From: Muribaculaceae bacterium
GTDB lineage: Bacteria; Bacteroidota; Bacteroidia; Bacteroidales; Muribaculaceae
Assembly: GCA_022510465.1 (NCBI GenBank)
Contig: JAFLTJ010000003.1
Location: 1-64,000, forward strand
DNA: 64,000 nucleotides
Direction: 5' to 3'
This document shows, piece by piece, positions 1 to 64,000 of this stretch (position 1 is the stretch's first letter; every line of letters starts with the position of its first letter). A program made the translations under genes and the position numbers. The notes under the pieces were generated by a model that was not told the DNA's origin, searched no databases, and worked only from the letters and a program-made list of their open reading frames with translations.

Positions 1-1
1 T

Positions 2-78
2 TGGCGCTTCAGGATGGGCTTGAACCAACGACCCCCTGATTAACAGTCAGGTGCTCTAACCAACTGAGCTACTGAAGC
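2..78 (-). tRNA. tRNA-Asn (GTT)
   Basis: Read on the minus strand, a cloverleaf is visible. The acceptor stem GCTTCAG (complement of 72-78) pairs with CTGAAGC (complement of 6-12), followed by discriminator G and an encoded CCA (complement of 2-4). The anticodon arm CCTGA-CTGTTAA-TCAGG puts GTT at the centre of a seven-base loop, so it decodes Asn codons. The T arm has one T-T mismatch. The gene lies downstream of the HIT gene and has its own promoter-like sequence. Confidence 0.95.
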
Positions 79-101
79 GGGTAATTTTCGCAAATGCGTT
101 G

Positions 102-133
102 CAAAAGTAGAGCCTTTTTTTCAGATATGCAAG
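102..133 (-). promoter_or_regulatory. Bacteroides-type promoter of tRNA-Asn
   Basis: On the minus strand a -7 element TACTTTTG (complement of 102-109) is preceded by CTTG (complement of 130-133, three of four matches to TTTG) with a 20-base spacer. Transcription would start about 15-20 bases before the tRNA 5' end. The site sits in the short gap after the HIT stop codon. Confidence 0.55.
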
Positions 134-137
134 AGTC

Positions 138-542
138 TCAACATTTTTTTTGAAAAAATCTGTTTATCTCCGAGGCTATCTGCTCCATCTCCTCTGCCTC
201 CAACGTAAGCTTTGCAGCGCGAAAATCCATATCTTTCTCGCTGTTGAGCGGAACCAGGTGAATATGCGCGTGTGGAACCTCCATTCCAAGAACAGCCACC
301 CCTATGCGCTTACACGGCAACGCCTCTTTCATCGCCTCGGCAACACGTTTGCTAAACAGCTGCAACGCCGCAAATTCCTCATCATCAAGGTCAAATATAT
401 AATCAACCTCACGACGCGGTATACACAACACATGACCCCGCGCCATCGGATTTATATCCAAGAACGCATAATGACGCTCATCCTCGGCAACCTTGTAGGA
501 TGGAATCTCTCCAGCAGCGATTTTTGAAAAAATACTTGCCAT
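138..542 (-). CDS. HIT-family nucleotide-binding protein
   Basis: 134-residue histidine triad protein, a family of nucleotide hydrolases or transferases acting on AMP-linked substrates. The triad is visible as HAHIHLVP at residues 91-98 (H91, H93, H95), and length matches HINT-type proteins. The N-terminal half (residues 1-50) has the usual ADERHYAFLDI/HVLCIPRR pattern. It starts 12 bases after the greA stop, so it is probably co-transcribed with greA. The exact substrate cannot be read from sequence. Confidence 0.93.
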   Translation of the reverse strand: MASIFSKIAAGEIPSYKVAEDERHYAFLDINPMARGHVLCIPRREVDYIFDLDDEEFAALQLFSKRVAEAMKEALPCKRIGVAVLGMEVPHAHIHLVPLNSEKDMDFRAAKLTLEAEEMEQIASEINRFFQKKC

Positions 543-554
543 GACTTTCAGCGA

Positions 555-1028
555 TTAATCAAAATCAACCTTGAGAATCTCAAACTTCATCAGGCCGGCC
601 GGAACCTTGATTTCAACAACATCGCCAACGCGGTGCCCCAGCAACCCCTGCGCTATCGGAGTGCTCGACCCAATCTTCTTTTCGCGCAGATTGGCCTCAC
701 TGTCGGCCACGATAGTGTACTCCATCGTCATATTGTTGCCAAGATTCTTGATAGTCACCCTATTCAGAATCTGAACAACCTCCGTGTTAAGCTCGCTTGT
801 GTCTATTATGCGCGAGTTTGCCACCAAGTCTTTCAGCTGCGCAATCTTCATCTCAAGCATACCTTGAGCCTCTTTCGCTGCATCATATTCCGAATTTTCC
901 GAAAGGTCTCCTTTATCTCGAGCCTCGGCAATTGCTGCCGATATGCGAGGGCGCTCAACCGATTCGAGATATGCTATCTCCTCCATCTTCTTCTTATAGC
1001 CCTCTTTGGTCATATAGGTTATAGCCAT
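555..1028 (-). CDS. greA: Transcription elongation factor GreA
   Basis: 157 residues, the normal GreA length. It rescues backtracked RNA polymerase by stimulating cleavage of the transcript 3' end. The N-terminal coiled coil (about 1-75) carries the acidic tip GDLSENSEYDAAKE, with D41 and E44 at the positions used in the E. coli protein. The C-terminal FKBP-like domain (about 80-157) ends in the typical VGDVVEIKVPAG segment. First gene of a greA-HIT unit, divergent from ferritin. Confidence 0.97.
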   Translation of the reverse strand: MAITYMTKEGYKKKMEEIAYLESVERPRISAAIAEARDKGDLSENSEYDAAKEAQGMLEMKIAQLKDLVANSRIIDTSELNTEVVQILNRVTIKNLGNNMTMEYTIVADSEANLREKKIGSSTPIAQGLLGHRVGDVVEIKVPAGLMKFEILKVDFD

Positions 1029-1159
1029 GTCTGTCTATTTCTTATTCCGTTAATAATACCAACCTCGTTGGCACTCTTTTTTTATCACTCCAATAGCATA
1101 AAATAAAGAATCCCGCGAGATTTCCTACCACGAGACCCTCTTTTCTACCATTTCAACCG

Positions 1160-1189
1160 CAAAGTTAATCAATATTTGTTAAAAACAAA
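1160..1189 (-). promoter_or_regulatory. Candidate greA promoter
   Basis: On the minus strand, TTTG (complement of 1186-1189) and TAACTTTG (complement of 1160-1167) are separated by 18 bases, slightly shorter than the usual spacing of about 20. This would give a greA leader of about 125 bases. It lies next to the divergent ferritin promoter. Confidence 0.4.
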
Positions 1190-1193
1190 ATTT

Positions 1194-1228
1194 TTTGAAC
1201 AAACTTCGTGGAATAATTGTTAATTTTG
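1194..1228 (+). promoter_or_regulatory. Candidate ferritin promoter
   Basis: TTTG at 1194-1197 and an exact TAnnTTTG match (TAATTTTG) at 1221-1228 are separated by 23 bases. The -7 box is strong but the spacing is long. The predicted start would be about 50 bases before the ferritin ATG at 1288. Confidence 0.45.
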
Positions 1229-1287
1229 TGGTGATTCGCTTACGAACACTCAAGTCGCTATTTTTAACAACCTTAAAATTTACTAAT

Positions 1288-1812
1288 ATGTTAACTCAAA
1301 AAATTCAGGATGCGCTTAACAATCAGGTTAACGCCGAGATTTGGTCAGCCTACCTCTACCTCTCCATGTCATGCTATTTCGAGAACGAAGGTTATGCCGG
1401 TATTGCCAACTGGTTCAAAGTTCAGTGGAAAGAGGAACTTGACCATGCCGAAATTTTTATGAACTATATCAACTCTCGTTCGGGTCGCGTTGAGCTCAAG
1501 GCAATCGACGCCGTGCCCACCGAGTGGAAATCAATCCTCGATGCATTTGAAGCCACGCTGGAACACGAGCAGAAAGTCACCGCTATGATTAACGACATCT
1601 ACTCCCTTGCCGAGGCCGAGAAAGATTATGCAACTCGCGATCGCCTCAACTGGTTCGTTTCCGAGCAGGTTGAAGAAGAAGAGAGCGCCCGCGCTATCAT
1701 CGACAAAGTTAAGATGGTTGGCGACAACGGTATGGGCCGATATATGATTGACCAGGAACTGGGCGCACGCACATACGCCGCTCCCTCTCCTCTCACGGCC
1801 GCCGAAGATTAA
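1288..1812 (+). CDS. ftnA: Ferritin (bacterial FtnA type)
   Basis: 174-residue four-helix iron-storage protein. Ferroxidase ligands are visible: E17 (QVNAEIWSAY), E50 and H53 (WKEELDHAE), E94 (HEQKV) and the QVEEEE segment near 127-131. I chose ATG 1288 because the protein then begins MLTQKIQDALN, the usual ferritin start; an earlier in-frame start would add 31 residues lying in the promoter region. The stop overlaps the ATG of the next gene by one base, so translational coupling is likely. Confidence 0.95.
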   Translation: MLTQKIQDALNNQVNAEIWSAYLYLSMSCYFENEGYAGIANWFKVQWKEELDHAEIFMNYINSRSGRVELKAIDAVPTEWKSILDAFEATLEHEQKVTAMINDIYSLAEAEKDYATRDRLNWFVSEQVEEEESARAIIDKVKMVGDNGMGRYMIDQELGARTYAAPSPLTAAED

Positions 1813-2279
1813 TGAAAATAATCTACGACATAACCAACGGGCCGCGGCGTCAGCGCTGCGGCTCGTCTTCTTTAAGACGCGAATACGTCGACATGGGAAT
1901 CGATACCATCGAGATTCATTTTGATTCTCGCGGAATCCACTCCTCAATCCCTGCCCACGGCGCCAAAGCCACGATGACTCGCGCCCAGATGGAGACCATG
2001 CCGCTTATTGTCACTGGCAGCCACTTCTTCTGCCGCGTAATGGAACAACTCGCCGCCCTGCCCGCCGGAACTACAACAACCTATGGCGCCATTGCCACCC
2101 GCATTGGGAACCCGCGCGCATCGCGAGCCGTCGGGCAAGCCGTTGGAGCCAACCGCCACTACCTCCTCCTCCCCTGCCACCGAGTCCTCCCCTCAAGCAT
2201 GAAAATAGGCGGCTTCTACTGGGGCAGCGACCTCAAACAACGCCTCCTCCAATCCGAAGCCACCCTCCTCAACCCATAA
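1812..2279 (+). CDS. Methylated-DNA-protein cysteine methyltransferase (Ogt/MGMT-like)
   Basis: 155 residues. The suicide enzyme moves alkyl groups from O6-alkylguanine to its own cysteine. The active-site motif PCHRV is at 121-125 with C122 the acceptor. The winged-helix part is visible as GTTTTYGAIATRIGNPRASRAVGQAVGANR (about 86-115, first and last residues of each block conserved). The usual NP after VGxAxGxN is NR here. The N-terminal domain is short. The start at 1812 overlaps the ferritin stop (TAATG), which supports it; Met28 is an alternative. Confidence 0.88.
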   Translation: MKIIYDITNGPRRQRCGSSSLRREYVDMGIDTIEIHFDSRGIHSSIPAHGAKATMTRAQMETMPLIVTGSHFFCRVMEQLAALPAGTTTTYGAIATRIGNPRASRAVGQAVGANRHYLLLPCHRVLPSSMKIGGFYWGSDLKQRLLQSEATLLNP

Positions 2280-2301
2280 CCGATTAAAAATTTACGTCAC
2301 T

Positions 2302-2333
2302 TTTGGCAAAAAGAGAGAATAACACTATTTTTG
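2302..2333 (+). promoter_or_regulatory. Bacteroides-type promoter of cdd
   Basis: TTTG at 2302-2305 and TATTTTTG at 2326-2333 are separated by exactly 20 bases, a full match to the Bacteroides -33/-7 consensus. The predicted start gives a leader of about 45 bases. Confidence 0.7.
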
Positions 2334-2383
2334 TAATAATTAAAAGCTCTCCCACCACTCGAATATTATAATTAACCCGACCA

Positions 2384-2857
2384 ATGAAAAACATAGAAAT
2401 TGTAACACCTATTGAAGTCAAAGAATACGCCGAACTGACTCCACAGGAAGCCCGGCTCGTAGAACTGGCCCGCCAGGCAACCCATCGCAGCTATGCCCCA
2501 TATAGCCATTTCAGCGTCGGAGCCGCTATTTTGCTTGACAACAACGAGATTATCACAGGAAGCAACCAGGAAAATGCCGCATTCTCGTCAGGGACCTGCG
2601 CCGAACGCACCGCCTGCTTCTATGCCGGAGCAAGCTATCCCGACGCCAAATTTAAGGCAATCGCAGTTGCAGCCCGTGACGCATCCGAAGATTTTGTTAT
2701 GCGCCCTGTTCCCCCGTGCGGAGCCTGCCGGCAGGCATTGTTGCAATATGAAACACTGGCCGACGACAACGTCAAAGTCCTCTTGGTTGGCCGCAACGAA
2801 ATCTACATCCTCCCCTCCATCAAATCACTCCTCCCCCTCTCTTTCACCGAATTCTAA
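2384..2857 (+). CDS. cdd: Cytidine deaminase
   Basis: 157 residues, a tetrameric-type zinc deaminase converting (deoxy)cytidine to (deoxy)uridine in pyrimidine salvage. Zinc and catalytic residues are visible: C72-A-E74 in GTCAERTA, and C112 and C115 in PPCGACRQ. The substrate-binding NQENAAF segment is at 61-67. The N-terminal extension is 15-20 residues longer than in the shortest homologues. Own promoter; it converges with the M16 protease gene. Confidence 0.96.
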   Translation: MKNIEIVTPIEVKEYAELTPQEARLVELARQATHRSYAPYSHFSVGAAILLDNNEIITGSNQENAAFSSGTCAERTACFYAGASYPDAKFKAIAVAARDASEDFVMRPVPPCGACRQALLQYETLADDNVKVLLVGRNEIYILPSIKSLLPLSFTEF

Positions 2858-2887
2858 CCTTTAAACAAATACATTTTCACGGAAACT

Positions 2888-4126
2888 TTAATCCCGTGGT
2901 GAGTAGACAAGAGTGGCATTGCCGGGGGCGGCGAGGTAACGGCGAGCGGCGTCAACCACATCGGTGCGCGTAACGGCACGCTGTTTCGCCACCGTCTCAT
3001 TTATATCTTCGCCCTGCATTAGGCTCAGCGCAAGTTGCTGACTCCGTGATAAATAATTCAGAACCGACAATTCAAAATTGCTTTCCGAGCGATTTTTAGC
3101 CCGTTCAAGGTCACGCTCGGTAAATTTTCCCTCAACAATCTCACGCAACTCCCTGTCGATTGCTGCAATAGCTCTTTGAACAGAATCCTCGTCATCGCGC
3201 GTCAATCGGCCGCTTGCCATGATAAAACCCGGCTCCTCGCTGCCTATAATCGAGCAGTCGGCCTCCAAAAACAAGTCCGACCCCATCGTCAGGCGGCGAT
3301 AGAAGCGAGACGCACGCCCGTTGCTCAACATATCGGTTATCAAATCACACTCTCTGTAACCCTGCTCTCCGCGGCCGGGCATTGGAAAAGCCCGCACTAT
3401 CAGCGTATTGGGAACATCGCCGCCAACGCGGTCAAAAACAGCCTCCGTCAGCGGCATTTCCGGCCCGTATGTTCGCGGAGCTATCTCCCTATGCGGTATC
3501 GACCCAAACCATTTATCGGCAAGTGCAAAAGCAACATCGTCGGTAACATTGCCCGACAGCACTACCACAGCATTGTTTGGCGCATAATGACTGAAAAAGA
3601 ACGACCGCACATCCTCGACTGACACCCGCTCGATATGCTCCGGGGTGAGACCTATCGTCGGCCAGCGGTAAGGATGGCTTTTGTAGAGAAGCGACCGCAA
3701 TCGGTGCATCATGTCGCCGTATGGCTTGTTGAGACAAACCTGTTTAAACTCCTCTATAACAACATTTCGCTGAGTTTCAAGCGTTTTTGGGTCAAACGCC
3801 GGCGACAGCATCCGGTCACTTTCAAGCCAAAACAGAGTTTCCACATTAACCGCCGGCACCACATCATAAAAGCATGTAAAATCGTTGGAAGTCCATGCAT
3901 TATTCATCCCGCCGGCACGCTCTATCGCCCCGTCAAAATCGGAAATATTTATCGACCCGCCAAACATCAGATGTTCAAACAGATGGGCCATACCGGTCAG
4001 TTCAGGCGACTCATCGCGAGCACCGACATTGTAGACCACAGTCATGGCAACCATCGCCGTTGACGGGTCATAATTATTGGCCACCACCAACCCGTTGTCA
4101 AGAGTATGGAGCGTGTAATCAATCAT
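2888..4126 (-). CDS. M16 family zinc metalloprotease
   Basis: 412 residues, one M16 peptidase half (pitrilysin/processing-peptidase family). The inverted zinc motif HLFEH is at residues 48-52 (H48, E51 catalytic, H52), with the downstream VVIEEFKQ glutamate. It has both the catalytic and the second structural M16 domain (about 165-345). No signal peptide is visible. It is the last gene of a three-gene unit (unknown protein, cyclophilin, M16) with a 24-base gap from the cyclophilin. A second M16 gene lies at 19953. Confidence 0.93.
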   Translation of the reverse strand: MIDYTLHTLDNGLVVANNYDPSTAMVAMTVVYNVGARDESPELTGMAHLFEHLMFGGSINISDFDGAIERAGGMNNAWTSNDFTCFYDVVPAVNVETLFWLESDRMLSPAFDPKTLETQRNVVIEEFKQVCLNKPYGDMMHRLRSLLYKSHPYRWPTIGLTPEHIERVSVEDVRSFFFSHYAPNNAVVVLSGNVTDDVAFALADKWFGSIPHREIAPRTYGPEMPLTEAVFDRVGGDVPNTLIVRAFPMPGRGEQGYRECDLITDMLSNGRASRFYRRLTMGSDLFLEADCSIIGSEEPGFIMASGRLTRDDEDSVQRAIAAIDRELREIVEGKFTERDLERAKNRSESNFELSVLNYLSRSQQLALSLMQGEDINETVAKQRAVTRTDVVDAARRYLAAPGNATLVYSPRD

Positions 4127-4150
4127 CTGACGGAAATGCGAGCCGGGAAA

Positions 4151-5011
4151 CTATTTTATAACCCTTGCTTTTACAATCTTGACATCCTCAACAGGGCGGT
4201 CGGCCGGATCGGTTGCAACTCTCTCTATTTTGTCAACCACATCCATTCCGTCAATCACCTCGCCAAAAACAGTGTAGTCGCCATCCAAATGGGGAGCACC
4301 ACCTACGTTTTGATACGCATCAATCTGCTCCTGGCTTAGCCGGCACGGATTAGACGCCACGATAGCCTCCATCTGAGCAATCAAATCTATCCGCAGCTGC
4401 TCCAATGCCGCCGTATCCCCTTTTTGTTGCATAGCATATATCTCGGCACGTCGTTCGTTGGCCAGAGCGTTGAACGTTTCCTGTTTCTGCTTGTTCTCGG
4501 CACGCGCCGATATCGACTGTGCCTCGGCCTCGCTAAACTTGCGACCGGTAACGATGTAAAACTGACTGCCGCTTGAACGCCTCATGGGATTGGTAGCATC
4601 CCCCTGACGGGCAGCTGCGAGCGCTCCGCGTCGGTGAATGTGGGTCGGATACAAAATCTCGGCATCTATCTGATAACCCGGACCGCCCATCCCGAGGCGT
4701 TTGCCTGCCGGAGCGTCTTTCGAATCGGGGTCTCCCGTCTGAATCATAAAATCCTTAATTACGCGGTGAAACAAAACCCCGTCATAATAACCCTCGTTCA
4801 CCAATTTGACAAAATTGTCGCGGTGGCGGGGCGTGTCGCCGTATAGCAGAATTGTGATGTTACCCAAAGAAGTCTCTACGAGAACTTTAACCGACGTTGT
4901 GTCGGCCTGTGTATTGATTGTTGACATATCATTCTTTTCTTGTCCCGACAACGACAACGCCGGGAGGAGTGTTACAAATAAAAGCAGATAACCGAAAATA
5001 GTTGTTTTCAT
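4151..5011 (-). CDS. Secreted cyclophilin-type peptidyl-prolyl isomerase
   Basis: 286 residues. An N-terminal hydrophobic signal (1-23) is followed by a short linker and a cyclophilin domain (about 42-286). Recognisable segments are VLFHRVIKDFMIQTGDP and GSQFYIVTG. A charged helical insertion of about 75 residues (about 158-232, rich in A, E, Q, R) interrupts the domain before DYTVFGEVIDGMDVV; such insertions occur in Bacteroidota cyclophilins. Likely assists protein folding in the periplasm. Its ATG overlaps the stop of the upstream gene (ATGA). Confidence 0.93.
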   Translation of the reverse strand: MKTTIFGYLLLFVTLLPALSLSGQEKNDMSTINTQADTTSVKVLVETSLGNITILLYGDTPRHRDNFVKLVNEGYYDGVLFHRVIKDFMIQTGDPDSKDAPAGKRLGMGGPGYQIDAEILYPTHIHRRGALAAARQGDATNPMRRSSGSQFYIVTGRKFSEAEAQSISARAENKQKQETFNALANERRAEIYAMQQKGDTAALEQLRIDLIAQMEAIVASNPCRLSQEQIDAYQNVGGAPHLDGDYTVFGEVIDGMDVVDKIERVATDPADRPVEDVKIVKARVIK

Positions 5012-5385
5012 AGCTTGCCGGTAGGGAACAAACGTTTATAGATACGACGAAAATTATTGTCGGTAGCGCTAAGTATATCAGCCCTGGTTTCATAATCCTC
5101 GCCCCAGATTGCCTGCAACAGGTCGCCCAAGTACCTATGCTCGCGGTCACAGTCGATTGCCGCAGCTATAAGCCGCTCAATATGCGGCCTATACCTCTCG
5201 GGGTCTATTGCATTAAGATAGCGCGCCGCGCTGACTATAAATTGGCCCGTTGTGTCAACATTTATCATATTCTCCACAAGGTCGGCCATATAGTCATCGC
5301 AGTTCCCTATATGATTGGCAATATACTCGTAGGTCAGAAGGCCGTCGGGGTCCTTAGCCAGTTGCTTGGAAATTTCTTGATTCAT
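5008..5385 (-). CDS. Conserved hypothetical protein
   Basis: 125 residues, soluble, mainly helical and acidic, without signal peptide or recognisable motif. The phrases YEYIANHIGNCDDYMADLVENM and DRDERYLGDLLQAIW-like segments suggest a small helical-repeat fold, but I do not recognise a named family. First gene of the unit with the cyclophilin and M16 protease; the 4-base overlap with the cyclophilin start implies coupled translation. Confidence 0.8.
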   Translation of the reverse strand: MNQEISKQLAKDPDGLLTYEYIANHIGNCDDYMADLVENMINVDTTGQFIVSAARYLNAIDPERYRPHIERLIAAAIDCDREHRYLGDLLQAIWGEDYETRADILSATDNNFRRIYKRLFPTGKL

Positions 5386-5403
5386 ATATTCTGTATTTCA
5401 CTG

Positions 5404-5434
5404 CAAATATAGCGATTATTTTTCAGAAATCAAG
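5404..5434 (-). promoter_or_regulatory. Promoter of the 5385-2888 unit
   Basis: On the minus strand, TATATTTG (complement of 5404-5411) is preceded by CTTG (complement of 5431-5434) with a 19-base spacer. The predicted start is about 10-15 bases before the ATG at 5385. Confidence 0.5.
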
Positions 5435-5472
5435 CATTCACCCAATTCCGTCACCGGCCCAACGCGCGGCCT

Positions 5473-6378
5473 TTAGCTGCGCTGGTAGGCCGTTGGCGAC
5501 ATGCCGGTCAGATGCTTGAAGTATTTTCCAAACGCACTTTGGTTCGGGAAATTAAGCCGATAGGCTATTTGCTGAATGTTCAACCCCGAGAACCTCAACA
5601 GATTTTTCGCCTCCAGAATCACATAATCATCAATCCATTCGGCCGCCGAGCGCCCGGTTGTTTTCTTTATCACCATGGAAAGATATTTAGGCGAAATGAA
5701 CATCCTCGATGCATAAAACGACACCGAGCGTTCTCGATGGTGATATTTGCTGACAAGCTGGCGAAACTCGTGGGCATACAACAATTGCCTCGAGCGCGGC
5801 TTGCCGTTATCGTCAACCGTCTTCTGCCGGCGCGCCCTCATCTGCATTATCTGATAATAAAGCGCCGCAACCAGGACCCGGGAGATTGACCGGACATAAA
5901 CCGGGTCGTTTGATATTGTATTGGTGTAAACAAGTTTAAACAGCGACTCGGTCAGCTCGGCCTCCCCTGCATCGAGTTCCATCGTTGGATTCTCATCCAC
6001 ATTCAGGTGGGGCTGTACGTTCAATATATTCAAGTCTATATTGGTATCCTCGAGAAATTGACGGGACAAGAAAAACAGATAGCCGTCAAACTGCCCGGCC
6101 GACACTTGGTCGAGACTCACAATCCTGTCGGGCCCTATTCCTATCAGCGAATTATCATTCAGCTTGTACTTCTCCAGGTTCACCTCTATCGACATGGACC
6201 CGCGACGGCACAGAAAAAACATCAGGCCATCAACCCTCATCGGCACACGCGACCGCGGGCGTTCCGTCTCCACGCCGCCAACCAGGTGGGCCAGGAGATA
6301 TTCATTCTCCAGGCGGCAATACTGGGTGGAGATTGTTTCAAGAGCTGCAAGCTGGGATATCGTAATCGACCGTTCCAT
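5473..6378 (-). CDS. AraC-family transcriptional regulator
   Basis: 301 residues. The N-terminal 190 residues form a ligand-sensing or dimerisation region of cupin-like type (MRVDGLMFFLCRRGSMSIEVNLEKYKLNDNS region). The C-terminal 100 residues hold two helix-turn-helix motifs, with FYASRMFISPKYLSMVIKK and the signature IAYRLNFPNQSAFGKYFKHLTGMSPTAYQ split over 255-299. It follows the DUF3575 protein gene by 14 bases, so it may control that gene or distant envelope genes. The ligand is unknown. Confidence 0.93.
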   Translation of the reverse strand: MERSITISQLAALETISTQYCRLENEYLLAHLVGGVETERPRSRVPMRVDGLMFFLCRRGSMSIEVNLEKYKLNDNSLIGIGPDRIVSLDQVSAGQFDGYLFFLSRQFLEDTNIDLNILNVQPHLNVDENPTMELDAGEAELTESLFKLVYTNTISNDPVYVRSISRVLVAALYYQIMQMRARRQKTVDDNGKPRSRQLLYAHEFRQLVSKYHHRERSVSFYASRMFISPKYLSMVIKKTTGRSAAEWIDDYVILEAKNLLRFSGLNIQQIAYRLNFPNQSAFGKYFKHLTGMSPTAYQRS

Positions 6379-6392
6379 TCTGTTTCAGGGGG

Positions 6393-7634
6393 TTACTTAC
6401 TTAAAGAGAAACGATAGGAGATTGTAATTGATGCCTGGTCGGGTCCCAGATATGTGTCACTTAACGTTTCAACTAATCGGCCGTCGGGTACATTCTGAAT
6501 CTTGTCATATTTGACCCTGTAGGCTCCCGCTCCAACCGAGAATTCAACGTGACAACGTTGATTGCGAGTAATCGGCAAACGATAGCCAACCGATATTCCT
6601 CCGCCAAGAGCCGGCTGGCTGCTTGAGTGGCTCTGATAGCGATATTCCCCTTTAAATGCAAAATTGAACCATGAAGCGCCCCCATGGGCTCCAACAAAGA
6701 ATCCCTTGTTCAGATATGAAGGCCAGTAACGGATTTCGGGTTTCACATCTATTATGCGGAATTTCAAATCGTTTGAAAAATAATTCCAGCCCGAATAGTA
6801 GACAGGCAGGGCAACCGACCAATGCGGAGCAACATCAAATTCTATCGCCGCATTAATCATACCCATACCCCACCCTACAAGGTTGGTTTTCAAATAACAA
6901 TAATTATCAAACTCGGAAGATGCCGAGACAATCCGTTCCGATTCAGTTTCATCCGGTTCCTGCTCAACAACTTGAATGGGATTTAATACCGGGAGCACAT
7001 CCTCCTCGGCATACTCCACTTCCGGCAGCGAATCCTCCGCATCCAATTCGTCAACAACAACCGTAACCGTTGCCCGGCGCATTGCCTCCGAATAGCGTCG
7101 GTCAAGCTGTTGCCACACCTCGCCACCACGTATCCACCGCAACTTCACTATACGACTGTCACGAGTCTTCCCGGCATAATAATCCACCAGCACCCCGTCT
7201 TCATCAATGATTGAAACAATCTCCTGACGCTGTGCGATGTCCGACTTTGTCACCTCCTCTTTCAGCCACTCCCAGTTAATATATTCCTGACTTCGGGTCA
7301 CAACCGATTCCGGAATCACAACACGCGAGCGGATATAATTTTCAAGGGCATCACGCCTCTTCTGCGCTATCATGCTATTTGTCTCGTGGGGACCGTCTAA
7401 CGATGTCTCTCCACTGAAAGCCACACTGACAAGACGGTAGTTTGGCGTCGATACTACTTTATTCAGCAAATCCACAACCTCGTTAAGAGTCAAACTATTC
7501 ACCTTGTATCCGGGGTCAATCTCTGTGCTCTCCAAATCAAAATCAACAATATACCCGGTAGTGTTTTCAACGGCCGTAGCAGTCAGCGCAATACCGGCCA
7601 TGAACAAGTGTAATATGATTGCTTTAAATTTCAA
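6393..7634 (-). CDS. DUF3575 outer-membrane protein with OmpA-like N-terminal part
   Basis: 413 residues: signal peptide (1-21), then a region around 50-115 resembling an OmpA-type periplasmic segment (VSVAFSGETSLDGP, then an AQKRRDALENYI helix). An acidic linker (200-230) follows, then a C-terminal beta-barrel-like DUF3575 domain (about 245-413) beginning KTNLVGWGMGMINAAIEF and ending in the aromatic-rich ITISYRFSLSK. In Bacteroidales, DUF3575 genes commonly precede Mfa/FimA-type fimbrial genes. No fimbrillin gene is present here; only an AraC regulator follows. The envelope role is inferred. Confidence 0.85.
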   Translation of the reverse strand: MKFKAIILHLFMAGIALTATAVENTTGYIVDFDLESTEIDPGYKVNSLTLNEVVDLLNKVVSTPNYRLVSVAFSGETSLDGPHETNSMIAQKRRDALENYIRSRVVIPESVVTRSQEYINWEWLKEEVTKSDIAQRQEIVSIIDEDGVLVDYYAGKTRDSRIVKLRWIRGGEVWQQLDRRYSEAMRRATVTVVVDELDAEDSLPEVEYAEEDVLPVLNPIQVVEQEPDETESERIVSASSEFDNYCYLKTNLVGWGMGMINAAIEFDVAPHWSVALPVYYSGWNYFSNDLKFRIIDVKPEIRYWPSYLNKGFFVGAHGGASWFNFAFKGEYRYQSHSSSQPALGGGISVGYRLPITRNQRCHVEFSVGAGAYRVKYDKIQNVPDGRLVETLSDTYLGPDQASITISYRFSLSK

Positions 7635-7660
7635 TGTCTCTCTATTTTATTTATTTAATC

Positions 7661-8236
7661 TTATCTGACGGTAAAGGTTGCCCGGTGATGGCTGGTAAGA
7701 CCATGAGCGGCAATGGCAGCACGATGAGCCTTGGTGGGATAGCCTTTATTCACATCCCAGCCATATTGCGGACACTCAGCATGCAATTTTCTCATATACT
7801 CATCTCGATGGGTCTTTGCCAAGATTGACGCCGCCGCTATGTTCCCCAACTTGCCATCCCCTTTGACTATCGTCTCATAGGGAATATCACGATAGGGTTT
7901 AAATCTGTTTCCGTCTACAACAATTGCTCCCGGTTTAATCAGGAGCGAGTCCAGCGCGCGGTGCATCGCCAGAATTGACGCATTCAGAATATTTATCTCA
8001 TCGATTTCGGCTGCCGACGCCGTAGCCACTGCCCAGGCTATAGCAGCCTCCTCTATGACGGGCCGCAACAACTCTCGACGTTTTTCGGTCAGTTTTTTGG
8101 AATCGTCGAGAAATGGGTGCGAAAAATCGTCGGGAAGGATTACCGCGGCGGCAAATACCGGGCCGGCAAGACAGCCTCGGCCGGCCTCGTCAACACCGGC
8201 CTCATTTATAGAGTATATTTTACACGATGGCAGCAT
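7661..8236 (-). CDS. rnhB: Ribonuclease HII
   Basis: 191 residues. Removes ribonucleotides and RNA from RNA-DNA hybrids. The catalytic start GVDEAGRGCLAGPVFAAAV places D16 and E17. D108 lies in AIVVDGN, and the GDGKLGNIAAASILAK and DVNKGYPTKAH segments are typical. It lies 9 bases after the response-regulator gene and 26 bases before the DUF3575 gene, all in one direction. Confidence 0.96.
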   Translation of the reverse strand: MLPSCKIYSINEAGVDEAGRGCLAGPVFAAAVILPDDFSHPFLDDSKKLTEKRRELLRPVIEEAAIAWAVATASAAEIDEINILNASILAMHRALDSLLIKPGAIVVDGNRFKPYRDIPYETIVKGDGKLGNIAAASILAKTHRDEYMRKLHAECPQYGWDVNKGYPTKAHRAAIAAHGLTSHHRATFTVR

Positions 8237-8245
8237 ATTAATATC

Positions 8246-8998
8246 TTATTGATTGATTATCAACCCATAACCTTGCCCCGATTTGCTTACCAACATCGAC
8301 GCATATCCGGCCATTTTTTTACGCAGACGGGATATTGTAACATCTATCATTCGAGCCGAGCCTGCATCACGTTCTGGCCGGAGACTACCCATTATCTCAC
8401 TCCTTGAAAACAATTTTCCCGGATTGCGGGCAAAAAGCGACAGCAACTGAAATTCCGTTCGGCTGAAATTAACATTTTCACCATCGATACAAACGCTGTG
8501 CCCGGCAATATCTATTACAAGATTATCAAACCTTATCACCGACAAGGTCACCTCTACACCCGCCGACATCGCTTCCCTACCGCGCACCATACGGTGGCGG
8601 CGGATGACAGCCTTAATCCGCGCTATCATTTCCCGTAGCGAAAACGGTTTCAGAATGTAGTCGTCGGCACCGACATTGAATCCGTCAATAATATCATCCT
8701 CGCTGTCGGCATTGCTACAGAAAATCACCGGCAACGCAGCTGTTTCGGGATTGGTTTTAATCTTAGTTACAAAATCTTTTCCGTCGATAGAGCCTATGGG
8801 GCCTGTTTCTGAAATTATAAGTGAAAAAGAGGTCAGATTAAGTTCCAAAGCACTCATAGCGTCGGCACATACAGTAACAGCACAACCCTCATTTTCAAGA
8901 TTATAACTAATCAAGTCGCATATTACGCTATCCTGGTCAAGGACTAAAATATGCAACTCAGGCTCCGTGTTATGATTTTCTTCTGCTGCACCAACCAT
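8246..8998 (-). CDS. Atypical OmpR/PhoB-type response regulator
   Basis: 250 residues: receiver domain about 14-132 and winged-helix DNA-binding domain about 150-250 (ending VSKSGQGYGLIIN). The usual phospho-acceptor aspartate is replaced by glutamate: LIISETGP reads E64 from codon GAA. The acidic pair is D21-Q22 instead of two acids. S95 and K117 (DDYILKPF) remain. Such receivers usually do not use normal phosphotransfer, and Glu can imitate the phosphorylated form. No histidine kinase is adjacent. It follows the Na/phosphate transporter gene by 43 bases, which suggests but does not prove a link to phosphate. Confidence 0.92.
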   Translation of the reverse strand: MVGAAEENHNTEPELHILVLDQDSVICDLISYNLENEGCAVTVCADAMSALELNLTSFSLIISETGPIGSIDGKDFVTKIKTNPETAALPVIFCSNADSEDDIIDGFNVGADDYILKPFSLREMIARIKAVIRRHRMVRGREAMSAGVEVTLSVIRFDNLVIDIAGHSVCIDGENVNFSRTEFQLLSLFARNPGKLFSRSEIMGSLRPERDAGSARMIDVTISRLRKKMAGYASMLVSKSGQGYGLIINQ

Positions 8999-9041
8999 CC
9001 TGTTATATAAGCTACCGTATAGTTATATAATAATCAAATTG

Positions 9042-10862
9042 TTATGCTCTATTGTGACGAAACTCTTCTTTGATAGTATCAACCACATTTATGATGTAAT
9101 CTCCGGTCTTTTCAAGGTCGGCAATAATATCCATAAAATAGATACCTGCCTGATATTCATAGTGGTGGTCGTTTATACTCTCAATATTTGCACTGCGCAA
9201 CTGGTTTCGCAGATTGTTGATTTCACGCTCGCGGTTGTAGGAATTGATTATATCCTGCTCCCTTACGCGCTCCATGTCGCCCAAAAGCAACAGCATATTG
9301 GTCATCGCTCCCTCAACCTCAATAAACATCGAGTCAATCTTATCATAAATCACATCGTTGAATTTAACGCCGCTCTGCTGCTTTCTTATCAACGTCTTGG
9401 CCACTCCGTAACAACAGTCGGCAATGCTTTCAATTTCGGCTATTATAGAGAGCATCGCCGCGATATGATGCTTACCCTCATTGGAGAGTCGGCCCTCCGA
9501 AATGCGGTTCAGATAGTTGGCAATCTCTATCTCCATGCGATCTGATATCTCCTCATATTTTTCAAGTCGGGAGAACTCATGATTGAACTCCTGGCTCGTA
9601 TCCTTGATGTGAACAAGATTTTGAGCCATTCCAATCATGCGCTGCACGCGTCTTCCATACACAAGTATCTCTTTCTCGGCCTGAGAGATATTCAACTCTG
9701 ACGCGCTTAACAAACCGCCCGATATATATTTGAGCTGGAATTCGTTTTCCTGACTGTGTTTTGATGGCACGAGGCGTTCCACTATCTTCACATATACCCC
9801 TGTAAACCATATCATTATCGACAGATTAACAAGGTTGAACACCGTGTGGAATATCGATAGCCCTATCGACACGCTCTGCTGCATCGAGCCTATACTGGCA
9901 AGAACGGGATGACCGGCCGGCAATGTGTTATCAAACAGATGATTATATAGTTCCGGATTGGTCGCTTCAATATGATTCACGTAACCTACAAGCGCATCAG
10001 GATTGCCCTGGCCTAAAGATTCGGTCAGCCACGAAGTAAATTCAATAAACGGGAAAAAGATACATAGGGTCCAAACCGTTCCCAAAAGGTTGAACAACAG
10101 GTGCCCCACCGCCGTTCGCCGTGCTGCCACATTTCCGCTCATCGATGCCAACAACGGGGTCACGGTAGTTCCTATATTCGACCCGAGTACAAGGGCACAC
10201 GACATATCAAATCCTATCCACCCCTTGCTGCACATTATCAGCGTTATAGCAAACGTAGCTGCCGACGACTGTATCACCATCGTCACTATAATTCCGACGG
10301 CAAGAAATATCAGCACCGACAGGAATCCCTTTGACGTATATTCCTGCAGGAACGAAAACATCTCGGGATTGCTCTGAAGGTCGGGCACGTAGGCGCTTAT
10401 CATATCCAATCCCATAAACAGGAACGAGAATCCTATGACAAACTCCCCTATCGACTTGTTGCGGCTCCTGGATGAAAAAAGCAACGGTATCGACAGGCCT
10501 ATCATAGGCAACACAAAGGTCGACATATTGACTTTAAACCCAAACAATGCTATTATCCATGCCGTAAAGGTTGTTCCGACATTGGCACCCATTATAACGG
10601 CCATTGACTGAGCCAGCGTCATAAGGCCGGCATTCACAAAGCTTACAACCATTACCGTCGAGGCCGACGAACTTTGAATCAAAGCGGTAATCAACATACC
10701 GGTAAGCGTTCCGGTAACACGGTTGCGCGTCATCGCCGACAGTATATTTCTCAATCGGTCGCCGGCTGCCTTCTGAAGCCCCTCGCTCATTACCTTCATT
10801 CCATACAGGAAGAGGCCGACGGCTCCCAAAAGACACAGAAAATCTAATAAACTATAGCTCAT
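9042..10862 (-). CDS. Na+/phosphate cotransporter family protein with PhoU-like domain
   Basis: 606 residues. The N-terminal part (1-365) has about eight membrane segments in two repeats carrying the QSS motifs of the NptA/SLC34 family (ALIQSSSASTVM with Q63, and MVIQSSAATFAI near 198). The C-terminal part (about 385-600) is a soluble PhoU-like helical domain, as in bacterial YjbB-type proteins. Likely moves phosphate with sodium. First gene of a run to the response regulator and rnhB. Confidence 0.93.
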   Translation of the reverse strand: MSYSLLDFLCLLGAVGLFLYGMKVMSEGLQKAAGDRLRNILSAMTRNRVTGTLTGMLITALIQSSSASTVMVVSFVNAGLMTLAQSMAVIMGANVGTTFTAWIIALFGFKVNMSTFVLPMIGLSIPLLFSSRSRNKSIGEFVIGFSFLFMGLDMISAYVPDLQSNPEMFSFLQEYTSKGFLSVLIFLAVGIIVTMVIQSSAATFAITLIMCSKGWIGFDMSCALVLGSNIGTTVTPLLASMSGNVAARRTAVGHLLFNLLGTVWTLCIFFPFIEFTSWLTESLGQGNPDALVGYVNHIEATNPELYNHLFDNTLPAGHPVLASIGSMQQSVSIGLSIFHTVFNLVNLSIMIWFTGVYVKIVERLVPSKHSQENEFQLKYISGGLLSASELNISQAEKEILVYGRRVQRMIGMAQNLVHIKDTSQEFNHEFSRLEKYEEISDRMEIEIANYLNRISEGRLSNEGKHHIAAMLSIIAEIESIADCCYGVAKTLIRKQQSGVKFNDVIYDKIDSMFIEVEGAMTNMLLLLGDMERVREQDIINSYNREREINNLRNQLRSANIESINDHHYEYQAGIYFMDIIADLEKTGDYIINVVDTIKEEFRHNRA

Positions 10863-10896
10863 CTCGTAGTTTGGTGAGGTGATTGGTTTTCGTTTG

Positions 10897-10904
10897 CAAA
10901 AATA
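10897..10904 (-). promoter_or_regulatory. Candidate -7 element for the Na/phosphate transporter
   Basis: TATTTTTG on the minus strand, about 35 bases before the ATG at 10862. I see no good TTTG at the expected upstream distance, so only the -7 box is supported. Confidence 0.35.
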
Positions 10905-10950
10905 CTATTTTTTTTGAAAAAAGCTATCGCCGGGCGCAGTGTTTGTATGT

Positions 10951-11592
10951 TTATATTTTGACTCGAATCAATGTCAAGCCATCGCGCAACGGAAGGATTA
11001 CATTCTCCAGCCGCGCGTGACTTGCTACAAAATTGTTAAAATCCAGAATCCCTTGCGTTTGTGCATCCGGCTCCAAATCTGCATTGGCAACTTTTCCATC
11101 CCACAGCGTATTGTCGGCTATCAGGAACGTGCCGCCTTTAAGCCGTGGCAGCAATAGCTCCAGATATCGCCGGTAATGGCGCTTGTTGGCGTCAATATAT
11201 ATAAGACCCATATTTTCAACATCAAGACCGGGGATAATGCTTTCTGCATCGCCTATGTGAAGAACGATGTCAGTGCCGCCCGTTGGAGCTGTGGCAAACA
11301 AGTCTCTCAGCGAATCCTCCATTTCATCATTTATCTCAATGGTGTGCAGCGTTGTCCCCGGTTCCATCCCCTCGGCGAGACACAGCGCCGAATACCCGGT
11401 AAAAGTTCCAAGCTCAAGAGCCACACGAGGCTTTATCATCGACGCAAGCATCGCCAAAATGCGCCCTTGATGATGTCCCGAGCACATTCGTGGATACAGA
11501 TTGTACAGATGCGTATGCCGATAAAGCTGCCGCAAGTGCTCGGGCTCGGGGCTGATATGGTCTAAAATATATTTTTCGAGATTGGCATCCAT
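10951..11592 (-). CDS. Class I SAM-dependent O-methyltransferase (COMT-like)
   Basis: 213 residues, the length of bacterial catechol-type O-methyltransferases. AdoMet motif I is VALELGTFTGYSALCLAEG (about 74-92). Metal and substrate residues are suggested by the MGLIYIDANKRHY and FLIADNTLWDGKV segments. It is the last gene of an epimerase, small membrane protein, aroQ, O-methyltransferase run and starts 10 bases after aroQ. The natural substrate is unknown. Confidence 0.92.
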   Translation of the reverse strand: MDANLEKYILDHISPEPEHLRQLYRHTHLYNLYPRMCSGHHQGRILAMLASMIKPRVALELGTFTGYSALCLAEGMEPGTTLHTIEINDEMEDSLRDLFATAPTGGTDIVLHIGDAESIIPGLDVENMGLIYIDANKRHYRRYLELLLPRLKGGTFLIADNTLWDGKVANADLEPDAQTQGILDFNNFVASHARLENVILPLRDGLTLIRVKI

Positions 11593-11602
11593 TTGTAAGG
11601 CT

Positions 11603-12040
11603 TTATTCCTTGCACAGCATTTTCAACAGCGCCTCGACACCAAGGCGGTAACTGTCGGCCCCAAAACCGGCTATCGTGCCGCAACACACCGGTGCAATCA
11701 TCGACTGCCGCCTGACGGGCTCCCGAGCACTGACATTACTCAGATGCACCTCCACGACGGGAATCTCCACGGCCGCAATAGCGTCGGCAAGCGCTATGGA
11801 GGTGTGGGTATACGCTCCGGCATTAAAAACTATACCCGAAACATTATCGTGCAGCCACGCCCTGTGGAGAGCGTCAATCAACTCCCCCTCGTGATTACTT
11901 TGAAAGTATTCAATCTCTGTTTCTGGGTAAGCGCGAGTAATGTCGCCGAGAATCTCCTCCATGCTTTTGCTGCCATAAATCTCCGGCTGCCTGCGGCCGA
12001 GCAGATTCAGATTTGGTCCGTTTAATATCAATATTTTCAT
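11603..12040 (-). CDS. aroQ: 3-dehydroquinate dehydratase, type II
   Basis: 145 residues, third step of the shikimate pathway. The start MKILILNGPNLNLLGRRQPEIYG, the FNAGAYTHTSIALADAI block and HLSNVSAREPVRRQSMI are diagnostic of the dodecameric type II enzyme. I start at ATG 12040, which shares one base with the upstream stop (TGATG); a longer in-frame reading would run into the neighbouring gene in another frame. Confidence 0.97.
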   Translation of the reverse strand: MKILILNGPNLNLLGRRQPEIYGSKSMEEILGDITRAYPETEIEYFQSNHEGELIDALHRAWLHDNVSGIVFNAGAYTHTSIALADAIAAVEIPVVEVHLSNVSAREPVRRQSMIAPVCCGTIAGFGADSYRLGVEALLKMLCKE

Positions 12041-12348
12041 CAGGATAATGTATTGAATGGTTCGGGCGAGGCCAATAGCCACATTGCAGCGTGGGTCAAC
12101 ACCATCAGCAGCACCAAAATCCACGTCATATATTGCCGGGTCTTGTAACTGATGCATGCGAGCCACCCGCCGACGAGTACATAAAACGGATAGCCCCACA
12201 AAAGCAATCTGACCGTGTCGCTGACATCACTTTGCTGAACTCTGCCTATCAATATCGGCAGAGCCACTACCGGCAGGGCGGTTATCACCACAATGATGAC
12301 AACCCATAACGGAGTGCGGTCGCCGGGCGCAGGTGATAAATTCATCAT
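12040..12348 (-). CDS. Small integral membrane protein
   Basis: 102 residues with three predicted membrane segments (about 14-35, 46-66 and 72-93). I do not recognise a family. It starts 2 bases after the epimerase gene and overlaps aroQ by one base, so it is real by context and tightly co-translated. Confidence 0.78.
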   Translation of the reverse strand: MMNLSPAPGDRTPLWVVIIVVITALPVVALPILIGRVQQSDVSDTVRLLLWGYPFYVLVGGWLACISYKTRQYMTWILVLLMVLTHAAMWLLASPEPFNTLS

Positions 12349-12350
12349 AG

Positions 12351-13349
12351 CTATTGGTTTTTCTCTGCCCTATAGGCCTCTATTGTCTTTTTAATTCCAT
12401 CCCTGAGGCTGAAACGAGGAGCAAAACCCCAGTCGGCAACGCTGTCGCTGATATCGCAGTCCCAGTTTCGCTGAGCCATGATGCGATATTTATCCCGATT
12501 GAGCGTACTTGCTTTCATCTGCGATGCGGCATATTTCTCGGCAATAGTCGACACCACATACAGCATCCACAATGGAACTCTTACCGGAATCACAAAGCGC
12601 TTTCCGAGCAATGATTTTACAATCTCGCGAAACTCGGCCTGTGTATAGGCGCGATTCTCCGATATGATATACTTGCGATGAAGCGGAGCCCGCTCTAACG
12701 CGTCGAATATCGCCGCCGCAAGGTCCTCAACATAGATAAACGTCAGCAACTGACGCTTAAACCCTACACCAAAGTCCCATCCCCGGTCAATCGATTTTAT
12801 CATCATCAGATAGTCCTGTTCGTGGGGCCCGTAAACACCGGTTGGCCGGAATATTATCCACGGCAGCCAGGTAGCAATGTCAAGATGGGTTTCAGCTTTT
12901 ATTTTTGACACACCATAGCGCGTGTTGGGATTGGGAATCATCTTTGAGTCCAGCTTGCTGTAACCAACCTCATCGCCCGGCCCGAGAGCGCTCAGCGAGC
13001 TTATGTACAGGAATTTTTCGGGTACACGGTCGGCTGCACGCAACGCCTCCGTGAAATTTTGCAGATATATGTAATTTATACGATTGAAATCGGCAAAGTT
13101 AGCACACTTTGTCGCGCCGAGATTATAGACAATATAATCAAACGGGGCAACACTCTCCAACGTACTTTTCAACGCCTGCGGGTCCTCATAATCAAGCGTC
13201 AGAAACTCCAGTGCCGGCGATTTCAAAAATCGCCGCGACGTTGTTTCGCGCACCCCGGCCGTCGTTTCATAACCACGACGAAGACTCTCCCGGGCAATAA
13301 AGCCGCCTATAAAACCTCCGGCGCCAACTATCAATACTCTTTTAGCCAT
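12351..13349 (-). CDS. NAD-dependent epimerase/dehydratase (extended SDR)
   Basis: 332 residues. The Rossmann motif VGAGGFIGGF is at the N terminus, the catalytic YxxxK is YGVSK, and the LSALGPG serine segment and the FRPTGVYGPHEQD block are typical of sugar-nucleotide epimerases and reductases. I start at ATG 13349 because a promoter-like -7 box lies 18 bases upstream; a longer reading would place that box inside the gene. Substrate unknown. Confidence 0.92.
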   Translation of the reverse strand: MAKRVLIVGAGGFIGGFIARESLRRGYETTAGVRETTSRRFLKSPALEFLTLDYEDPQALKSTLESVAPFDYIVYNLGATKCANFADFNRINYIYLQNFTEALRAADRVPEKFLYISSLSALGPGDEVGYSKLDSKMIPNPNTRYGVSKIKAETHLDIATWLPWIIFRPTGVYGPHEQDYLMMIKSIDRGWDFGVGFKRQLLTFIYVEDLAAAIFDALERAPLHRKYIISENRAYTQAEFREIVKSLLGKRFVIPVRVPLWMLYVVSTIAEKYAASQMKASTLNRDKYRIMAQRNWDCDISDSVADWGFAPRFSLRDGIKKTIEAYRAEKNQ

Positions 13350-13366
13350 CAATCCTTGATTTTTTG

Positions 13367-13374
13367 CAAATATA
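13367..13374 (-). promoter_or_regulatory. Candidate -7 element for the epimerase-aroQ unit
   Basis: TATATTTG on the minus strand, followed by GC, just upstream of the ATG at 13349. A TTTG lies at 13387-13390 (complement), too close to be the usual -33 element. Confidence 0.35.
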
Positions 13375-13467
13375 GCAAAAATCCGACAAAGAACGCCACC
13401 CCTCACCAATTTCCCGATTGGCTTATTACGTTTTTTATGTGAGCCTTGCGAAAAAGATGTCTAAAAA

Positions 13468-13499
13468 TTTGCATAAACCAAGCCTATGATTTAACTTTG
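13468..13499 (+). promoter_or_regulatory. Bacteroides-type promoter of tRNA-Ser
   Basis: TTTG at 13468-13471 and TAACTTTG at 13492-13499 are separated by exactly 20 bases. The predicted start lies about 25 bases before the tRNA. Confidence 0.7.
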
Positions 13500-13530
13500 C
13501 GACCGCAAAAGCAACACGACACATCACTTT

Positions 13531-13620
13531 GGAGAGGTGGGTGAGTGGCTGAAACCACCAGTTTGCTAAACTGACGTAGGAGCAATCCTACCACGGGTTC
13601 GAATCCCGTCCTCTCCGCCA
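13531..13620 (+). tRNA. tRNA-Ser (GCT)
   Basis: A 90-base class II tRNA with long variable arm. The acceptor stem GGAGAGG pairs with the CCTCTCC end, followed by discriminator G and encoded CCA. The anticodon loop within CAGTTTGCTAAACTG carries GCT, which reads AGC and AGU. The T arm CGGGTTCGAATCCCG is perfect. A terminator follows after 10 bases and an AT-rich insert begins there. Confidence 0.97.
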
Positions 13621-13630
13621 GGATGTTACA

Positions 13631-13670
13631 AAAGAGACTGTCTAACACAAGTTTAGGCAGTCTCTTTTTA
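13631..13670 (+). terminator. Terminator after tRNA-Ser
   Basis: A 10-base perfect stem (AAAGAGACTG at 13631-13640 with CAGTCTCTTT at 13659-13668) continues with one mismatch, closes an AT-rich loop and ends in a T run. Confidence 0.85.
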
Positions 13671-13718
13671 TTTAAAACTGCTCAAAAACGGAGGTTTTCT
13701 ATCAAGTTTTTGGCAGTT

Positions 13719-13919
13719 TTACTCAATTAAGTTAACTTTCCAAGAACCAGTCTTTTGGAATGAAATATGATTTGTAAAAACTCTAACTGTAGGATGCTCA
13801 GCGTCAAAATAATCTGCGTTAGCGCACAAATTAACTAAAGTCTCACGCAAGCAATCCATTAAATTTTTATAATTTTGCAATACGAGTGGCGAGAATTCCA
13901 TTCGGTTATAAAAAGCTTT
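13719..13919 (-). pseudogene. Fragment of an ATP-binding (HATPase_c_4/AlbA_2-type) regulator
   Basis: A short minus-strand reading frame encodes about 60 residues containing LRETLVNLCANADYF and VRVFTNHISFQKTGSW. These resemble the conserved 'REalvNaliHrDY ... IevFddrieI.NPG' block of AlbA_2/COG2865-type ATP-binding proteins. In the same frame, KAFYNR precedes the first Met, and a stop lies a few codons further upstream. A full protein would have about 400-500 residues, so this is a decayed relic. The family assignment is by pattern memory. It lies in the AT-rich stretch after tRNA-Ser. Confidence 0.45.
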
Positions 13920-14015
13920 AGTTTTCCTTCAAGGCTCTGAGAAATCTCCAATCCAACCCACAAGACCCGATAAGATTGGCCTTAAGCGTTTAACTATGAT
14001 TACGATACAATAATT

Positions 14016-14945
14016 ATGAGCGAAACAATATCTCAAAACCGATTATTTTTAATGGGTATCGCGATGATTTCCATTATCCTTTTTCATTACGAAACACTTG
14101 CAATTCCTTACATAAGCTTCATATTTTTCCGATTTGGGCACTGGGGTGTGGATATTTTCCTCTTCCTATCAGGATGGGGGTGCGTCTTTGCTTTAGAGAA
14201 ACATAATTTACGACGATTTTATTTGAGACGAGCCTTAAGAATCCTGCCGAAATGCTTGTTGGCGGGGAGCCTCATACTCATAATAGCCGAAATTTCTGGC
14301 ATTCATAATTCCGGCCTCCACGTTCTTGGGAGATTGTTTTCTTTGAATTTATGGTATGTGCAGGCCATATTGGTTTATTACCTGTTTGCGCCATTTATTT
14401 ATACGGCTTTAAAGCAACTACGATTTACGGCATTGATTGTCTTGACGGCGATTGCAATAGCATTGGGAGCATGTACGGATTTTTACGGTGAGTTTGCTCT
14501 AAATTGGATAATGTGGCGATTCCCTATTTTTATAATCGGAATGTATTTCGCTATTTTTGACTTCAAGCCGAAGCCTGTTCACTATTGGTTGTCATTGGTT
14601 GCCTTTTTATGTGCCGTATTAATACGGATATTTTACAGTCAAGGACCCACGCAATATTATATCCTTGCCCTATCCATCCCGTTTGTTTGCGGATTGCTTT
14701 GTAAATTAAGAAAAATTGCTGAGACAACAAGGCTGTTGCCGATAGTCGAAACCATTGGCGTTTATTCTCTTGAAATCTATCTGATTCATGAATATATTTT
14801 AAAGATATTGGGAACCATCGAAATCCCTGTATTTTTTAAGCATCTGCTTTTCTTCTCCTCGACAGTGGTTATCTGCTATCTGTTGAAACGGGTAGCTGAC
14901 AAATGGAGCTTATCTCCGAGCCGCCGGCCGGAGATTCAGCATTAA
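14016..14945 (+). CDS. Acyltransferase family 3 membrane protein
   Basis: 309 residues with about 9-10 membrane segments. The start RLFLMGIAMISIILFHYE carries the R and H pattern of acyltransferase_3 proteins, followed by FFRFGHWGVDIFLFLSGWGC, also typical. Members O-acylate surface polysaccharides or peptides. Base composition is clearly more AT-rich than the neighbours and it lies just after a tRNA gene, both consistent with horizontal gain. It is the only intact gene in this insert. Upstream (13902-14015) I see no clear promoter. Confidence 0.87.
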   Translation: MSETISQNRLFLMGIAMISIILFHYETLAIPYISFIFFRFGHWGVDIFLFLSGWGCVFALEKHNLRRFYLRRALRILPKCLLAGSLILIIAEISGIHNSGLHVLGRLFSLNLWYVQAILVYYLFAPFIYTALKQLRFTALIVLTAIAIALGACTDFYGEFALNWIMWRFPIFIIGMYFAIFDFKPKPVHYWLSLVAFLCAVLIRIFYSQGPTQYYILALSIPFVCGLLCKLRKIAETTRLLPIVETIGVYSLEIYLIHEYILKILGTIEIPVFFKHLLFFSSTVVICYLLKRVADKWSLSPSRRPEIQH

Positions 14946-15042
14946 CGATTCCGAATTTTATTTCTTACTTTCTTCATCCTTTTTATTGGTTCCGATTTTC
15001 GAGTTTGTAAAGACAGTCTCTTTCATTATGACTATCGGCTGA

Positions 15043-15090
15043 AAGCGTTGCGCTGCGTCAGCCGGAAAGCAGGCTTCCAAGCCTGCGCTA
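15043..15090 (+). repeat. Isolated REP-like palindrome (module A)
   Basis: The core GCAGGCTTCCAAGCCTGC at 15069-15086 is preceded by GCGTCAGCCGGAAA, the same lead-in as other copies. This is the only copy found outside the 38-63 kb part. It sits between the convergent acyltransferase and sigma-factor genes. The rest of the gap 14946-15120 shows nothing recognisable. Confidence 0.85.
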
Positions 15091-15120
15091 TCATTGGCCG
15101 GAACCGTTGCGACAACCGGT

Positions 15121-15630
15121 CTACAGAAACGGAAGGAAAAATGGGGTGCCCGACGCCGAGGAAAGAGCGTCGCGCAAACGCGACATCGCCTTTGCAACCT
15201 GATGTTCCACCGTTTTGACCGAAATATCCATTTCAGCAGCAATCTCAGCGTGGGTCATCCCGTCACGTTTCGCCATCAGAAACGTGTCGCGGCAACGCGG
15301 TGGCAGCTTGTCTATCGCCCGCCACACCCGGGCATCACGCTCGGCCACATCAATATCCTCGTCGTCACACAGGTCGGGCAAGTCTTCGGGCACCGCAGCC
15401 TCATGCTTGCGTGAGCGCATTTTCATCAAGGCGCCGTTACTCACCGCCCTATACATGTACCGCCTTATATCATCCACACGAGCCCCCTGCTCCAATTTCA
15501 TCCATGTAGCCACAAATGCATCCTGAACCACATCCTCTGCCTCCTCGACGCTTTCAAGCATTCGCAGCGCGAGCATACCCAACGGCATATAGTTCTCCTT
15601 GTAGAATTTAACAAAATCCGAACGACTCAT
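15121..15630 (-). CDS. ECF-type RNA polymerase sigma factor
   Basis: 169 residues. Sigma region 2 is at about 10-75 (MLESVEEAEDVVQDAFVATW), and region 4 is at about 105-158 with the helix-turn-helix MTHAEIAAEMDISVKTVEHQV. The VEHQVAKAMSRLRDAL ending is typical of Bacteroidota sigma factors that work with FecR-like anti-sigma factors. The FecR/DUF4974-like gene is upstream in the same transcript, 12 bases away, the reverse of the usual order. It converges with the acyltransferase gene. Confidence 0.95.
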   Translation of the reverse strand: MSRSDFVKFYKENYMPLGMLALRMLESVEEAEDVVQDAFVATWMKLEQGARVDDIRRYMYRAVSNGALMKMRSRKHEAAVPEDLPDLCDDEDIDVAERDARVWRAIDKLPPRCRDTFLMAKRDGMTHAEIAAEMDISVKTVEHQVAKAMSRLRDALSSASGTPFFLPFL

Positions 15631-15642
15631 TCCGCAATCACA

Positions 15643-16098
15643 CTATTTTCCATCAACCGACAACTCTATACCAAACATATTGTTGATAGTTTCAATCAGC
15701 TCCTCAACATTCCCCTCCCACGACAGTGACACTCGCATCGTGGATTGGATAGTCGACTTCCCGGCTATTTTCACGCCATAAATCGACTCTATTTGCGCAA
15801 TAGCATCGGTCAGCGGAACATCGGTAAACTCGACGCGGGCAACGCCATTCCCGTCAACCGCCGGCACCTGAGTATCAACAGCTACCGGCGCTTCTTTCTC
15901 GGGTACAAGAATCTCTCCAAAATATAGAGCCGCCAAAGCTCCAAGAGCAACAATCCCGGCAATTGCCGCGGCGACAGCCGGGCGACGGTTCCAAAAACCG
16001 CCGACGCCGGTAAACGGCAATCCGCGCGGCACAAACGCATTTTGTCGCCAACTGCGGGCAACAAATGCTATACTTTCTTCATCTTTTCTGTTTTTCAT
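15643..16098 (-). CDS. Short FecR-like protein with DUF4974 domain (putative anti-sigma factor)
   Basis: 151 residues from ATG 16098. The N-terminal 40 residues are cytoplasmic, one membrane segment (about 43-63, AAAIAGIVALGALAALYF) follows, and a periplasmic DUF4974-like domain (about 88-150) contains VEFTDVPLTDAIAQIESIYGV and ends in the ETINNMFGIELSV block. A normal FecR has an additional sensor domain of about 100 residues between these parts; it is missing here. A longer start 57 bases upstream is possible but less typical. Confidence 0.82.
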   Translation of the reverse strand: MKNRKDEESIAFVARSWRQNAFVPRGLPFTGVGGFWNRRPAVAAAIAGIVALGALAALYFGEILVPEKEAPVAVDTQVPAVDGNGVARVEFTDVPLTDAIAQIESIYGVKIAGKSTIQSTMRVSLSWEGNVEELIETINNMFGIELSVDGK

Positions 16099-16203
16099 TT
16101 TTAAGAGTATGTCTGAATTTTTACTAATCACACTCTTATGATGCAAATCCAACATCTATCCCCCACTCGTTTTCGTAAAAATTTATTTTTAACAGGTATC
16201 GCC

Positions 16204-16920
16204 CTATTTATTGCGCGAGTAGGCATTGGCAAGCCGGGTATGATAGCCGCGCGACGCATAGCTGGGACCGTTATACCCCCGGGCAAAAGCCGCCCAGTTT
16301 TTGTTTCGCAAATGTTCCACTAAGCCGGTTGAAATCATAAATTTAGCAAACAATTCCAACTGGTCACGCTCCGACCTGCTCATCAGACGCTCAAACTCCT
16401 CTATCGAGTCTACACCACACTTTTTCCAATTAAAGCCCCCAATCTGGAACATTCCCCAGAAAGTCCCTTCGATAGCGGCAACACGATTGATAGTTTTGGC
16501 CGACTGCAACTGCCTGTATTCACCGGCCTGACCGCCACGCGAGCCAAAAACGGCCGGATGACTTTTCCGGTAGGCCGCAAGGTTAATACCACGCTTGCGG
16601 GCAAAACGTGAAAACATAGAATAATCAAAGTTTACAATCGGGATACCGGGTGCCGAGAATCCCTGGTGGGTCTTTCCGGCCTCAATCTCCACAACCGCCC
16701 TTATAGCCGCAATCTCAACTCCAAGTTCCTCGGCTACTTCACGGAAATCATCTTCGGTCAGCCGCACGATTTTGTCGGGCTTGATATCACCGCCATCCGC
16801 CTCCGAAACAACAGAGTCGGCCACAGCCGCCTGTGCTGTCTTAACCTTAGCAGCATGAGCGTCAATAATTGTCAATGTCGACACGGCAACAGCAAGTAAT
16901 AAGATAAAGGTATGTTTCAT
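16204..16920 (-). CDS. Secreted N-acetylmuramidase (DUF3380 family)
   Basis: 238 residues with a signal peptide (1-23, cut after AHA). The domain at about 60-236 begins LTEDDFREVAEELGVEIAAIRAVVEIEAG, with a likely catalytic glutamate in IEAG. It has the WGMFQIGGFNW, LELFAKFMI and AFARGYNGPSYA blocks of phage-type muramidases. It would cut peptidoglycan in the periplasm. It lies between the GtrA and DUF4974 genes, same direction. Confidence 0.9.
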   Translation of the reverse strand: MKHTFILLLAVAVSTLTIIDAHAAKVKTAQAAVADSVVSEADGGDIKPDKIVRLTEDDFREVAEELGVEIAAIRAVVEIEAGKTHQGFSAPGIPIVNFDYSMFSRFARKRGINLAAYRKSHPAVFGSRGGQAGEYRQLQSAKTINRVAAIEGTFWGMFQIGGFNWKKCGVDSIEEFERLMSRSERDQLELFAKFMISTGLVEHLRNKNWAAFARGYNGPSYASRGYHTRLANAYSRNK

Positions 16921-16948
16921 AGTATTTTAAAATATAAATTTCTCGGGC

Positions 16949-17386
16949 TTATTTTTTGAATGTCACAATTCGGTTGTAAATAAAATTGGCAATCGTGTAG
17001 ACACACATACCAAAAACCGTTGCAACCGCATAGCCGGTAAATGTGAATCCAAAAACAGTCCACATCAGCTCGCCAAGACCCATAGGCTTGGTCAATACCC
17101 ACGTGAAAAGCAATTGCAAACCATAGCACAACAGGAATCCGACTCCAAATTTTATTGCCTCGCCGGCAGCGTTGTGCGACGACTTAAACACCCATTGCCT
17201 ATTCCATATAAACGAGTTTATAACTCCGGCCACATATCCTGCAGCATTTGAAATCCACTCATTTATATCAAAAACTCCCTTGCATATAAAGATTACTATC
17301 AATGTCACAAGCGAGTTCATAACTCCCACAACTACAAATCGCAGGAACTGGCGAACTGCCGGGCTGTCAAGATTCAATTTTACCAT
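16949..17386 (-). CDS. GtrA-family membrane protein
   Basis: 145 residues with four membrane segments (about 10-32, 38-58, 75-98 and 106-128), as in the GtrA/DPMS1 family linked to lipid-linked sugar transfer or flipping. The segments FLRFVVVGVMNSLVTLIV and NAAGYVAGVINSFIWNRQWVF are characteristic. Its polysaccharide partner is not in the window. Confidence 0.93.
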   Translation of the reverse strand: MVKLNLDSPAVRQFLRFVVVGVMNSLVTLIVIFICKGVFDINEWISNAAGYVAGVINSFIWNRQWVFKSSHNAAGEAIKFGVGFLLCYGLQLLFTWVLTKPMGLGELMWTVFGFTFTGYAVATVFGMCVYTIANFIYNRIVTFKK

Positions 17387-17452
17387 AGTCTCTCCAACTG
17401 TTTCGTTTTTTCTTTCGTCTCTATGACCTCTATGATGATTTATAACTTTGCC

Positions 17453-18100
17453 TTAACCATTCTGCCCCAATTTTTGGTAGTAACGGCAGGCCCGCGTCAA
17501 CGGGCAGTTAAGGCAGTCGGGCCGCCGCGCTTTGCACACGTAGCGCCCGTGAAGTATCAGCCAATGGTGCGCCCGACCCGCAAGCTCGCCCGGGATATAG
17601 CGCATCAGAGTTCGCTCGGTTTCCAACGGTGTTCGCGACCCGGTTGTCAACCCCAATCGCTCACTGACGCGAAACACATGCGTATCAACGGCCATAGCAG
17701 CCTTGCCAAATATAACCGACAAGATTACATTCGCCGTTTTACGGCCAACGCCGGGGAGCGACATTAGCGAATCTATATCATCGGGGACATTTCCGCCGAA
17801 ATTTTCAACCAAATTTTGCGCCATCCCTTTCAGCGACCGGGCCTTATTGTTAGGGTATGAGCACGATTTTATCAGTTCATATATTTCATCCTGCGACGCC
17901 GACGCCAGCGCTTGGGGGGTTGGATAAGAAGCAAACAATGACGGCGTTATCTGATTGACACGCTTGTCGGTACATTGTGCCGACAAGATTACTGCCACCA
18001 ACAGCTGATAGGGATTCTCATACCGCAACTCCGTTTCGGGCGACGGCATCGTCTCCTGAAATATGTCGATAATAGTCCTGTACCGCTCTTTGACCGTCAT
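17453..18100 (-). CDS. nth: Endonuclease III
   Basis: 215 residues, a base-excision glycosylase/AP lyase for oxidised pyrimidines. The helix-hairpin-helix is LMSLPGVGRKTANVILS with the catalytic lysine, and the catalytic aspartate is in AVDTHVFRV. The iron-sulfur loop has the exact spacing C-x6-C-x2-C-x5-C in YVCKARRPDCLNCPLTRAC. It follows pheS by 17 bases. Confidence 0.97.
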   Translation of the reverse strand: MTVKERYRTIIDIFQETMPSPETELRYENPYQLLVAVILSAQCTDKRVNQITPSLFASYPTPQALASASQDEIYELIKSCSYPNNKARSLKGMAQNLVENFGGNVPDDIDSLMSLPGVGRKTANVILSVIFGKAAMAVDTHVFRVSERLGLTTGSRTPLETERTLMRYIPGELAGRAHHWLILHGRYVCKARRPDCLNCPLTRACRYYQKLGQNG

Positions 18101-18117
18101 GGTGACACCCCTGTTTT

Positions 18118-19137
18118 TCAGCGACCGCTCCTGAACTCATCCAAAAAACGAACATCGTTTTCCGAGAACATTCTCAAGTCTTTTACCTGATATTTAAGAT
18201 TGGTTATTCGCTCGATACCCATGCCAAGCGCGTAGCCGGTATATTCTTTTGAATCTATACCACACGCCTCCAGGACATTGGGGTCAACCATGCCACAGCC
18301 AAGTATCTCAACCCAACCTGTATGTTTACAGAACGAGCACCCCTTTCCGCCACACAGATTGCACGATATATCCATTTCGGCCGACGGCTCGGTGAACGGG
18401 AAATAACTCGGGCGCAAACGTATTTTTGTTTCCGGGCCAAACATTTCACGGGCAAAATAGAGCAACGTCTGCTTAAGGTCGGCAAACGACACATTTTTGT
18501 CGACATACAAAGCCTCTACCTGATGGAAGAAACAGTGGGCACGAGCCGAGATTGCCTCGTTGCGATACACGCGCCCCGGACAAATTATGCGGATTGGCGG
18601 CTGAGTCTTCTCCATTACGCGCGATTGAACCGACGATGTATGGGTTCGCAACAGCACCTCCGGACCTCGGTGTACAAAAAACGTATCCTGCATATCACGA
18701 GCCGGATGGTCGTCGGCAAAGTTCAGCGAAGAGAATACATGCCAGTCATCCTCTATTTCCGGCCCCTCGGCTATTGAAAAGCCAAGTCGCCCGAAAATCG
18801 ACGTTATCTCGTCTCTGACAAGCGACAACGGATGGCGCGTACCCTCCGGATGGCGGGCCGCCGTGCGAGTCAAATCTATGTCGGCATCTATGGTGTCGGC
18901 ACTTTCAAGCTCGGCTCTGAGTGCATTTATCTTTTCTCCGGCTATATTTTTCAGTTCATTCAATGCCTGACCTATTGCTCGCTTCTGGTCGGCGGCCACA
19001 TTCCTGAAATCATTGAACAACAACGATATTTCTCCCTTTTTGCTAAGGAACTGTATGCGTAACGCCTCCACTTCGGCTATACTCTCTGCCTTAAGGCTGT
19101 TCACTTTAGCCTTTAGCTCTTCTATCTTTTGTAACAT
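18118..19137 (-). CDS. pheS: Phenylalanyl-tRNA synthetase alpha subunit
   Basis: 339 residues, normal length. The N-terminal coiled coil (1-85) binds tRNA. The class II catalytic core has motif 1-2 segments (GRVYRNEAISARAHCFFHQVE), the FPFTEPSAEMDISC strand and motif 3 (GYALGMGIERI). pheT is not adjacent, which is common in Bacteroidota. Confidence 0.97.
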   Translation of the reverse strand: MLQKIEELKAKVNSLKAESIAEVEALRIQFLSKKGEISLLFNDFRNVAADQKRAIGQALNELKNIAGEKINALRAELESADTIDADIDLTRTAARHPEGTRHPLSLVRDEITSIFGRLGFSIAEGPEIEDDWHVFSSLNFADDHPARDMQDTFFVHRGPEVLLRTHTSSVQSRVMEKTQPPIRIICPGRVYRNEAISARAHCFFHQVEALYVDKNVSFADLKQTLLYFAREMFGPETKIRLRPSYFPFTEPSAEMDISCNLCGGKGCSFCKHTGWVEILGCGMVDPNVLEACGIDSKEYTGYALGMGIERITNLKYQVKDLRMFSENDVRFLDEFRSGR

Positions 19138-19220
19138 CGCGATTTTGTTATTTTATCCCGACAAAAGTATAAAAAAAAATGCTCCCCTCCAAATAGCCCG
19201 TAAACTCCGGGCCAACCGCG

Positions 19221-19940
19221 CTAAAAAAGACTGCGAAGCACCTCCAGCGATTGAAGATTGCGCATCGATGTGTAGTGCAACGTATAATAGTTGAGCATTT
19301 TATCAAGCACCTGATTGCGCTCGGTGCGTGTAAACCGGTAGCGATGCATATTAGCATAGGTCATGCGGCTCAAACGCTCCAACACCTGCGAATCGGCCGC
19401 ACTCAGATACAGGCTGTGATAGGGGTGGGATGTTCTGAAAACACCGTCGGCCATATCAAAAACTTTCCCCGGCTTAAAATCATCTACCGCCGGAGCAATA
19501 CCTGTAACCCGGGCAAGACCATACAGAAACGCTATGTGAAAATTGGCCGGATGTTCAACTCGGTCAAGCGCCTCTATCGACGCTGTCAGAAATCGAAACA
19601 TCCCCGGGTCGGCCTCCCCCTCACGCAATACAACCGTCAGAAGCTCGGCAAGAAAATGGGCCGTCATCCGGCGACCCGGGTCCGACAGTATATTATTCAT
19701 TACCGACACCGCCCTGGGCGACTTCAAAACCGGAATATCGCGGGTAAACCGGCCGCTAACCTGACACTCCACTATCGACAGCGGCGTTGTAAGCGCCCTT
19801 ATGCGCGAAGCCTCCTTCCCGGCTCCGGCGGGAACAAGCAGCGATATCGGACCCCGCTCCATGCTGTATGCCGTCAATATTGAATGACGGTCATTATATT
19901 TTACCGTTCTCAGCGGTATGATTGTCAGCGAAGCCTCCAT
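19221..19940 (-). CDS. recO: DNA repair protein RecO
   Basis: 239 residues. The N-terminal OB fold (1-80, beginning with 'plRTVKYNDRHSILTAYSMERG') and the helical C-terminal domain match RecO, which loads RecA together with RecR. No zinc cysteines are visible, as in many Bacteroidota RecO proteins. It follows the M16 protease by 12 bases. Confidence 0.9.
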   Translation of the reverse strand: MEASLTIIPLRTVKYNDRHSILTAYSMERGPISLLVPAGAGKEASRIRALTTPLSIVECQVSGRFTRDIPVLKSPRAVSVMNNILSDPGRRMTAHFLAELLTVVLREGEADPGMFRFLTASIEALDRVEHPANFHIAFLYGLARVTGIAPAVDDFKPGKVFDMADGVFRTSHPYHSLYLSAADSQVLERLSRMTYANMHRYRFTRTERNQVLDKMLNYYTLHYTSMRNLQSLEVLRSLF

Positions 19941-19952
19941 ATCACCTGCCCC

Positions 19953-21224
19953 CTACTGAGCCGACCGGAATGTAAGAGTGGAACACTGTGACGGCGCTAT
20001 ATATCCGGCCACGCGGCGTATATCTTCGGCCGTAATTGCCTCTATCATTTCAACAATCTCCTTAGCCTCGGCCACCCTGCCGGTCAGCAACGTTCCGCGA
20101 GCCGCTGCCAATATCGACTGCTCCCGGCTCTCCCCGGCAACTATCAGCTGGCCAAGATATTGACGGCGTGCCATCTCGATGCGGCGCTCACTCATTCTAT
20201 CTTCGGCCATTCCGGTAAGAATATCGGTCACCACGCGACGACACCGCTTTACATCCTTCCCGTCACATCCATAGTATATCGTCAACACGCCACAATCGCT
20301 GTATAGCGCCGTTGTCGCATCAATCGTATAAACCAAGCCACGGCGTTCACGCAGCGCCTGGTTAAGCAACGAGTTCATCCCCGGGCCTCCCAATATGTTG
20401 GTCATCAGTGACACCGCATATCGTTCAGGCGACATTCTTCCCGGGATGCGGCCGCCGGTTACTATGTGACTCTGATGGGATTCTATATCCCGGCTTATAT
20501 CAAATTGCGCCACCCGTGGCGGCTCTATCCTGGTGCGAGGCTTGCCCGAACGGATAAATTGGCCTAACGACGACCTTTCTACCGCCTGAAAAACATTTTT
20601 GCAGGGCCGGCTTCCTTTATAGAAGAACACCATCTCGCCCGGCGTGTAAAACTCCTCTATATACCGGCGGCATACCTCTGACGTAAACCCGGATATCGAG
20701 GCCGCGTCACCAAGTATGTTATGACCCAAACGGGAACCGGCAAACAACAAATCGTCATAATCATCAAAGATAGCATCGGCCGGAGAATCTAAATAACTGT
20801 TTATCTCATCCAGCACCACGTCGCGCTCCTTGTCGAGCTCGGCCGCCGGAAATATACTCCCAGTTACAAGGTCGCCTATAAGGTCAATGGAGCGTAGCAG
20901 ATTGCCCGCCGGAGCAATTGTGTACAGAACCGTCTCCTCCTTGGTTGTATATGCGTTCAATTCGCCGCCTACGGCCTCCATGCGGTTGGAAATATGCCAT
21001 GAACGGCGACGACGTGTTCCTTTGAATATTGTATGCTCTACAAAATGTGCCAGGCCGTTACTATCCTCCGATTCATCTCGGGAGCCCACATTGACCATTA
21101 CTCCGGCATAATCAACGCTCGCAGTAGGGTCGGCACAATGAACAATCCGCAATCCGTTGGCCGCAGTATGATACTCATACCTCTCCTCCTGGAATTTCAG
21201 ATACGACGAAGCAACGGTGCTCAC
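19953..21224 (-). CDS. M16 family zinc metalloprotease (insulinase-like)
   Basis: 423 residues with the proposed GTG start at 21224. The zinc motif HFVEH lies in SNGLAHFVEHTIFKGT, and the ELNAYTTKEETVLYT block follows, as in mitochondrial-type processing peptidases. An ATG at 21290 would overlap ychF by 47 bases. The GTG lies 19 bases after the ychF stop, behind a GGAAAAAGAG stretch, and gives a more typical N terminus. It is more similar in its motifs to PqqL/YmxG proteins than to the M16 gene at 2888. Confidence 0.92.
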   Translation of the reverse strand: MSTVASSYLKFQEERYEYHTAANGLRIVHCADPTASVDYAGVMVNVGSRDESEDSNGLAHFVEHTIFKGTRRRRSWHISNRMEAVGGELNAYTTKEETVLYTIAPAGNLLRSIDLIGDLVTGSIFPAAELDKERDVVLDEINSYLDSPADAIFDDYDDLLFAGSRLGHNILGDAASISGFTSEVCRRYIEEFYTPGEMVFFYKGSRPCKNVFQAVERSSLGQFIRSGKPRTRIEPPRVAQFDISRDIESHQSHIVTGGRIPGRMSPERYAVSLMTNILGGPGMNSLLNQALRERRGLVYTIDATTALYSDCGVLTIYYGCDGKDVKRCRRVVTDILTGMAEDRMSERRIEMARRQYLGQLIVAGESREQSILAAARGTLLTGRVAEAKEIVEMIEAITAEDIRRVAGYIAPSQCSTLTFRSAQ

Positions 21225-21243
21225 TGCTCTTTTTCCAAAAAAA

Positions 21244-22347
21244 TTAAACGTTAAAGCGGAAATGCATGATGTCGCCATCCTGCACAACATATTCCTTTCC
21301 CTCTACACCCATCTTGCCGGCTTCTTTCACAGCCGTTTCGCCGCCAAAGTTGACATAGTCGTCATACTTGATTACCTCCGCGCGAATAAAGCCTTTCTCA
21401 AAGTCGGTGTGAATTATACCGGCACACTGGGGCGCCTTGCTGCCACGCATGAATGTCCAGGCACGAACCTCGTCGGGTCCGGCGGTAAAATATGTTTGCA
21501 AATCCAGAAGATTGTAGGCCGCTCTGATTAAGCGCGACACGCCGCTTTCGGTCAGACCCATTTCAGCCAGGAATTCCTGACGTTCCTCCCATGTGTCAAG
21601 CTCTGCAATCTCGCTCTCGGCCTGGGCTGCGACTATCAATATGCCTGCATTTTCATTCTTGACCGCCTCCCTGACTGCATCGACATACTTATTGCCATTC
21701 ACCGCCGATGCGTCGTCTACGTTACACACATACATAACCGGCTTATTGGTCAGCAGATACAACTCTTTGGCATACTTCTGTTCATCGGCCGTTTCAAACG
21801 TCACCGAGCGTGCCGGCTCTCCTTTATCAAGCGCCTCCTTGTACTGACGCAGTACCTCATACTGCATCTTGGCCACCTTGTCGCCGCCGGTCTGTGCCTG
21901 TTTTTGGGTTTTGGCTATTCTGTTTTCTATCGTTTCAAGGTCTTTCAACTGAAGTTCATAGTCGATTATCTCCTTGTCGCGAACCGGGTCTACCGACCCG
22001 TCTACATGCGTAATATTATCGTTGTCAAAACAGCGCAACACGTGCAATATCGCATCGGTCTCCCTTATGTTTGCTAAGAACTTGTTCCCCAAGCCTTCAC
22101 CCTTGCTCGCGCCCTTCACCAGGCCGGCAATATCTACAATTTCAACCGTCGCCGGGACTACACTCTTGGGGTTACACATCTCCACCAATCGTGTCAGGCG
22201 GTCATCGGGTACGGTTATTACTCCCACGTTCGGCTCTATTGTACAAAAAGGGAAATTGGCCGATTGGGCTTTTGCATTGGAGAGACAATTGAAAAGCGTT
22301 GACTTCCCGACATTTGGAAGCCCTACGATACCACATTGAAGTGCCAT
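21244..22347 (-). CDS. ychF: YchF/OLA1 family redox-regulated ATPase
   Basis: 367 residues. G1 is GLPNVGKSTLFNCLS, G3 is DIAGLVKGASKGEGLGNKFL, and the nucleotide-specificity segment MYVCNVDD deviates from NKxD, the reason this GTPase-fold protein prefers ATP. The C-terminal TGS domain ends in the VVQDGDIMHFRFNV block. It binds ribosomes in stress responses. Confidence 0.97.
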   Translation of the reverse strand: MALQCGIVGLPNVGKSTLFNCLSNAKAQSANFPFCTIEPNVGVITVPDDRLTRLVEMCNPKSVVPATVEIVDIAGLVKGASKGEGLGNKFLANIRETDAILHVLRCFDNDNITHVDGSVDPVRDKEIIDYELQLKDLETIENRIAKTQKQAQTGGDKVAKMQYEVLRQYKEALDKGEPARSVTFETADEQKYAKELYLLTNKPVMYVCNVDDASAVNGNKYVDAVREAVKNENAGILIVAAQAESEIAELDTWEERQEFLAEMGLTESGVSRLIRAAYNLLDLQTYFTAGPDEVRAWTFMRGSKAPQCAGIIHTDFEKGFIRAEVIKYDDYVNFGGETAVKEAGKMGVEGKEYVVQDGDIMHFRFNV

Positions 22348-22409
22348 ATACTATTTTTCTGAGATTTTACCATGCAAAGGTACAACTTTCCTCAAACATA
22401 CCCAAACGG

Positions 22410-23318
22410 CTAATGATTACTGTTTTTTTCCAGCTCCTTAACACGCTCGACAAACTCAGCCGCCGGCAGGTCGTAGGGCAACTTATGGAGAGTAAAGCCA
22501 CGGCGTTCCATTCCGCGAAACCATGTCATCTGACGCTTTGCAAACTGGTGAATGGCTATTTCAAGCTGCTGAGTCATCTCTTCAAGCGTAAGCCTGCCCG
22601 TAACATAAAGCGTAAGATACTTATATTCAAGCCCGTAATAAATCAAATCATCGGGAGCAATACCACTGTTGATTAACCCCGCAACCTCGTCAATCATTCC
22701 GGCTTCGAGACGCGATTTCAATCGAGCCGAGATGCGTCGACGCCGGTCCTCGCGCGGAATATCAACCAAGATGATAACCGCGTCTTTCATCGGATGAGGC
22801 TCCGTCGCTCGCGCCGCATCCGGGTGTTCATGGTAATAACTGGCTATCTCTATTGCCCTGATAGCCCGCTTGCAAGAATCAACATCGGTTGTATTGTGAA
22901 GGGTCTTGTATCCGCCCAATATAGCCGCGAGTTCATCAAGCGTCTTGTTCTCAAGCGATTGCCGCAATTCCCGGTTTTCGGGCACCGGCGGCAGGGTAAT
23001 CCCCTTCACTATCGACTCGATATACAATCCTGTGCCGCCACACACTATAGGCTGTTTCCCTCGCGATTGAATATCGTCTCGGGCCGCCGCATAGTCGCGC
23101 AGATATTCAAAAAGATTATAGCGATAGCCGGGAGGACAGATGTCAATAAGATGGTATGGTATCTCGCCATACTCTTCAATATCTTTTCCCGTACCAAGGT
23201 CCATCCCCCGATACAACTGACGGGAATCGGCGCTGATTATTTCGCCGTCAATAGCACGAGCAACATCAACAGCTCGACGGGTTTTCCCCGAGGCGGTAGG
23301 TCCGGTAATAAATATCAT
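22410..23318 (-). CDS. miaA: tRNA dimethylallyltransferase
   Basis: 302 residues. It adds the isopentenyl group to A37 of tRNAs reading UNN codons. The P-loop ITGPTASGKTRRAVDVA, the SADSRQLYRGMDLGTGK block and the VCGGTGLYIESIVKG segment are diagnostic. It starts two bases after the stop of the upstream membrane-NUDIX gene. Confidence 0.97.
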   Translation of the reverse strand: MIFITGPTASGKTRRAVDVARAIDGEIISADSRQLYRGMDLGTGKDIEEYGEIPYHLIDICPPGYRYNLFEYLRDYAAARDDIQSRGKQPIVCGGTGLYIESIVKGITLPPVPENRELRQSLENKTLDELAAILGGYKTLHNTTDVDSCKRAIRAIEIASYYHEHPDAARATEPHPMKDAVIILVDIPREDRRRRISARLKSRLEAGMIDEVAGLINSGIAPDDLIYYGLEYKYLTLYVTGRLTLEEMTQQLEIAIHQFAKRQMTWFRGMERRGFTLHKLPYDLPAAEFVERVKELEKNSNH

Positions 23319-23320
23319 AG

Positions 23321-24622
23321 TTACTTCAGTCCGTTAACATAGCGATGCCAAAAGCGGCGTAACCGCCAGAAGCGTTTATCCTCATTACAGCCCGAGATAT
23401 TCAGCCACTCCGGGTCATTGTAATCCACATCCCACGATTCTATATCGCGAAAGCTGAACGACGGCCGGTAGCTCTTTATACTATAGCGGCGATGCCCCGA
23501 GCGGTCATACATCTTCCACGCCATCACGATGGTATAGAGGCGAACGATGGCTGCGCTCAGCCTTGAGTCTATCCTGCGACTATTCATCAATCGCTGAATA
23601 CCCTGAATAGTATGCCATTCGCCATCGGCAGGCAAACGGCTTTCAGCTATCTCCGCATCGCCAAGAGTGACAATAAAGTAAAACAGATTGGACTCCCTTT
23701 TCGACGAGTTGACTTTATACATGAACCTCACCTTGGGCCGGGCTATTCCGGTAGCGTTTTCAAACAGCGCAACGGCCTCATGTACCGCGATATTGTCACG
23801 CCGCGGAAGTGTTATACTGACCGGGGTATCATATTTATTGGAAACACTGTTCAGCACATCGCGTTCCGACCGCGCTATCAGTATTCTGTCTCCCGAAAAC
23901 ACTAAGAATCTTACCCTCGTTACAAGCTCCGATTCAACCGCGTTACTGCCGGCGCCATGAAAATAGGAGGCATATATCGCCGTATATCGCATCCACATAT
24001 AGACAAACGTACCCAACGTATAAATCACCGGAACCCACACGTAGAAAAAGCGGTCGGGCGTGTTGATATTAACATTGATGTAAAACAAGAAATAATAACT
24101 CCACGACACTATCGCCAGCAGCGAGCTCAGGACAACAAGCATCTTCAGCTGATATTTGCTCTCCTGGGCAAACAACAGCCCTATAAAACCACGCTCGACC
24201 GGCTCGCCATGACGACGGCGACACTCAATGCAATACGGAGGGTCTTTTCTCACTATCGCCCATAGCGCCACTATCATTTCCACCGGGGCGACAACAAGCA
24301 CCGTAATATACGGATTCTGTGGATTTATATTCGACGAAAAATAGTGGATATACCCCTTTGCCACCATATAGTTGATGAAAAACATTGTCATCGCGCTCCA
24401 AAACAAAACACGCGTGGCAACAAACGGCATCATTTGGCAAACAGGTTCATCCGATTCCCGTTGCGACCGTATGCGGGCGTATATCAGTAGCTGCAACGCT
24501 ATTGCGACAAACGGCAACCAGAATTTGGGTATCCATAAACCGGCTAATATCAGAATTGCGATTGAGCCAACCGACACTACCCAGCTCCGCATCATTGCAA
24601 ATATGCCCGACTGATTATTCAT
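23321..24622 (-). CDS. Six-TM protein with C-terminal degenerate NUDIX-like domain
   Basis: 433 residues. Six membrane segments lie in residues 1-215, with a Cys pair C131/C134 on a loop. A soluble region (about 235-345) starts RVRFLVFSGDRILIARSER and has the layout of a NUDIX fold. The NUDIX box position (about 273-293) reads PRRDNIAVHEAVALFENATGI: the final xTGI fits, but most catalytic glutamates of GX5EX7REUXEEXGU are lost. It may be a sensor that binds a nucleotide without hydrolysing it; that is inference. Residues 346-433 are basic and aromatic, unassigned. Confidence 0.8.
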   Translation of the reverse strand: MNNQSGIFAMMRSWVVSVGSIAILILAGLWIPKFWLPFVAIALQLLIYARIRSQRESDEPVCQMMPFVATRVLFWSAMTMFFINYMVAKGYIHYFSSNINPQNPYITVLVVAPVEMIVALWAIVRKDPPYCIECRRRHGEPVERGFIGLLFAQESKYQLKMLVVLSSLLAIVSWSYYFLFYINVNINTPDRFFYVWVPVIYTLGTFVYMWMRYTAIYASYFHGAGSNAVESELVTRVRFLVFSGDRILIARSERDVLNSVSNKYDTPVSITLPRRDNIAVHEAVALFENATGIARPKVRFMYKVNSSKRESNLFYFIVTLGDAEIAESRLPADGEWHTIQGIQRLMNSRRIDSRLSAAIVRLYTIVMAWKMYDRSGHRRYSIKSYRPSFSFRDIESWDVDYNDPEWLNISGCNEDKRFWRLRRFWHRYVNGLK

Positions 24623-24636
24623 CGCTCGAATAATTT

Positions 24637-26847
24637 TCAGAGATTGCGGTCAAAATAATCCAGCGCACGTGCATAGACAAGTCGCCGATTATCACATCCG
24701 TTGATTGAGTGGTTCATGCCGGGAAATAGCAACATATCACAGAAAAGGCCGTCGGCGGCGAGTGCATTCTGGAATGCTATCGTGTTAAACAGATGCACAT
24801 TATCGTCGGATGTTCCGCTCATAATAAGGAGGCGGGCGTTCAGATTAGACGCGCGTCGACACGGCGACGACCGGTTGTATCCGCTTTCATTCATTCCCGG
24901 AGTTGTCATGTAACGCTCGGTGTAGACTGTGTCATAGTAGCGCCAGTCGGTAACGGGAGCTACGGCCACAGCTACCTTAAACGGAGCCGAAGGGTCGGTA
25001 ACGGCCATCAATGTCTCATATCCGCCGTAACTCCATCCGTGTATGCCTATTCGGTCACCGTCGACACCCGGCAATGTTGCTATATAACGCGCTGCGGCAA
25101 TCAAATCTATTGTCTCATAATGACCCAGGTCTTTGTAAACAACATCCATAAAGGCTCGGCCACGGCCACCGGTGCCGCGCGGGTCAACACACACAACAAT
25201 GTAACCGCGTGTAGCATAATAGCTCGTAAAATCGGCTTCCCACCGGTCCAATACCATTTGAGAACCGGGACCGCTGTATTGATAAAGAATTACCGGATAC
25301 TTGCCGGTAGGCGTAAAATCCTTGGGCCTAATGATATATGCATTAAGGTCGGGCGTATCGCCTCCGGTTGCCGTTGACTGAATGGTGATAAACTCCTTGA
25401 CGGGCATTGAGGCGTAACGCGCTGCGTAGGCTGCGTTATCCTCCAGTGTCATAATGGTTTTTGACGACGACGCCGAGACAAGAGTATAAACAGGAGCCTT
25501 GGTTGCCGAGCTATAGGAAAGCTGGTAGTAGGTGCATCCGGGATTGAACACAGCTGCCGCGGTTCCGCTATCGGGTGTAAGATTTTTCACCTGCCCTTTA
25601 GCGTCAATCTTTGACACGACGCGCCGTGTAGTTCCGGTTGAATTGGATTGATAGTAGTGATTCCCCATCCGGTCGCAGCCATAATAGGCCGTGACATCAT
25701 AGTTCCCTTGCGTTATTTGGCGCGTCATTGCTCCGGCAAGAGAATATTGGTACAGATGACGATAGCCCGAGCGGCTTGACAGAATAACGATACCCGATGC
25801 CGACACCGTCATATTTTCATACGTCTCAGGGTCAAGCCATTTTGTTGACTCCTCAACTATCAGCGACGACGCCGTTGTGGAACGTGGATTGACCATATAC
25901 AACTCCATTCGCGTTTGCTCGCGATTGAGCGTCGTCACTATCAGGCGGCTCGGGTCACCGGGAATGTAGGCTATACGCGGAATATATTCGATGCGCGAAT
26001 CGGGCAGCTGAATATCTTTCAATTTTCGAGTCTCCACGTCGTAGGAGTGGAGCGTTACCCGAGAATTGGGACTGCCTGCAACCGGATATTTGTAGGAATA
26101 CCGGCCCGGATATGGAGAATCCAATATTGGTGAATCGCAAGACGTGCCATAGGTTGTAAACGAAAAAGCCGGGACTGCGCTCTCATTATATTTCAAAAAC
26201 ACAAGTGTCAGATTATCAGCCGCCCACGCAAACGAAGATTCTGTTGAAAACTCCTCCTGATAGGTCCAGTCGGGGATTCCGTTTATAACATGATTCAACG
26301 CGCCGTCGGTTGTGACTGCAACCTGCGTGTTGTAATCCAACTTGGCTATATACAGATTGTTATCATCGGGATTGAAAAATGCCACCATGCGGCTGTCGGG
26401 CGAAAATGCAGGTGATTGCTGGCGCTTTATATCCCGCGACAACGGCTTGAGTTCACGCGAGTGGCAGTCATAAACATAATAAACGGCTGTAAACGAGTTG
26501 CGATAAACCGGTTTTTCTTCGTTCCACACCAATATTTTGCGCGAATCGGGGCTGATTATGTACCCGTCTATTGATTTCAGCTGCACCTCGCGTGTGTTTC
26601 CCAGGTCAAGAAGTACGCCGGGAGCCGCTTTTGGATTCTCGAGAGACTGCAACAAAATCTGCCTGCGGTCATCGCTGAGGGTAACGCGGCCGGTGCCATC
26701 GGCTGTGAATGTCGACGCTTTTGGCGATGCAGGCTTGTTTCCCGGATAAACATAATCTTCCAATCCGGGATACGCCTCCACGCCCGGCCGGGCTGCTGCG
26801 GCAAAAATTGATAAAGCAAATATCAGGAGGGCAAATATTCTATGCAT
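24637..26847 (-). CDS. Dipeptidyl peptidase IV (S9B family)
   Basis: 736 residues from ATG 26847, with signal peptide (MHRIFALLIFALSIFAAAA). The N-terminal beta-propeller (about 60-480) is followed by an alpha/beta hydrolase with nucleophile GWSYGGYE, then the aspartate in SGTSDDNVH and the histidine in GMNHSI. It removes Xaa-Pro dipeptides from peptides in the periplasm. A longer in-frame reading is possible, but those 87 residues are basic and lack a signal peptide. It starts 43 bases after the coiled-coil gene. Confidence 0.95.
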   Translation of the reverse strand: MHRIFALLIFALSIFAAAARPGVEAYPGLEDYVYPGNKPASPKASTFTADGTGRVTLSDDRRQILLQSLENPKAAPGVLLDLGNTREVQLKSIDGYIISPDSRKILVWNEEKPVYRNSFTAVYYVYDCHSRELKPLSRDIKRQQSPAFSPDSRMVAFFNPDDNNLYIAKLDYNTQVAVTTDGALNHVINGIPDWTYQEEFSTESSFAWAADNLTLVFLKYNESAVPAFSFTTYGTSCDSPILDSPYPGRYSYKYPVAGSPNSRVTLHSYDVETRKLKDIQLPDSRIEYIPRIAYIPGDPSRLIVTTLNREQTRMELYMVNPRSTTASSLIVEESTKWLDPETYENMTVSASGIVILSSRSGYRHLYQYSLAGAMTRQITQGNYDVTAYYGCDRMGNHYYQSNSTGTTRRVVSKIDAKGQVKNLTPDSGTAAAVFNPGCTYYQLSYSSATKAPVYTLVSASSSKTIMTLEDNAAYAARYASMPVKEFITIQSTATGGDTPDLNAYIIRPKDFTPTGKYPVILYQYSGPGSQMVLDRWEADFTSYYATRGYIVVCVDPRGTGGRGRAFMDVVYKDLGHYETIDLIAAARYIATLPGVDGDRIGIHGWSYGGYETLMAVTDPSAPFKVAVAVAPVTDWRYYDTVYTERYMTTPGMNESGYNRSSPCRRASNLNARLLIMSGTSDDNVHLFNTIAFQNALAADGLFCDMLLFPGMNHSINGCDNRRLVYARALDYFDRNL

Positions 26848-26890
26848 AACTATATCTACAAATTTAAACTTGAACTTTAAATTAATTAAA

Positions 26891-27898
26891 CTACCACAAT
26901 GAAAGTTGTCGGTCGTCATCCAAATCTTTTGGTGCTCGGTCGCGAGACCCCGACGTTGATTCAGTCGATTGCTCTGATTCCGATTCAGCAACGAGCCACG
27001 ACGCGTCGGCAAACTCTGAACTGTTACCGGTATCTTTATCTGACTCCATTCCCTTTCTCTTTTTGCGACGACCGCGTTTCGACTCCGATTCAGCCTCGGC
27101 AACTGCACTCTTCATCTCCTCTATGCGTCGTGTCAGGTTTTCAATCTGACTATTGGCCATCGACAGTTGACTCTCCAACTTTTCACGCTCGGCAATATGC
27201 TCGGCCTCGGCGGTTTTCAAGCCATCCCGGGCCTGCGCGGCGCGCTTGTTCAGCGAATTAATCATTTCATCGCTCATTTTCACCTTGGTCTGGAGCGCCG
27301 TCAATGCATTTTTAAGTTCCACAATAGTTTCCTCCCGCGAAGTCAACTGTCGTTGCAAATCCTCAATCAGAGGGTCGGGGAGTTCTGAAATCGGAGCCTC
27401 GGTGTCACCGTTTCTCGTAAGATTGTTACGTTCTGTCAACTCATTGATTCGGTCGGTATAAACCCGTTGCTGACGCTGTGCCGTCAGTCGCGCCTGTTTC
27501 AGCTCCTCTTCAAGCTCTTCAATTCTGGCAGCCTGCGCTTTATATCGTTCGAGCTCTTCCAGCAGCTGGGCTCGCTCGCCGCGACGGTCATCCGGAAATC
27601 TGCCCGAAATGCGATTCAATTCCGAGCGAAATCGCGGCGACGACATGCTGTTGCGCACCAGCTCCACTAATATTTCAATCATTCGAGCCGAGCGGTCGGC
27701 CGGAACCGATTGTCGCGGTTCCTCCTCAACCGGTTGTGGTTGCGCCTCGTTGTCCGCCCGGGTTGTCGGTTCCGGTTCATGGAACGGAGGCGTAGGTATT
27801 CCTGCTTTCAAGGCATCTGCGGCAAGGGCTTCATAGTCCTCGTCATCATCGGTGACGCCAAATCCTAATGCTCGTCTGATTTTGTAAATTAGTGCCAT
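26891..27898 (-). CDS. Coiled-coil protein of unknown function
   Basis: 335 residues. A short conserved N terminus (MALIYKIRRALGFG) is followed by an acidic, proline-rich linker to about 60. A helical segment about 70-100 has MIEILVELVRNSMSSP, and a long coiled coil spans 105-270 (heptads rich in E, L, R, K). The tail (270-335) is basic-acidic and disordered (RGRRKKRKG). No membrane segment or signal peptide. It lies 24 bases after the REC-REC-ATP-grasp gene, so the two may act together; I do not recognise the family. Confidence 0.8.
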   Translation of the reverse strand: MALIYKIRRALGFGVTDDDEDYEALAADALKAGIPTPPFHEPEPTTRADNEAQPQPVEEEPRQSVPADRSARMIEILVELVRNSMSSPRFRSELNRISGRFPDDRRGERAQLLEELERYKAQAARIEELEEELKQARLTAQRQQRVYTDRINELTERNNLTRNGDTEAPISELPDPLIEDLQRQLTSREETIVELKNALTALQTKVKMSDEMINSLNKRAAQARDGLKTAEAEHIAEREKLESQLSMANSQIENLTRRIEEMKSAVAEAESESKRGRRKKRKGMESDKDTGNSSEFADASWLVAESESEQSTESTSGSRDRAPKDLDDDRQLSLW

Positions 27899-27922
27899 TG
27901 AAATCTATTGTTAATCTTATAC

Positions 27923-30900
27923 TTATGATTTTTGTTGACTATCTGTTGCCGGGGCAATTATGCCGGTCGACGTCAGTCCGTTTATCGCTATAACTAACGG
28001 TCTATCAACGCTTACCACCCTTACGTGGTCGGTTTCCATTCGCGTTTCCAACATCTCTATCGCGTTCATATCGATATATCCGCCCATCCCGTCTCCCGCC
28101 GATGGGTCTACCGTAAAGTATCCAACACCAAGCGACGTTAAGTTCTGGAAGAAATGAGTACCCTGCGACGGCTCTATTCTAAATCCTGGAAGAGTTGTTT
28201 CCACTATCAGTTTGGCAGCCGAAATATGGGGCCATTTTACGGGAATGCCAAGGGCGGTATCCGACGACCCCCACCTTCCGGGGCCTATCAGCACATACGG
28301 CGTCGACTCGTTAAGTAACTGCCTGTTGATTTTCTCTATCTCGCGAGCAATCAACGAGTTGACCGACGGTGTGAAAGTAGCGGGCTTGACATACACTATG
28401 GTTGACACTCCTTCAATATTGCCATGACCCAATGCGTTGATACTCTTTATAATAAGTTTGTCATACGGCAGGTCAAGCAACCGCGTGTCAACTATCTCGC
28501 GACGGTCAACAATGGGGCGAATCTGGAGCCAGTAGATATGCCCCTTATCATCCTCTTTGCGAGCGGCGTCGGGCGAAATCATCCCCGCAAACTCTATTTC
28601 AATGGGGCGGGCCATCGCTTTCTGCCCGGTGGTCAACATGAAGTCAACCGCCTCGGCAAGTGGAAACACGTTGTGTTTCAACACGTTGTTAAATGTAACG
28701 ACACGCCGACCTTCATCCGTTTCATAGTCAACCAACCTGTTATCTCTGAAATCGTAGGTCGACGTTATATATTTCAAAGCCCCTGTCTTTGCCGCATCCT
28801 GTACCGAAATACGGGCAATATTAAAACTGTCGTCAACATTAAACGGCTTGGCATCCTCTCCGGCCAAAGCCTTTATATCGAGGGCGCACAGCCGCGTCTG
28901 AGTGTCACGGAGCGCCAATTGAAGCTCAGAGGTTTGCAACACATGATTGGGATGACGCGGCGAAAATCTCAGCGACAATCCTCCATCAACAATATATTTA
29001 CCCAGGCCGGCCGCAACTTCGGTCACTCCGTCGGTAGGCTGCTCATTTCCAAGCGGATAATAGTTAAGCGAACGCCCAACACCCGAGAACGACGGATAAT
29101 AGTAACCCTCATATTCCCGACCAACTACCTCCTGGATGATTATAGCCATCTTCTCCTGGTCGATTACGTTGGAGGTCGCTGTCATATATGCCTTTGAATC
29201 AGCAAAAAACACCGACGCATAGACACTTTTTATAGCCTGCGAAAGCAGTTGGAGCATCTTGTCGGGGTCATCGACATGGGGAATCATATAGGTTGAATAC
29301 ACCCCGGCAAAAGGCTGATAGTGAGAATCTTCAAGCAAACTTGACGAACGCACGGCCAGCGGTTTATCCACCACCTTAAACAGCGCCAGGAGGTCGTCAA
29401 CAAGGTCATCGGGCAACTTTGCCTTCAGGAATGTATCAAGAATCTCTGCGTCAGGAACATCAGAGAGCGCAATGGGGTATAGGTCGCCATCGGCCATAAA
29501 ACGGTCAAATATATCAGTACACAATACAACCGTGCGCGGTATTGATATAGTGATACCGTGGAAGTTATCACAAACCGGATTCTTCTTGATGATTGTATCG
29601 ATAAAAGCCAGGCCGCGCCCTTTGCCGCCAAGCGAACCCTCTCCGATACGGGCAAAATTGCTGTAACGGTCAAAGCGGTCCTGCTTATAGACGGCCACCA
29701 CCCCGCGGTTTTTCATCTTGCGATATTTGACTATCATGTCAAAAAACAACCGCCGCGCCGACGGTGCATCGGCTATCGACACAAATCGGTGTTTACGGAT
29801 TACATCGGCCAGCGGAAACATGGCTCGCGAATAGAGCCAGCGCGATATATCATTGGTCGACGCATGATGAAACAGCGCCTCGTCGGGAATATCGGCCAGC
29901 TTGTTCTGAAGGTCTTTCAGATTCTTGAGCCTCATTATCTCCCGGCCGGTCGACGGGTCTATAATCACAAAGTCGCCAAAGCCGAAATGCTTGCTGATTG
30001 CCTCGCCGAGGTCAACCGGCAGTTTCTTGGAATTTTTATCCAAAAACGCGCAGCCAAGCTCCACGGCCCGCGCCTTATTTTCCGGTTCCGAAGACTCAAA
30101 TATGATTGGCAAAAACGGGTCGCGATGACGCAAATACTCGGCCAGCTGAAATCCGGCCTTCGGGTCCTTGACACCGCCGCGAGAGAACGACACATCCGAG
30201 ATTACCCCCAATATGTTGTTCCCGTAACGGTCATAGAGCCTCACGGCCTCCTCATAGTCACGGGCAAGCATCACCTTTGGGCGACCGCGCATTCTCAACA
30301 TCTGCTCGTGCTCATTAAGAGCCTCGGTTGAAAACGCCATCGACTGTTGAAGCAGATACTTGTATATGTGGGGCAGCACGCTCGAGTAGAATCTAACCGA
30401 GTCTTCCACCACCATTATCATCTGAACGCCAACCTCCTCTATATCGCCCGGCGCATTTTGCAAATCCTCCAGCAGCTTAATTATAGCAAGCAACAGCTCT
30501 ACATTCCCAAGCCACGAAAAAACATAATCGATACCCGACAGGTCTTGCTCGGCAAGGCGCGCCGATACCTTCTTGGAAAATGGCGTCAGCAGCACCACCG
30601 GTAACGCCGGCCGCAAGCTTTTAATTCGGCGCGCATCCTCCAGCGTCTCCGCGATATCGCTTCCCGGCATAGTTATCACCAAGTCAAAATGCATATCGTT
30701 CAGCGCCCCTACCGCTTCATCAATATTCGAAGCTCGCGTAACTCGTGGCGGAGAACTCAGATTCAGCGACGTATACTCAAAATATAGCTGCTCCTCCACG
30801 CGCCCGTCTTCCTCCATCATAAAGGCATCGTAGGGCGACGCTATCAGCAGAACGTTAAAAATACGTTTCTGCATCAAGTCCTGGAACGCAGTATCTTTCA

Positions 30901-30931
30901 GATAAAGCCTGCTCAGTGCATCTTCATTCAT
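27923..30931 (-). CDS. Two-receiver plus PEP/pyruvate-dikinase-type ATP-grasp protein
   Basis: 1002 residues. The first receiver-like domain (about 24-155) is degenerate: M88 replaces the phospho-acceptor. The second (about 170-305) looks intact: E176/D177 acidic pair, D246 in VISDVSF, S280/S281 and K299. From about 425 (FARIGEGSLGGKGRGLAFID) comes the N-terminal ATP-binding domain of pyruvate phosphate dikinase/PEP synthase, including LAVRSSSLLEDSHYQPFAGVY. The swivelling phosphohistidine and PEP-binding domains are absent; the end (870-1002) is unique, with VLIGPGRWGSSD. A phosphotransfer role under receiver control is inference. Confidence 0.88.
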   Translation of the reverse strand: MNEDALSRLYLKDTAFQDLMQKRIFNVLLIASPYDAFMMEEDGRVEEQLYFEYTSLNLSSPPRVTRASNIDEAVGALNDMHFDLVITMPGSDIAETLEDARRIKSLRPALPVVLLTPFSKKVSARLAEQDLSGIDYVFSWLGNVELLLAIIKLLEDLQNAPGDIEEVGVQMIMVVEDSVRFYSSVLPHIYKYLLQQSMAFSTEALNEHEQMLRMRGRPKVMLARDYEEAVRLYDRYGNNILGVISDVSFSRGGVKDPKAGFQLAEYLRHRDPFLPIIFESSEPENKARAVELGCAFLDKNSKKLPVDLGEAISKHFGFGDFVIIDPSTGREIMRLKNLKDLQNKLADIPDEALFHHASTNDISRWLYSRAMFPLADVIRKHRFVSIADAPSARRLFFDMIVKYRKMKNRGVVAVYKQDRFDRYSNFARIGEGSLGGKGRGLAFIDTIIKKNPVCDNFHGITISIPRTVVLCTDIFDRFMADGDLYPIALSDVPDAEILDTFLKAKLPDDLVDDLLALFKVVDKPLAVRSSSLLEDSHYQPFAGVYSTYMIPHVDDPDKMLQLLSQAIKSVYASVFFADSKAYMTATSNVIDQEKMAIIIQEVVGREYEGYYYPSFSGVGRSLNYYPLGNEQPTDGVTEVAAGLGKYIVDGGLSLRFSPRHPNHVLQTSELQLALRDTQTRLCALDIKALAGEDAKPFNVDDSFNIARISVQDAAKTGALKYITSTYDFRDNRLVDYETDEGRRVVTFNNVLKHNVFPLAEAVDFMLTTGQKAMARPIEIEFAGMISPDAARKEDDKGHIYWLQIRPIVDRREIVDTRLLDLPYDKLIIKSINALGHGNIEGVSTIVYVKPATFTPSVNSLIAREIEKINRQLLNESTPYVLIGPGRWGSSDTALGIPVKWPHISAAKLIVETTLPGFRIEPSQGTHFFQNLTSLGVGYFTVDPSAGDGMGGYIDMNAIEMLETRMETDHVRVVSVDRPLVIAINGLTSTGIIAPATDSQQKS

Positions 30932-30954
30932 ATTGGAGGAGCTTTTTTTGCCGG

Positions 30955-32550
30955 TTACTTAAAAATGATTACATACTTGTCAAGCAGAGCCTTAAAACGC
31001 GGGTCATCGCGCAGGGGCGCCACATTTATACGCGCCTCGTTGGCCACCATCCAGTTGTGATAATTGGCATAACCCTTATCCAGCGCAGCCTCCACATGGC
31101 GCAAAGCCACATCTTTCATCCCTTTTTGGGCATAAAAGCACGCTGCATAGTAGCTTATCATCCCATCGCTGTTATCGGCCGTGTTCAGTATCGTGTTCAT
31201 CCACTGCTCCGCTTCATTATCCTTCCCGATGAAAGCCAACGCAAAACCCTTGTAAGAGCGCACCTGGTCGATGTCAAAATTCATCTCTATAACCTCCTCG
31301 TAACACCGGCGGGCAATGTCGGGTTGCGAGCGATAGTCAGTTAGAATCCAACCCCTTAACATCTGTAAATATGGGTCAGCCGAATCGGTCATAATCGCTT
31401 CACTCAGCAATACCGACGCCTGCTGATACTCCTCGCCGGCAACAAGCGCCAGTGCCTTTGCCTCCAATGCCGCCTTGTTGTCGGGCGATTTGGATAGCGC
31501 ATTTTCGGCCTGCTCCACCGCGCCGCGGGCATCCCCGGTCGCACGCAGTATGTTGCTTTTTAGCACGTAATACTCTGCCCTGTCGGGGTTTGCGCTAATC
31601 GCATAATCCACGTTAAACAACGCCGTCTCATATTTCCCCAGCGCATAATAACATTCGGCAAGCGAGGCGTTCAGACCCTCGTAGGCATACATTTTCTCGT
31701 TTATCAGCTTGTCATAGTCGTCAATAGCCGCGCTATACTTGAAATGCCCCTGGGCTATCATCGCCCTGATATAATAGAACATCCCCTGCCGCGGCGCCCG
31801 GCGTATAGCCTCGGTCAGGCAGCTCATGACGGTCGAATAATTCCCGTTGCTAAGGCTGAACAGCTCCTGGAGAGCGCGCGGAGTATTTTCCGAGTCGGTA
31901 GATATGGCCATGATATAATCGTCGGCGGCACCTTGATAATTGGCCGCAAGACGTCTCACCTCAGCCCGTCGCATATAAACATCGCTCACCGCCGGCGACA
32001 GCTCAACTGCCCGGTCGGCATAGTCGCCGGCCACCCCGAGATTATTCTGCTTCACGGCTATCTTCGCCAGCCCGAACATCGCTTTCTGATTGCGCGGATT
32101 TCGGCGCAGGAGAGTCGCATAGTCGGCCTGCGACCGTTGATACTCCCCGAGGTTGTAAAGCGCGTTAGCGCGCAAATAAACGGCAACAAGGTTATCCGGT
32201 GAAAGCGTCAGCGCCTCGTCGAGGTCTGCAACCGCGTCGCTATATCTGTTTGACATCGCATAGACATTCGCCCTGAGCATCAATGCCCGCAGGCGCGTAT
32301 CCTTATCCGACGTCGGAATATAGCGCAACGCATTGTTGACATCATCCAGCGCCTGCTTGTACATGTCATGGTTGTAATACTCGTTTCCCCGGCGCAACAG
32401 CGTTTCATAATCGCGCGGATTTTCATCTATAACCTCGTCATAGACCCGCATCATCGCGCGGGTGATAGGCGACTCTATCGACTGTGACATCGCCGGGAGG
32501 ATTGTCATCATCAATAGATAACCGATAATTAGTATTTGTCTGTAATTCAT
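30955..32550 (-). CDS. Tetratricopeptide repeat protein, exported
   Basis: About 531 residues with a signal peptide (MNYRQILIIGYLLMMTILPAMS). At least ten TPR-like helix pairs cover about 30-520, with typical phrases such as LLRRGNEYYNHDMYKQAL and AVADLDEALTLSPDN. The start could be 32550, 32553 or 32568; the earliest directly abuts the kdsA stop. Likely a periplasmic scaffold; partner unknown. Confidence 0.9.
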   Translation of the reverse strand: MNYRQILIIGYLLMMTILPAMSQSIESPITRAMMRVYDEVIDENPRDYETLLRRGNEYYNHDMYKQALDDVNNALRYIPTSDKDTRLRALMLRANVYAMSNRYSDAVADLDEALTLSPDNLVAVYLRANALYNLGEYQRSQADYATLLRRNPRNQKAMFGLAKIAVKQNNLGVAGDYADRAVELSPAVSDVYMRRAEVRRLAANYQGAADDYIMAISTDSENTPRALQELFSLSNGNYSTVMSCLTEAIRRAPRQGMFYYIRAMIAQGHFKYSAAIDDYDKLINEKMYAYEGLNASLAECYYALGKYETALFNVDYAISANPDRAEYYVLKSNILRATGDARGAVEQAENALSKSPDNKAALEAKALALVAGEEYQQASVLLSEAIMTDSADPYLQMLRGWILTDYRSQPDIARRCYEEVIEMNFDIDQVRSYKGFALAFIGKDNEAEQWMNTILNTADNSDGMISYYAACFYAQKGMKDVALRHVEAALDKGYANYHNWMVANEARINVAPLRDDPRFKALLDKYVIIFK

Positions 32551-32568
32551 CATATTCTGTGGCAACAA

Positions 32569-33390
32569 TCAGAGTGTATTTATTTGGTTCACGGTTTCTC
32601 GGAGCGCAGCAAGCCGCGTCAGCAACCGCTCTATTTGTTCTAATGGAAGCATATTGGCCCCGTCGCTCTTGGCCTTGGCCGGACATGGATGTGTTTCCAC
32701 AAACAGACCGTCGACACCGGCCGCAATTCCGGCTTTGGCAATCGTTTCTATCAGCTCGGGGCGCCCGCCGGTGACCCCGGCTGCCTGGTTGGGCTGTTGC
32801 AGCGAATGGGTCGCATCCAGAATGACGGGACACCCCATTTTCTGCATTTCGGGAATACCGCGATAGTCAACTATCAAATCCTGATAGCCGAAACTGGTGC
32901 CGCGCTCGGTTACAGCCACATTCCCGTTCCCGCAGTCTCTCACCTTCTGAACCGCATACCTCATCGCCTCAGGCGACAGAAATTGCCCCTTCTTGATATT
33001 CACGGCCTTGCCCGTTTGGGCAGCGGCTACAAGCAAGTCGGTCTGACGGCACAGAAACGCCGGAATCTGAAGAATGTCAACCACCTCCGCGGCCATTCGT
33101 GCCTCCTCCGGAGCGTGAATGTCGGTTACAACAGGTACACCCACGCGCGCTCTCACTTTGCGCAAGATTTCAAGCGCCTTCTCGTCGCCTATTCCGGTAA
33201 ACGAGTCGATGCGCGAGCGGTTTGCCTTGCGATACGACCCTTTGAACACATACGGGATATTAAGGCGCGACGCTATCTCGGCGATATGCGACGCTATCAT
33301 CAGCGCCATCTCCTCCCCCTCGATTACACAGGGGCCGGCAAGAAGAAAAAACTGCGGCGACGACTTTATATCTTGAAAATTGAACTTCAT
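32569..33390 (-). CDS. kdsA: 3-deoxy-8-phosphooctulonate synthase (KDO-8-P synthase)
   Basis: 273 residues. It condenses arabinose 5-phosphate with PEP for lipopolysaccharide KDO. Diagnostic segments are FLLAGPCVIEGEEMAL, KGSYRKANRSRIDSFTG, the DATHSLQQPN metal site and FVETHPCPAKAKSDGANMLPL (split in the sequence). Its ATG overlaps the rsmE stop by four bases. Confidence 0.97.
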   Translation of the reverse strand: MKFNFQDIKSSPQFFLLAGPCVIEGEEMALMIASHIAEIASRLNIPYVFKGSYRKANRSRIDSFTGIGDEKALEILRKVRARVGVPVVTDIHAPEEARMAAEVVDILQIPAFLCRQTDLLVAAAQTGKAVNIKKGQFLSPEAMRYAVQKVRDCGNGNVAVTERGTSFGYQDLIVDYRGIPEMQKMGCPVILDATHSLQQPNQAAGVTGGRPELIETIAKAGIAAGVDGLFVETHPCPAKAKSDGANMLPLEQIERLLTRLAALRETVNQINTL

Positions 33391-34112
33391 ATCTCGCTAT
33401 CTCTCATTTGATTGATTATATGAATAGTATCGGCCGACACCATCGCGGCTGTCTCGGTGCGGAGCCGGTTGTCACCCAAAGTCACCGGAACACACCCAGC
33501 CCCTATCGACCGCTCAACCTCCTCGGCCGTAAAATCTCCCTCCGGACCTATCAGTATCAGCACATCGCGACCGGCTGCATATTCCCGTGCCAGCACTTTC
33601 CGCTCCACGTTGCGGTCACAGTAAGCTATAAAGCGCTGCGCCGACGCCATTCTGACATCACACAAAATCTCGGCAATCGGCGTCATCGGCATTATTTCGG
33701 GCAGAACGGCTTTCAGCGACTGTTTCATCGCCGACACCGCTATTTTTTCCAACCGCTCCCGCTTGATTTCCCGTCGCTCGCTATGACTGCACAACATCGG
33801 GATAAACCGGTTCACCCCTATCTCGGTCAGCTTCTCCACGAGCCACTCCATCCGGTCCATATTCTTTGTGGGGGCAACCGCAACCGTAATCTCGTTTTTC
33901 CACGGCAACTCCACCCGCTCCCGCTCCACAATCTCAACCACAGCACGCTTGGAATGCGGCTCCACAAGACGGCATTTGAATCTGTTTCCGCGCCCGTCTA
34001 TAACCTCTATCATATCACCCGCCTTCATTCTCAGAACGCGAACACAGTGCCCCGAGTCGCTTTCGGGCAACACGTGACAGGTCTCTATTTCGGGAGCATA
34101 AAACTGTATCAT
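33387..34112 (-). CDS. rsmE: 16S rRNA (uracil1498-N3)-methyltransferase
   Basis: 241 residues. The N-terminal PUA-like domain (1-75) includes HCVRVLRMKAGDMIEVIDG. The SPOUT domain has VAPTKNMDRMEWLVEKLTEIG and the trefoil-knot AdoMet site LILIGPEGDFTAEEVE with VTLGDNRLRTETAA. Lies between the nucleoside transporter and kdsA with very short gaps. Confidence 0.96.
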   Translation of the reverse strand: MIQFYAPEIETCHVLPESDSGHCVRVLRMKAGDMIEVIDGRGNRFKCRLVEPHSKRAVVEIVERERVELPWKNEITVAVAPTKNMDRMEWLVEKLTEIGVNRFIPMLCSHSERREIKRERLEKIAVSAMKQSLKAVLPEIMPMTPIAEILCDVRMASAQRFIAYCDRNVERKVLAREYAAGRDVLILIGPEGDFTAEEVERSIGAGCVPVTLGDNRLRTETAAMVSADTIHIINQMRDSEI

Positions 34113-34123
34113 AGCCGGGCGGT

Positions 34124-35401
34124 TCAGGCGGTTTTATTTTGCGGTTTATCTTTGAATATTAAGAAGAACAGAACGGCAACCACCAGCGCATACCCGGCAA
34201 AGATATACCAGCACGTGCGCCAGCCCTCCAATTGAATCTCGGGCGACGACGCCGGATTGACATAATGGTTCACCACAGCCATTGCCGCAAGTGTACCGAC
34301 CGTGGCGCCCAGGCCGTTGGTCATTATCATAAACAACCCCTGCGCGCTCGAGCGTATCGAGTCATCGGTCTCGCGGTCAACATAAAGGCTGCCGCTGACG
34401 TTGAAAAAGTCAAACGCTATCCCGTAAACGATACACGACAACACAAACATCCACACACCCCCGGCCGGGTCGCCCGCTCCAAAAAAGCCAAAGCGGAACA
34501 CCCACGCTATCATCGACATCAGCATAACTCCCTTTATTCCGAATCGCTTTAGGCAGAACGGTATCAAGAGTATGCAGAACGTCTCCGAAAGCTGCGACAG
34601 CGAAATCAGCGCATTGGCATTCTGCGCCGCCCACGCTTCGGCGTATGCCTCGATATCGGCAAATCCGGTTATATAGGGATTGGCATAGCCGTTCGTTATC
34701 TGAAGCGACACACCAAGCAACATACTGAATATAAAGAAGATAGCCATCCGCGGCTGCCCAAACAGCTTAAATGCCCTGAGCCCGAGCGTGTCTATCAGGC
34801 TCTTGCTCTCGGCCTCATTCGTGGGACACTTAGGCATTGTCAGAGCATAAAATACCATTATCAGCGAGAATGCCGCGCTCGTAAACAGCTGCATATAACT
34901 CGTTTGAAACTCAGCACCCTTGGGCCCGGCAAAGTTGACAAACAACATCGCGCAGATAAACCCTACCGTTCCCCATATTCTGATAGGCGGAAAATCTTTC
35001 ACCGTGTCAAGCCCCGCCCTCGTTAACGCATTATAGGCCACCGAGTTATTCAGTCCTATGGTGGGCATGAAAAACGCTACCGAGAGCGTGTACAGCGTCA
35101 ACAGCGGAGTCAGCTCTATCGCTTCGGCCCCCATGCAGTAAAATCCCGCAGCGGCCATAAACCCTCCGGCCAGTAAGTGACACGTACTCAGCAGCTTCTG
35201 TGCCTGAACCCATCGGTCGGCTATTATACCTATCACCGACGGCATAAAAAGCGAAACAATCCCCTGGATGGCATAAAACCACCCTATATCCTCTTGCAAG
35301 CCGTTGCGGGCCAAGAAATTGCCAAGCGAGGTCAGATAGCTGCCCCACACCGCAAATTCCAAAAAATTCAGCAACGACAATTTAATTTTAATATTTTTCA
35401 T
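34124..35401 (-). CDS. nupG: MFS nucleoside:H+ symporter (NupG family)
   Basis: 425 residues with 12 membrane segments. The N terminus LSLLNFLEFAVWGSYLTSLGNFL and IGIIADRWVQAQKLL belong to the NupG/XapB type, and GTVGFICAMLFVNF is typical. Imports nucleosides across the inner membrane; together with cdd in the window this fits pyrimidine salvage, although the genes are far apart. The symbol is by family only. Confidence 0.9.
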   Translation of the reverse strand: MKNIKIKLSLLNFLEFAVWGSYLTSLGNFLARNGLQEDIGWFYAIQGIVSLFMPSVIGIIADRWVQAQKLLSTCHLLAGGFMAAAGFYCMGAEAIELTPLLTLYTLSVAFFMPTIGLNNSVAYNALTRAGLDTVKDFPPIRIWGTVGFICAMLFVNFAGPKGAEFQTSYMQLFTSAAFSLIMVFYALTMPKCPTNEAESKSLIDTLGLRAFKLFGQPRMAIFFIFSMLLGVSLQITNGYANPYITGFADIEAYAEAWAAQNANALISLSQLSETFCILLIPFCLKRFGIKGVMLMSMIAWVFRFGFFGAGDPAGGVWMFVLSCIVYGIAFDFFNVSGSLYVDRETDDSIRSSAQGLFMIMTNGLGATVGTLAAMAVVNHYVNPASSPEIQLEGWRTCWYIFAGYALVVAVLFFLIFKDKPQNKTA

Positions 35402-35413
35402 AACAACCTGTGT

Positions 35414-36046
35414 TTATAGTGTTTTATCGGTATTATTTTCTTTGGCTCCACGCTTGCGTTTGAGTATTTCGTTCACCCTGGCAGCCTCCTCATACTCCTC
35501 GGTCTCTATCAGCTTTGCAAGCGTTCGTTCAAGCTCCTCTATTGCATAATTCTCTATCCGGGGCTCTCTTACGGCCGCCTCCTCCGCGTCAGTCTCCTCG
35601 CCGTCATCATCCCCGGCCTCATCCTCGACAACCTCCATCGTAAATCCCGTTGTCTCAAGTATTTCCAGAGTCGTATAGATAGGCGACCCCGTGCGCATCG
35701 CTATCGCTATCGCATCGCTCGTGCGCGAATCCAGCACAACCGTTCGCTCCTCATCCTTGAATGTCAGTTCCGACGAGAATATACCATCCTCATACCGGTA
35801 TATAAAGACCTCCTGCAGCTTAATCCCAAACGCATGAACCATCGAGCTGAACAAATCGTGGGTCATCGGCCGGGGCGGATTGATTCCCTCCATCCTCAAC
35901 GCTATCGACTGCGCCTCTGCCGCCCCTATCACTATCGGGATATGATACGGACCGTTAACCTGCCCCAATATCAGCGCGTATGCTCCGCTCTGAATATGAC
36001 TGTAACTGAGTCCTACCACACGCAATCTGACGCGATTTTCTTTCAT
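35414..36046 (-). CDS. Bifunctional nuclease (DUF151) protein with UVR motif
   Basis: 210 residues. The DUF151 domain (about 5-135) contains LPIVIGAAEAQSIAL-like and LDSRTSDAIAIAMRTGSPIY segments. The acidic linker (140-170) leads to a UvrB/UvrC-type motif (about 172-202, LAKLIETEEYEEAARVNEIL). This domain pair recurs across Bacteroidota. The ATG overlaps the mnmA stop by four bases. Confidence 0.93.
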   Translation of the reverse strand: MKENRVRLRVVGLSYSHIQSGAYALILGQVNGPYHIPIVIGAAEAQSIALRMEGINPPRPMTHDLFSSMVHAFGIKLQEVFIYRYEDGIFSSELTFKDEERTVVLDSRTSDAIAIAMRTGSPIYTTLEILETTGFTMEVVEDEAGDDDGEETDAEEAAVREPRIENYAIEELERTLAKLIETEEYEEAARVNEILKRKRGAKENNTDKTL

Positions 36047-37125
36047 AACATTACATTTTTACCCGTAATTATTCCGCTGCCAAGACACAGCGCACGCTCT
36101 CGGTCATAGATTACGGCAAACTGCCCCGGTGCTATCCCTTGCACCCGCTCCTCGCTCCTTATCACATACTCCCCGTCGTCAACCCTGCTCAGCGTCGCCG
36201 GCAGGAATTCGGGCGTATGACGGTTCTTGAACGTAATAGCCACCCCGTCACAGTCCGCGCCCCACGGGTCGCGCGTTATCCAGTGCATTTCGTTCAGATG
36301 CAGCGTTTTGCCATACTGCATCTCCGTCTCCCGGCCCCGGGATACATAGATAACATTGTCATGAACATTCTTCTTGACAACATACCACGGCCCCCCGCTG
36401 AGGCCCAGCCCCTTGCGTTGACCTATCGTGTGAAACCAGTAGCCGTTATGCTCCCCAAGCTTGCGACCCGTCTCTATCTCAACTATCGGCCCGCGCCTCG
36501 TGCCAAGATGACGCCTGATAAAATCATTGTAATTTATCTTACCCAGGAAGCAAATACCCTGGCTATCCTTGCGATACGCATTAGGCATTCCCGTTTCTAT
36601 CGCTATCTCCCTCACCCGAGCTTTCGGAATATCACCTATCGGAAACAGCAGGTGCGACAGCTGCTCATACTTGATTCTCGCCAAAAAATCGGTCTGGTCC
36701 TTAACCCGGTCAACCGTCGTGCCAAGGTAAACCAACCCGTCGGCACCGTTCACTATACGGGCATAGTGACCCGTAGCCGTTTTGTCAAACTCGTGACCCC
36801 ACCGCTCCTCAAAATAGCCAAACTTGATTACACGGTTACACATAATATCCGGATTGGGCGTCAGCCCCGCCTTGACCGTGCGCAGAGCATACTCCATCAC
36901 GTTATCCCAATACTCCTGATGCAACGTAACCACATCAAGCGGCAGATTGAACTTCGAGGCAATAAACCGGCACATTTCAATATCCTCCTCCGCCGAGCAG
37001 TCACCCTCGTCGGTATCCAGCCCTATCCTGATATAGAACAGATGAAGGTCATGGCCCTCCTCCAGCAACCGGTAAACGGCCACCGCACTGTCCACTCCTC
37101 CCGATATTAAAACCGCAATCCTCAT
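36043..37125 (-). CDS. mnmA: tRNA-specific 2-thiouridylase
   Basis: 360 residues. It makes 2-thiouridine at the wobble position of Lys, Glu and Gln tRNAs. The PP-loop SGGVDSAVAVYRLLEEG is at the N terminus. The catalytic cysteines are C103 region in PDIMCNRVIKF and in SQGICFLGKINY. The central and beta-barrel domains (HTIGQRKGLGLSGGPWYV) are complete. Confidence 0.97.
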   Translation of the reverse strand: MRIAVLISGGVDSAVAVYRLLEEGHDLHLFYIRIGLDTDEGDCSAEEDIEMCRFIASKFNLPLDVVTLHQEYWDNVMEYALRTVKAGLTPNPDIMCNRVIKFGYFEERWGHEFDKTATGHYARIVNGADGLVYLGTTVDRVKDQTDFLARIKYEQLSHLLFPIGDIPKARVREIAIETGMPNAYRKDSQGICFLGKINYNDFIRRHLGTRRGPIVEIETGRKLGEHNGYWFHTIGQRKGLGLSGGPWYVVKKNVHDNVIYVSRGRETEMQYGKTLHLNEMHWITRDPWGADCDGVAITFKNRHTPEFLPATLSRVDDGEYVIRSEERVQGIAPGQFAVIYDRERALCLGSGIITGKNVML

Positions 37126-37140
37126 GCCTCTACTCCCGTT

Positions 37141-37650
37141 CTATACATCCTCCAGCTCATCCTCCTCCCGGGCATCCCTTATAGCCAGCACTTTCAGCGA
37201 CAGCATATAGTCAAGCGAAATCTTCCCGGGGCCGGCGAGCCACAAAAAGCAATAGATACCTATAAACATTATCGGCAGATACCCCGGGTCGGTGCTGTCA
37301 AGACCATACATCGACACGTCGGCCGGTATCATATCATGCAGTATGTAATACTCCGCCGCTATCATCGACACTATCGGCGGAACCGTTGCCAATCGAGTCA
37401 GCAGCCCAACGATTATCAGCGTCGAGCAAACTATCTCATTCACTATCATCAGCTGCAGGCACAGCGACGGCTCCAGGCCCAGCACCGTCGGGAAATGGTC
37501 AGCTATCGAGTCATAATTCACCCAGTGACGTATCCCGAACTGCATGAACATCACCCCCACAAACAGCCGCATGAACAGTCGCGCCATGTTAGTATACGAA
37601 AAACCCGTGGTGCGCAGCAGGATGCGCTGTGGCCAGTTGATTTTTGCCAT
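37141..37650 (-). CDS. DoxX-like membrane protein
   Basis: 169 residues with four membrane segments (about 22-42, 65-88, 90-108 and 125-145). The start LFMRLFVGVMFMQFGIRHW and the ELI-type EIVCSTLIIVGLLTRLATVPPIV core match the DoxX/DUF417-like family; function unknown. It lies 15 bases before mnmA and 20 after the DUF5106 gene. Confidence 0.85.
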   Translation of the reverse strand: MAKINWPQRILLRTTGFSYTNMARLFMRLFVGVMFMQFGIRHWVNYDSIADHFPTVLGLEPSLCLQLMIVNEIVCSTLIIVGLLTRLATVPPIVSMIAAEYYILHDMIPADVSMYGLDSTDPGYLPIMFIGIYCFLWLAGPGKISLDYMLSLKVLAIRDAREEDELEDV

Positions 37651-37669
37651 ATTCAGTCTTTATTTTATC

Positions 37670-38557
37670 CTACAATTGATTTAACACATTTATCACATCC
37701 GTTACTCCCATACCCTTCCCCTTGATTTTGTTACGGTATATCAGGTAGAACGTCGGGATAAATCGCAAGTCATACACATCATCCGCATCCGCAGCAGCCA
37801 CAACACGCCACGACTCCGGGTAGCTCCTCACCTTCTCGACCCACTCCGCGTCATACTCCCCGGGGTAGATACTGACAACCTTCAGCACCCCCGCCTCTAT
37901 CATTTCACGCGTCTTTATGTCAGCCATCAGCCGAGCCCGCGTTATCGCGCAGTCGCCGCAATCAGGGTCATTGAAAAAATACAGAGTCACCTGCCCGAAA
38001 TCATTCGCCGTCGACCCGCGCTCACCGTCGCGAGTAGTGTACTCCAGCACCGGCGGTTTAGCCCCGACCGCCGAGCCCTCCAGCAGCCTCACCAAATGCC
38101 CCGGATAGATCTTGAATTCCTTGCCAACCTTCTTATTTTCAAGCATCGGCCGCGCAAACGCGATATACAGCTCGTCGCTCAGATACTGCGCCGTGTCGCT
38201 ATACAGCTGCGCCTCTGCCTCCTCCACTATAAAAACCTGGTCCTTAGGTTGCTTGTCAAGCGAGTGCATAAAGCGGTCTATCGCCCCCAAAGCAACCGTA
38301 TCAGTCGTGTTCGGCAGCATCTGTATAAAATCCTCCAGAGCAACGCGCATCTTCTCCCGGGCCGAAAACGCCGACTTCACGTCACAGCGGTCCCAAAAAT
38401 GAGCCGTAAAATAATCCGCACGCTGTTGAAAAAGCACCATCGAGTCAGGAGGCGTCGGATACGGAAAATACGTCTCAGCCACCTGCCCCTGCGCCATTGT
38501 CGACATTGCAGCCACAACAGCCACAAGCCCCATTATTCCAAGTATTATCTGCCTCAT
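37670..38557 (-). CDS. DUF5106 / thioredoxin-like exported protein
   Basis: 295 residues from ATG 38557, with a signal peptide (MRQIILGIMGLVAVVAAMSTMAQG). The first half (30-160) resembles DUF5106. The second half (about 170-295) is thioredoxin-like: VTLYFFNDPDCGDCAITRARL has CGDC as a redox motif, and IPTFYLIY carries the cis-proline. Probably periplasmic disulfide chemistry. It starts the 22-gene run that continues to 15121; a strong promoter lies upstream. Confidence 0.87.
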   Translation of the reverse strand: MRQIILGIMGLVAVVAAMSTMAQGQVAETYFPYPTPPDSMVLFQQRADYFTAHFWDRCDVKSAFSAREKMRVALEDFIQMLPNTTDTVALGAIDRFMHSLDKQPKDQVFIVEEAEAQLYSDTAQYLSDELYIAFARPMLENKKVGKEFKIYPGHLVRLLEGSAVGAKPPVLEYTTRDGERGSTANDFGQVTLYFFNDPDCGDCAITRARLMADIKTREMIEAGVLKVVSIYPGEYDAEWVEKVRSYPESWRVVAAADADDVYDLRFIPTFYLIYRNKIKGKGMGVTDVINVLNQL

Positions 38558-38606
38558 ATCATTTAACTTTTCGAGAGATAAAAAAGGACATACCATTTTC
38601 AACCTA

Positions 38607-38638
38607 CAAAGATAATACAACCACCCCAAATATACAAA
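38607..38638 (-). promoter_or_regulatory. Bacteroides-type promoter at the head of the long gene run
   Basis: On the minus strand, TTTG (complement of 38635-38638) and TATCTTTG (complement of 38607-38614) are separated by exactly 20 bases. The start would lie about 45 bases before the ATG at 38557. Confidence 0.7.
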
Positions 38639-38649
38639 ACAATTCACCA

Positions 38650-39130
38650 CCCCCTCCCCCGCCAAGCCTGCCGCCCTCCGCCTCACGGCTTCGCTCCCTA
38701 CAAAATTGCCCGGAGGGCATAAAGCTCGTTAGCCCTCGACATAGGCCTTCAGGCCGGTCGGGGGTTGCTTCCAAGCCTGCGCCAGCGCGGCGGAGCCGCA
38801 GCAACTTCGATAACCCCGTACGAGCTCGCGCAGCGAGCGACGTGCGGGGACCAGCCACCCACACCCTGCTTCGCACCCCGGCGGGGTGCAACTCCCATCG
38901 CCGCCAACCATCACGCCGCGTTAGCCCGGAAAGCAGGCTTCCAAGCCTGCGGCCCTCCGTCTCCCGGGCACTCCACCGCCCTCCCAGAGCGCGGCGGAGC
39001 CGCAGCAACTTCGTTAGCCCTCGACTTTCGAGCCTATCAGGCGAGTTGTCGGGGGTCGCTTCCAAGCCTGCGGCCCTCCACCTCACGTCGCCGCCCCCCT
39101 CGCAAAAAAGAGCCGCCAACCATCACGGCT
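38650..39130. repeat. REP-like mosaic island (modules A, B, C, D)
   Basis: A GC-rich, non-coding stretch built from several repeat modules. A perfect module A palindrome is at 38933-38950; half copies (GCTTCCAAGCCTGC) are near 38767-38780 and 39058-39071. Module B (GCCCGGAGGGCATAAAG then arms CCCTCGAC...GTCGGGG) starts at 38706, and a second, shorter B ends near 39057. Module C (GCGGCGGAGCCGCAGCAACTTCG) is at about 38787-38850 and again near 38991. Module D (GCACCCCGGCGGGGTGC) is at about 38874-38891. Reading frames through it on both strands are artefacts. Confidence 0.85.
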
Positions 39131-39161
39131 CGCGGCTCCACACCTTAAAAACTCTATAAAT

Positions 39162-42100
39162 TTATTTATTTATAAACTTGCGTCCATTTTTGATTACCAA
39201 TCCCCGATAATTCTCATCAACGCGCTGACCGTAAACATTATACATCGGCCCGTCAACACCATCATCGGGCAGCAGCGAGTCAGCCTCAACCTCCTCAATA
39301 CCCGTCGTCGGTCCAAGGTTCGCTTTCAGCAACACACTGTTAAGACCCGTGCTCTTATCCTTAACATAATAGTAAAAATAACCGTCATCTTCAATCTTAA
39401 TTGTCACCGTCGGTTGGGCGTCATCTGCCGACATAGCCCTCAGCCCGCCATCGTTCAATTCGGTTACATTCCAGTTTCCATCCACGCTCCACCGACCGGT
39501 TCTGGCCTGAAAATCATAGTTCAACACCGATAATTTTTTGACTTTAGCACCATCATCTGAAACCTTTACAGCGCCTTTCTTTTTCTCTTTAAACACCGGT
39601 TTGAAGAACCAATACAGCTCTTGATTCTCATCCATAGGAATAAACTCGATAACACCTTCTCTCGGAATTATATTCTCAAAGTCTGTGAGTTTTATTTTAT
39701 TCCCATTCAGGTCATTATACACAACTTGATTTGTCTCTCCACTATCGTTTAACGACGGTAAATCAGACTTATCCACGTATGTTGCGTCAACAATCACCAA
39801 TGCTTCTCCGTCAAATTCAAGTGGAATACTATTCATTGCCGGAATCTCAAAATCAAGAATTGTTTCAACAGCATTTGCTCCGCTACGAGAGTCTTCTATA
39901 GACGCGTCATCAAACTCCCCACCCGCAAAACTCTTCACCTTAGAACTTCCGGCATTATTATATCCTATCACTTTTACCGATGATGTCAAATACCGACCTC
40001 CATTCACGTTGGTTGCTTTAAGAGTGTATTTAGCATCTCCCGATAGTTTAAATCCGGTATAATACAAGCTGTTATAATATATAGGATAATCAGTATACGA
40101 AGTGAACGGTTTTGAACTCGATCCATAATAGCGACCCTCGAAAGTCAAACCACTAACGGTACCCTCCAATGCTTGATACGTGTAGTCTGCATCACTGTCC
40201 GACTCTCCCGATTCTTCATCCGTATAATCCATTGTTCCGGCGTTATAATGAATAACAGCATGACTATGTACATCATTCTCAAATTCATCATCACATTCCT
40301 CCGCAGGCTGCCAAACGTCTGAATAAACACCGTTATCAAGAGTTATCGTAAATGATGCAACTTTCATTTCATTACCGCTTCCACTTCCATCAACATCTTT
40401 CAAAAGTATGTAACTCTTGCCATCCTTTTCCGTAATGTCAGATACGCCAAACTTGAATGATTGAGGGCCTGATTGGGGTATTTTGTCTTTAATAATTTCC
40501 TCTGACGAATATACAGAATAGAGTCGCTTGCCTTGCACTTCCTCTTCATCCTTGTACAATTGGAAATATCGCGTACCGTTTCCTTTTTTATATACTTTCA
40601 GTGTAACAGCACCGGAACTACCACTTGGCACCGGCAAGTAAATACTACTCCCATTTTTACTATGAAGATATTGATCAATATGGGCTCTTATATTGCCGTT
40701 TTCGCTCGCCTTAGGTTTTTCCAAATTCTCACATGCTGCTATGTACCATATATCGTTATCCGATACTCCGGGATATACATTCGTAAACAGGTCTGCATTG
40801 CGCTTCCCTTTTGTGAAATCCCACGTTGACGTTCTTCCGCCATCCGAAATTGTGCGAATCGAATATGAGCCCTCTATTGCTCCCTCCGGAATCACTTCCG
40901 CGTCGTCATTGTCACCGCTGCCATCACCTGTTATGGTCAATTCGGTAAACGTTACACTCTTTAGAATACCATCGCCACTCGTATTATTCGACACAATGGC
41001 AATCATATAAGGATTATTCTTATCGCCCTCTATATCCAACTTACCACCATCTTTTGGTGCTACAGTCAGCGCATCAAGTTTTACTCCATTACGATAAACT
41101 GTAATATTTCGTTCATAGCTTGCAATACTCTCAAATGACACCGTTGAACTTGCCGGCAAGAAAAAATAAATGCGATTTCTTCCGCTGAACACGCGTGCAT
41201 AGTCATTATTTTTATCCACGTCTGGGTCGTTCTTTGAGAATTTCCAGCCCGGTCTATCATTATCAAAAACATACCCTGTTTTTACCCAATTCTCATTACC
41301 GGTAAACGTGTATGTTTTGTCGTCTTCACAACCATTGCCACTAAATGGCGCTACCCCATAAACACTTACTTCATAGCTATAGTTTCTGCCATTATTACTA
41401 AACCTCAGCACATCATTTTTGTAAGTATATGATGTTATATCATTGTAAGTATATTCAGGTACGGCTCCCGGCGTGGTATTTGTATTTGTTCTTATTACAA
41501 CACTCGTTATTGTCGGCTCAGCTGTTCCTTTAAGATAATATGCAGTAACACTTCCGTTCTCATCATCTGTTGATTGAGTTATAAACCCATCAAATCCATT
41601 GCTAAACCCAACTTTATACAACTCCGAAACCGGTCCTGTCGGCTCTTCCGTTTCACCCCCCCCGGTGCCACCTCCTTGATTTTCAGCGTATTGACCATTC
41701 GTCAATGCCACCTCAAACGAGGCAATGTATTTTAATTCGTATGATGCCGCTGTCAACATGAGATACGTACCTGATTCATACACGGATATATCGTTAGAGT
41801 CAAAATAAAACGAGGCCTCTCCTTTGTTTGGCAAAGTTTTGCTATTAGAGTCTACTAATGAGAACCATTTATCTTGAGATCCTTTGCCATCTGTCGTCAC
41901 CATTTTGAGCGTTCCACTACTTCCGGCAGGTACAGGAATATAAATTCCGCCACCATTAAATTGACATCCATCCGAAGCTACTTGGATCTTTTTTCCGCTC
42001 GACACGAAAACAATATCATTATCAGTAGCCACAGCATTATTATCGACAATAACAGCATTTGTCGACGGTTTATTAAATGTCCACGTCGATGTTTTACCAT

Positions 42101-42191
42101 CATCCGATATCGTTCGCGTTGAGTAGGTTTGGGCATGCGAATACCCAACCGCGACAATCATCATTATCAAAAATGTAATAAATTTTCTCAT
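39162..42191 (-). CDS. Large secreted protein with duplicated domain and conserved C-terminal tail
   Basis: 1009 residues from ATG 42191, with a signal peptide (MRKFITFLIMMIVAVGYSHA). A domain of about 145-180 residues occurs twice (about 23-168 and 443-625). Both copies begin YSxRTISDxGxTSTW, have a central IYxPVPxGSSG and end in ASFxxxLxNGxY, suggesting carbohydrate-binding-like beta sandwiches. A further beta-rich region lies between them. The last 360 residues resemble the protein at 62711-64000, ending MYNVYGQRVDENYRGLVIKNGR and KFINK. That tail type is common on Bacteroidales surface or secreted proteins. Function unknown. Confidence 0.85.
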   Translation of the reverse strand: MRKFITFLIMMIVAVGYSHAQTYSTRTISDDGKTSTWTFNKPSTNAVIVDNNAVATDNDIVFVSSGKKIQVASDGCQFNGGGIYIPVPAGSSGTLKMVTTDGKGSQDKWFSLVDSNSKTLPNKGEASFYFDSNDISVYESGTYLMLTAASYELKYIASFEVALTNGQYAENQGGGTGGGETEEPTGPVSELYKVGFSNGFDGFITQSTDDENGSVTAYYLKGTAEPTITSVVIRTNTNTTPGAVPEYTYNDITSYTYKNDVLRFSNNGRNYSYEVSVYGVAPFSGNGCEDDKTYTFTGNENWVKTGYVFDNDRPGWKFSKNDPDVDKNNDYARVFSGRNRIYFFLPASSTVSFESIASYERNITVYRNGVKLDALTVAPKDGGKLDIEGDKNNPYMIAIVSNNTSGDGILKSVTFTELTITGDGSGDNDDAEVIPEGAIEGSYSIRTISDGGRTSTWDFTKGKRNADLFTNVYPGVSDNDIWYIAACENLEKPKASENGNIRAHIDQYLHSKNGSSIYLPVPSGSSGAVTLKVYKKGNGTRYFQLYKDEEEVQGKRLYSVYSSEEIIKDKIPQSGPQSFKFGVSDITEKDGKSYILLKDVDGSGSGNEMKVASFTITLDNGVYSDVWQPAEECDDEFENDVHSHAVIHYNAGTMDYTDEESGESDSDADYTYQALEGTVSGLTFEGRYYGSSSKPFTSYTDYPIYYNSLYYTGFKLSGDAKYTLKATNVNGGRYLTSSVKVIGYNNAGSSKVKSFAGGEFDDASIEDSRSGANAVETILDFEIPAMNSIPLEFDGEALVIVDATYVDKSDLPSLNDSGETNQVVYNDLNGNKIKLTDFENIIPREGVIEFIPMDENQELYWFFKPVFKEKKKGAVKVSDDGAKVKKLSVLNYDFQARTGRWSVDGNWNVTELNDGGLRAMSADDAQPTVTIKIEDDGYFYYYVKDKSTGLNSVLLKANLGPTTGIEEVEADSLLPDDGVDGPMYNVYGQRVDENYRGLVIKNGRKFINK

Positions 42192-42322
42192 GGCTATAAT
42201 ATAGTTTTTAGGGTTATAATCTTCTTTTAAACAATCGGCCCCATCCTTGGAGCACAACTACAATCCACTGGCTCCCAATCCGGTATCCCCTTGCATCCGC
42301 CCGAGCTGAGCCAAAATCGCCG

Positions 42323-42354
42323 CAAATTTACAACAATCGACACCCCTTGTCAAC
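42323..42354 (-). promoter_or_regulatory. Promoter of the large secreted protein gene
   Basis: On the minus strand, TAAATTTG (complement of 42323-42330) is preceded by GTTG (complement of 42351-42354, three of four matches) with a 20-base spacer. The leader would be about 125 bases. Confidence 0.5.
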
Positions 42355-42373
42355 CATTTTAACAATCTTTAAC

Positions 42374-42565
42374 GCCACCCATCACGCCGCGTCAGCCCGG
42401 ACAGCAGGCTTCCAAGCCTGCGCCATCACCGCCACCCATCACGCCGCGTCAGCCCGGACAGCAGGCTTCCAAGCCTGCGCCCAGCGCGGCGGAGCCGCAG
42501 CCACTTCGTTAGCCCCCGACAAAGGCCCGAGGAGCGCCAGCGACGCAGGACCGGTCGGGGTTCCT
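42374..42565. repeat. REP-like island with 57-base tandem duplication
   Basis: Two module A palindromes, at 42404-42421 and 42461-42478, sit in a direct tandem repeat of period 57 (the units start GCCACCCATCACGCCGCG). A module C copy (about 42481-42509) and a module B copy without its usual start follow (GTTAGCCCCCGAC to GGTCGGGG, about 42508-42560). The island lies between divergent promoters, of the secreted protein gene and of the lipoprotein gene. Confidence 0.85.
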
Positions 42566-42588
42566 GCGCCACCACTCGCACCCCTCAA

Positions 42589-42620
42589 TTTGTTACTCTC
42601 CCCTTTTTTATTTAACTTTG
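42589..42620 (+). promoter_or_regulatory. Bacteroides-type promoter directly before the lipoprotein gene
   Basis: TTTG at 42589-42592 and TAACTTTG at 42613-42620 with exactly 20 bases between them. The -7 box ends only six bases before the ATG at 42627, so the transcript should begin at or within a few bases of the start codon. Confidence 0.65.
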
Positions 42621-42626
42621 CCCCCT

Positions 42627-43022
42627 ATGAAAGCAATCAACCTAAAAAAAGCCCGAACAGGACTGATAGCCACCATCCTGTTCACCATCGCCTCAACCCT
42701 CTCGCTGACATCTTGCGACGACATTCGAGGTGACATATACTACAACGACCTCGTCGGCGTGTGGGAGCTCACCGGAGCCCCATTCTACGAAGTAAGCCAA
42801 TTTCAGTTCAACTACGACGGCTCAGGCTACTATTCCGCCTACGACTACTACGGCAACTGGCAGTCATGGTACTTCACCTACGAGATTCGCGGCTCACAAA
42901 TCAGAATCGACCTCTGGGATGGGCAGACATGGTTCTATCGATACCAAACCCGCGGCGACATGCTGATTCTCATCGACATGCAGATGCCGGGCAACACCCT
43001 ATACTACCGCTATGTCTACTGA
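42627..43022 (+). CDS. Small lipoprotein, lipocalin-like
   Basis: 131 residues. A lipoprotein signal (MKAINLKKARTGLIATILF followed by TIASTLSLTSC, Cys at about 30) leads to a 95-residue domain rich in Tyr and Trp. The pattern LVGVWELTGAPFYE...FNYDGSGYYSAYDYYG fits lipocalin-like small lipoproteins of Bacteroidota. The stop overlaps the pseudokinase gene by 11 bases, indicating a two-gene unit. Confidence 0.82.
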   Translation: MKAINLKKARTGLIATILFTIASTLSLTSCDDIRGDIYYNDLVGVWELTGAPFYEVSQFQFNYDGSGYYSAYDYYGNWQSWYFTYEIRGSQIRIDLWDGQTWFYRYQTRGDMLILIDMQMPGNTLYYRYVY

Positions 43023-43851
43023 CGATAAAATATACACCGACTCAACTTCCGGCAAAAAAGTAGCAATCGCAACCGGCAGCACACCACCTCCAACCGGACC
43101 CTGGAATCCACCCGGACAAACCAAATGGACCGAGGTTGAACACCTCCCCGAGTGGGACGAAGAGTTCTACCACGTCTACACCGCCAAGAAACACGGAAAA
43201 TGGTTGATGCTCAAAACATTGCGCCCCGAGTTCAAAGGCAACCCCGACATGGAGGCAATGATTGAGAAAGAGTTTGACGTAAGATACAACCTCGCCCACC
43301 CCGCCATCGTCATGATAAACGATTTTGAAGACGTTCCCGGGCTGGGCCGCTGCATTATAACCGACGACGTCTACGGCGACTCTCTGCGCAAACTGATTGA
43401 AACCCACAGCGTTACACCAATGCACATCGAGCGTCTCCGCTCGCAGCTCGTCAGCGCCCTGGAATACATCCAGCAAAACCATCTCATTCACCACCCCCTT
43501 CGCCCCGAGCGAATCATCTTCACCGAAAACATCGGCAATCTAAAACTCATCGACGTGGGATTCGACCAAAAATCGAGCCTACCCCCCGCCGACGTCAGCG
43601 ACGACATCAACAACTACGGCCTCGTTTTGCTCGAAGCCCTCAACGCCTGCGAAAGCCCCGACCCACGGTTGCGGCACGTCGCCGAGCGGTGTGTCGACCC
43701 GCGTCGGCGATACCGCAACATCCAGGCCCTGCGCCTCGCCCTCGAAAACCGCCGAGGCAATCGCCTGATGCTCGTTATAATCCTATTCCTGACCGCCATG
43801 GTTGCGCTCCTAATGTTCCTAAACTCGCGCCCCGCGGCCATAAATCCTTGA
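43012..43851 (+). CDS. Membrane-anchored pseudokinase (protein-kinase fold)
   Basis: 279 residues. A kinase-like domain (about 40-240) is followed by a C-terminal membrane segment (about 252-270). The ATP-lysine is retained (WLMLKTL, K68), as are an acidic alpha-C helix (E85/E87) and D181 of the DFG triplet (reads DVG). The catalytic HRD loop reads H160-H161-P162 (HHPLRPER), so the catalytic Asp and the following Asn are lost. The Gly-rich loop is also poor. It may bind nucleotide or act as scaffold. Overlap with the lipoprotein gene suggests a shared job. Confidence 0.82.
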   Translation: MSTDDKIYTDSTSGKKVAIATGSTPPPTGPWNPPGQTKWTEVEHLPEWDEEFYHVYTAKKHGKWLMLKTLRPEFKGNPDMEAMIEKEFDVRYNLAHPAIVMINDFEDVPGLGRCIITDDVYGDSLRKLIETHSVTPMHIERLRSQLVSALEYIQQNHLIHHPLRPERIIFTENIGNLKLIDVGFDQKSSLPPADVSDDINNYGLVLLEALNACESPDPRLRHVAERCVDPRRRYRNIQALRLALENRRGNRLMLVIILFLTAMVALLMFLNSRPAAINP

Positions 43852-43884
43852 TTATTCATTAATTACATAAACACCTATCCAACC

Positions 43885-45018
43885 ATGCCACTGAAAGTTG
43901 TTCCCGTTCCGGCCACAAAAAAAGAACTTCAAAAATTCATCAAATTCGGAATCGACCTTTACAAAGGCAACGACTGTTACGTTCCACCGCTCATCCTCGA
44001 CGAGATTAACACCCTCAGGCCCGACAAAAACCCGGCATTCGACTTCTGTGATTGCCAGGCATTTATGGCCTATCAAGACGGAAAGCCCGTGGGACGCATC
44101 GCCGGCATAATCAACCACGAAGTAAACCGCCGAACATCCCGCCGAACACTCCGGTTCGGCTTCTGCGACTTTATCGACAGCAACGACGTCGTCGACGCCC
44201 TCTTTGCTGCCGTCAAGAAGTGGGGTGCCGAGCGTGGCATGGATGAAATCGTTGGCCCCATGGGATTTACCGACCTCGACTATGAAGGAATGCTCATCGA
44301 AGGCTTCAACGAGCTCGGAACAATGTCAACCCTTTACAACTACCCCTACTACCCCGCCCAGATGGAGCGGATGGGATTCCGGAAAGAAACCGACTGGGTT
44401 GAATATCGCATGACCGTTCCCGACGCTGTCCCCGAGAAACACATGCGCATCGCCGAGATTGTTCGCAAAAAATACAACCTCCGCGTCATCGACGAAATAC
44501 CCTCGCGCAAGTGGCTCAAAGACAAGTATGGCCGGCAGATTTTCGAGCTCATCAACCAGGCCTACGACGGCCTTTACGGATACTCACCCCTGACGCCCCG
44601 GCAGATAGATTACTACATCGGCATGTATCTCGGCGTGTTGCGTCTCGACTGTATATCACTCATCGTCGACTCTACCGACACCCTCGTCGGCGTCGGTATC
44701 TCAATACCGTCACTGTCGCGAGCCCTCCAAAACTGCGGCGGCCGCCTGTTCCCATTCGGTTGGGCCGGCATTTACAAAGCCCTCACCCTCAAAAACGACA
44801 TCGTCGACCTCCTTCTCGTCGCCGTCAAGCCCGAATACCTCAGCAAAGGCGTCAACGCACTCCTCTTCGCCCAGCTCATCCCCGTTTACATCAAGCACGG
44901 ATTCAAATGGGCCGAAAGCAACCCCGAGCTCGACGACAACGCAAACGTGCAAAACCAGTGGCAATACTTCGAGCGACGACAGCACCGCCGCCGCCGCGCC
45001 TACCGCGCCCCGCTATAA
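43885..45018 (+). CDS. GNAT-like acyltransferase-fold protein
   Basis: 377 residues, soluble. The N-terminal half contains the phrases FVPPLILDE-like (YVPPLILDEINTLRP), AFMAYQDGKPVGRIAGIINHEVN and GFCDFIDSNDVVDALFAAVKKW, resembling one GNAT half. The centre has EIVGPMGFTDLDYEGMLIEGF. The second half (about 230-365) could be another GNAT-like half ending in WAESNPELDDNANVQNQW. I recognise this as a widespread Bacteroidota family without a defined substrate. It lies 33 bases after the pseudokinase gene and converges with the phosphatase. Confidence 0.8.
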   Translation: MPLKVVPVPATKKELQKFIKFGIDLYKGNDCYVPPLILDEINTLRPDKNPAFDFCDCQAFMAYQDGKPVGRIAGIINHEVNRRTSRRTLRFGFCDFIDSNDVVDALFAAVKKWGAERGMDEIVGPMGFTDLDYEGMLIEGFNELGTMSTLYNYPYYPAQMERMGFRKETDWVEYRMTVPDAVPEKHMRIAEIVRKKYNLRVIDEIPSRKWLKDKYGRQIFELINQAYDGLYGYSPLTPRQIDYYIGMYLGVLRLDCISLIVDSTDTLVGVGISIPSLSRALQNCGGRLFPFGWAGIYKALTLKNDIVDLLLVAVKPEYLSKGVNALLFAQLIPVYIKHGFKWAESNPELDDNANVQNQWQYFERRQHRRRRAYRAPL

Positions 45019-45025
45019 TTCATTC

Positions 45026-46303
45026 TTAGTCAGAGTTTTTCAACAGATATCGCTCCCGCAAGTCGCTCCAGCGATAATACATCCCCTCGACAGGCGTCGC
45101 CGGCAGCCCGACCTCGCGCTCGTTCAGCATAGCCTTCACAAGGATGTCATCCTCCGTGTACTCCCGCCCGTACGGCCGGTAAAATATCAGCTGAACATTC
45201 GCCGCCATCGGAAAAACCTCATAATTTCGCCATCCCCCCTCGTCGGTCACCAAATCCTCCAGCCGACGATACTCCTTGGCATAATCATCAATCTCCAGCA
45301 GCACAACAAGCGGCATCAGCACACTCTCATGCCCGAATCTCAGATTCACGCTCTGACGCGGCGACATCAACGCCGTGTCGGCACTCTCCACTATGTTGTG
45401 AAGCAGCGCCACATGATTGGTAGCCGCCTTTCCCCCCGTCACAGGCCAGTTCCCGCTGCGCCAAAACCAGAATGCATTCGTGCGCAGCCACTGTTCATGA
45501 ATCTCATCGCGGCTGAAAACCGTCGCAATGTCACTCTGCGCTCCGTGTGAAACCGAGTTGGCCGCTATATCAAAAAGGTCATCGTTAAATCGCTTAATAT
45601 CAACGCTATCCGCTATCAGCCGGTCGTCACTGATAAGGACCTTTGCAAAATCGCCTCTTATCGGATACTTGTTGCGGAACGCCTCCAGCGAATCCTTTAC
45701 AGCCTCCACCCGCTTCCACGACGCAGTTGCCTCTGGATTAGCGATATAGTACATATCTGCCGCCGATGCATCGGTGTGCACAACCAAGTCATCATAAATC
45801 GATGCAAGCTCCTCTATCTCATTGAGCATCGACAGAATACAGCGTATAACCGCCGACGAGCGAGCATCCACGCAGGTCCCCGGCGCAAAAACCGTAGGAA
45901 AATTGCGAGCCATGCGCCGCGCTATTCCGCGATGTTGCTCTGCGCCAAGTTGCGTCAGCTCTCCGTCGCGGCCCGTCGCCTTGATTCTCAGCGTTTTAAG
46001 CTCAGCCAAGACCTCCGCGCCGCGTGGCGTCAACGCCCCGGCGCGCCCGGCCATTTCAAGCACATCCACAGGATATTGATAACGCCCCTCCCCAATAAGC
46101 CACCGGCTGCCGTGGCGCCCGTAATGCTCTATGTGAAAGGCCCTATAGCCCTCCGGTGCCGGCGTTGGCCGGCCTATCGCCGACCCCTCGGGATAAGCTT
46201 GATAGTTGGCCGCAGCCTCCGGAAACGCAACCGGCTCAACCGCGTGCCCGGCCACACCTGCGGCCAGCAGACACCCCGCTATATAAACCGTCAGCTTCTT
46301 CAT
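45026..46303 (-). CDS. Histidine acid phosphatase (phytase/MINPP-like)
   Basis: 425 residues with a signal peptide (1-21). The phosphohistidine motif RHGSR is at 63-67 in EHYGRHGSRWL. The distal proton-donor motif is HE in RFGHESVLMPLV (about 330). This combination resembles Bacteroides MINPP-type phosphatases, which act on inositol phosphates and other phosphomonoesters in the periplasm or on vesicles. Its ATG overlaps the stop of the upstream membrane protein by four bases. Confidence 0.9.
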   Translation of the reverse strand: MKKLTVYIAGCLLAAGVAGHAVEPVAFPEAAANYQAYPEGSAIGRPTPAPEGYRAFHIEHYGRHGSRWLIGEGRYQYPVDVLEMAGRAGALTPRGAEVLAELKTLRIKATGRDGELTQLGAEQHRGIARRMARNFPTVFAPGTCVDARSSAVIRCILSMLNEIEELASIYDDLVVHTDASAADMYYIANPEATASWKRVEAVKDSLEAFRNKYPIRGDFAKVLISDDRLIADSVDIKRFNDDLFDIAANSVSHGAQSDIATVFSRDEIHEQWLRTNAFWFWRSGNWPVTGGKAATNHVALLHNIVESADTALMSPRQSVNLRFGHESVLMPLVVLLEIDDYAKEYRRLEDLVTDEGGWRNYEVFPMAANVQLIFYRPYGREYTEDDILVKAMLNEREVGLPATPVEGMYYRWSDLRERYLLKNSD

Positions 46304-48393
46304 CGGCTGGGGCGAGGCGACTGATTAGGCGTGCTCGGCTTGCGGCGCGCCAGGTCCTCATACAGGTTGTGGATGTTAACCGACTCTTTCCCGTCATATT
46401 TCTTCAACGCATTGCGGTTCCCGTTCTCGTTGGGCGTGCCAAGCGCTTTCCACGCCATTTCAACCATTTCCACAGCCTCGCGGTTGGTTGCCCGGCCGCT
46501 CACCGCAAAATAGTCATTCCCCGCAATTGCCTCAATATCACCCTTTTGGATTGCCGCGAGCAAATCACGATACTTTTGCGTTTTAAGCTCGCTTGCTTTC
46601 CAAACTTGGTTATTGTTAAGATACGCAATATCAGCCTGTTCGTCGCCGCTCTGCGTGGCCGGCGCCGCCGGTTGCTGCTGCGTCTCGGCGGTGGTGCCGT
46701 TGCCGGCATTGCCATCGGTAGCCCCCTCGATAACCTTCACAACATCAGCCCCTAAGGCCGTGTCGACATTATGAGCCTCAATCACATCCGGGTCTTTAGC
46801 ATCATCCTCGCCCGTTTTGGTCGAGGTAGGCAGGAAATATATCAACGCCAGCACCATAAGCACCGCCGACAGCGCCACTCCGAGGTATATCGCCGCCTTT
46901 CCGTCGCGTTTTTCATGCTGCTCCTCCCCGCCCAATGTCGACACATTGTCATCACCGGCCGAAACAGTCCGCTCCGCTTTCTCCTGCTTTTTATGCTTAT
47001 CTTTCGACGACTCACCCTCGCCTCTCGATATATTCTCAAATACCGGAATTTTACGACCCTGAGCCTCAGCCGTTGCCGAGGTATGAGTCGTTCCCGAAAC
47101 GTTGTCAAACGTCGGCGCCGTTGGCTTGGATGCCGCACGGACATCAACATTGTAAGCCTCGCTTGCACCCTGGCCCGAGATTCTATACGCACGGAAGCCA
47201 TGGAAAGTCCCCGAGTGCAACTGGCTGTATTCAGGCGTGTTGCGCTCTATCGAAATCTCCTGTTCAAACAAGCGCCCCTCCCCGAAATCAAGCCGCAGCA
47301 AGATACCCTGCTCCAGCGGCTCCAGAACTATGTCAAGCGTCTCAATATTAGCAAGTTCCGCCGGGTCCTTCTCCAATTTTATCGGCCTGAAATTGTTTGA
47401 CGCAATATTAATCTGAACCTTTTTGCCCGAAGTCATGTCATGCTCCGTCAGCTCTATCACCGGCTCTAAAGTATTGATAGAACGGCCGTTTACGCTTATC
47501 GTATACCCATGAACAGCCCCACCCTTGGCGCTGGTTACATTCAGCTTGACTCGACGCGTAAACGACAAACCACACTCCGACGCATTCTTAATCCTAATCA
47601 GCCCCCCGTCAATCTTCGCGTAAGGCGACGGAATCCCGGCCGTTATAATCTGCTTTGACGGATTAAAGCCCGGTTTTGAGAACATAACCGTTATACGGTC
47701 ACCCTCAACCGCATTGGCCGGCGTCGCACCCACCCCGGCAGGCGATTCAACCCAAAACTCCCGGTCGATAGGCCTTGACAGACGCGCCAGCGGAGCATTC
47801 GGCTTCAACGACGACGTCGCCGACACTATCAGAACGCGACGATAGAACCGATACTCCTCCTGATAGGGGAACGACAGAATCATATCAAGCTCATGACCGT
47901 TGGCGTATGTTCGGTAGCCCGTACCCTTAGGCTGCTGTTCCGTCGGCAGCTGGATATTCTGCTCACGGTCGGCCAGTTCGCCTATTATAGCATAATTCTC
48001 CGGCAGACCGACGCTGTCGAGCGCACGCACAATCGACTCCATATCCTTGGCATCCTCCTCTATCAGCGTCTTGCGCAGAGCGCTCAGCGCCGAGATAACA
48101 TGACGCCCCGACAGCAAAACCCCGTGAGGCACCATCAGCGACAGCAACATCGCCCCGCTTGACGGATTCAACGGATTGCGCGTAACCAATCCATAGTAAC
48201 ATCCGCCCACCGTCTGCCACATCGCATAACACTCCCGGGCGTTGTTAAACTGCTCCAACACCTTGGTCGGATTAAACACCGTCATCTTAGTCTCCGCCTG
48301 ACCCTCGGCAACCGCCGGAAACCTCACCGACGTTTTAAGCGAGTCGCCAAACTGGCCATAAAGAGATATTTTGATATAATCGTATTTACCCAT
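46300..48393 (-). CDS. Large single-pass membrane protein of unknown function
   Basis: 697 residues from ATG 48393. The first 480 residues lack a signal peptide and are probably cytoplasmic. They have a region with MWQTVGGCYYGLVTRNPLNPSSG and LLSGRHVISALSALRKTLIEEDAKD, then beta-rich repeats. A charged linker (about 450-495) precedes one membrane segment (about 501-524, AIYLGVALSAVLMVLALIYF). The last 170 residues would lie outside the inner membrane and include a helical region (WKASELKTQKYRDLLAAIQKGD). I recognise no family. Stop-start overlap with the phosphatase gene suggests joint production. Confidence 0.75.
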   Translation of the reverse strand: MGKYDYIKISLYGQFGDSLKTSVRFPAVAEGQAETKMTVFNPTKVLEQFNNARECYAMWQTVGGCYYGLVTRNPLNPSSGAMLLSLMVPHGVLLSGRHVISALSALRKTLIEEDAKDMESIVRALDSVGLPENYAIIGELADREQNIQLPTEQQPKGTGYRTYANGHELDMILSFPYQEEYRFYRRVLIVSATSSLKPNAPLARLSRPIDREFWVESPAGVGATPANAVEGDRITVMFSKPGFNPSKQIITAGIPSPYAKIDGGLIRIKNASECGLSFTRRVKLNVTSAKGGAVHGYTISVNGRSINTLEPVIELTEHDMTSGKKVQINIASNNFRPIKLEKDPAELANIETLDIVLEPLEQGILLRLDFGEGRLFEQEISIERNTPEYSQLHSGTFHGFRAYRISGQGASEAYNVDVRAASKPTAPTFDNVSGTTHTSATAEAQGRKIPVFENISRGEGESSKDKHKKQEKAERTVSAGDDNVSTLGGEEQHEKRDGKAAIYLGVALSAVLMVLALIYFLPTSTKTGEDDAKDPDVIEAHNVDTALGADVVKVIEGATDGNAGNGTTAETQQQPAAPATQSGDEQADIAYLNNNQVWKASELKTQKYRDLLAAIQKGDIEAIAGNDYFAVSGRATNREAVEMVEMAWKALGTPNENGNRNALKKYDGKESVNIHNLYEDLARRKPSTPNQSPRPSR

Positions 48394-48417
48394 AGTTTTG
48401 CATTTCTTATTAGAGTG

Positions 48418-48425
48418 CAAAGATA
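48418..48425 (-). promoter_or_regulatory. Candidate -7 element of the membrane-protein/phosphatase unit
   Basis: TATCTTTG on the minus strand, 24 bases before ATG 48393. I see no convincing TTTG at the usual distance. Confidence 0.4.
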
Positions 48426-48554
48426 GTCACTTATGTTAAAATTCCCCCGTTATTAAAACCTAAAAAAAATTAAATCCATTTTGTTTTTGTCCAACTAAAA
48501 CTTCCACTATTTTCATAAAAAGTTTAAATCATACCGAAAACTCCCTGCACCTCC

Positions 48555-48694
48555 CACGCCGCGCCAGCCCGGAAAGCAGGCTTCCAAGCCTCCGCCCGTC
48601 GCCGCGACCCATCCTGCCGTTTTTTTCCGCAGGCTTGGAAGCCTGCGGCTCCGGGCCCATCCTGCCGTTTTTCACGCAAATGCCGCGGAGCGGC
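48555..48694. repeat. BIME-like REP pair
   Basis: Two module A palindromes in opposite orientation, at 48576-48593 (one arm TCC instead of TGC) and 48629-48646, start 53 bases apart. The linker contains CCCATCCTGCCGTTTTTTT. A GCCGCGGAGCGGC element follows near 48682. The island reaches the 3' end of the higA gene. The preceding stretch 48426-48554 is AT-rich without visible features. Confidence 0.85.
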
Positions 48695-48695
48695 A

Positions 48696-49070
48696 CTACA
48701 ACGTAGCCGCAATTTTTCGGATTGAGGACAGCCGCTTCATCAGCGAATCATTCGACCGCGCCACCTGCATATTATATGCGTTTTGCAGATTCAGCCACAG
48801 ATTAGCGTCAATCCCCAGCGCCGCTTCCAGTAGCAATGCCATTTCGGTATTTACGCCGCGCTTCCCCTTGATTATCTCGTTTAGCAGCGATGGTTTCACC
48901 CCTATTTGCTCTGAAAATTTTGCCTGCTTGATATTTCGGCATTCAAGCTCGTCACGAAGCAACTCCCCGGGGTGGGTAGCTTCAAAAGGCGTCAGATTGT
49001 TAGCAATCATGCGAGGGTCAATCCCCGGCAATGTAATCATTTCAGTCATAATGGTTTGATAATTCTTCAA
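48696..49070 (-). CDS. HigA-type antitoxin / XRE regulator, no toxin partner
   Basis: 124 residues (or 117 from the Met at 49049). A helix-turn-helix region at about 32-85 contains THPGELLRDELECRNIKQAKFSEQIGVKPSLLNEIIKGKR and the helix LLEAALGIDANLWLNLQNAYN, the standard HigA arrangement. HigB is normally directly upstream; here upstream is a repeat and then the transposase, so the toxin has been lost or replaced. In a working pair it would bind the operator and neutralise an mRNA-cutting toxin. Confidence 0.87.
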   Translation of the reverse strand: MKNYQTIMTEMITLPGIDPRMIANNLTPFEATHPGELLRDELECRNIKQAKFSEQIGVKPSLLNEIIKGKRGVNTEMALLLEAALGIDANLWLNLQNAYNMQVARSNDSLMKRLSSIRKIAATL

Positions 49071-49090
49071 TATTGCATATACTGAGCACA

Positions 49091-49820
49091 GGCTCCTGGC
49101 CCGTGCAAAATTGCCCGGAGGGCATAAAGATTGTTAGCCCCCGACAAAGGCCCCAGGAGCGCCAGCGACACAGGGCCGGTCGGGGGAAAACGGGTCTATC
49201 TATCGTAAACCTACCCCGGAGGGGTTGCACCCCAATCGCGTTCATCCCATTCAAATTGATATTCCATCGCCAATTGTTTCATTTCGGTGATGAAATCTTT
49301 CTCGTTATGGCTTGTATCTTGATTTATAATGTATTGCACACAGGCCGCCTCCTCATTCGCTCCGATTGAAGCGGCATAATAGCCTTCGTTCCACCCGGAG
49401 AATTTTTTAAAATCGATTTCATTTTTCATCCAAAGCGAGGTTGACTGCTTGATTTCTTTTACGAGGGTAGCCAACGCAACACTCGGATGAAGGTCTATAA
49501 GAATGTGAACATGGTCGGCGAGACCATTAATGCGCAGCGTTTTACACCGATATTTCTGAATAATACCGTGAATATATGCATACAGCCTGCGCTTGTGATT
49601 TAAAGAAATTGTCGGTTGCCGATATTTTGTACTGAATACAATGTGCACCAAAATACGTGTCTTGCTCATGACGGCAAATTTAGCCATTTTTCGTTGAAAG
49701 TCCAACCCCTCACGGGGTTGGATATGGTGGGTGGTCTATTCCCCCCCGACCGGTCCTGCGTTCGCTTCACGCTCCGCGGACCTTTGTCGGGGGCTTACAA
49801 TCTTAAGCCGCTCCGCGGCT
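49091..49820. mobile_element. RAYT gene between inverted module-B repeats (candidate REPtron)
   Basis: Module B on the left (49111-49186, stem arms CCCCCGAC 49138-49145 and GTCGGGGG 49179-49186) and on the right in reverse orientation (about 49741-49800, CCCCCGACCGG to TGTCGGGGG) enclose the tyrosine transposase gene. Inner GC-rich hairpins (GGGGTTGCACCCC-like near 49213-49232, and CAACCCCTCACGGGGTTGG at about 49708-49726) lie next to each gene end. The inverted symmetry suggests one unit. I cannot define exact ends or target duplications. Confidence 0.6.
49211..49669 (-). CDS. REP-associated tyrosine transposase (RAYT, Y1_Tnp family)
   Basis: 152 residues from ATG 49669. The metal-binding HUH motif is H53-V-H55 in GLADHVHILIDL. 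The nucleophile is Y113 in YIINQ, with Q117 completing the YxxxQ pattern. The length and the N terminus (SKTRILVHIVFSTKYRQPTI) fit single-domain IS200/IS605-like enzymes that cut single-stranded palindromes. No TnpB is adjacent. The C terminus (WGATPPG) is encoded by the hairpin at 49213-49232. An in-frame start 36 bases upstream is possible. All catalytic residues look intact. Confidence 0.9.
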   Translation of the reverse strand: MSKTRILVHIVFSTKYRQPTISLNHKRRLYAYIHGIIQKYRCKTLRINGLADHVHILIDLHPSVALATLVKEIKQSTSLWMKNEIDFKKFSGWNEGYYAASIGANEEAACVQYIINQDTSHNEKDFITEMKQLAMEYQFEWDERDWGATPPG

Positions 49821-49830
49821 ATGACGCGCT
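49706..49830. repeat. Right-hand REP-like repeat, modules B and D reversed
   Basis: A D-like hairpin (CAACCCCTCACGGGGTTGG at about 49708-49726) is followed by module B in reverse orientation (about 49741-49800) and a GCCGCTCCGCGGC element near 49806-49819. The repeat runs into the last codons of the nucleotidyltransferase gene. Confidence 0.8.
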
Positions 49831-50142
49831 CTCCAACACGCCGCCATATATCAACCGTTTTGTTTCATCCACTTCCTCCTTAAAATATGGATTTCTGATA
49901 TACTCTTCATTTACCAAATCTACTCTTCGCCCAAACAGGTCCTGAAGGTCCATATACAGATTAAGAGCATTTTCGCCTAAAACCAAAGGGTCCGATTCCG
50001 GCTCATAATTCACAAGCAAATCAACATCGCTTTGTTCATTAAAGCGTGGAGTTAGGATAGAACCAAAGACATACATATTTTTGACCCTATACTTGCGGCA
50101 CAGGGCATACAGTTTGTCTATGTTATCGTAAATCAGATTCAT
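49819..50142 (-). CDS. MNT-type nucleotidyltransferase, orphan
   Basis: 107 residues from ATG 50142. The polymerase-beta-like motif GSxxxxxxxxxSDVDLLV is visible in VFGSILTPRFNEQSDVDLLV, and the last strand is GRRVDLVNEEYIR. This resembles MntA antitoxins, which AMPylate a HepT-like RNase. The usual HepT partner gene should follow downstream, but a repeat lies there. The final codons appear to be supplied by repeat sequence, so the C terminus may be altered. Confidence 0.85.
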   Translation of the reverse strand: MNLIYDNIDKLYALCRKYRVKNMYVFGSILTPRFNEQSDVDLLVNYEPESDPLVLGENALNLYMDLQDLFGRRVDLVNEEYIRNPYFKEEVDETKRLIYGGVLESAS

Positions 50143-50146
50143 ATCG

Positions 50147-50154
50147 CAAATATA
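50147..50154 (-). promoter_or_regulatory. Candidate -7 element of the nucleotidyltransferase
   Basis: TATATTTG on the minus strand, four bases before ATG 50142; if used, the transcript would be nearly leaderless. No TTTG is seen at the normal upstream distance. Confidence 0.35.
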
Positions 50155-50214
50155 TGAATTATTTCGCATAATCCATGCTTCTATTCCTATTTCACAAATT
50201 TTAAATCAACAATC

Positions 50215-50617
50215 AAGTCGCGCGAAGCCCGGAAAGCAGGCTTCCAAGCCTGCGCCATCACAGCCGCCCGGTGGTGGCGGTTAGTGGCACCCCGCCGGGG
50301 TGCGAGTCGGGTGGGGGCACCAATCCGGGCACATCGCTCGCTACGCGAGCTCGTACCCGGTTATCGAGCTTGCTGCCGCTCCGCGGCGCTCTCCGTCGCG
50401 TCGCGTTAGCCCGGAAAGCAGGCTTCCAAGCCTGCGGCTTTTGCGGCGACCCATCCTGCCGTATTTTTCCGCAGGCTTGGAAGCCTGCGGCTCCGGGCCC
50501 GTGCCACCGTTTTCCTGCCAATTGCCCGGAGGGCATAAAGATTGTTAGCCCTCGACAAAGGTCCCAGGAGCGCCAGCGACGCAGGACCGGTCGGGGGTTC
50601 CTGCGGCTCCGGGAAAT
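50215..50617. repeat. REP-like mosaic island before the SusD terminator
   Basis: Module A palindromes: 50236-50253, and an inverted pair 50418-50435 / 50471-50488 (start-to-start 53). Module D GCACCCCGCCGGGGTGC is at about 50288-50304. Module C in reverse orientation is at about 50323-50400 (GGCACATCGCTCGCTACGCG to CTGCCGCTCCGCGGC). Module B is at about 50521-50598 (GCCCGGAGGGCATAAAGATTG to GGTCGGGGG). Confidence 0.87.
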
Positions 50618-50649
50618 GAAAAAAGACGGGCGCGGGGCCCGTCTTTTTT
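50618..50649. terminator. Bidirectional terminator after susD
   Basis: AAAAAGACGGGC (50620-50631) pairs with GCCCGTCTTTTT (50637-50648) around a five-base loop, with A and T runs on both sides. It ends the susC-susD transcript on the minus strand. Confidence 0.85.
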
Positions 50650-50669
50650 ATGTTGTCACAAGTTGTGAA

Positions 50670-52547
50670 TTAGTCGGCGTGGTTGGTATCCCACCATACG
50701 GGGATTGTCCACATGTCAAGCTCATTCCACCATGTGCTCTCAGGTCCTGTCCACTTAGCTCCGTCACGAACGAGGTATTCTCCAATAGCATTGAGGTTTG
50801 CTGTATTATAATTATACTCGTGTGATGAAACTCTGTTACGACGCGGGTATTTACCCATAGGAATTTTGAGCTGAGCATCTGCATTAACATAATACTCTGC
50901 GGGAACATGCCAATTCAGGAATATTTCAGGATTGTAATCATAGCGACGCATGTCATTCCACTGTTCCGGAGAATACATCATAGCAATGTGCTTCTGAGTC
51001 ATAATCTTGCCCAGCGTAATGTCGTTAGCCGTACCAATACCTTTGTTCAAGAAATTATCAATATCTGCCTGAGTCATCAGGGTAAACGACGGACAGTCAG
51101 CATACGCATTGTTCAATGGAAGCCATTGTGCCAGCTGTTCATTCATTTCATCGATATTAGCCTTGATACCGTTCTTGTAGGCCTCATACGCGCCGCTTTT
51201 ATTACCTTGGCTAAATAGAATTTCAGCTCTGATGAAACAAGCCTCAGCATATGAACCTATATAAAGCGGAGTTGTCGGTCGTGAGTAAAAACAACCTGAC
51301 AGCGCTGATTTTGGATCATTGTTTGCGTCAACGTAATAGAACATATTCGGTTTAGAATTGAATCCCGTCGAACTACTTCTTAGAGCAACAAAAACTGTAT
51401 CACCTTCGTGATTCTCAACTTTTATTTTAAATTGACCATCTACCCATGACGGTGCCTCAATAGTTCCGTTCATTCTAATAAGAGTATTCATATCCACGCC
51501 AACGGTACGACGCCACTCGCCGCTGTATTTTATGGTCTGACCGTATGCCTCTTTCGCATCCTGTCCATTATTATGAGCCCACATAAGAATTTTGTCTGCT
51601 CGCGGGTCTTCCACGTTATAGCCTGCAAAATTAGTGAGGTTATCATATAGTCTGCGCGTTTGCATATAGATTGGATAGTTCGTATCAAATATAGAGTGGA
51701 AACCGCTCCAGTCAGTAGGTTCTCCCCAACCAAGATTATCGTTTGGAGTGTTACCTGAATCTGTAGGCCTGTATGTAATATTGTCAGCGTTCGACTGCTG
51801 TGCTTTGTCAAGACAAGCAAGGATAGCATTTACATCCCATTTCAGGTCGGAGGCATTGCCTGCACCTTTCTTATACAGCTTGTTAAGCTGACGAGCTTTG
51901 AGCAGATATCCGAACTTAATCCATTTGTTAACGTCACCTTGGGCCCATGCATCGTTAGCAGCAAGAGGAACGGCATCGGCTCCTTGCGGCATCTGGAGAT
52001 ATTCAAGACCCTTGTCTATGTCTTCCAAAACATGCTCAAACATCTCCTTACCCGTGTCATAAACCGGTGTTACATTCTCGCCAAGAGCGTCAGAATATGG
52101 GAGCTCGCCATAAAGGTCATTCATCATGGCAAAACCTAAAGCTTTAATTAGGTACCCAACTCCGGCGTAATGCCAGGCCTCTGCATCCTCAGCAAATTTT
52201 ATCATCTGACCGAGATTGGCAGCAGCGCCAACAAACCACCATTGGTATGACGTAGTACCATTCCATTCTGTCATATTCCATTGTGCATAATATCCATCAT
52301 TAGCAACGCCACCTGTAGTAGTGGTTCTTCGATTAGAGGTCAAATCCCCACCTAAGAATGATGTTGGACGTCCGGATATACAAATCATATGGCTCGTATA
52401 AAACTCAATGTGCGCAAGACGCTGATAATAATCAGCCGACATGTCGGTTGGTGTATTCGGGTTGGTGTTTACATCAAGCCAATCATTGCACGATGACAAC
52501 ATCATCACCCCGGCAACACCTAATATTAATGATTTATTTAGTTTCAT
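50670..52547 (-). CDS. SusD/RagB-like outer-membrane lipoprotein
   Basis: 625 residues. A lipoprotein signal ends in MLSSCNDWLDVNTNPN (Cys20). The protein has the helical TPR core and a C-terminal WNDMRRYDYNP segment typical of the SusD-like_2 group. It caps the SusC transporter and captures the substrate at the cell surface. It lies 23 bases after susC. There are no glycosidases or sulfatases nearby, so the ligand cannot be inferred; it may be a peptide, glycan or metal complex. Confidence 0.95.
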   Translation of the reverse strand: MKLNKSLILGVAGVMMLSSCNDWLDVNTNPNTPTDMSADYYQRLAHIEFYTSHMICISGRPTSFLGGDLTSNRRTTTTGGVANDGYYAQWNMTEWNGTTSYQWWFVGAAANLGQMIKFAEDAEAWHYAGVGYLIKALGFAMMNDLYGELPYSDALGENVTPVYDTGKEMFEHVLEDIDKGLEYLQMPQGADAVPLAANDAWAQGDVNKWIKFGYLLKARQLNKLYKKGAGNASDLKWDVNAILACLDKAQQSNADNITYRPTDSGNTPNDNLGWGEPTDWSGFHSIFDTNYPIYMQTRRLYDNLTNFAGYNVEDPRADKILMWAHNNGQDAKEAYGQTIKYSGEWRRTVGVDMNTLIRMNGTIEAPSWVDGQFKIKVENHEGDTVFVALRSSSTGFNSKPNMFYYVDANNDPKSALSGCFYSRPTTPLYIGSYAEACFIRAEILFSQGNKSGAYEAYKNGIKANIDEMNEQLAQWLPLNNAYADCPSFTLMTQADIDNFLNKGIGTANDITLGKIMTQKHIAMMYSPEQWNDMRRYDYNPEIFLNWHVPAEYYVNADAQLKIPMGKYPRRNRVSSHEYNYNTANLNAIGEYLVRDGAKWTGPESTWWNELDMWTIPVWWDTNHAD

Positions 52548-52570
52548 ATTGGTGATAAATTTTAGCGTTT

Positions 52571-55500
52571 TTAGAATGTTAAATTAACACCGAAAGCAAA
52601 ACTTGCAGTCGACGGAACTCCGCAGTAGTCGAAACCAACCGAAGATGAACCACCTACACCTGCACCTGAAGCAGCTGCCTCGGGGTCACCGTTATAATTG
52701 GTGAAGAGCAACAGGTTGGTAGCGCTTGCGGTGATGATACAACGCTTGATGACCTTAGTCTTAGCGAGAGCAGCACGTGGTACGCTGTATGAGAGACCTA
52801 TTGAACGGAGGCGGAGGCTGTTAACCTTTGTCAGGTAATTAGATGTTTCTCCTCCGAAATTTGAGGTATAGTAGCTCTTTATAATGTTGTAACCAAGCTG
52901 AGTTTGCCCGTTAATGGTATAAACCTGATTTGGTGCAAATTCGTAATGACGATCTTCGTATATTGGATTGTTATTAGTACCTACATTCTCTACACCGTCA
53001 ATAACGAGAGTTTGATTACGAACATCTGCAGAGAACTGAGATGTACCCCACTGGTCCATGTAGTACTGAGTACCGTTGAACACGTCGCCACCAACGCGGA
53101 ATTCCCACAGCATATTGAACGACCAGTCTTTCCATGTCAAAACGTTGTTCCAACCGCCGGTGAACTTGGGCTCACGATTACCAACCTGAATTTTAGTTCC
53201 ATCTGTTATAGGCATACCGTTTGCATTCAGGATAACCTTACCCTCGTGCTCCTTGTTGTTGGCATAGTTGCTGGCAGTTTTATCTTCGGGGGCTTCAACG
53301 CGCTCCCACTTAGTACCCGAAATAGCCATAAAGTCGCCGCCCGAGAACGATGCAGCTTGTGCGGTACCATACTGTACGTCTGTTACATACATGATATCCA
53401 TACCTTCCATCAAGCCGTCAAGACGACCGCGGTTGCCGGCCATATTGATACCGGTTTCCCAGTTCCAGTCTTTAGTTTCAACAGGAGTACCGCTGATTGA
53501 AAGCTCCATACCCTTGTTGTAAACATTACCTGCGTTGAACGAGCAGAAGATGTAACCGGTAGACTGAGGACCACGGGGCGACAGAATCTGGTTGTAAGAG
53601 TTGTTGGTATAGTATGCGTAGTCAAAACGCAAACGGTTGTTGAAGAAGCGGAGTTCGAGACCAATTTCAGTTGACTCGGTCATCTCAGGCTTCAAGTAGG
53701 GGTTACCGCGAGTCCAGCTGTTACCAAGCGATGTAAAGCCTCCTGCATAGGACCCAACAGGCCACAGTGCAGTGTTGGTTTCGTATGCGCCGGTGTCCTT
53801 ACCTACCTTAGCCCAGCTTGCGCGAATCTTACCGAAAGTGAACGGGCTCGCGGGGTCAAGTACGTTCAGGTCCTGAAGGAGCTGAGAGAATACGAATGCA
53901 CCCGATACCGAGGGGTAGAAATATGAGCGGTTTTCAAGAGGAAGAGTTGATGTCCAGTCGTTACGGCCGGTTACTGTTGCAAATACAGTGTTGCGCCAGT
54001 CTGCGCGGAACTCGCCGTAAACACCTACAAGACGCTTGCGACTTTGAGTGTATGAGAATTTTTTGTTTGCATCTGTTACATTATCATACGAGAAGAAATT
54101 GGGCACCTGGAACCCATAGGCCATTCTGTAGTTTGAAAGGCCTTTGGTATCGTCGGTAGAAGTACCGAGGAGGAGGTTGAAGCCCCAGTCGCCGAATGTC
54201 TTGCTGAAGTTGGTCATCAAGTTGGTGTTAAGATAGTGGTAACGATATGTGTTGTTACTCATCATACCATCCTGCCACAGCTCCTTAACCACACCACCGG
54301 CAGCAATTATTTTGTTATTGTCAGTGGTATACGAGTCAATACCCATACGGAAGTTAACCCACCACCAGTCGGTAATGTCGGCACGAACGTTGAAGTTACC
54401 TGTGAAACGAGATGTTTTATCGTTAATCCTGTTTTTGTTGATAATCCAGTAGGGGTTATCTGATTCTTCCCAAGGCTTTAGACGGTCGCCGAACATACGA
54501 TAGCGAGTGCCATCCTCGTTGAGATAGTGTCTCATGTCGTCGGTAGTGCCGAAGCCATAAACGCGCTGCAATGCACCGTCACCGCTTGAGCCATAAAGAC
54601 CACCCGATGTGAGAGTTTTGTCGGTACGAGCCTCAGAGTAAGCTACATTGGCACCGAAAGTGAACCAACGCCACTTCTGCTCGCCGTTGAAACGGAAAGT
54701 AGTCTTGGTGTAACCTGTTTCGGGAACAACACCATCCTGGTCGAAGAACGAGCCCGAGAGGTAGAAGTTACCATTCTCGTTACCGCCCGATACGCTGAGG
54801 TTAGTATCCCAAATACCACCGTTCTGGAAGAAGTTGCCGATGTTGTCATAGACAGGTTCGCCCGGATTGTAACGGTCGCCCCATGATGTGTAGGCATAGT
54901 CATTGTAAACAGTCCCGGTGTAATTACCTGTTGTCGGGTCATATTGGTCTTCCATGTAACCACGACGGAATGTAGTCTGAGCTTTAGGAACGCTCCTTAC
55001 CCATGAAGTAATATACTTAGCCGAGAGGTTAACCTCGACAGCACCTGTTTTACCCTTCTTGGTAGTGATAAGAACAACACCGTTGGCAGCACGTGAACCG
55101 TAAAGAGCAGATGCGGCCGGGCCCTTAAGGATTGACATAGACTCGATATCCTCGGGGTTGATGTCCATTACACGGTTGGAAGAAGTGGTTGATGAGGTCG
55201 TAGAACCGTCAAACGCTGAATTTCCGCCAACTGAAGATGAGTTATCATAGATAACACCGTCTACAACAAAGAGCGGCTGGCTGTCTTTAGTTTCGGCTGC
55301 AGAGGTAGCACCACGAAGAATAATTTGAGCACCCGAACCGGCAGCACCCGACGACTGGGTGATGTTAACACCGGCAACCTTACCCGACAGAGAAGTCAGC
55401 GGGTTGGCGCTCTTGTTGCGCATAAGTTCCTCGGAATTTACGTCATCGAGAGCATAACCGAGCGATTTTTTATCCTTCTTGATACCAAGAGCGGTAACAA

Positions 55501-55834
55501 CAACCTCGTCGAGGTCGGTTGCTGAAGATTGCATAACGATATTCAACGGACCGTTGCCAACCCTTAATTCCTGGGTAGCCGAGCCGATGAATGTTACTAC
55601 AAGCGTGTCTCCGGGCTTTGCTGTAATTGAAAAACGACCGTCGGCATCGGTTGCAACGACAGCTTTTGACCCTTTCACAGAAACAGTCGCGCCTACCAGG
55701 GGTTCACCCTCGGCGTCGACTACTGTACCGGTGGCTTTCCCCGCCTGGGCGGTCTGTGCGGCGGCCGTCATCCCGATAGTCGACGGAACGAAGCCGGCAA
55801 GCGAAAGCGCTAAGAACAGAGCAATTTGTTTCAT
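52571..55834 (-). CDS. SusC/RagA-like TonB-linked outer-membrane transporter
   Basis: 1087 residues from ATG 55834. Signal peptide (1-27); carboxypeptidase-like regulatory domain (about 33-105, ATGTVVDAEGEPLVGATVSVKG); TonB box region TDLDEVVVTALGIKKDKKSLGYALDDV. The plug follows to about 245 (VNITQSSGAAGSGAQIILRG, then LKGPAASALYGSRAANGVVLITTKKG), then a 22-strand barrel ending in the aromatic SFAFGVNLTF. It pairs with the SusD-like lipoprotein. Upstream gap to murI is about 60 bases and no clear promoter is visible there. Confidence 0.96.
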   Translation of the reverse strand: MKQIALFLALSLAGFVPSTIGMTAAAQTAQAGKATGTVVDAEGEPLVGATVSVKGSKAVVATDADGRFSITAKPGDTLVVTFIGSATQELRVGNGPLNIVMQSSATDLDEVVVTALGIKKDKKSLGYALDDVNSEELMRNKSANPLTSLSGKVAGVNITQSSGAAGSGAQIILRGATSAAETKDSQPLFVVDGVIYDNSSSVGGNSAFDGSTTSSTTSSNRVMDINPEDIESMSILKGPAASALYGSRAANGVVLITTKKGKTGAVEVNLSAKYITSWVRSVPKAQTTFRRGYMEDQYDPTTGNYTGTVYNDYAYTSWGDRYNPGEPVYDNIGNFFQNGGIWDTNLSVSGGNENGNFYLSGSFFDQDGVVPETGYTKTTFRFNGEQKWRWFTFGANVAYSEARTDKTLTSGGLYGSSGDGALQRVYGFGTTDDMRHYLNEDGTRYRMFGDRLKPWEESDNPYWIINKNRINDKTSRFTGNFNVRADITDWWWVNFRMGIDSYTTDNNKIIAAGGVVKELWQDGMMSNNTYRYHYLNTNLMTNFSKTFGDWGFNLLLGTSTDDTKGLSNYRMAYGFQVPNFFSYDNVTDANKKFSYTQSRKRLVGVYGEFRADWRNTVFATVTGRNDWTSTLPLENRSYFYPSVSGAFVFSQLLQDLNVLDPASPFTFGKIRASWAKVGKDTGAYETNTALWPVGSYAGGFTSLGNSWTRGNPYLKPEMTESTEIGLELRFFNNRLRFDYAYYTNNSYNQILSPRGPQSTGYIFCSFNAGNVYNKGMELSISGTPVETKDWNWETGINMAGNRGRLDGLMEGMDIMYVTDVQYGTAQAASFSGGDFMAISGTKWERVEAPEDKTASNYANNKEHEGKVILNANGMPITDGTKIQVGNREPKFTGGWNNVLTWKDWSFNMLWEFRVGGDVFNGTQYYMDQWGTSQFSADVRNQTLVIDGVENVGTNNNPIYEDRHYEFAPNQVYTINGQTQLGYNIIKSYYTSNFGGETSNYLTKVNSLRLRSIGLSYSVPRAALAKTKVIKRCIITASATNLLLFTNYNGDPEAAASGAGVGGSSSVGFDYCGVPSTASFAFGVNLTF

Positions 55835-55893
55835 AAGCAAAAATGTTAAATAATTGGATTTATTAAAAATTTCTGTTTTATCTTGGTTAGTAT

Positions 55894-56736
55894 TCAGTTT
55901 ATATCAATGTGGTTCACGGTTACATCCTCGTCAAGAAATATCCGGGCAAGGCCGACAAACTTCTCGGGATTTTCGGTCGTCAGATAGGTCGCCGAGCCTC
56001 CGCGCGAACACCGGCTGTCAATCTCGGGATGGCGCGACAGATAGTCGGCCAGCGAGCGGGCCACGATTTCGCCCTGGGTCAATATCCGCGCGCGCCCGCC
56101 TACAGCCTCCTCGATAAGCGGCAGCAGCAACGGATAGTGGGTGCAGCCCAGCACGATGGTATCCACATCCGGAGCCGCCTCAAAGAGCCGGCCAATGTAT
56201 TTGTCAACAAAAAATTTAGCTCCGTCGCCGGTCGTTTCATTGTTCTCCACAAGAGGCACCCACAGGGGGCAGGCTACCGTTGTGGTTTTGAAACCGGGAT
56301 GGAGCTTCTCTATTTCCATTTCATAACTGCGGGATGCAATTGTTCCTGGCGTTCCAAGCACACCTACATTGCCGGTGCGACTCTGACTCAGCGCTTCAAC
56401 CGTGGGGCGGATAACGCCCAAAACTCGTCGCGACGGGTCCAAACCGGCCAGGTCGCGCTGCTGAATGGTGCGCAGAGCCTTTGCCGAAGCCGTGTTACAG
56501 GCCAAGATTACCAATCGGCAACCGCGGGCAAAAAGCTCCCTGACCCCGTCGAGGGTAAATCGGTAGATGACATCAAACGAGCGGGTACCGTAGGGCGCCC
56601 GGGCATTGTCGCCCAGGTACAGGTAGTCATAATCGGGCAGCTGAGCCCTGATTGACTTCAGTATGGTCAAGCCGCCATAACCGGAGTCAAATACGCCGAT
56701 TGGTGCTGATTCATTGGATATACTGCCTGTCCACAT
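55894..56736 (-). CDS. murI: Glutamate racemase
   Basis: 280 residues, supplies D-glutamate for peptidoglycan. The two catalytic cysteines are in LVILACNTAS (C80) and IVLGCTHYPLLLP. The start PIGVFDSGYGGLTILKSIR carries the catalytic aspartate. It lies upstream of susC in the same direction. Confidence 0.97.
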   Translation of the reverse strand: MWTGSISNESAPIGVFDSGYGGLTILKSIRAQLPDYDYLYLGDNARAPYGTRSFDVIYRFTLDGVRELFARGCRLVILACNTASAKALRTIQQRDLAGLDPSRRVLGVIRPTVEALSQSRTGNVGVLGTPGTIASRSYEMEIEKLHPGFKTTTVACPLWVPLVENNETTGDGAKFFVDKYIGRLFEAAPDVDTIVLGCTHYPLLLPLIEEAVGGRARILTQGEIVARSLADYLSRHPEIDSRCSRGGSATYLTTENPEKFVGLARIFLDEDVTVNHIDIN

Positions 56737-56897
56737 ACGGTTCTGAACCTAATTTAACACTTTGTTACCGGATTGTCGCATTTTTTAGCTTTTTTGACCG
56801 ATAACCGTGCTGTTTCTACTATCATTTGACACTTTTTGCCGCCAAATTACCCCCAAAAAGGAGTTTTGGCGACTGACATTTTGTTAATTGCCATTTG

Positions 56898-56930
56898 CAA
56901 AAATAATTGATTTATTGAGAAATCCTCAAA
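56898..56930 (-). promoter_or_regulatory. Promoter of murI with long leader
   Basis: On the minus strand, TTTG (complement of 56927-56930) and TATTTTTG (complement of 56898-56905) are separated by 21 bases. The leader to the ATG at 56736 would be about 155 bases. The gap 56931-57059 is AT-rich and shows no other feature. Confidence 0.6.
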
Positions 56931-57059
56931 AATCTTACGTTTTTTTATCCCCTTTTGCTGACGTTTTGCCTAAATTAAATATTATTAACATTATTTACAG
57001 ATTTCTTGCCCATAAAATTTCTAAAAATCTGTTTCTAAACATAAATTTACAACTACTCC

Positions 57060-57263
57060 GCCCCGAAAAGCAGGTTTCCAAACCTGCGCCTTTCACCGAA
57101 GACCCATGCTGCCGTTTTTTCCGCAGGCTTGGAAGCCTGCGCCTTTCACCGCCACCCATCACGCCGCGTCAGCCCGGAAAGCAGGTTTCCAAACCTGCGC
57201 CTTTCACCGTGACCCATGCTGCCGTTTTTTCCGCAGGCTTGGAAGCCTGCGGCTCCGGGCCCG
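57060..57263. repeat. Two BIME-like REP pairs with compensated stem changes
   Basis: Pair 1: 57070-57087 and 57123-57140; pair 2: 57181-57198 and 57233-57250. In each pair the left core reads GCAGGTTTCCAAACCTGC, with C-to-T and G-to-A changes on opposite arms that keep the stem perfect. The right cores have the standard form in reverse. The spacers contain ACCCATGCTGCCGTTTTTT. Start-to-start distances are 53 and 52. Confidence 0.9.
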
Positions 57264-57302
57264 GAAAAACGGGGTCCCGGAAGCACACCTGCCCCGGGAC
57301 CC
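57264..57302 (-). terminator. Terminator of the TonB receptor/lipoprotein unit
   Basis: GGGTCCCGG (57272-57280) pairs with CCGGGACCC (57294-57302). On the minus strand the hairpin is followed by CGTTTTT. It lies about 25 bases after the lipoprotein stop. Confidence 0.75.
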
Positions 57303-57326
57303 ACACTCTATTTTCAACAACCCGAT

Positions 57327-59408
57327 TTACCAGTCGGCATCCTCGCCGCCGGCAAACCACGTACAGCTCTTATACTTAAACTCGCCCGGGCCGACAACCG
57401 TGTAGACAACCGTCTGCTCGGTGGCAGCGCCGTCGTAGGCCGTAAAGTTGACCGTATAGGTGATATCCATATCGGCAACCGGAGCCGCGTCGGCATGCAG
57501 TCGGCTCAGCGCACCCGGCAAAACCTCCGTGCAGAAACGCTTCTTAAGCAGCAGAACAATTTCGTCGTCGCTCATGCCATCATAAACCGTGTACCCCTCG
57601 GGGATATGGCTCTTAGCCGACGAAGCCCTGACATCGACATTTCCATAGTAGGCCGACGCGCCCGAATAGAACTCGGCGTTGCCGCGATAGTCGATAAACG
57701 ACGTGCCGCTGGTCAGCGACGTCTCGCCCATAGGCTTGCAGATGGTCTCAAATACCCAGTTGACACATTCCATATAGTATGTATAGCTCGGGTCGGTGTT
57801 GCGCGCGTAGGGCAGAGTGATGACAACCGACGGATTATATTTCCACTGGCCCTCGCTCTTGGTAAACTGGTCGGTGGTCAACCCCTCGTTAAGAACCCAT
57901 TCGCCGCCCGTGAACTGATACTGACCGGCGCGGTAGGCCGTCATCGAATTGGCATAATACTTATATACAACCGTTTTCACGTCGCCCTCAACCGCATACG
58001 GCAGCTGCTGTTTCAGATAAACCGGCACAAGCGTCTTGGGATGGTCGCCCGACAGGTTGCCGTAGCTCTGGCCCATCGCCGCATAGTCGGCCGGCTGAAC
58101 AACGATAGTATTTGCCGGAACACTCCACGTGCTGCCGTTATACAGATAAATCGCCTCGCGCTCGCTGCTGACAACATTGCCCGCCGGAGCCCGTCGTGCA
58201 GTCGCCTTGGCAGCCCCGTCGCTATACTCCGTCAGCAAGATGTTGTAATACTTGCCCGAGCCGCTTACGGCCATGAAATAGCCCGTAAAGGTGTACTTCT
58301 GCCCGTCAACAAGGCCCGCCTTGAGAAGGTCGCTCGCATAGTAGACGCTACCCTGAACCGTCTCCTCCCCGTCGAGTATGACGTTGTAATAGGTTCCGCT
58401 AATCGACAGCGTGCCCGTAAACTGAACATACTTGGGCAGGAAATTGTCGGTCGCGCCACATGCAGCCACGATATCGCTCACGCTCTGAACCGCCGGCGCG
58501 GGATAGGTATACTCTCCGGCGCCGTCAACACTGTAATCCCCGGCGCTGACAGCTATCTGGAGACCCTTATTGTAGGCCGACACCGTTCCCTTGACCGTAA
58601 CCTTGCTGCCTATGTTGACAGCCGTCTGGTCAAAACCGCTGGCCTGATAGCACAGAATAGACCCGCTATTGTCGGTCACGATAAAACCGCGAGCGCAGAT
58701 TGCCGTCACATAACCCTTGACAACAAGGTTATCGTTCAGCGACGCGCCGCCTACAACCGACGTCGCCTCCCACTCGGTAGGCGCAACATCGCCGCCGCCA
58801 ACAGTGCCGAATATCGGGTCGACAGCAGCCTCATTGTAGGTCACCACGGCATACGTGCCCGCCGTAGCGTCGTCATACTCACGGCCCAATATGCCCGGCA
58901 GATAACGGCTTGCGGGGCACGACGGCGCGAACGCGCTGATATAGTCGTCATCGCTCCCCCAGGCCTCGATATAATCATCCTCGCCAAGCGTATACAGCTC
59001 CAGGCTGGCGTTGATGGCGGCAACATCGGCCGGTAGCTTGCTCTCTACGTTATAGGATACCTTTATCGACGACTCGTTGTTCATCGAAAAATAGGGGAAC
59101 GAAGAGCTCGACAGCAACGCCGGGATATAGCGGCGCGCCTGTGCCTCGTCGGCAAAATACCCGTTGGTCCCCACGGCTGCCAGGGCCTCACTCTCATCAA
59201 GCGACGCCGCCAGCGACACATTTGCACTCAGCGTCGAGATTGTATTGTAATCGGCCGCCGTCAGCGTGTAGGTTATCGTCTCTACCTTGTCATATACCGG
59301 CGGCTCCTCAAAGCCGTCAAGCGCGTTGTTCCACGAATTCTCGTCACAGCTGCTCATCATCGCAACCGCGCCAAGCAGCGGCAATATATATTTGAAATTC
59401 AATTTCAT
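57327..59408 (-). CDS. Surface lipoprotein with DUF5689-like OB-fold domain
   Basis: 693 residues. A lipoprotein signal ends in GAVAMMSSCDEN (Cys21). Residues about 195-400 have the pattern VVKGYVTAICARGFIVTDNSGSILCYQ...GSKVTVKGTVSAYNKGLQIAV, then a second GTLSISGTYYNVILDGEETVQG region, resembling the OB-fold repeats of DUF5689-type proteins. The rest is beta-rich and unassigned. It follows the TonB receptor by 34 bases and is probably its surface partner, as SusD is for SusC; that role is inference. Confidence 0.8.
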   Translation of the reverse strand: MKLNFKYILPLLGAVAMMSSCDENSWNNALDGFEEPPVYDKVETITYTLTAADYNTISTLSANVSLAASLDESEALAAVGTNGYFADEAQARRYIPALLSSSSFPYFSMNNESSIKVSYNVESKLPADVAAINASLELYTLGEDDYIEAWGSDDDYISAFAPSCPASRYLPGILGREYDDATAGTYAVVTYNEAAVDPIFGTVGGGDVAPTEWEATSVVGGASLNDNLVVKGYVTAICARGFIVTDNSGSILCYQASGFDQTAVNIGSKVTVKGTVSAYNKGLQIAVSAGDYSVDGAGEYTYPAPAVQSVSDIVAACGATDNFLPKYVQFTGTLSISGTYYNVILDGEETVQGSVYYASDLLKAGLVDGQKYTFTGYFMAVSGSGKYYNILLTEYSDGAAKATARRAPAGNVVSSEREAIYLYNGSTWSVPANTIVVQPADYAAMGQSYGNLSGDHPKTLVPVYLKQQLPYAVEGDVKTVVYKYYANSMTAYRAGQYQFTGGEWVLNEGLTTDQFTKSEGQWKYNPSVVITLPYARNTDPSYTYYMECVNWVFETICKPMGETSLTSGTSFIDYRGNAEFYSGASAYYGNVDVRASSAKSHIPEGYTVYDGMSDDEIVLLLKKRFCTEVLPGALSRLHADAAPVADMDITYTVNFTAYDGAATEQTVVYTVVGPGEFKYKSCTWFAGGEDADW

Positions 59409-59442
59409 CTTCTTTGATTTCTTTGGTTTTTAACTTTATCTA

Positions 59443-62157
59443 TTAGAATGCAACCTTTAGACGCAAAGCGTACGTGCGACCAAAAGAGTAGAACACGCGA
59501 TAGGCGTTGTCCCACGAGCCCGTGCTGCCCGACGCCGTGTATGCATCAACTATATAATTGTAGTTAAACAAGTTATATACGTTGCCAAACAAAGTTGCGT
59601 CTAATCCGCCCACCTTGAAACGGTAGCTGGCCGACAGGTCAAACTGCTGGCCCCAGGGTATCTGCCACGGGTCCTTAACCTGAATCACAGCTCCCGGTGA
59701 GTAGTCGCTCGACGAGATTGTGTAGTCCGAATAGTTGCGCGCATTGAAAGTCCAGTCAACACCGATGCGCCACCCCTTGAACGGCCTGAAATTCAAGCCC
59801 AGATAGCCCGTAGTCTGCGCCGAGCCGCCAACCTTGCGACCCTTCTGGTTCAGAGTTGCCATCGCATGGTCGTCGGCAAACACGCCGCTCGCCAATGCCC
59901 CCGTGCGGGTATTGCTGATAGGCTGGCCGCTCGAGTTGTAGAAATAGCCCGTCGCATTGCTGTCCCAAATCCAGTCGCCAAGCGAAATCATACCGTTGAC
60001 ATCCATCCACGGCGTAGGCTTGTACACAAAGTTCACCTCCACACCCATGTGGCGGGCATCAACACCCTGCATGTTGAAATAGTAACGGTCACCGTTATCC
60101 ATTTCGCCGCTTCGCGTCGTCGTCTTGTCCATCCACTTGGTAAAATATCCGTTCAGCGTCGCCGTGAAGATAGGCGAATGATACTCATAACCTATCTCAA
60201 TCGACCCAACCTTCTCGTTTACAGCATTCGGATTGGTAGCGTTCGACGTCGTCGCCTGCAGGAACGCGCCGCCCGAGAAGAACGGAGCACGAGTGATATA
60301 TCCGCCGTTGAAATACACATTGTTATGACGGTCTATATTGTAGTTGGCACCACCCTTTATCGTTCCGGCCATAAAATTCAGCGTTTCCGACCGCTCGTGA
60401 GCCTCGTCATAATACAGATGGTCAACGCGCCAGTAAGTAGTGTTCGACACCGACCCCGCCAGCACCGTCGTCAGCCGCTTGTCAAGCAGCGAATACTCCA
60501 GCTGGGCATACGCACCCTCCTGCGCCGTGTGGCCGTCATAATTGCGATACACAACATCGCCCACGCCAAGCTTCTGATAGCGCCAGTTCGGGTCGGCTGC
60601 AGCAGCATTGTTCGCCGCCGACACCCCGCCGCGAGTCGAGTCATCCATATAATATTCGCCGCCATACAGGTCCTCAATCACATTCTTGTGATAACCTATA
60701 TAGTAGCGCATATCAAGACCCGCCGTCAGGTTCAGTTTATTCTCTATCAGCTCATTCTTGTAGGTCGACACCAGGCCATACCACTGATGCGAATTCACCG
60801 AGCGCGCCATAATCATGTTCGACCCCGTGGTCGACGCCATATTCATTTCCTCAACCGCAGCATAGTCAAACGTACCGTCGGCCCGGCGGAACAGCGTGTT
60901 CAGCACCCCGTTGCTCGCGCCATACCAGCTCGAGTAGCTTATCGACTGCCCGTTCCAGCTCCCGCGGCCCTGACCGCTGTAGCCATAACCGTCGGCCAGC
61001 GACACATACACCGCCGACGACAGCGACGACTTGTAATCTATCTGCCATATATGATTCAGCGATATCTGAGGCTTGTGATAGACATTCTTGTTCGACGACT
61101 TCACAACGCCATTCATATCATAGCCAAACGTCGGATTGTACTTGTACATACTCTCCCCGCTCATATAGTTCTTAACATTCTGCCAGCCCTCTATCGTCAA
61201 GCCATCCTGCGACGAGCGCTTATAGTGCGTCTGCGGAGAGCCAAACGCAGTCAGCGAAAGCTGGTGACTGTCATTCAACCGCTTCGACACATTCAGAAAA
61301 TAGGTATATGCATTAAAATTGGTCCCCTGAACATAGCCGTCGCCCCATTTGCGCGACCCGAGCAACGTCACGGCCCAGCCGTTACTCATTACGCCCGTCG
61401 ACACCGTGAACCCTATATGATTCAGCCCGTCGTTACCCATGCCGTAATAAACATTGCCGCCACGTTTTGTATCAAGAGTCTTAGTTGTTATCGATATCGT
61501 ACCGCCAACCGACGGAACCGACACTATCGCAGCCCCGAGACCGCGCTGCGTCTGCATCATCGACGTCACGTCGCTCAGGCCGGCCCAGTTTGACCAATAA
61601 ATGCCGCCCCATTCCATATCGTTCACCGGAATACCGTTTATCAGCGCTGCAACATTCTCAGTCTTGAAACCACGCATATTTATCTTAGCGTCGCCATAGC
61701 CGCCGCCATCCTTCGTCGCCCATACGCCCGGCGTTGTCTTCAACACCTCCGGAAACTCCTGGTTACCGAGCTTAACCTCTATTGTCGACGCATCTATCGT
61801 CGATACGGCAACAGGAGTCTGACGTGTGCGCGCCATCGACTGCGTCACCACAACATCCTTCAAAACCGTCGCCTCAACCTCCAGACTTATCGTCAGCAAG
61901 CCCTGGCCAACAGCTACATCCGTCGGCTTATAACCGATATAATCCACATGAAGCGTCTTTACATCGTCGGGTATCGACAGCGAGAAAGTACCTTCAATAT
62001 CGGTCGCCGTTGCATACTTAGTGCCCGGCACACTCACCGTCGCACCTATCAGCGGCTCCCCTTGTTCATCGAGAACCGTGCCACGACATGTAACGTTTGC
62101 AAGCAACCCCGTTGCTGCAAGCATCACAACTGTGGCAAAGAGAAGAAGTCTCTTCAT
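59443..62157 (-). CDS. TonB-dependent outer-membrane receptor with regulatory-like N-terminal domain
   Basis: 904 residues from ATG 62157. Signal peptide (MKRLLLFATVVMLAATGLLA), carboxypeptidase-like domain (about 22-100, CRGTVLDEQGEPLIGATVSVPG), TonB-box region VLKDVVVTQSMARTRQTPVAV and plug (about 120-230, with INMRGFKTENVAALINGIPVND). The barrel ends in the aromatic GRTYALRLKVAF. It lacks the SusC LITTKKG signature, so it is a classical TonB receptor. Substrate unknown. Confidence 0.94.
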   Translation of the reverse strand: MKRLLLFATVVMLAATGLLANVTCRGTVLDEQGEPLIGATVSVPGTKYATATDIEGTFSLSIPDDVKTLHVDYIGYKPTDVAVGQGLLTISLEVEATVLKDVVVTQSMARTRQTPVAVSTIDASTIEVKLGNQEFPEVLKTTPGVWATKDGGGYGDAKINMRGFKTENVAALINGIPVNDMEWGGIYWSNWAGLSDVTSMMQTQRGLGAAIVSVPSVGGTISITTKTLDTKRGGNVYYGMGNDGLNHIGFTVSTGVMSNGWAVTLLGSRKWGDGYVQGTNFNAYTYFLNVSKRLNDSHQLSLTAFGSPQTHYKRSSQDGLTIEGWQNVKNYMSGESMYKYNPTFGYDMNGVVKSSNKNVYHKPQISLNHIWQIDYKSSLSSAVYVSLADGYGYSGQGRGSWNGQSISYSSWYGASNGVLNTLFRRADGTFDYAAVEEMNMASTTGSNMIMARSVNSHQWYGLVSTYKNELIENKLNLTAGLDMRYYIGYHKNVIEDLYGGEYYMDDSTRGGVSAANNAAAADPNWRYQKLGVGDVVYRNYDGHTAQEGAYAQLEYSLLDKRLTTVLAGSVSNTTYWRVDHLYYDEAHERSETLNFMAGTIKGGANYNIDRHNNVYFNGGYITRAPFFSGGAFLQATTSNATNPNAVNEKVGSIEIGYEYHSPIFTATLNGYFTKWMDKTTTRSGEMDNGDRYYFNMQGVDARHMGVEVNFVYKPTPWMDVNGMISLGDWIWDSNATGYFYNSSGQPISNTRTGALASGVFADDHAMATLNQKGRKVGGSAQTTGYLGLNFRPFKGWRIGVDWTFNARNYSDYTISSSDYSPGAVIQVKDPWQIPWGQQFDLSASYRFKVGGLDATLFGNVYNLFNYNYIVDAYTASGSTGSWDNAYRVFYSFGRTYALRLKVAF

Positions 62158-62196
62158 AAAAAACCTAAATTTAAGTTGATAAATATTAAACACCGC

Positions 62197-62228
62197 AAAG
62201 ATACAAATATCATTCCTCTTTCGCAATA
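62197..62228 (-). promoter_or_regulatory. Promoter of the TonB receptor unit
   Basis: On the minus strand, TATCTTTG (complement of 62197-62204) is preceded by ATTG (complement of 62225-62228, three of four) with a 20-base spacer. The leader would be about 35-40 bases. Confidence 0.5.
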
Positions 62229-62236
62229 CCCCCTCT

Positions 62237-62605
62237 CGGACCCATCACACCGCGTCAGCCCGGAAAGCAGGCTTCCAAGCCTGCGCCTTTCACCGTGACC
62301 CATGCTGCCGTTTTTTCCGCAGGCTTGGAAGCCTGCGGCTCCGGGGCCGTGCAAAATTGCCCGGAGGGCATAAAGATTGTTAGCCCTCGACTTTCGAGCC
62401 GCCAGGCGAGTTGTCGGGGGTCGCTTCCAAGCCTGCGGCATTCACAGCGACCCATCACACCGCGTCAGCCTGGAAAGCAGGCTTCCAAGCCTGCGGTAGC
62501 GCCGCGGAGCGGCAGCCACTTCGATAACCCCGTACGAGCTCGCACCGCGAGCGACGTGCGGGGCCAGCGCCACTTCACGACATCGCACCCCGGCGGGGTG
62601 CTACT
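62237..62605. repeat. REP-like mosaic island (modules A, B, C, D)
   Basis: Inverted module A pair at 62267-62284 and 62319-62336 (start-to-start 52), a further perfect A at 62467-62484 and a half copy near 62423-62436. Module B at about 62356-62420 uses the TTTCGAGCC...GGCGAGTT loop variant between arms CCCTCGAC and GTCGGGGG. Module C (CCGCGGAGCGGCAGCCACTTCG then CCCCGTACGAGCTCGC) runs from about 62500 to 62563. Module D (GCACCCCGGCGGGGTGC) is at about 62585-62601. Confidence 0.88.
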
Positions 62606-62627
62606 TTTACCGAGTGACCACCCCACC

Positions 62628-62672
62628 AAAAAAACGAAAGCCGGCAACCTCACGGTAACCGGCTTCCTTAAA
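62628..62672 (-). terminator. Terminator of the secreted-protein gene at 62711
   Basis: AAGCCGG (62638-62644) pairs with CCGGCTT (62659-62665), with an inner ACC/GGT stem around TCAC. On the minus strand it is followed by CGTTTTTTT. It separates the gene from the repeat island. Confidence 0.75.
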
Positions 62673-62710
62673 CAAAAACTCTATAAAATAAAAAAACTCT
62701 GTTCGTTTAT

Positions 62711-64000
62711 TTATCGGTTGATATATTTGCGGCCATTTTTGATTACCAAACCACGATACGACTCGTCAACGCGCTGGCCATACACATTATACATCGGCCC
62801 GTCAACCGCCTCCGGGTCAACCGCATCAATCTCAACCTCCTCTATGCCCGTCACCAGCCCAAAGCCCGACGTCACCAGCTTGCTGTTAAATCCGGTCGCA
62901 TTATCCTTTATATAGAAATAGAAGTATCCATCCTCCTCAACCGTAAGTTCAAGCGGCTCTTGCGCCGTTTCGGCGGCCTCGGCAACACCGGGCTCTCTCA
63001 TCATATTCCAGGCTGCTTTATTGGTTTTCGGCTTCGGAGCGTTTATTTTAAAGAAACTACCACCATTCAAATCTTCGGTGCTAAGCACGCCACCAACATT
63101 TACAAACGGATAATTCTTCACCGAGAACGTCTTATAATCACCGCTGCCCATATTTCCTCGCGAGCCCGCATCCGCGGTAACCGGGCGGAAATACCACCAC
63201 AGCTCCTGGTCCGGATTCGCTGCGTTATAGGTTATCGTGCCTCCTCGGTCTATCGCCACCACGTCAGAAGCAAGATACAGCACTTTTTCTCCATTCTTAT
63301 ATTTATATTCAAGATAGGTGCCTGCTGCTTCACCTTGGGGAACCGGAACATCTTTTTTGTCTACATAAACCGCGTCAATTATCCCAAAGAACTGATTGTT
63401 GCCGAGTTGAAAAGAGAACGATTCATCTGCCGTAACTTCAAAATCAAGAGTAGTCGTTTGAGCATTAATTGCATCGCGAGGATAGTCAAATGTTGTATCG
63501 GTAAATTTGCCGCCAAAAAGATTTGATACGTATGATTCATTTCCATTCGAGAGGTTGCTATCATCCAAGTTCGTATAACCGTGAATCTTGATTGACGACG
63601 TTATCAATTTGCCACTCGGAGCCGTTATCGTATATACAACCTGCCCGTAGCGCAACTGCAACGCTCCATAGTAGTCATAATCATTTTTGTATATTACAAG
63701 GTCTCCTGAATTAAACGATTGGATTGGATAGGTCACTGTGGGGTCGTCTTTCGCGTCTCCGTATAGCTCGGCTCCTGATTCCAATGTAAGTGTCGATTCT
63801 TTAATCGCAATTTTGTTGTCTTTAACAACTTCAGGAACCAGGTCACCGTCATCATAGCTGAATACAGCATGCTCATGCTCGCCAATTGTCGTGTGGTCAT
63901 AATCCAATACCGGCGGCGTGTACTGATACAAAGCTCCGGAGGTCTTAAGCTCTACATTGATTGTTAGAACCTTCATTTCGCCACCGTCATCATGCAGTTC
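62711..64000 (-). CDS. C-terminal part of a large secreted protein (paralogue of 39162-42191)
   Basis: About 429 residues visible; the frame stays open to the window edge, so the 5' end is missing. It matches the last part of the protein at 39162 in order: GEMKVLTINVEL, HEHAVFSYDDG, SSIKIHGYTN, FGGKFTD, VDAVYVDKKDVP-like IIDAVYVDKKD, DQELWWYFRPV and the tail MYNVYGQRVDESYRGLVIKN then GRKYINR. No signal peptide is seen because the start is outside. Function unknown; the shared tail suggests a common export or anchoring route. Confidence 0.85.
   Translation of the reverse strand, partial: ELHDDGGEMKVLTINVELKTSGALYQYTPPVLDYDHTTIGEHEHAVFSYDDGDLVPEVVKDNKIAIKESTLTLESGAELYGDAKDDPTVTYPIQSFNSGDLVIYKNDYDYYGALQLRYGQVVYTITAPSGKLITSSIKIHGYTNLDDSNLSNGNESYVSNLFGGKFTDTTFDYPRDAINAQTTTLDFEVTADESFSFQLGNNQFFGIIDAVYVDKKDVPVPQGEAAGTYLEYKYKNGEKVLYLASDVVAIDRGGTITYNAANPDQELWWYFRPVTADAGSRGNMGSGDYKTFSVKNYPFVNVGGVLSTEDLNGGSFFKINAPKPKTNKAAWNMMREPGVAEAAETAQEPLELTVEEDGYFYFYIKDNATGFNSKLVTSGFGLVTGIEEVEIDAVDPEAVDGPMYNVYGQRVDESYRGLVIKNGRKYINR

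Follow-up and report, generated by a model that had tools for sequence, protein, structure and literature searches.

A membrane-anchored pseudokinase family of Muribaculaceae encoded directly upstream of a GNAT-type N-acyltransferase

The window analysed here, a stretch of 64,000 nucleotides from a Muribaculaceae bacterium (GenBank assembly GCA_022510465.1, contig JAFLTJ010000003.1, positions 1 to 64,000), carries a gene for a 279-residue membrane-anchored, kinase-like protein, which we call psK, and the invariant partner of psK is the next gene, which encodes an N-acyltransferase of the GNAT superfamily (43885-45018). Judged by its sequence, psK is a true, conserved pseudokinase family, since the catalytic aspartate of the HRD motif is absent from every aligned member and the gene is under purifying selection. 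We consider it probable that psK, without acting as an enzyme itself, anchors a lipid N-acyltransferase at the membrane or serves as its regulatory subunit, with a sphingolipid-type enzyme as the probable case. This reading builds on the pseudokinase state of the sequence, the membrane helix, the invariant gene linkage, the GNAT fold of the neighbour, and the linkage of the GNAT superfamily to serine palmitoyltransferase (Spt).

Sequence, predicted fold and distribution of psK

The psK gene lies on the plus strand, with its ATG at 43012 and its stop codon ending at 43851. Residues 55-187 match the Pfam family Pkinase (E 2.3e-11), a match found in 75 of 75 orthologues, and the kinase-like domain, delimited from alignments, the comparison with active paralogues and the secondary structure of the AlphaFold model, comprises residues 39-245 (43126-43746). 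The model, based on 75 sequences, adopts a kinase fold with a mean pLDDT of 84, as the original prediction had supposed, and the solved structures closest to it are the kinase domains of M. tuberculosis PknB (Foldseek, E 2.5e-12). The domain is followed by a long hydrophobic C-terminal helix (residues 247-271, 43750-43824), which agrees with the membrane anchor proposed earlier and has an aligned counterpart in the C-lobe-only remnants described below. A basic stretch precedes this helix, as would suit a tail-anchored protein with its domain in the cytoplasm. Neither Pfam nor the model indicates any further domain in the 279 residues.

The pattern of conserved and lost residues was determined in an alignment of 81 sequences. 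The beta3 lysine (K68, codon 43213-43215) and the alphaC glutamate (E87) are conserved in 81 of 81, and the alphaF aspartate (D198) is invariant. Where HRD would be, the protein of the window has H160-H161-P162; the histidine of the motif is invariant in the family, while the position of the catalytic aspartate (codon 43495-43497) is occupied by proline in 77 sequences, alanine in 2 and glutamine in 2. The aspartate of the DVG motif (D181, codon 43552-43554) is present in 77 sequences and replaced by asparagine in the other 4. The original claim, made for one protein, that the lysine and the DVG aspartate were kept and the HRD aspartate lost, describes the family apart from these 4 sequences, and no orthologue in the alignment has an intact HRD motif. 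Two losses can be added to it: the glycines of the glycine loop are gone, with a conserved LPEWDEE stretch in their place, and most of the activation segment is missing together with its APE motif, which leaves a 21-residue gap relative to the active paralogue L028. The position of the metal-binding asparagine is arginine or threonine in most sequences, and the hinge motif TDDVYG is nearly invariant.

The active paralogues are membrane Ser/Thr kinases of Bacteroidales that are about 30% identical to psK. They share with psK a glycine-poor N-lobe and the KEF motif of helix alphaC, and one of them, L002, which is encoded in the same genome, likewise carries a membrane helix after its kinase domain. 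In contrast to psK, they retain the HRD-type aspartate and a full activation segment with APE.

Of 37 sampled Muribaculaceae genomes, 26 have an orthologue of psK (53-84% identity), and a wider count, taken as table rows at E below 1e-50, gives about 270 of 397 genomes of the family. The named loci belong to Muribaculaceae, including Duncaniella muris, Heminiphilus faecis and Paramuribaculum. In two close pairs dN/dS is about 0.02-0.05, so that synonymous change far exceeds non-synonymous change and psK is not a decaying gene; together with the breadth of its distribution, this indicates more than chance preservation. A literature search on the psK protein and on Muribaculaceae pseudokinases found no paper.

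Gene neighbourhood of psK and the linked acyltransferase

A GNAT gene is located directly downstream of psK and on the same strand in all 26 sampled genomes with psK and in 80 of 80 named loci, a count that includes 16 loci in which the end of psK coincides with, or slightly overlaps, the start of the GNAT match. In the window the two genes are 33 nt apart, a spacing to which the original prediction gave no weight, and the spacing across the 80 named loci goes from small overlaps to about 90 nt, with a single locus at 204 nt. Among the loci examined psK was never seen without the GNAT gene; the pair is kept across more than 20 genera, in flanks that are rearranged, and no other neighbour family is common to more than 8 of the 26 sampled genomes. 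Both genes are under purifying selection. The protein encoded from 43885 had been named earlier only as a candidate for a two-hybrid assay, and these counts support its linkage to psK. An apparent fusion of the two genes in L141 was ruled out, as a stop codon separates them.

Other candidates for a role at the locus were set aside. The protein at 46300, the second one proposed for the two-hybrid assay, has a homologue near psK in only one other sampled genome. A function of psK as a defence kinase was rejected because its PADLOC matches to PD-T4-6 reflect general kinase similarity and the two genes form a conserved core rather than part of a defence island.

Several other elements of the window were recorded. 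The minus strand at 46303-48393 encodes a 697-residue protein with one probable transmembrane helix and no Pfam family over the cut-off, and in one other genome, L038, a homologue of it is encoded about 3.7 kb before psK. The palindromic repeat CAGGCTTCCAAGCCTG occurs in 14 copies in the window, with one mismatch allowed and 0 expected, at 42405-42477 and at 12 further sites (e.g. 15070, 38934, 48577-48645, 50237-50487, 57124-57249 and 62268-62493). There are 100 copies in the same genome and none in 10 relatives, two of which are of the same genus; it looks like a recently expanded REP-like element. An IS200-type Y1 transposase gene (49211-49705, minus strand; Pfam Y1_Tnp, 3.2e-27) has a different GC-rich palindromic element on either side, at about 49140-49190 and 49745-49800, an arrangement like that of a REP-associated tyrosine transposase.

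The partner gene (43885-45018, plus strand) encodes a protein of 377 residues, which is assigned as a double-GNAT N-acyltransferase from its Pfam match, its model and its linkage. The Pfam family Acetyltransf_1 is matched by 64 of 71 partner orthologues, and the predicted structure is a double GNAT with a pLDDT of 91. Its best structural matches are the tandem GNATs 2wpw and 7q3a, followed lower down by N-myristoyltransferase, FemX and MprF-type enzymes; a search by sequence for solved relatives of the partner gave none that was convincing. The sequence has no obvious transmembrane segment, and its C-terminal tail is very basic. This gene family is far wider than psK, being present in 54 of 61 relatives and in 102 of 118 Bacteroidota genomes, and the GNAT is older than psK. 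Such a difference in age and breadth is as expected if psK was recruited to the GNAT, and the many genomes with the GNAT and without psK indicate that the enzyme family does not need psK.

Possible substrate of the acyltransferase and C-lobe remnants of psK

A link to sphingolipid synthesis is suggested by gene order outside Muribaculaceae. By hand comparison of the coordinates of both genes, 41 of the 53 Bacteroidota genomes with a strong Spt have a GNAT of the partner's superfamily as the immediate neighbour of Spt. In a tree, most of these Spt-adjacent GNATs form one clade (100/100) that is separate from the clade of the GNAT in the window, within which the gene is found beside Spt in G453, G056 and G048. 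Almost every sampled Muribaculaceae genome has Spt, and so does G000; in this family the GNAT is not beside it. Most likely, the partner attaches the second acyl chain to the long-chain base that Spt produces, the type of step performed by a ceramide synthase. The clade split makes this step an extrapolation, and the superfamily linkage and the presence of Spt in nearly all Muribaculaceae, taken with that split, make it the leading guess rather than a proof.

PF04339, which we take to be the family of the Caulobacter ceramide synthase bCerS, was dropped as a marker of this enzyme, since it gave no match over its cut-off in the relatives of the order Bacteroidales. bCerS itself (CC_1154) lacks a transmembrane segment and associates peripherally with the cytoplasmic face of the inner membrane (PMC11087976). 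The partner of psK may be comparable: it too has no obvious transmembrane segment and is assigned as a double-GNAT N-acyltransferase, and its superfamily shows the linkage to Spt described above. We found no report of a pseudokinase accompanying bCerS. In one Bacteroidales genome (L101, 2841-5122), two tandem diverged GNAT paralogues directly follow Spt and may have two N-acyl specificities.

Sister lineages that lack the full psK have a protein of about 144-209 residues related to its C-lobe and membrane helix. A search of 33 genomes gave this remnant in 15, of which 10 have it directly upstream of the GNAT gene. Its best-conserved piece consists of the last helix of the C-lobe, an SN-(I/L)Y motif and the transmembrane helix, while the nucleotide-binding lobe is missing or unrecognisable. 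The simplest reading of these sequences is that the remnants would derive from psK by reduction. Because those beside the GNAT keep the C-lobe and the anchor and not the nucleotide pocket, they suggest that the portion relevant to the GNAT is the C-lobe with its anchor. Upstream of the acyltransferase locus, lineages that have a remnant or lack psK encode a zinc-ribbon protein with one probable membrane helix (L092, 1975-3420; L094, 3762-5327; L089, 799-2250), which is possibly a further component of that locus.

Proposed role of psK and its place among bacterial pseudokinases

In the model that we favour, psK would have descended from Bacteroidales membrane Ser/Thr kinases and would be catalytically dead. 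Its domain would lie in the cytoplasm, held by the tail anchor in the inner membrane, and psK would serve the N-acyltransferase of the downstream gene as an anchor, scaffold or allosteric regulator, binding this soluble enzyme, holding it at the membrane where its lipid substrate would be, and perhaps tuning it. The physical contact between the two proteins, the recruitment to the membrane and the lipid nature of the substrate are the parts that we infer.

A pure anchor leaves the invariant K68 and E87 of full-length psK unexplained. These two residues are strictly conserved and D181 nearly so, which suggests that nucleotide binding is of importance in the forms that retain the N-lobe, and a bound nucleotide could possibly be a structural cofactor or a signal. 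The strongest alternative to an anchor or regulatory subunit is a nucleotide sensor, which, in the manner of allosteric pseudokinases, would bind ATP or another nucleotide without transferring a phosphate and switch the acyltransferase according to the energy state of the cell. These three residues and the almost invariant hinge are more than a pure scaffold would seem to need; however, the glycine loop is gone, the metal-binding asparagine is mostly replaced, four sequences have lost even the aspartate at D181, and the remnants of the sister lineages occupy the same gene slot with no nucleotide-binding lobe, which argues against a psK that only senses nucleotides. We regard this alternative as rather unlikely. 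The original prediction had left the choice between a nucleotide-sensing and a scaffold protein open; the remnants weaken the first and, by keeping the C-lobe and the helix beside the GNAT, favour the second.

The same retained residues would also be compatible with a psK that has kept or gained an enzymatic activity other than phosphorylation and modifies the acyltransferase or a lipid, as in SelO, which AMPylates, and SidJ, which glutamylates (PMC12599244). Such an activity is very unlikely in a protein that has lost the activation segment, APE and the HRD aspartate altogether, and in which no acidic residue has taken the place of that aspartate, proline being the usual substitute.

The original prediction had itself placed the partner of psK upstream, proposing an envelope signalling pair with a small lipoprotein. 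The gene in question (plus strand, ATG at 42627, stop codon ending at 43022) encodes a lipocalin-like lipoprotein (DUF5640) with the lipobox LTSC, and the ORF coordinates confirm that it overlaps psK by 11 nt (43012-43022). A homologue does recur just upstream of psK, at variable spacing, in 17 of the 80 named loci, and the overlap is seen again in the nearest relative, L120, where it measures 14 nt. However, the overlap is restricted to the closest relatives, the lipoprotein is missing beside psK in most loci, and in the same genome pair it evolves faster, with a dN of 0.38 vs 0.11 for psK. As the two genes are not conserved together, the proposed pair fails, and the lipoprotein is ruled out as a conserved partner; it is a recurrent but optional neighbour, tied to psK by adjacency alone, and we give the envelope pair slightly less credence still than another enzymatic activity.

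Least probable of all is that psK is simply co-transcribed with the acyltransferase and works elsewhere: the conserved adjacency could mean co-regulation only, as in any operon-like arrangement, but the pair has outlasted rearranged flanks in more than 20 genera, psK does not occur without the GNAT gene in the loci examined, and even its reduced forms mostly keep the same place.

Returning to the anchor or regulatory subunit, the closest functional precedent is EssB/YukC, a membrane pseudokinase of type VIIb secretion that works as a scaffold (PMC12599244). Like psK, it is a membrane-anchored bacterial pseudokinase with a degraded glycine loop and a shortened activation loop, and it is non-catalytic (PMC12599244), as psK is predicted to be. 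Unlike psK, a Bacteroidota protein which keeps the beta3 lysine and the DFG-type aspartate, EssB is a Firmicutes protein with all three motifs degraded. It also belongs to secretion, whereas the constant neighbour of psK is a GNAT, which ties it to an acyltransferase; no secretion gene family recurs in the variable flanks of psK in the sampled loci, as a type VIIb locus would have.

Further bacterial families of the Ser/Thr-kinase fold (ActPs1-3, GLW, DLHK, CP1 and DYD) are likewise conserved and without catalytic residues, several with a C-terminal transmembrane segment, and ActPs3 shares a deletion in the activation loop. Their motif patterns differ from that of psK, which of the three key residues loses only the HRD aspartate. 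ActPs1-3 and GLW are defined by divergence in all three catalytic motifs (PMC12599244), in contrast to the retained lysine and nearly constant DFG-type aspartate of psK. DYD has arginine in place of the beta3 lysine and no alphaC glutamate, both invariant in psK, and DLHK keeps the HRD aspartate and has no transmembrane region (PMC12599244), the reverse of psK on both counts. CP1 has no transmembrane segment and is fused to COG3899 (PMC12599244), whereas psK has the helix and no fused domain. The word stem Bacteroid is absent from the 2025 review that lists the bacterial pseudokinase families (PMC12599244). We rate psK as a new family in the already known class of bacterial pseudokinases, and its partner as one of a new kind; the described families are set apart by their published definitions.

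More tentatively, psK may be a dedicated membrane anchor and regulator of a ceramide-synthase-type acyltransferase, comparable in function to the regulatory membrane subunits that eukaryotes use in sphingolipid synthesis. It would have arisen from a signalling kinase in a single family of gut bacteria and would already have been reduced to a C-lobe remnant in some relatives; this fuller picture is a possibility that we hold with reserve.

To our knowledge, bacterial pseudokinases are nearly unstudied. With a single-copy psK tied by invariant gene linkage to one presumed lipid acyltransferase, a major family of gut bacteria offers a case in which the conversion of a kinase fold into an enzyme subunit can be tested directly. 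Gut Bacteroidota pass sphingolipids to their hosts, and if the GNAT enzyme makes sphingolipids, psK would add a regulatory layer to the lipids that are passed on in this way.
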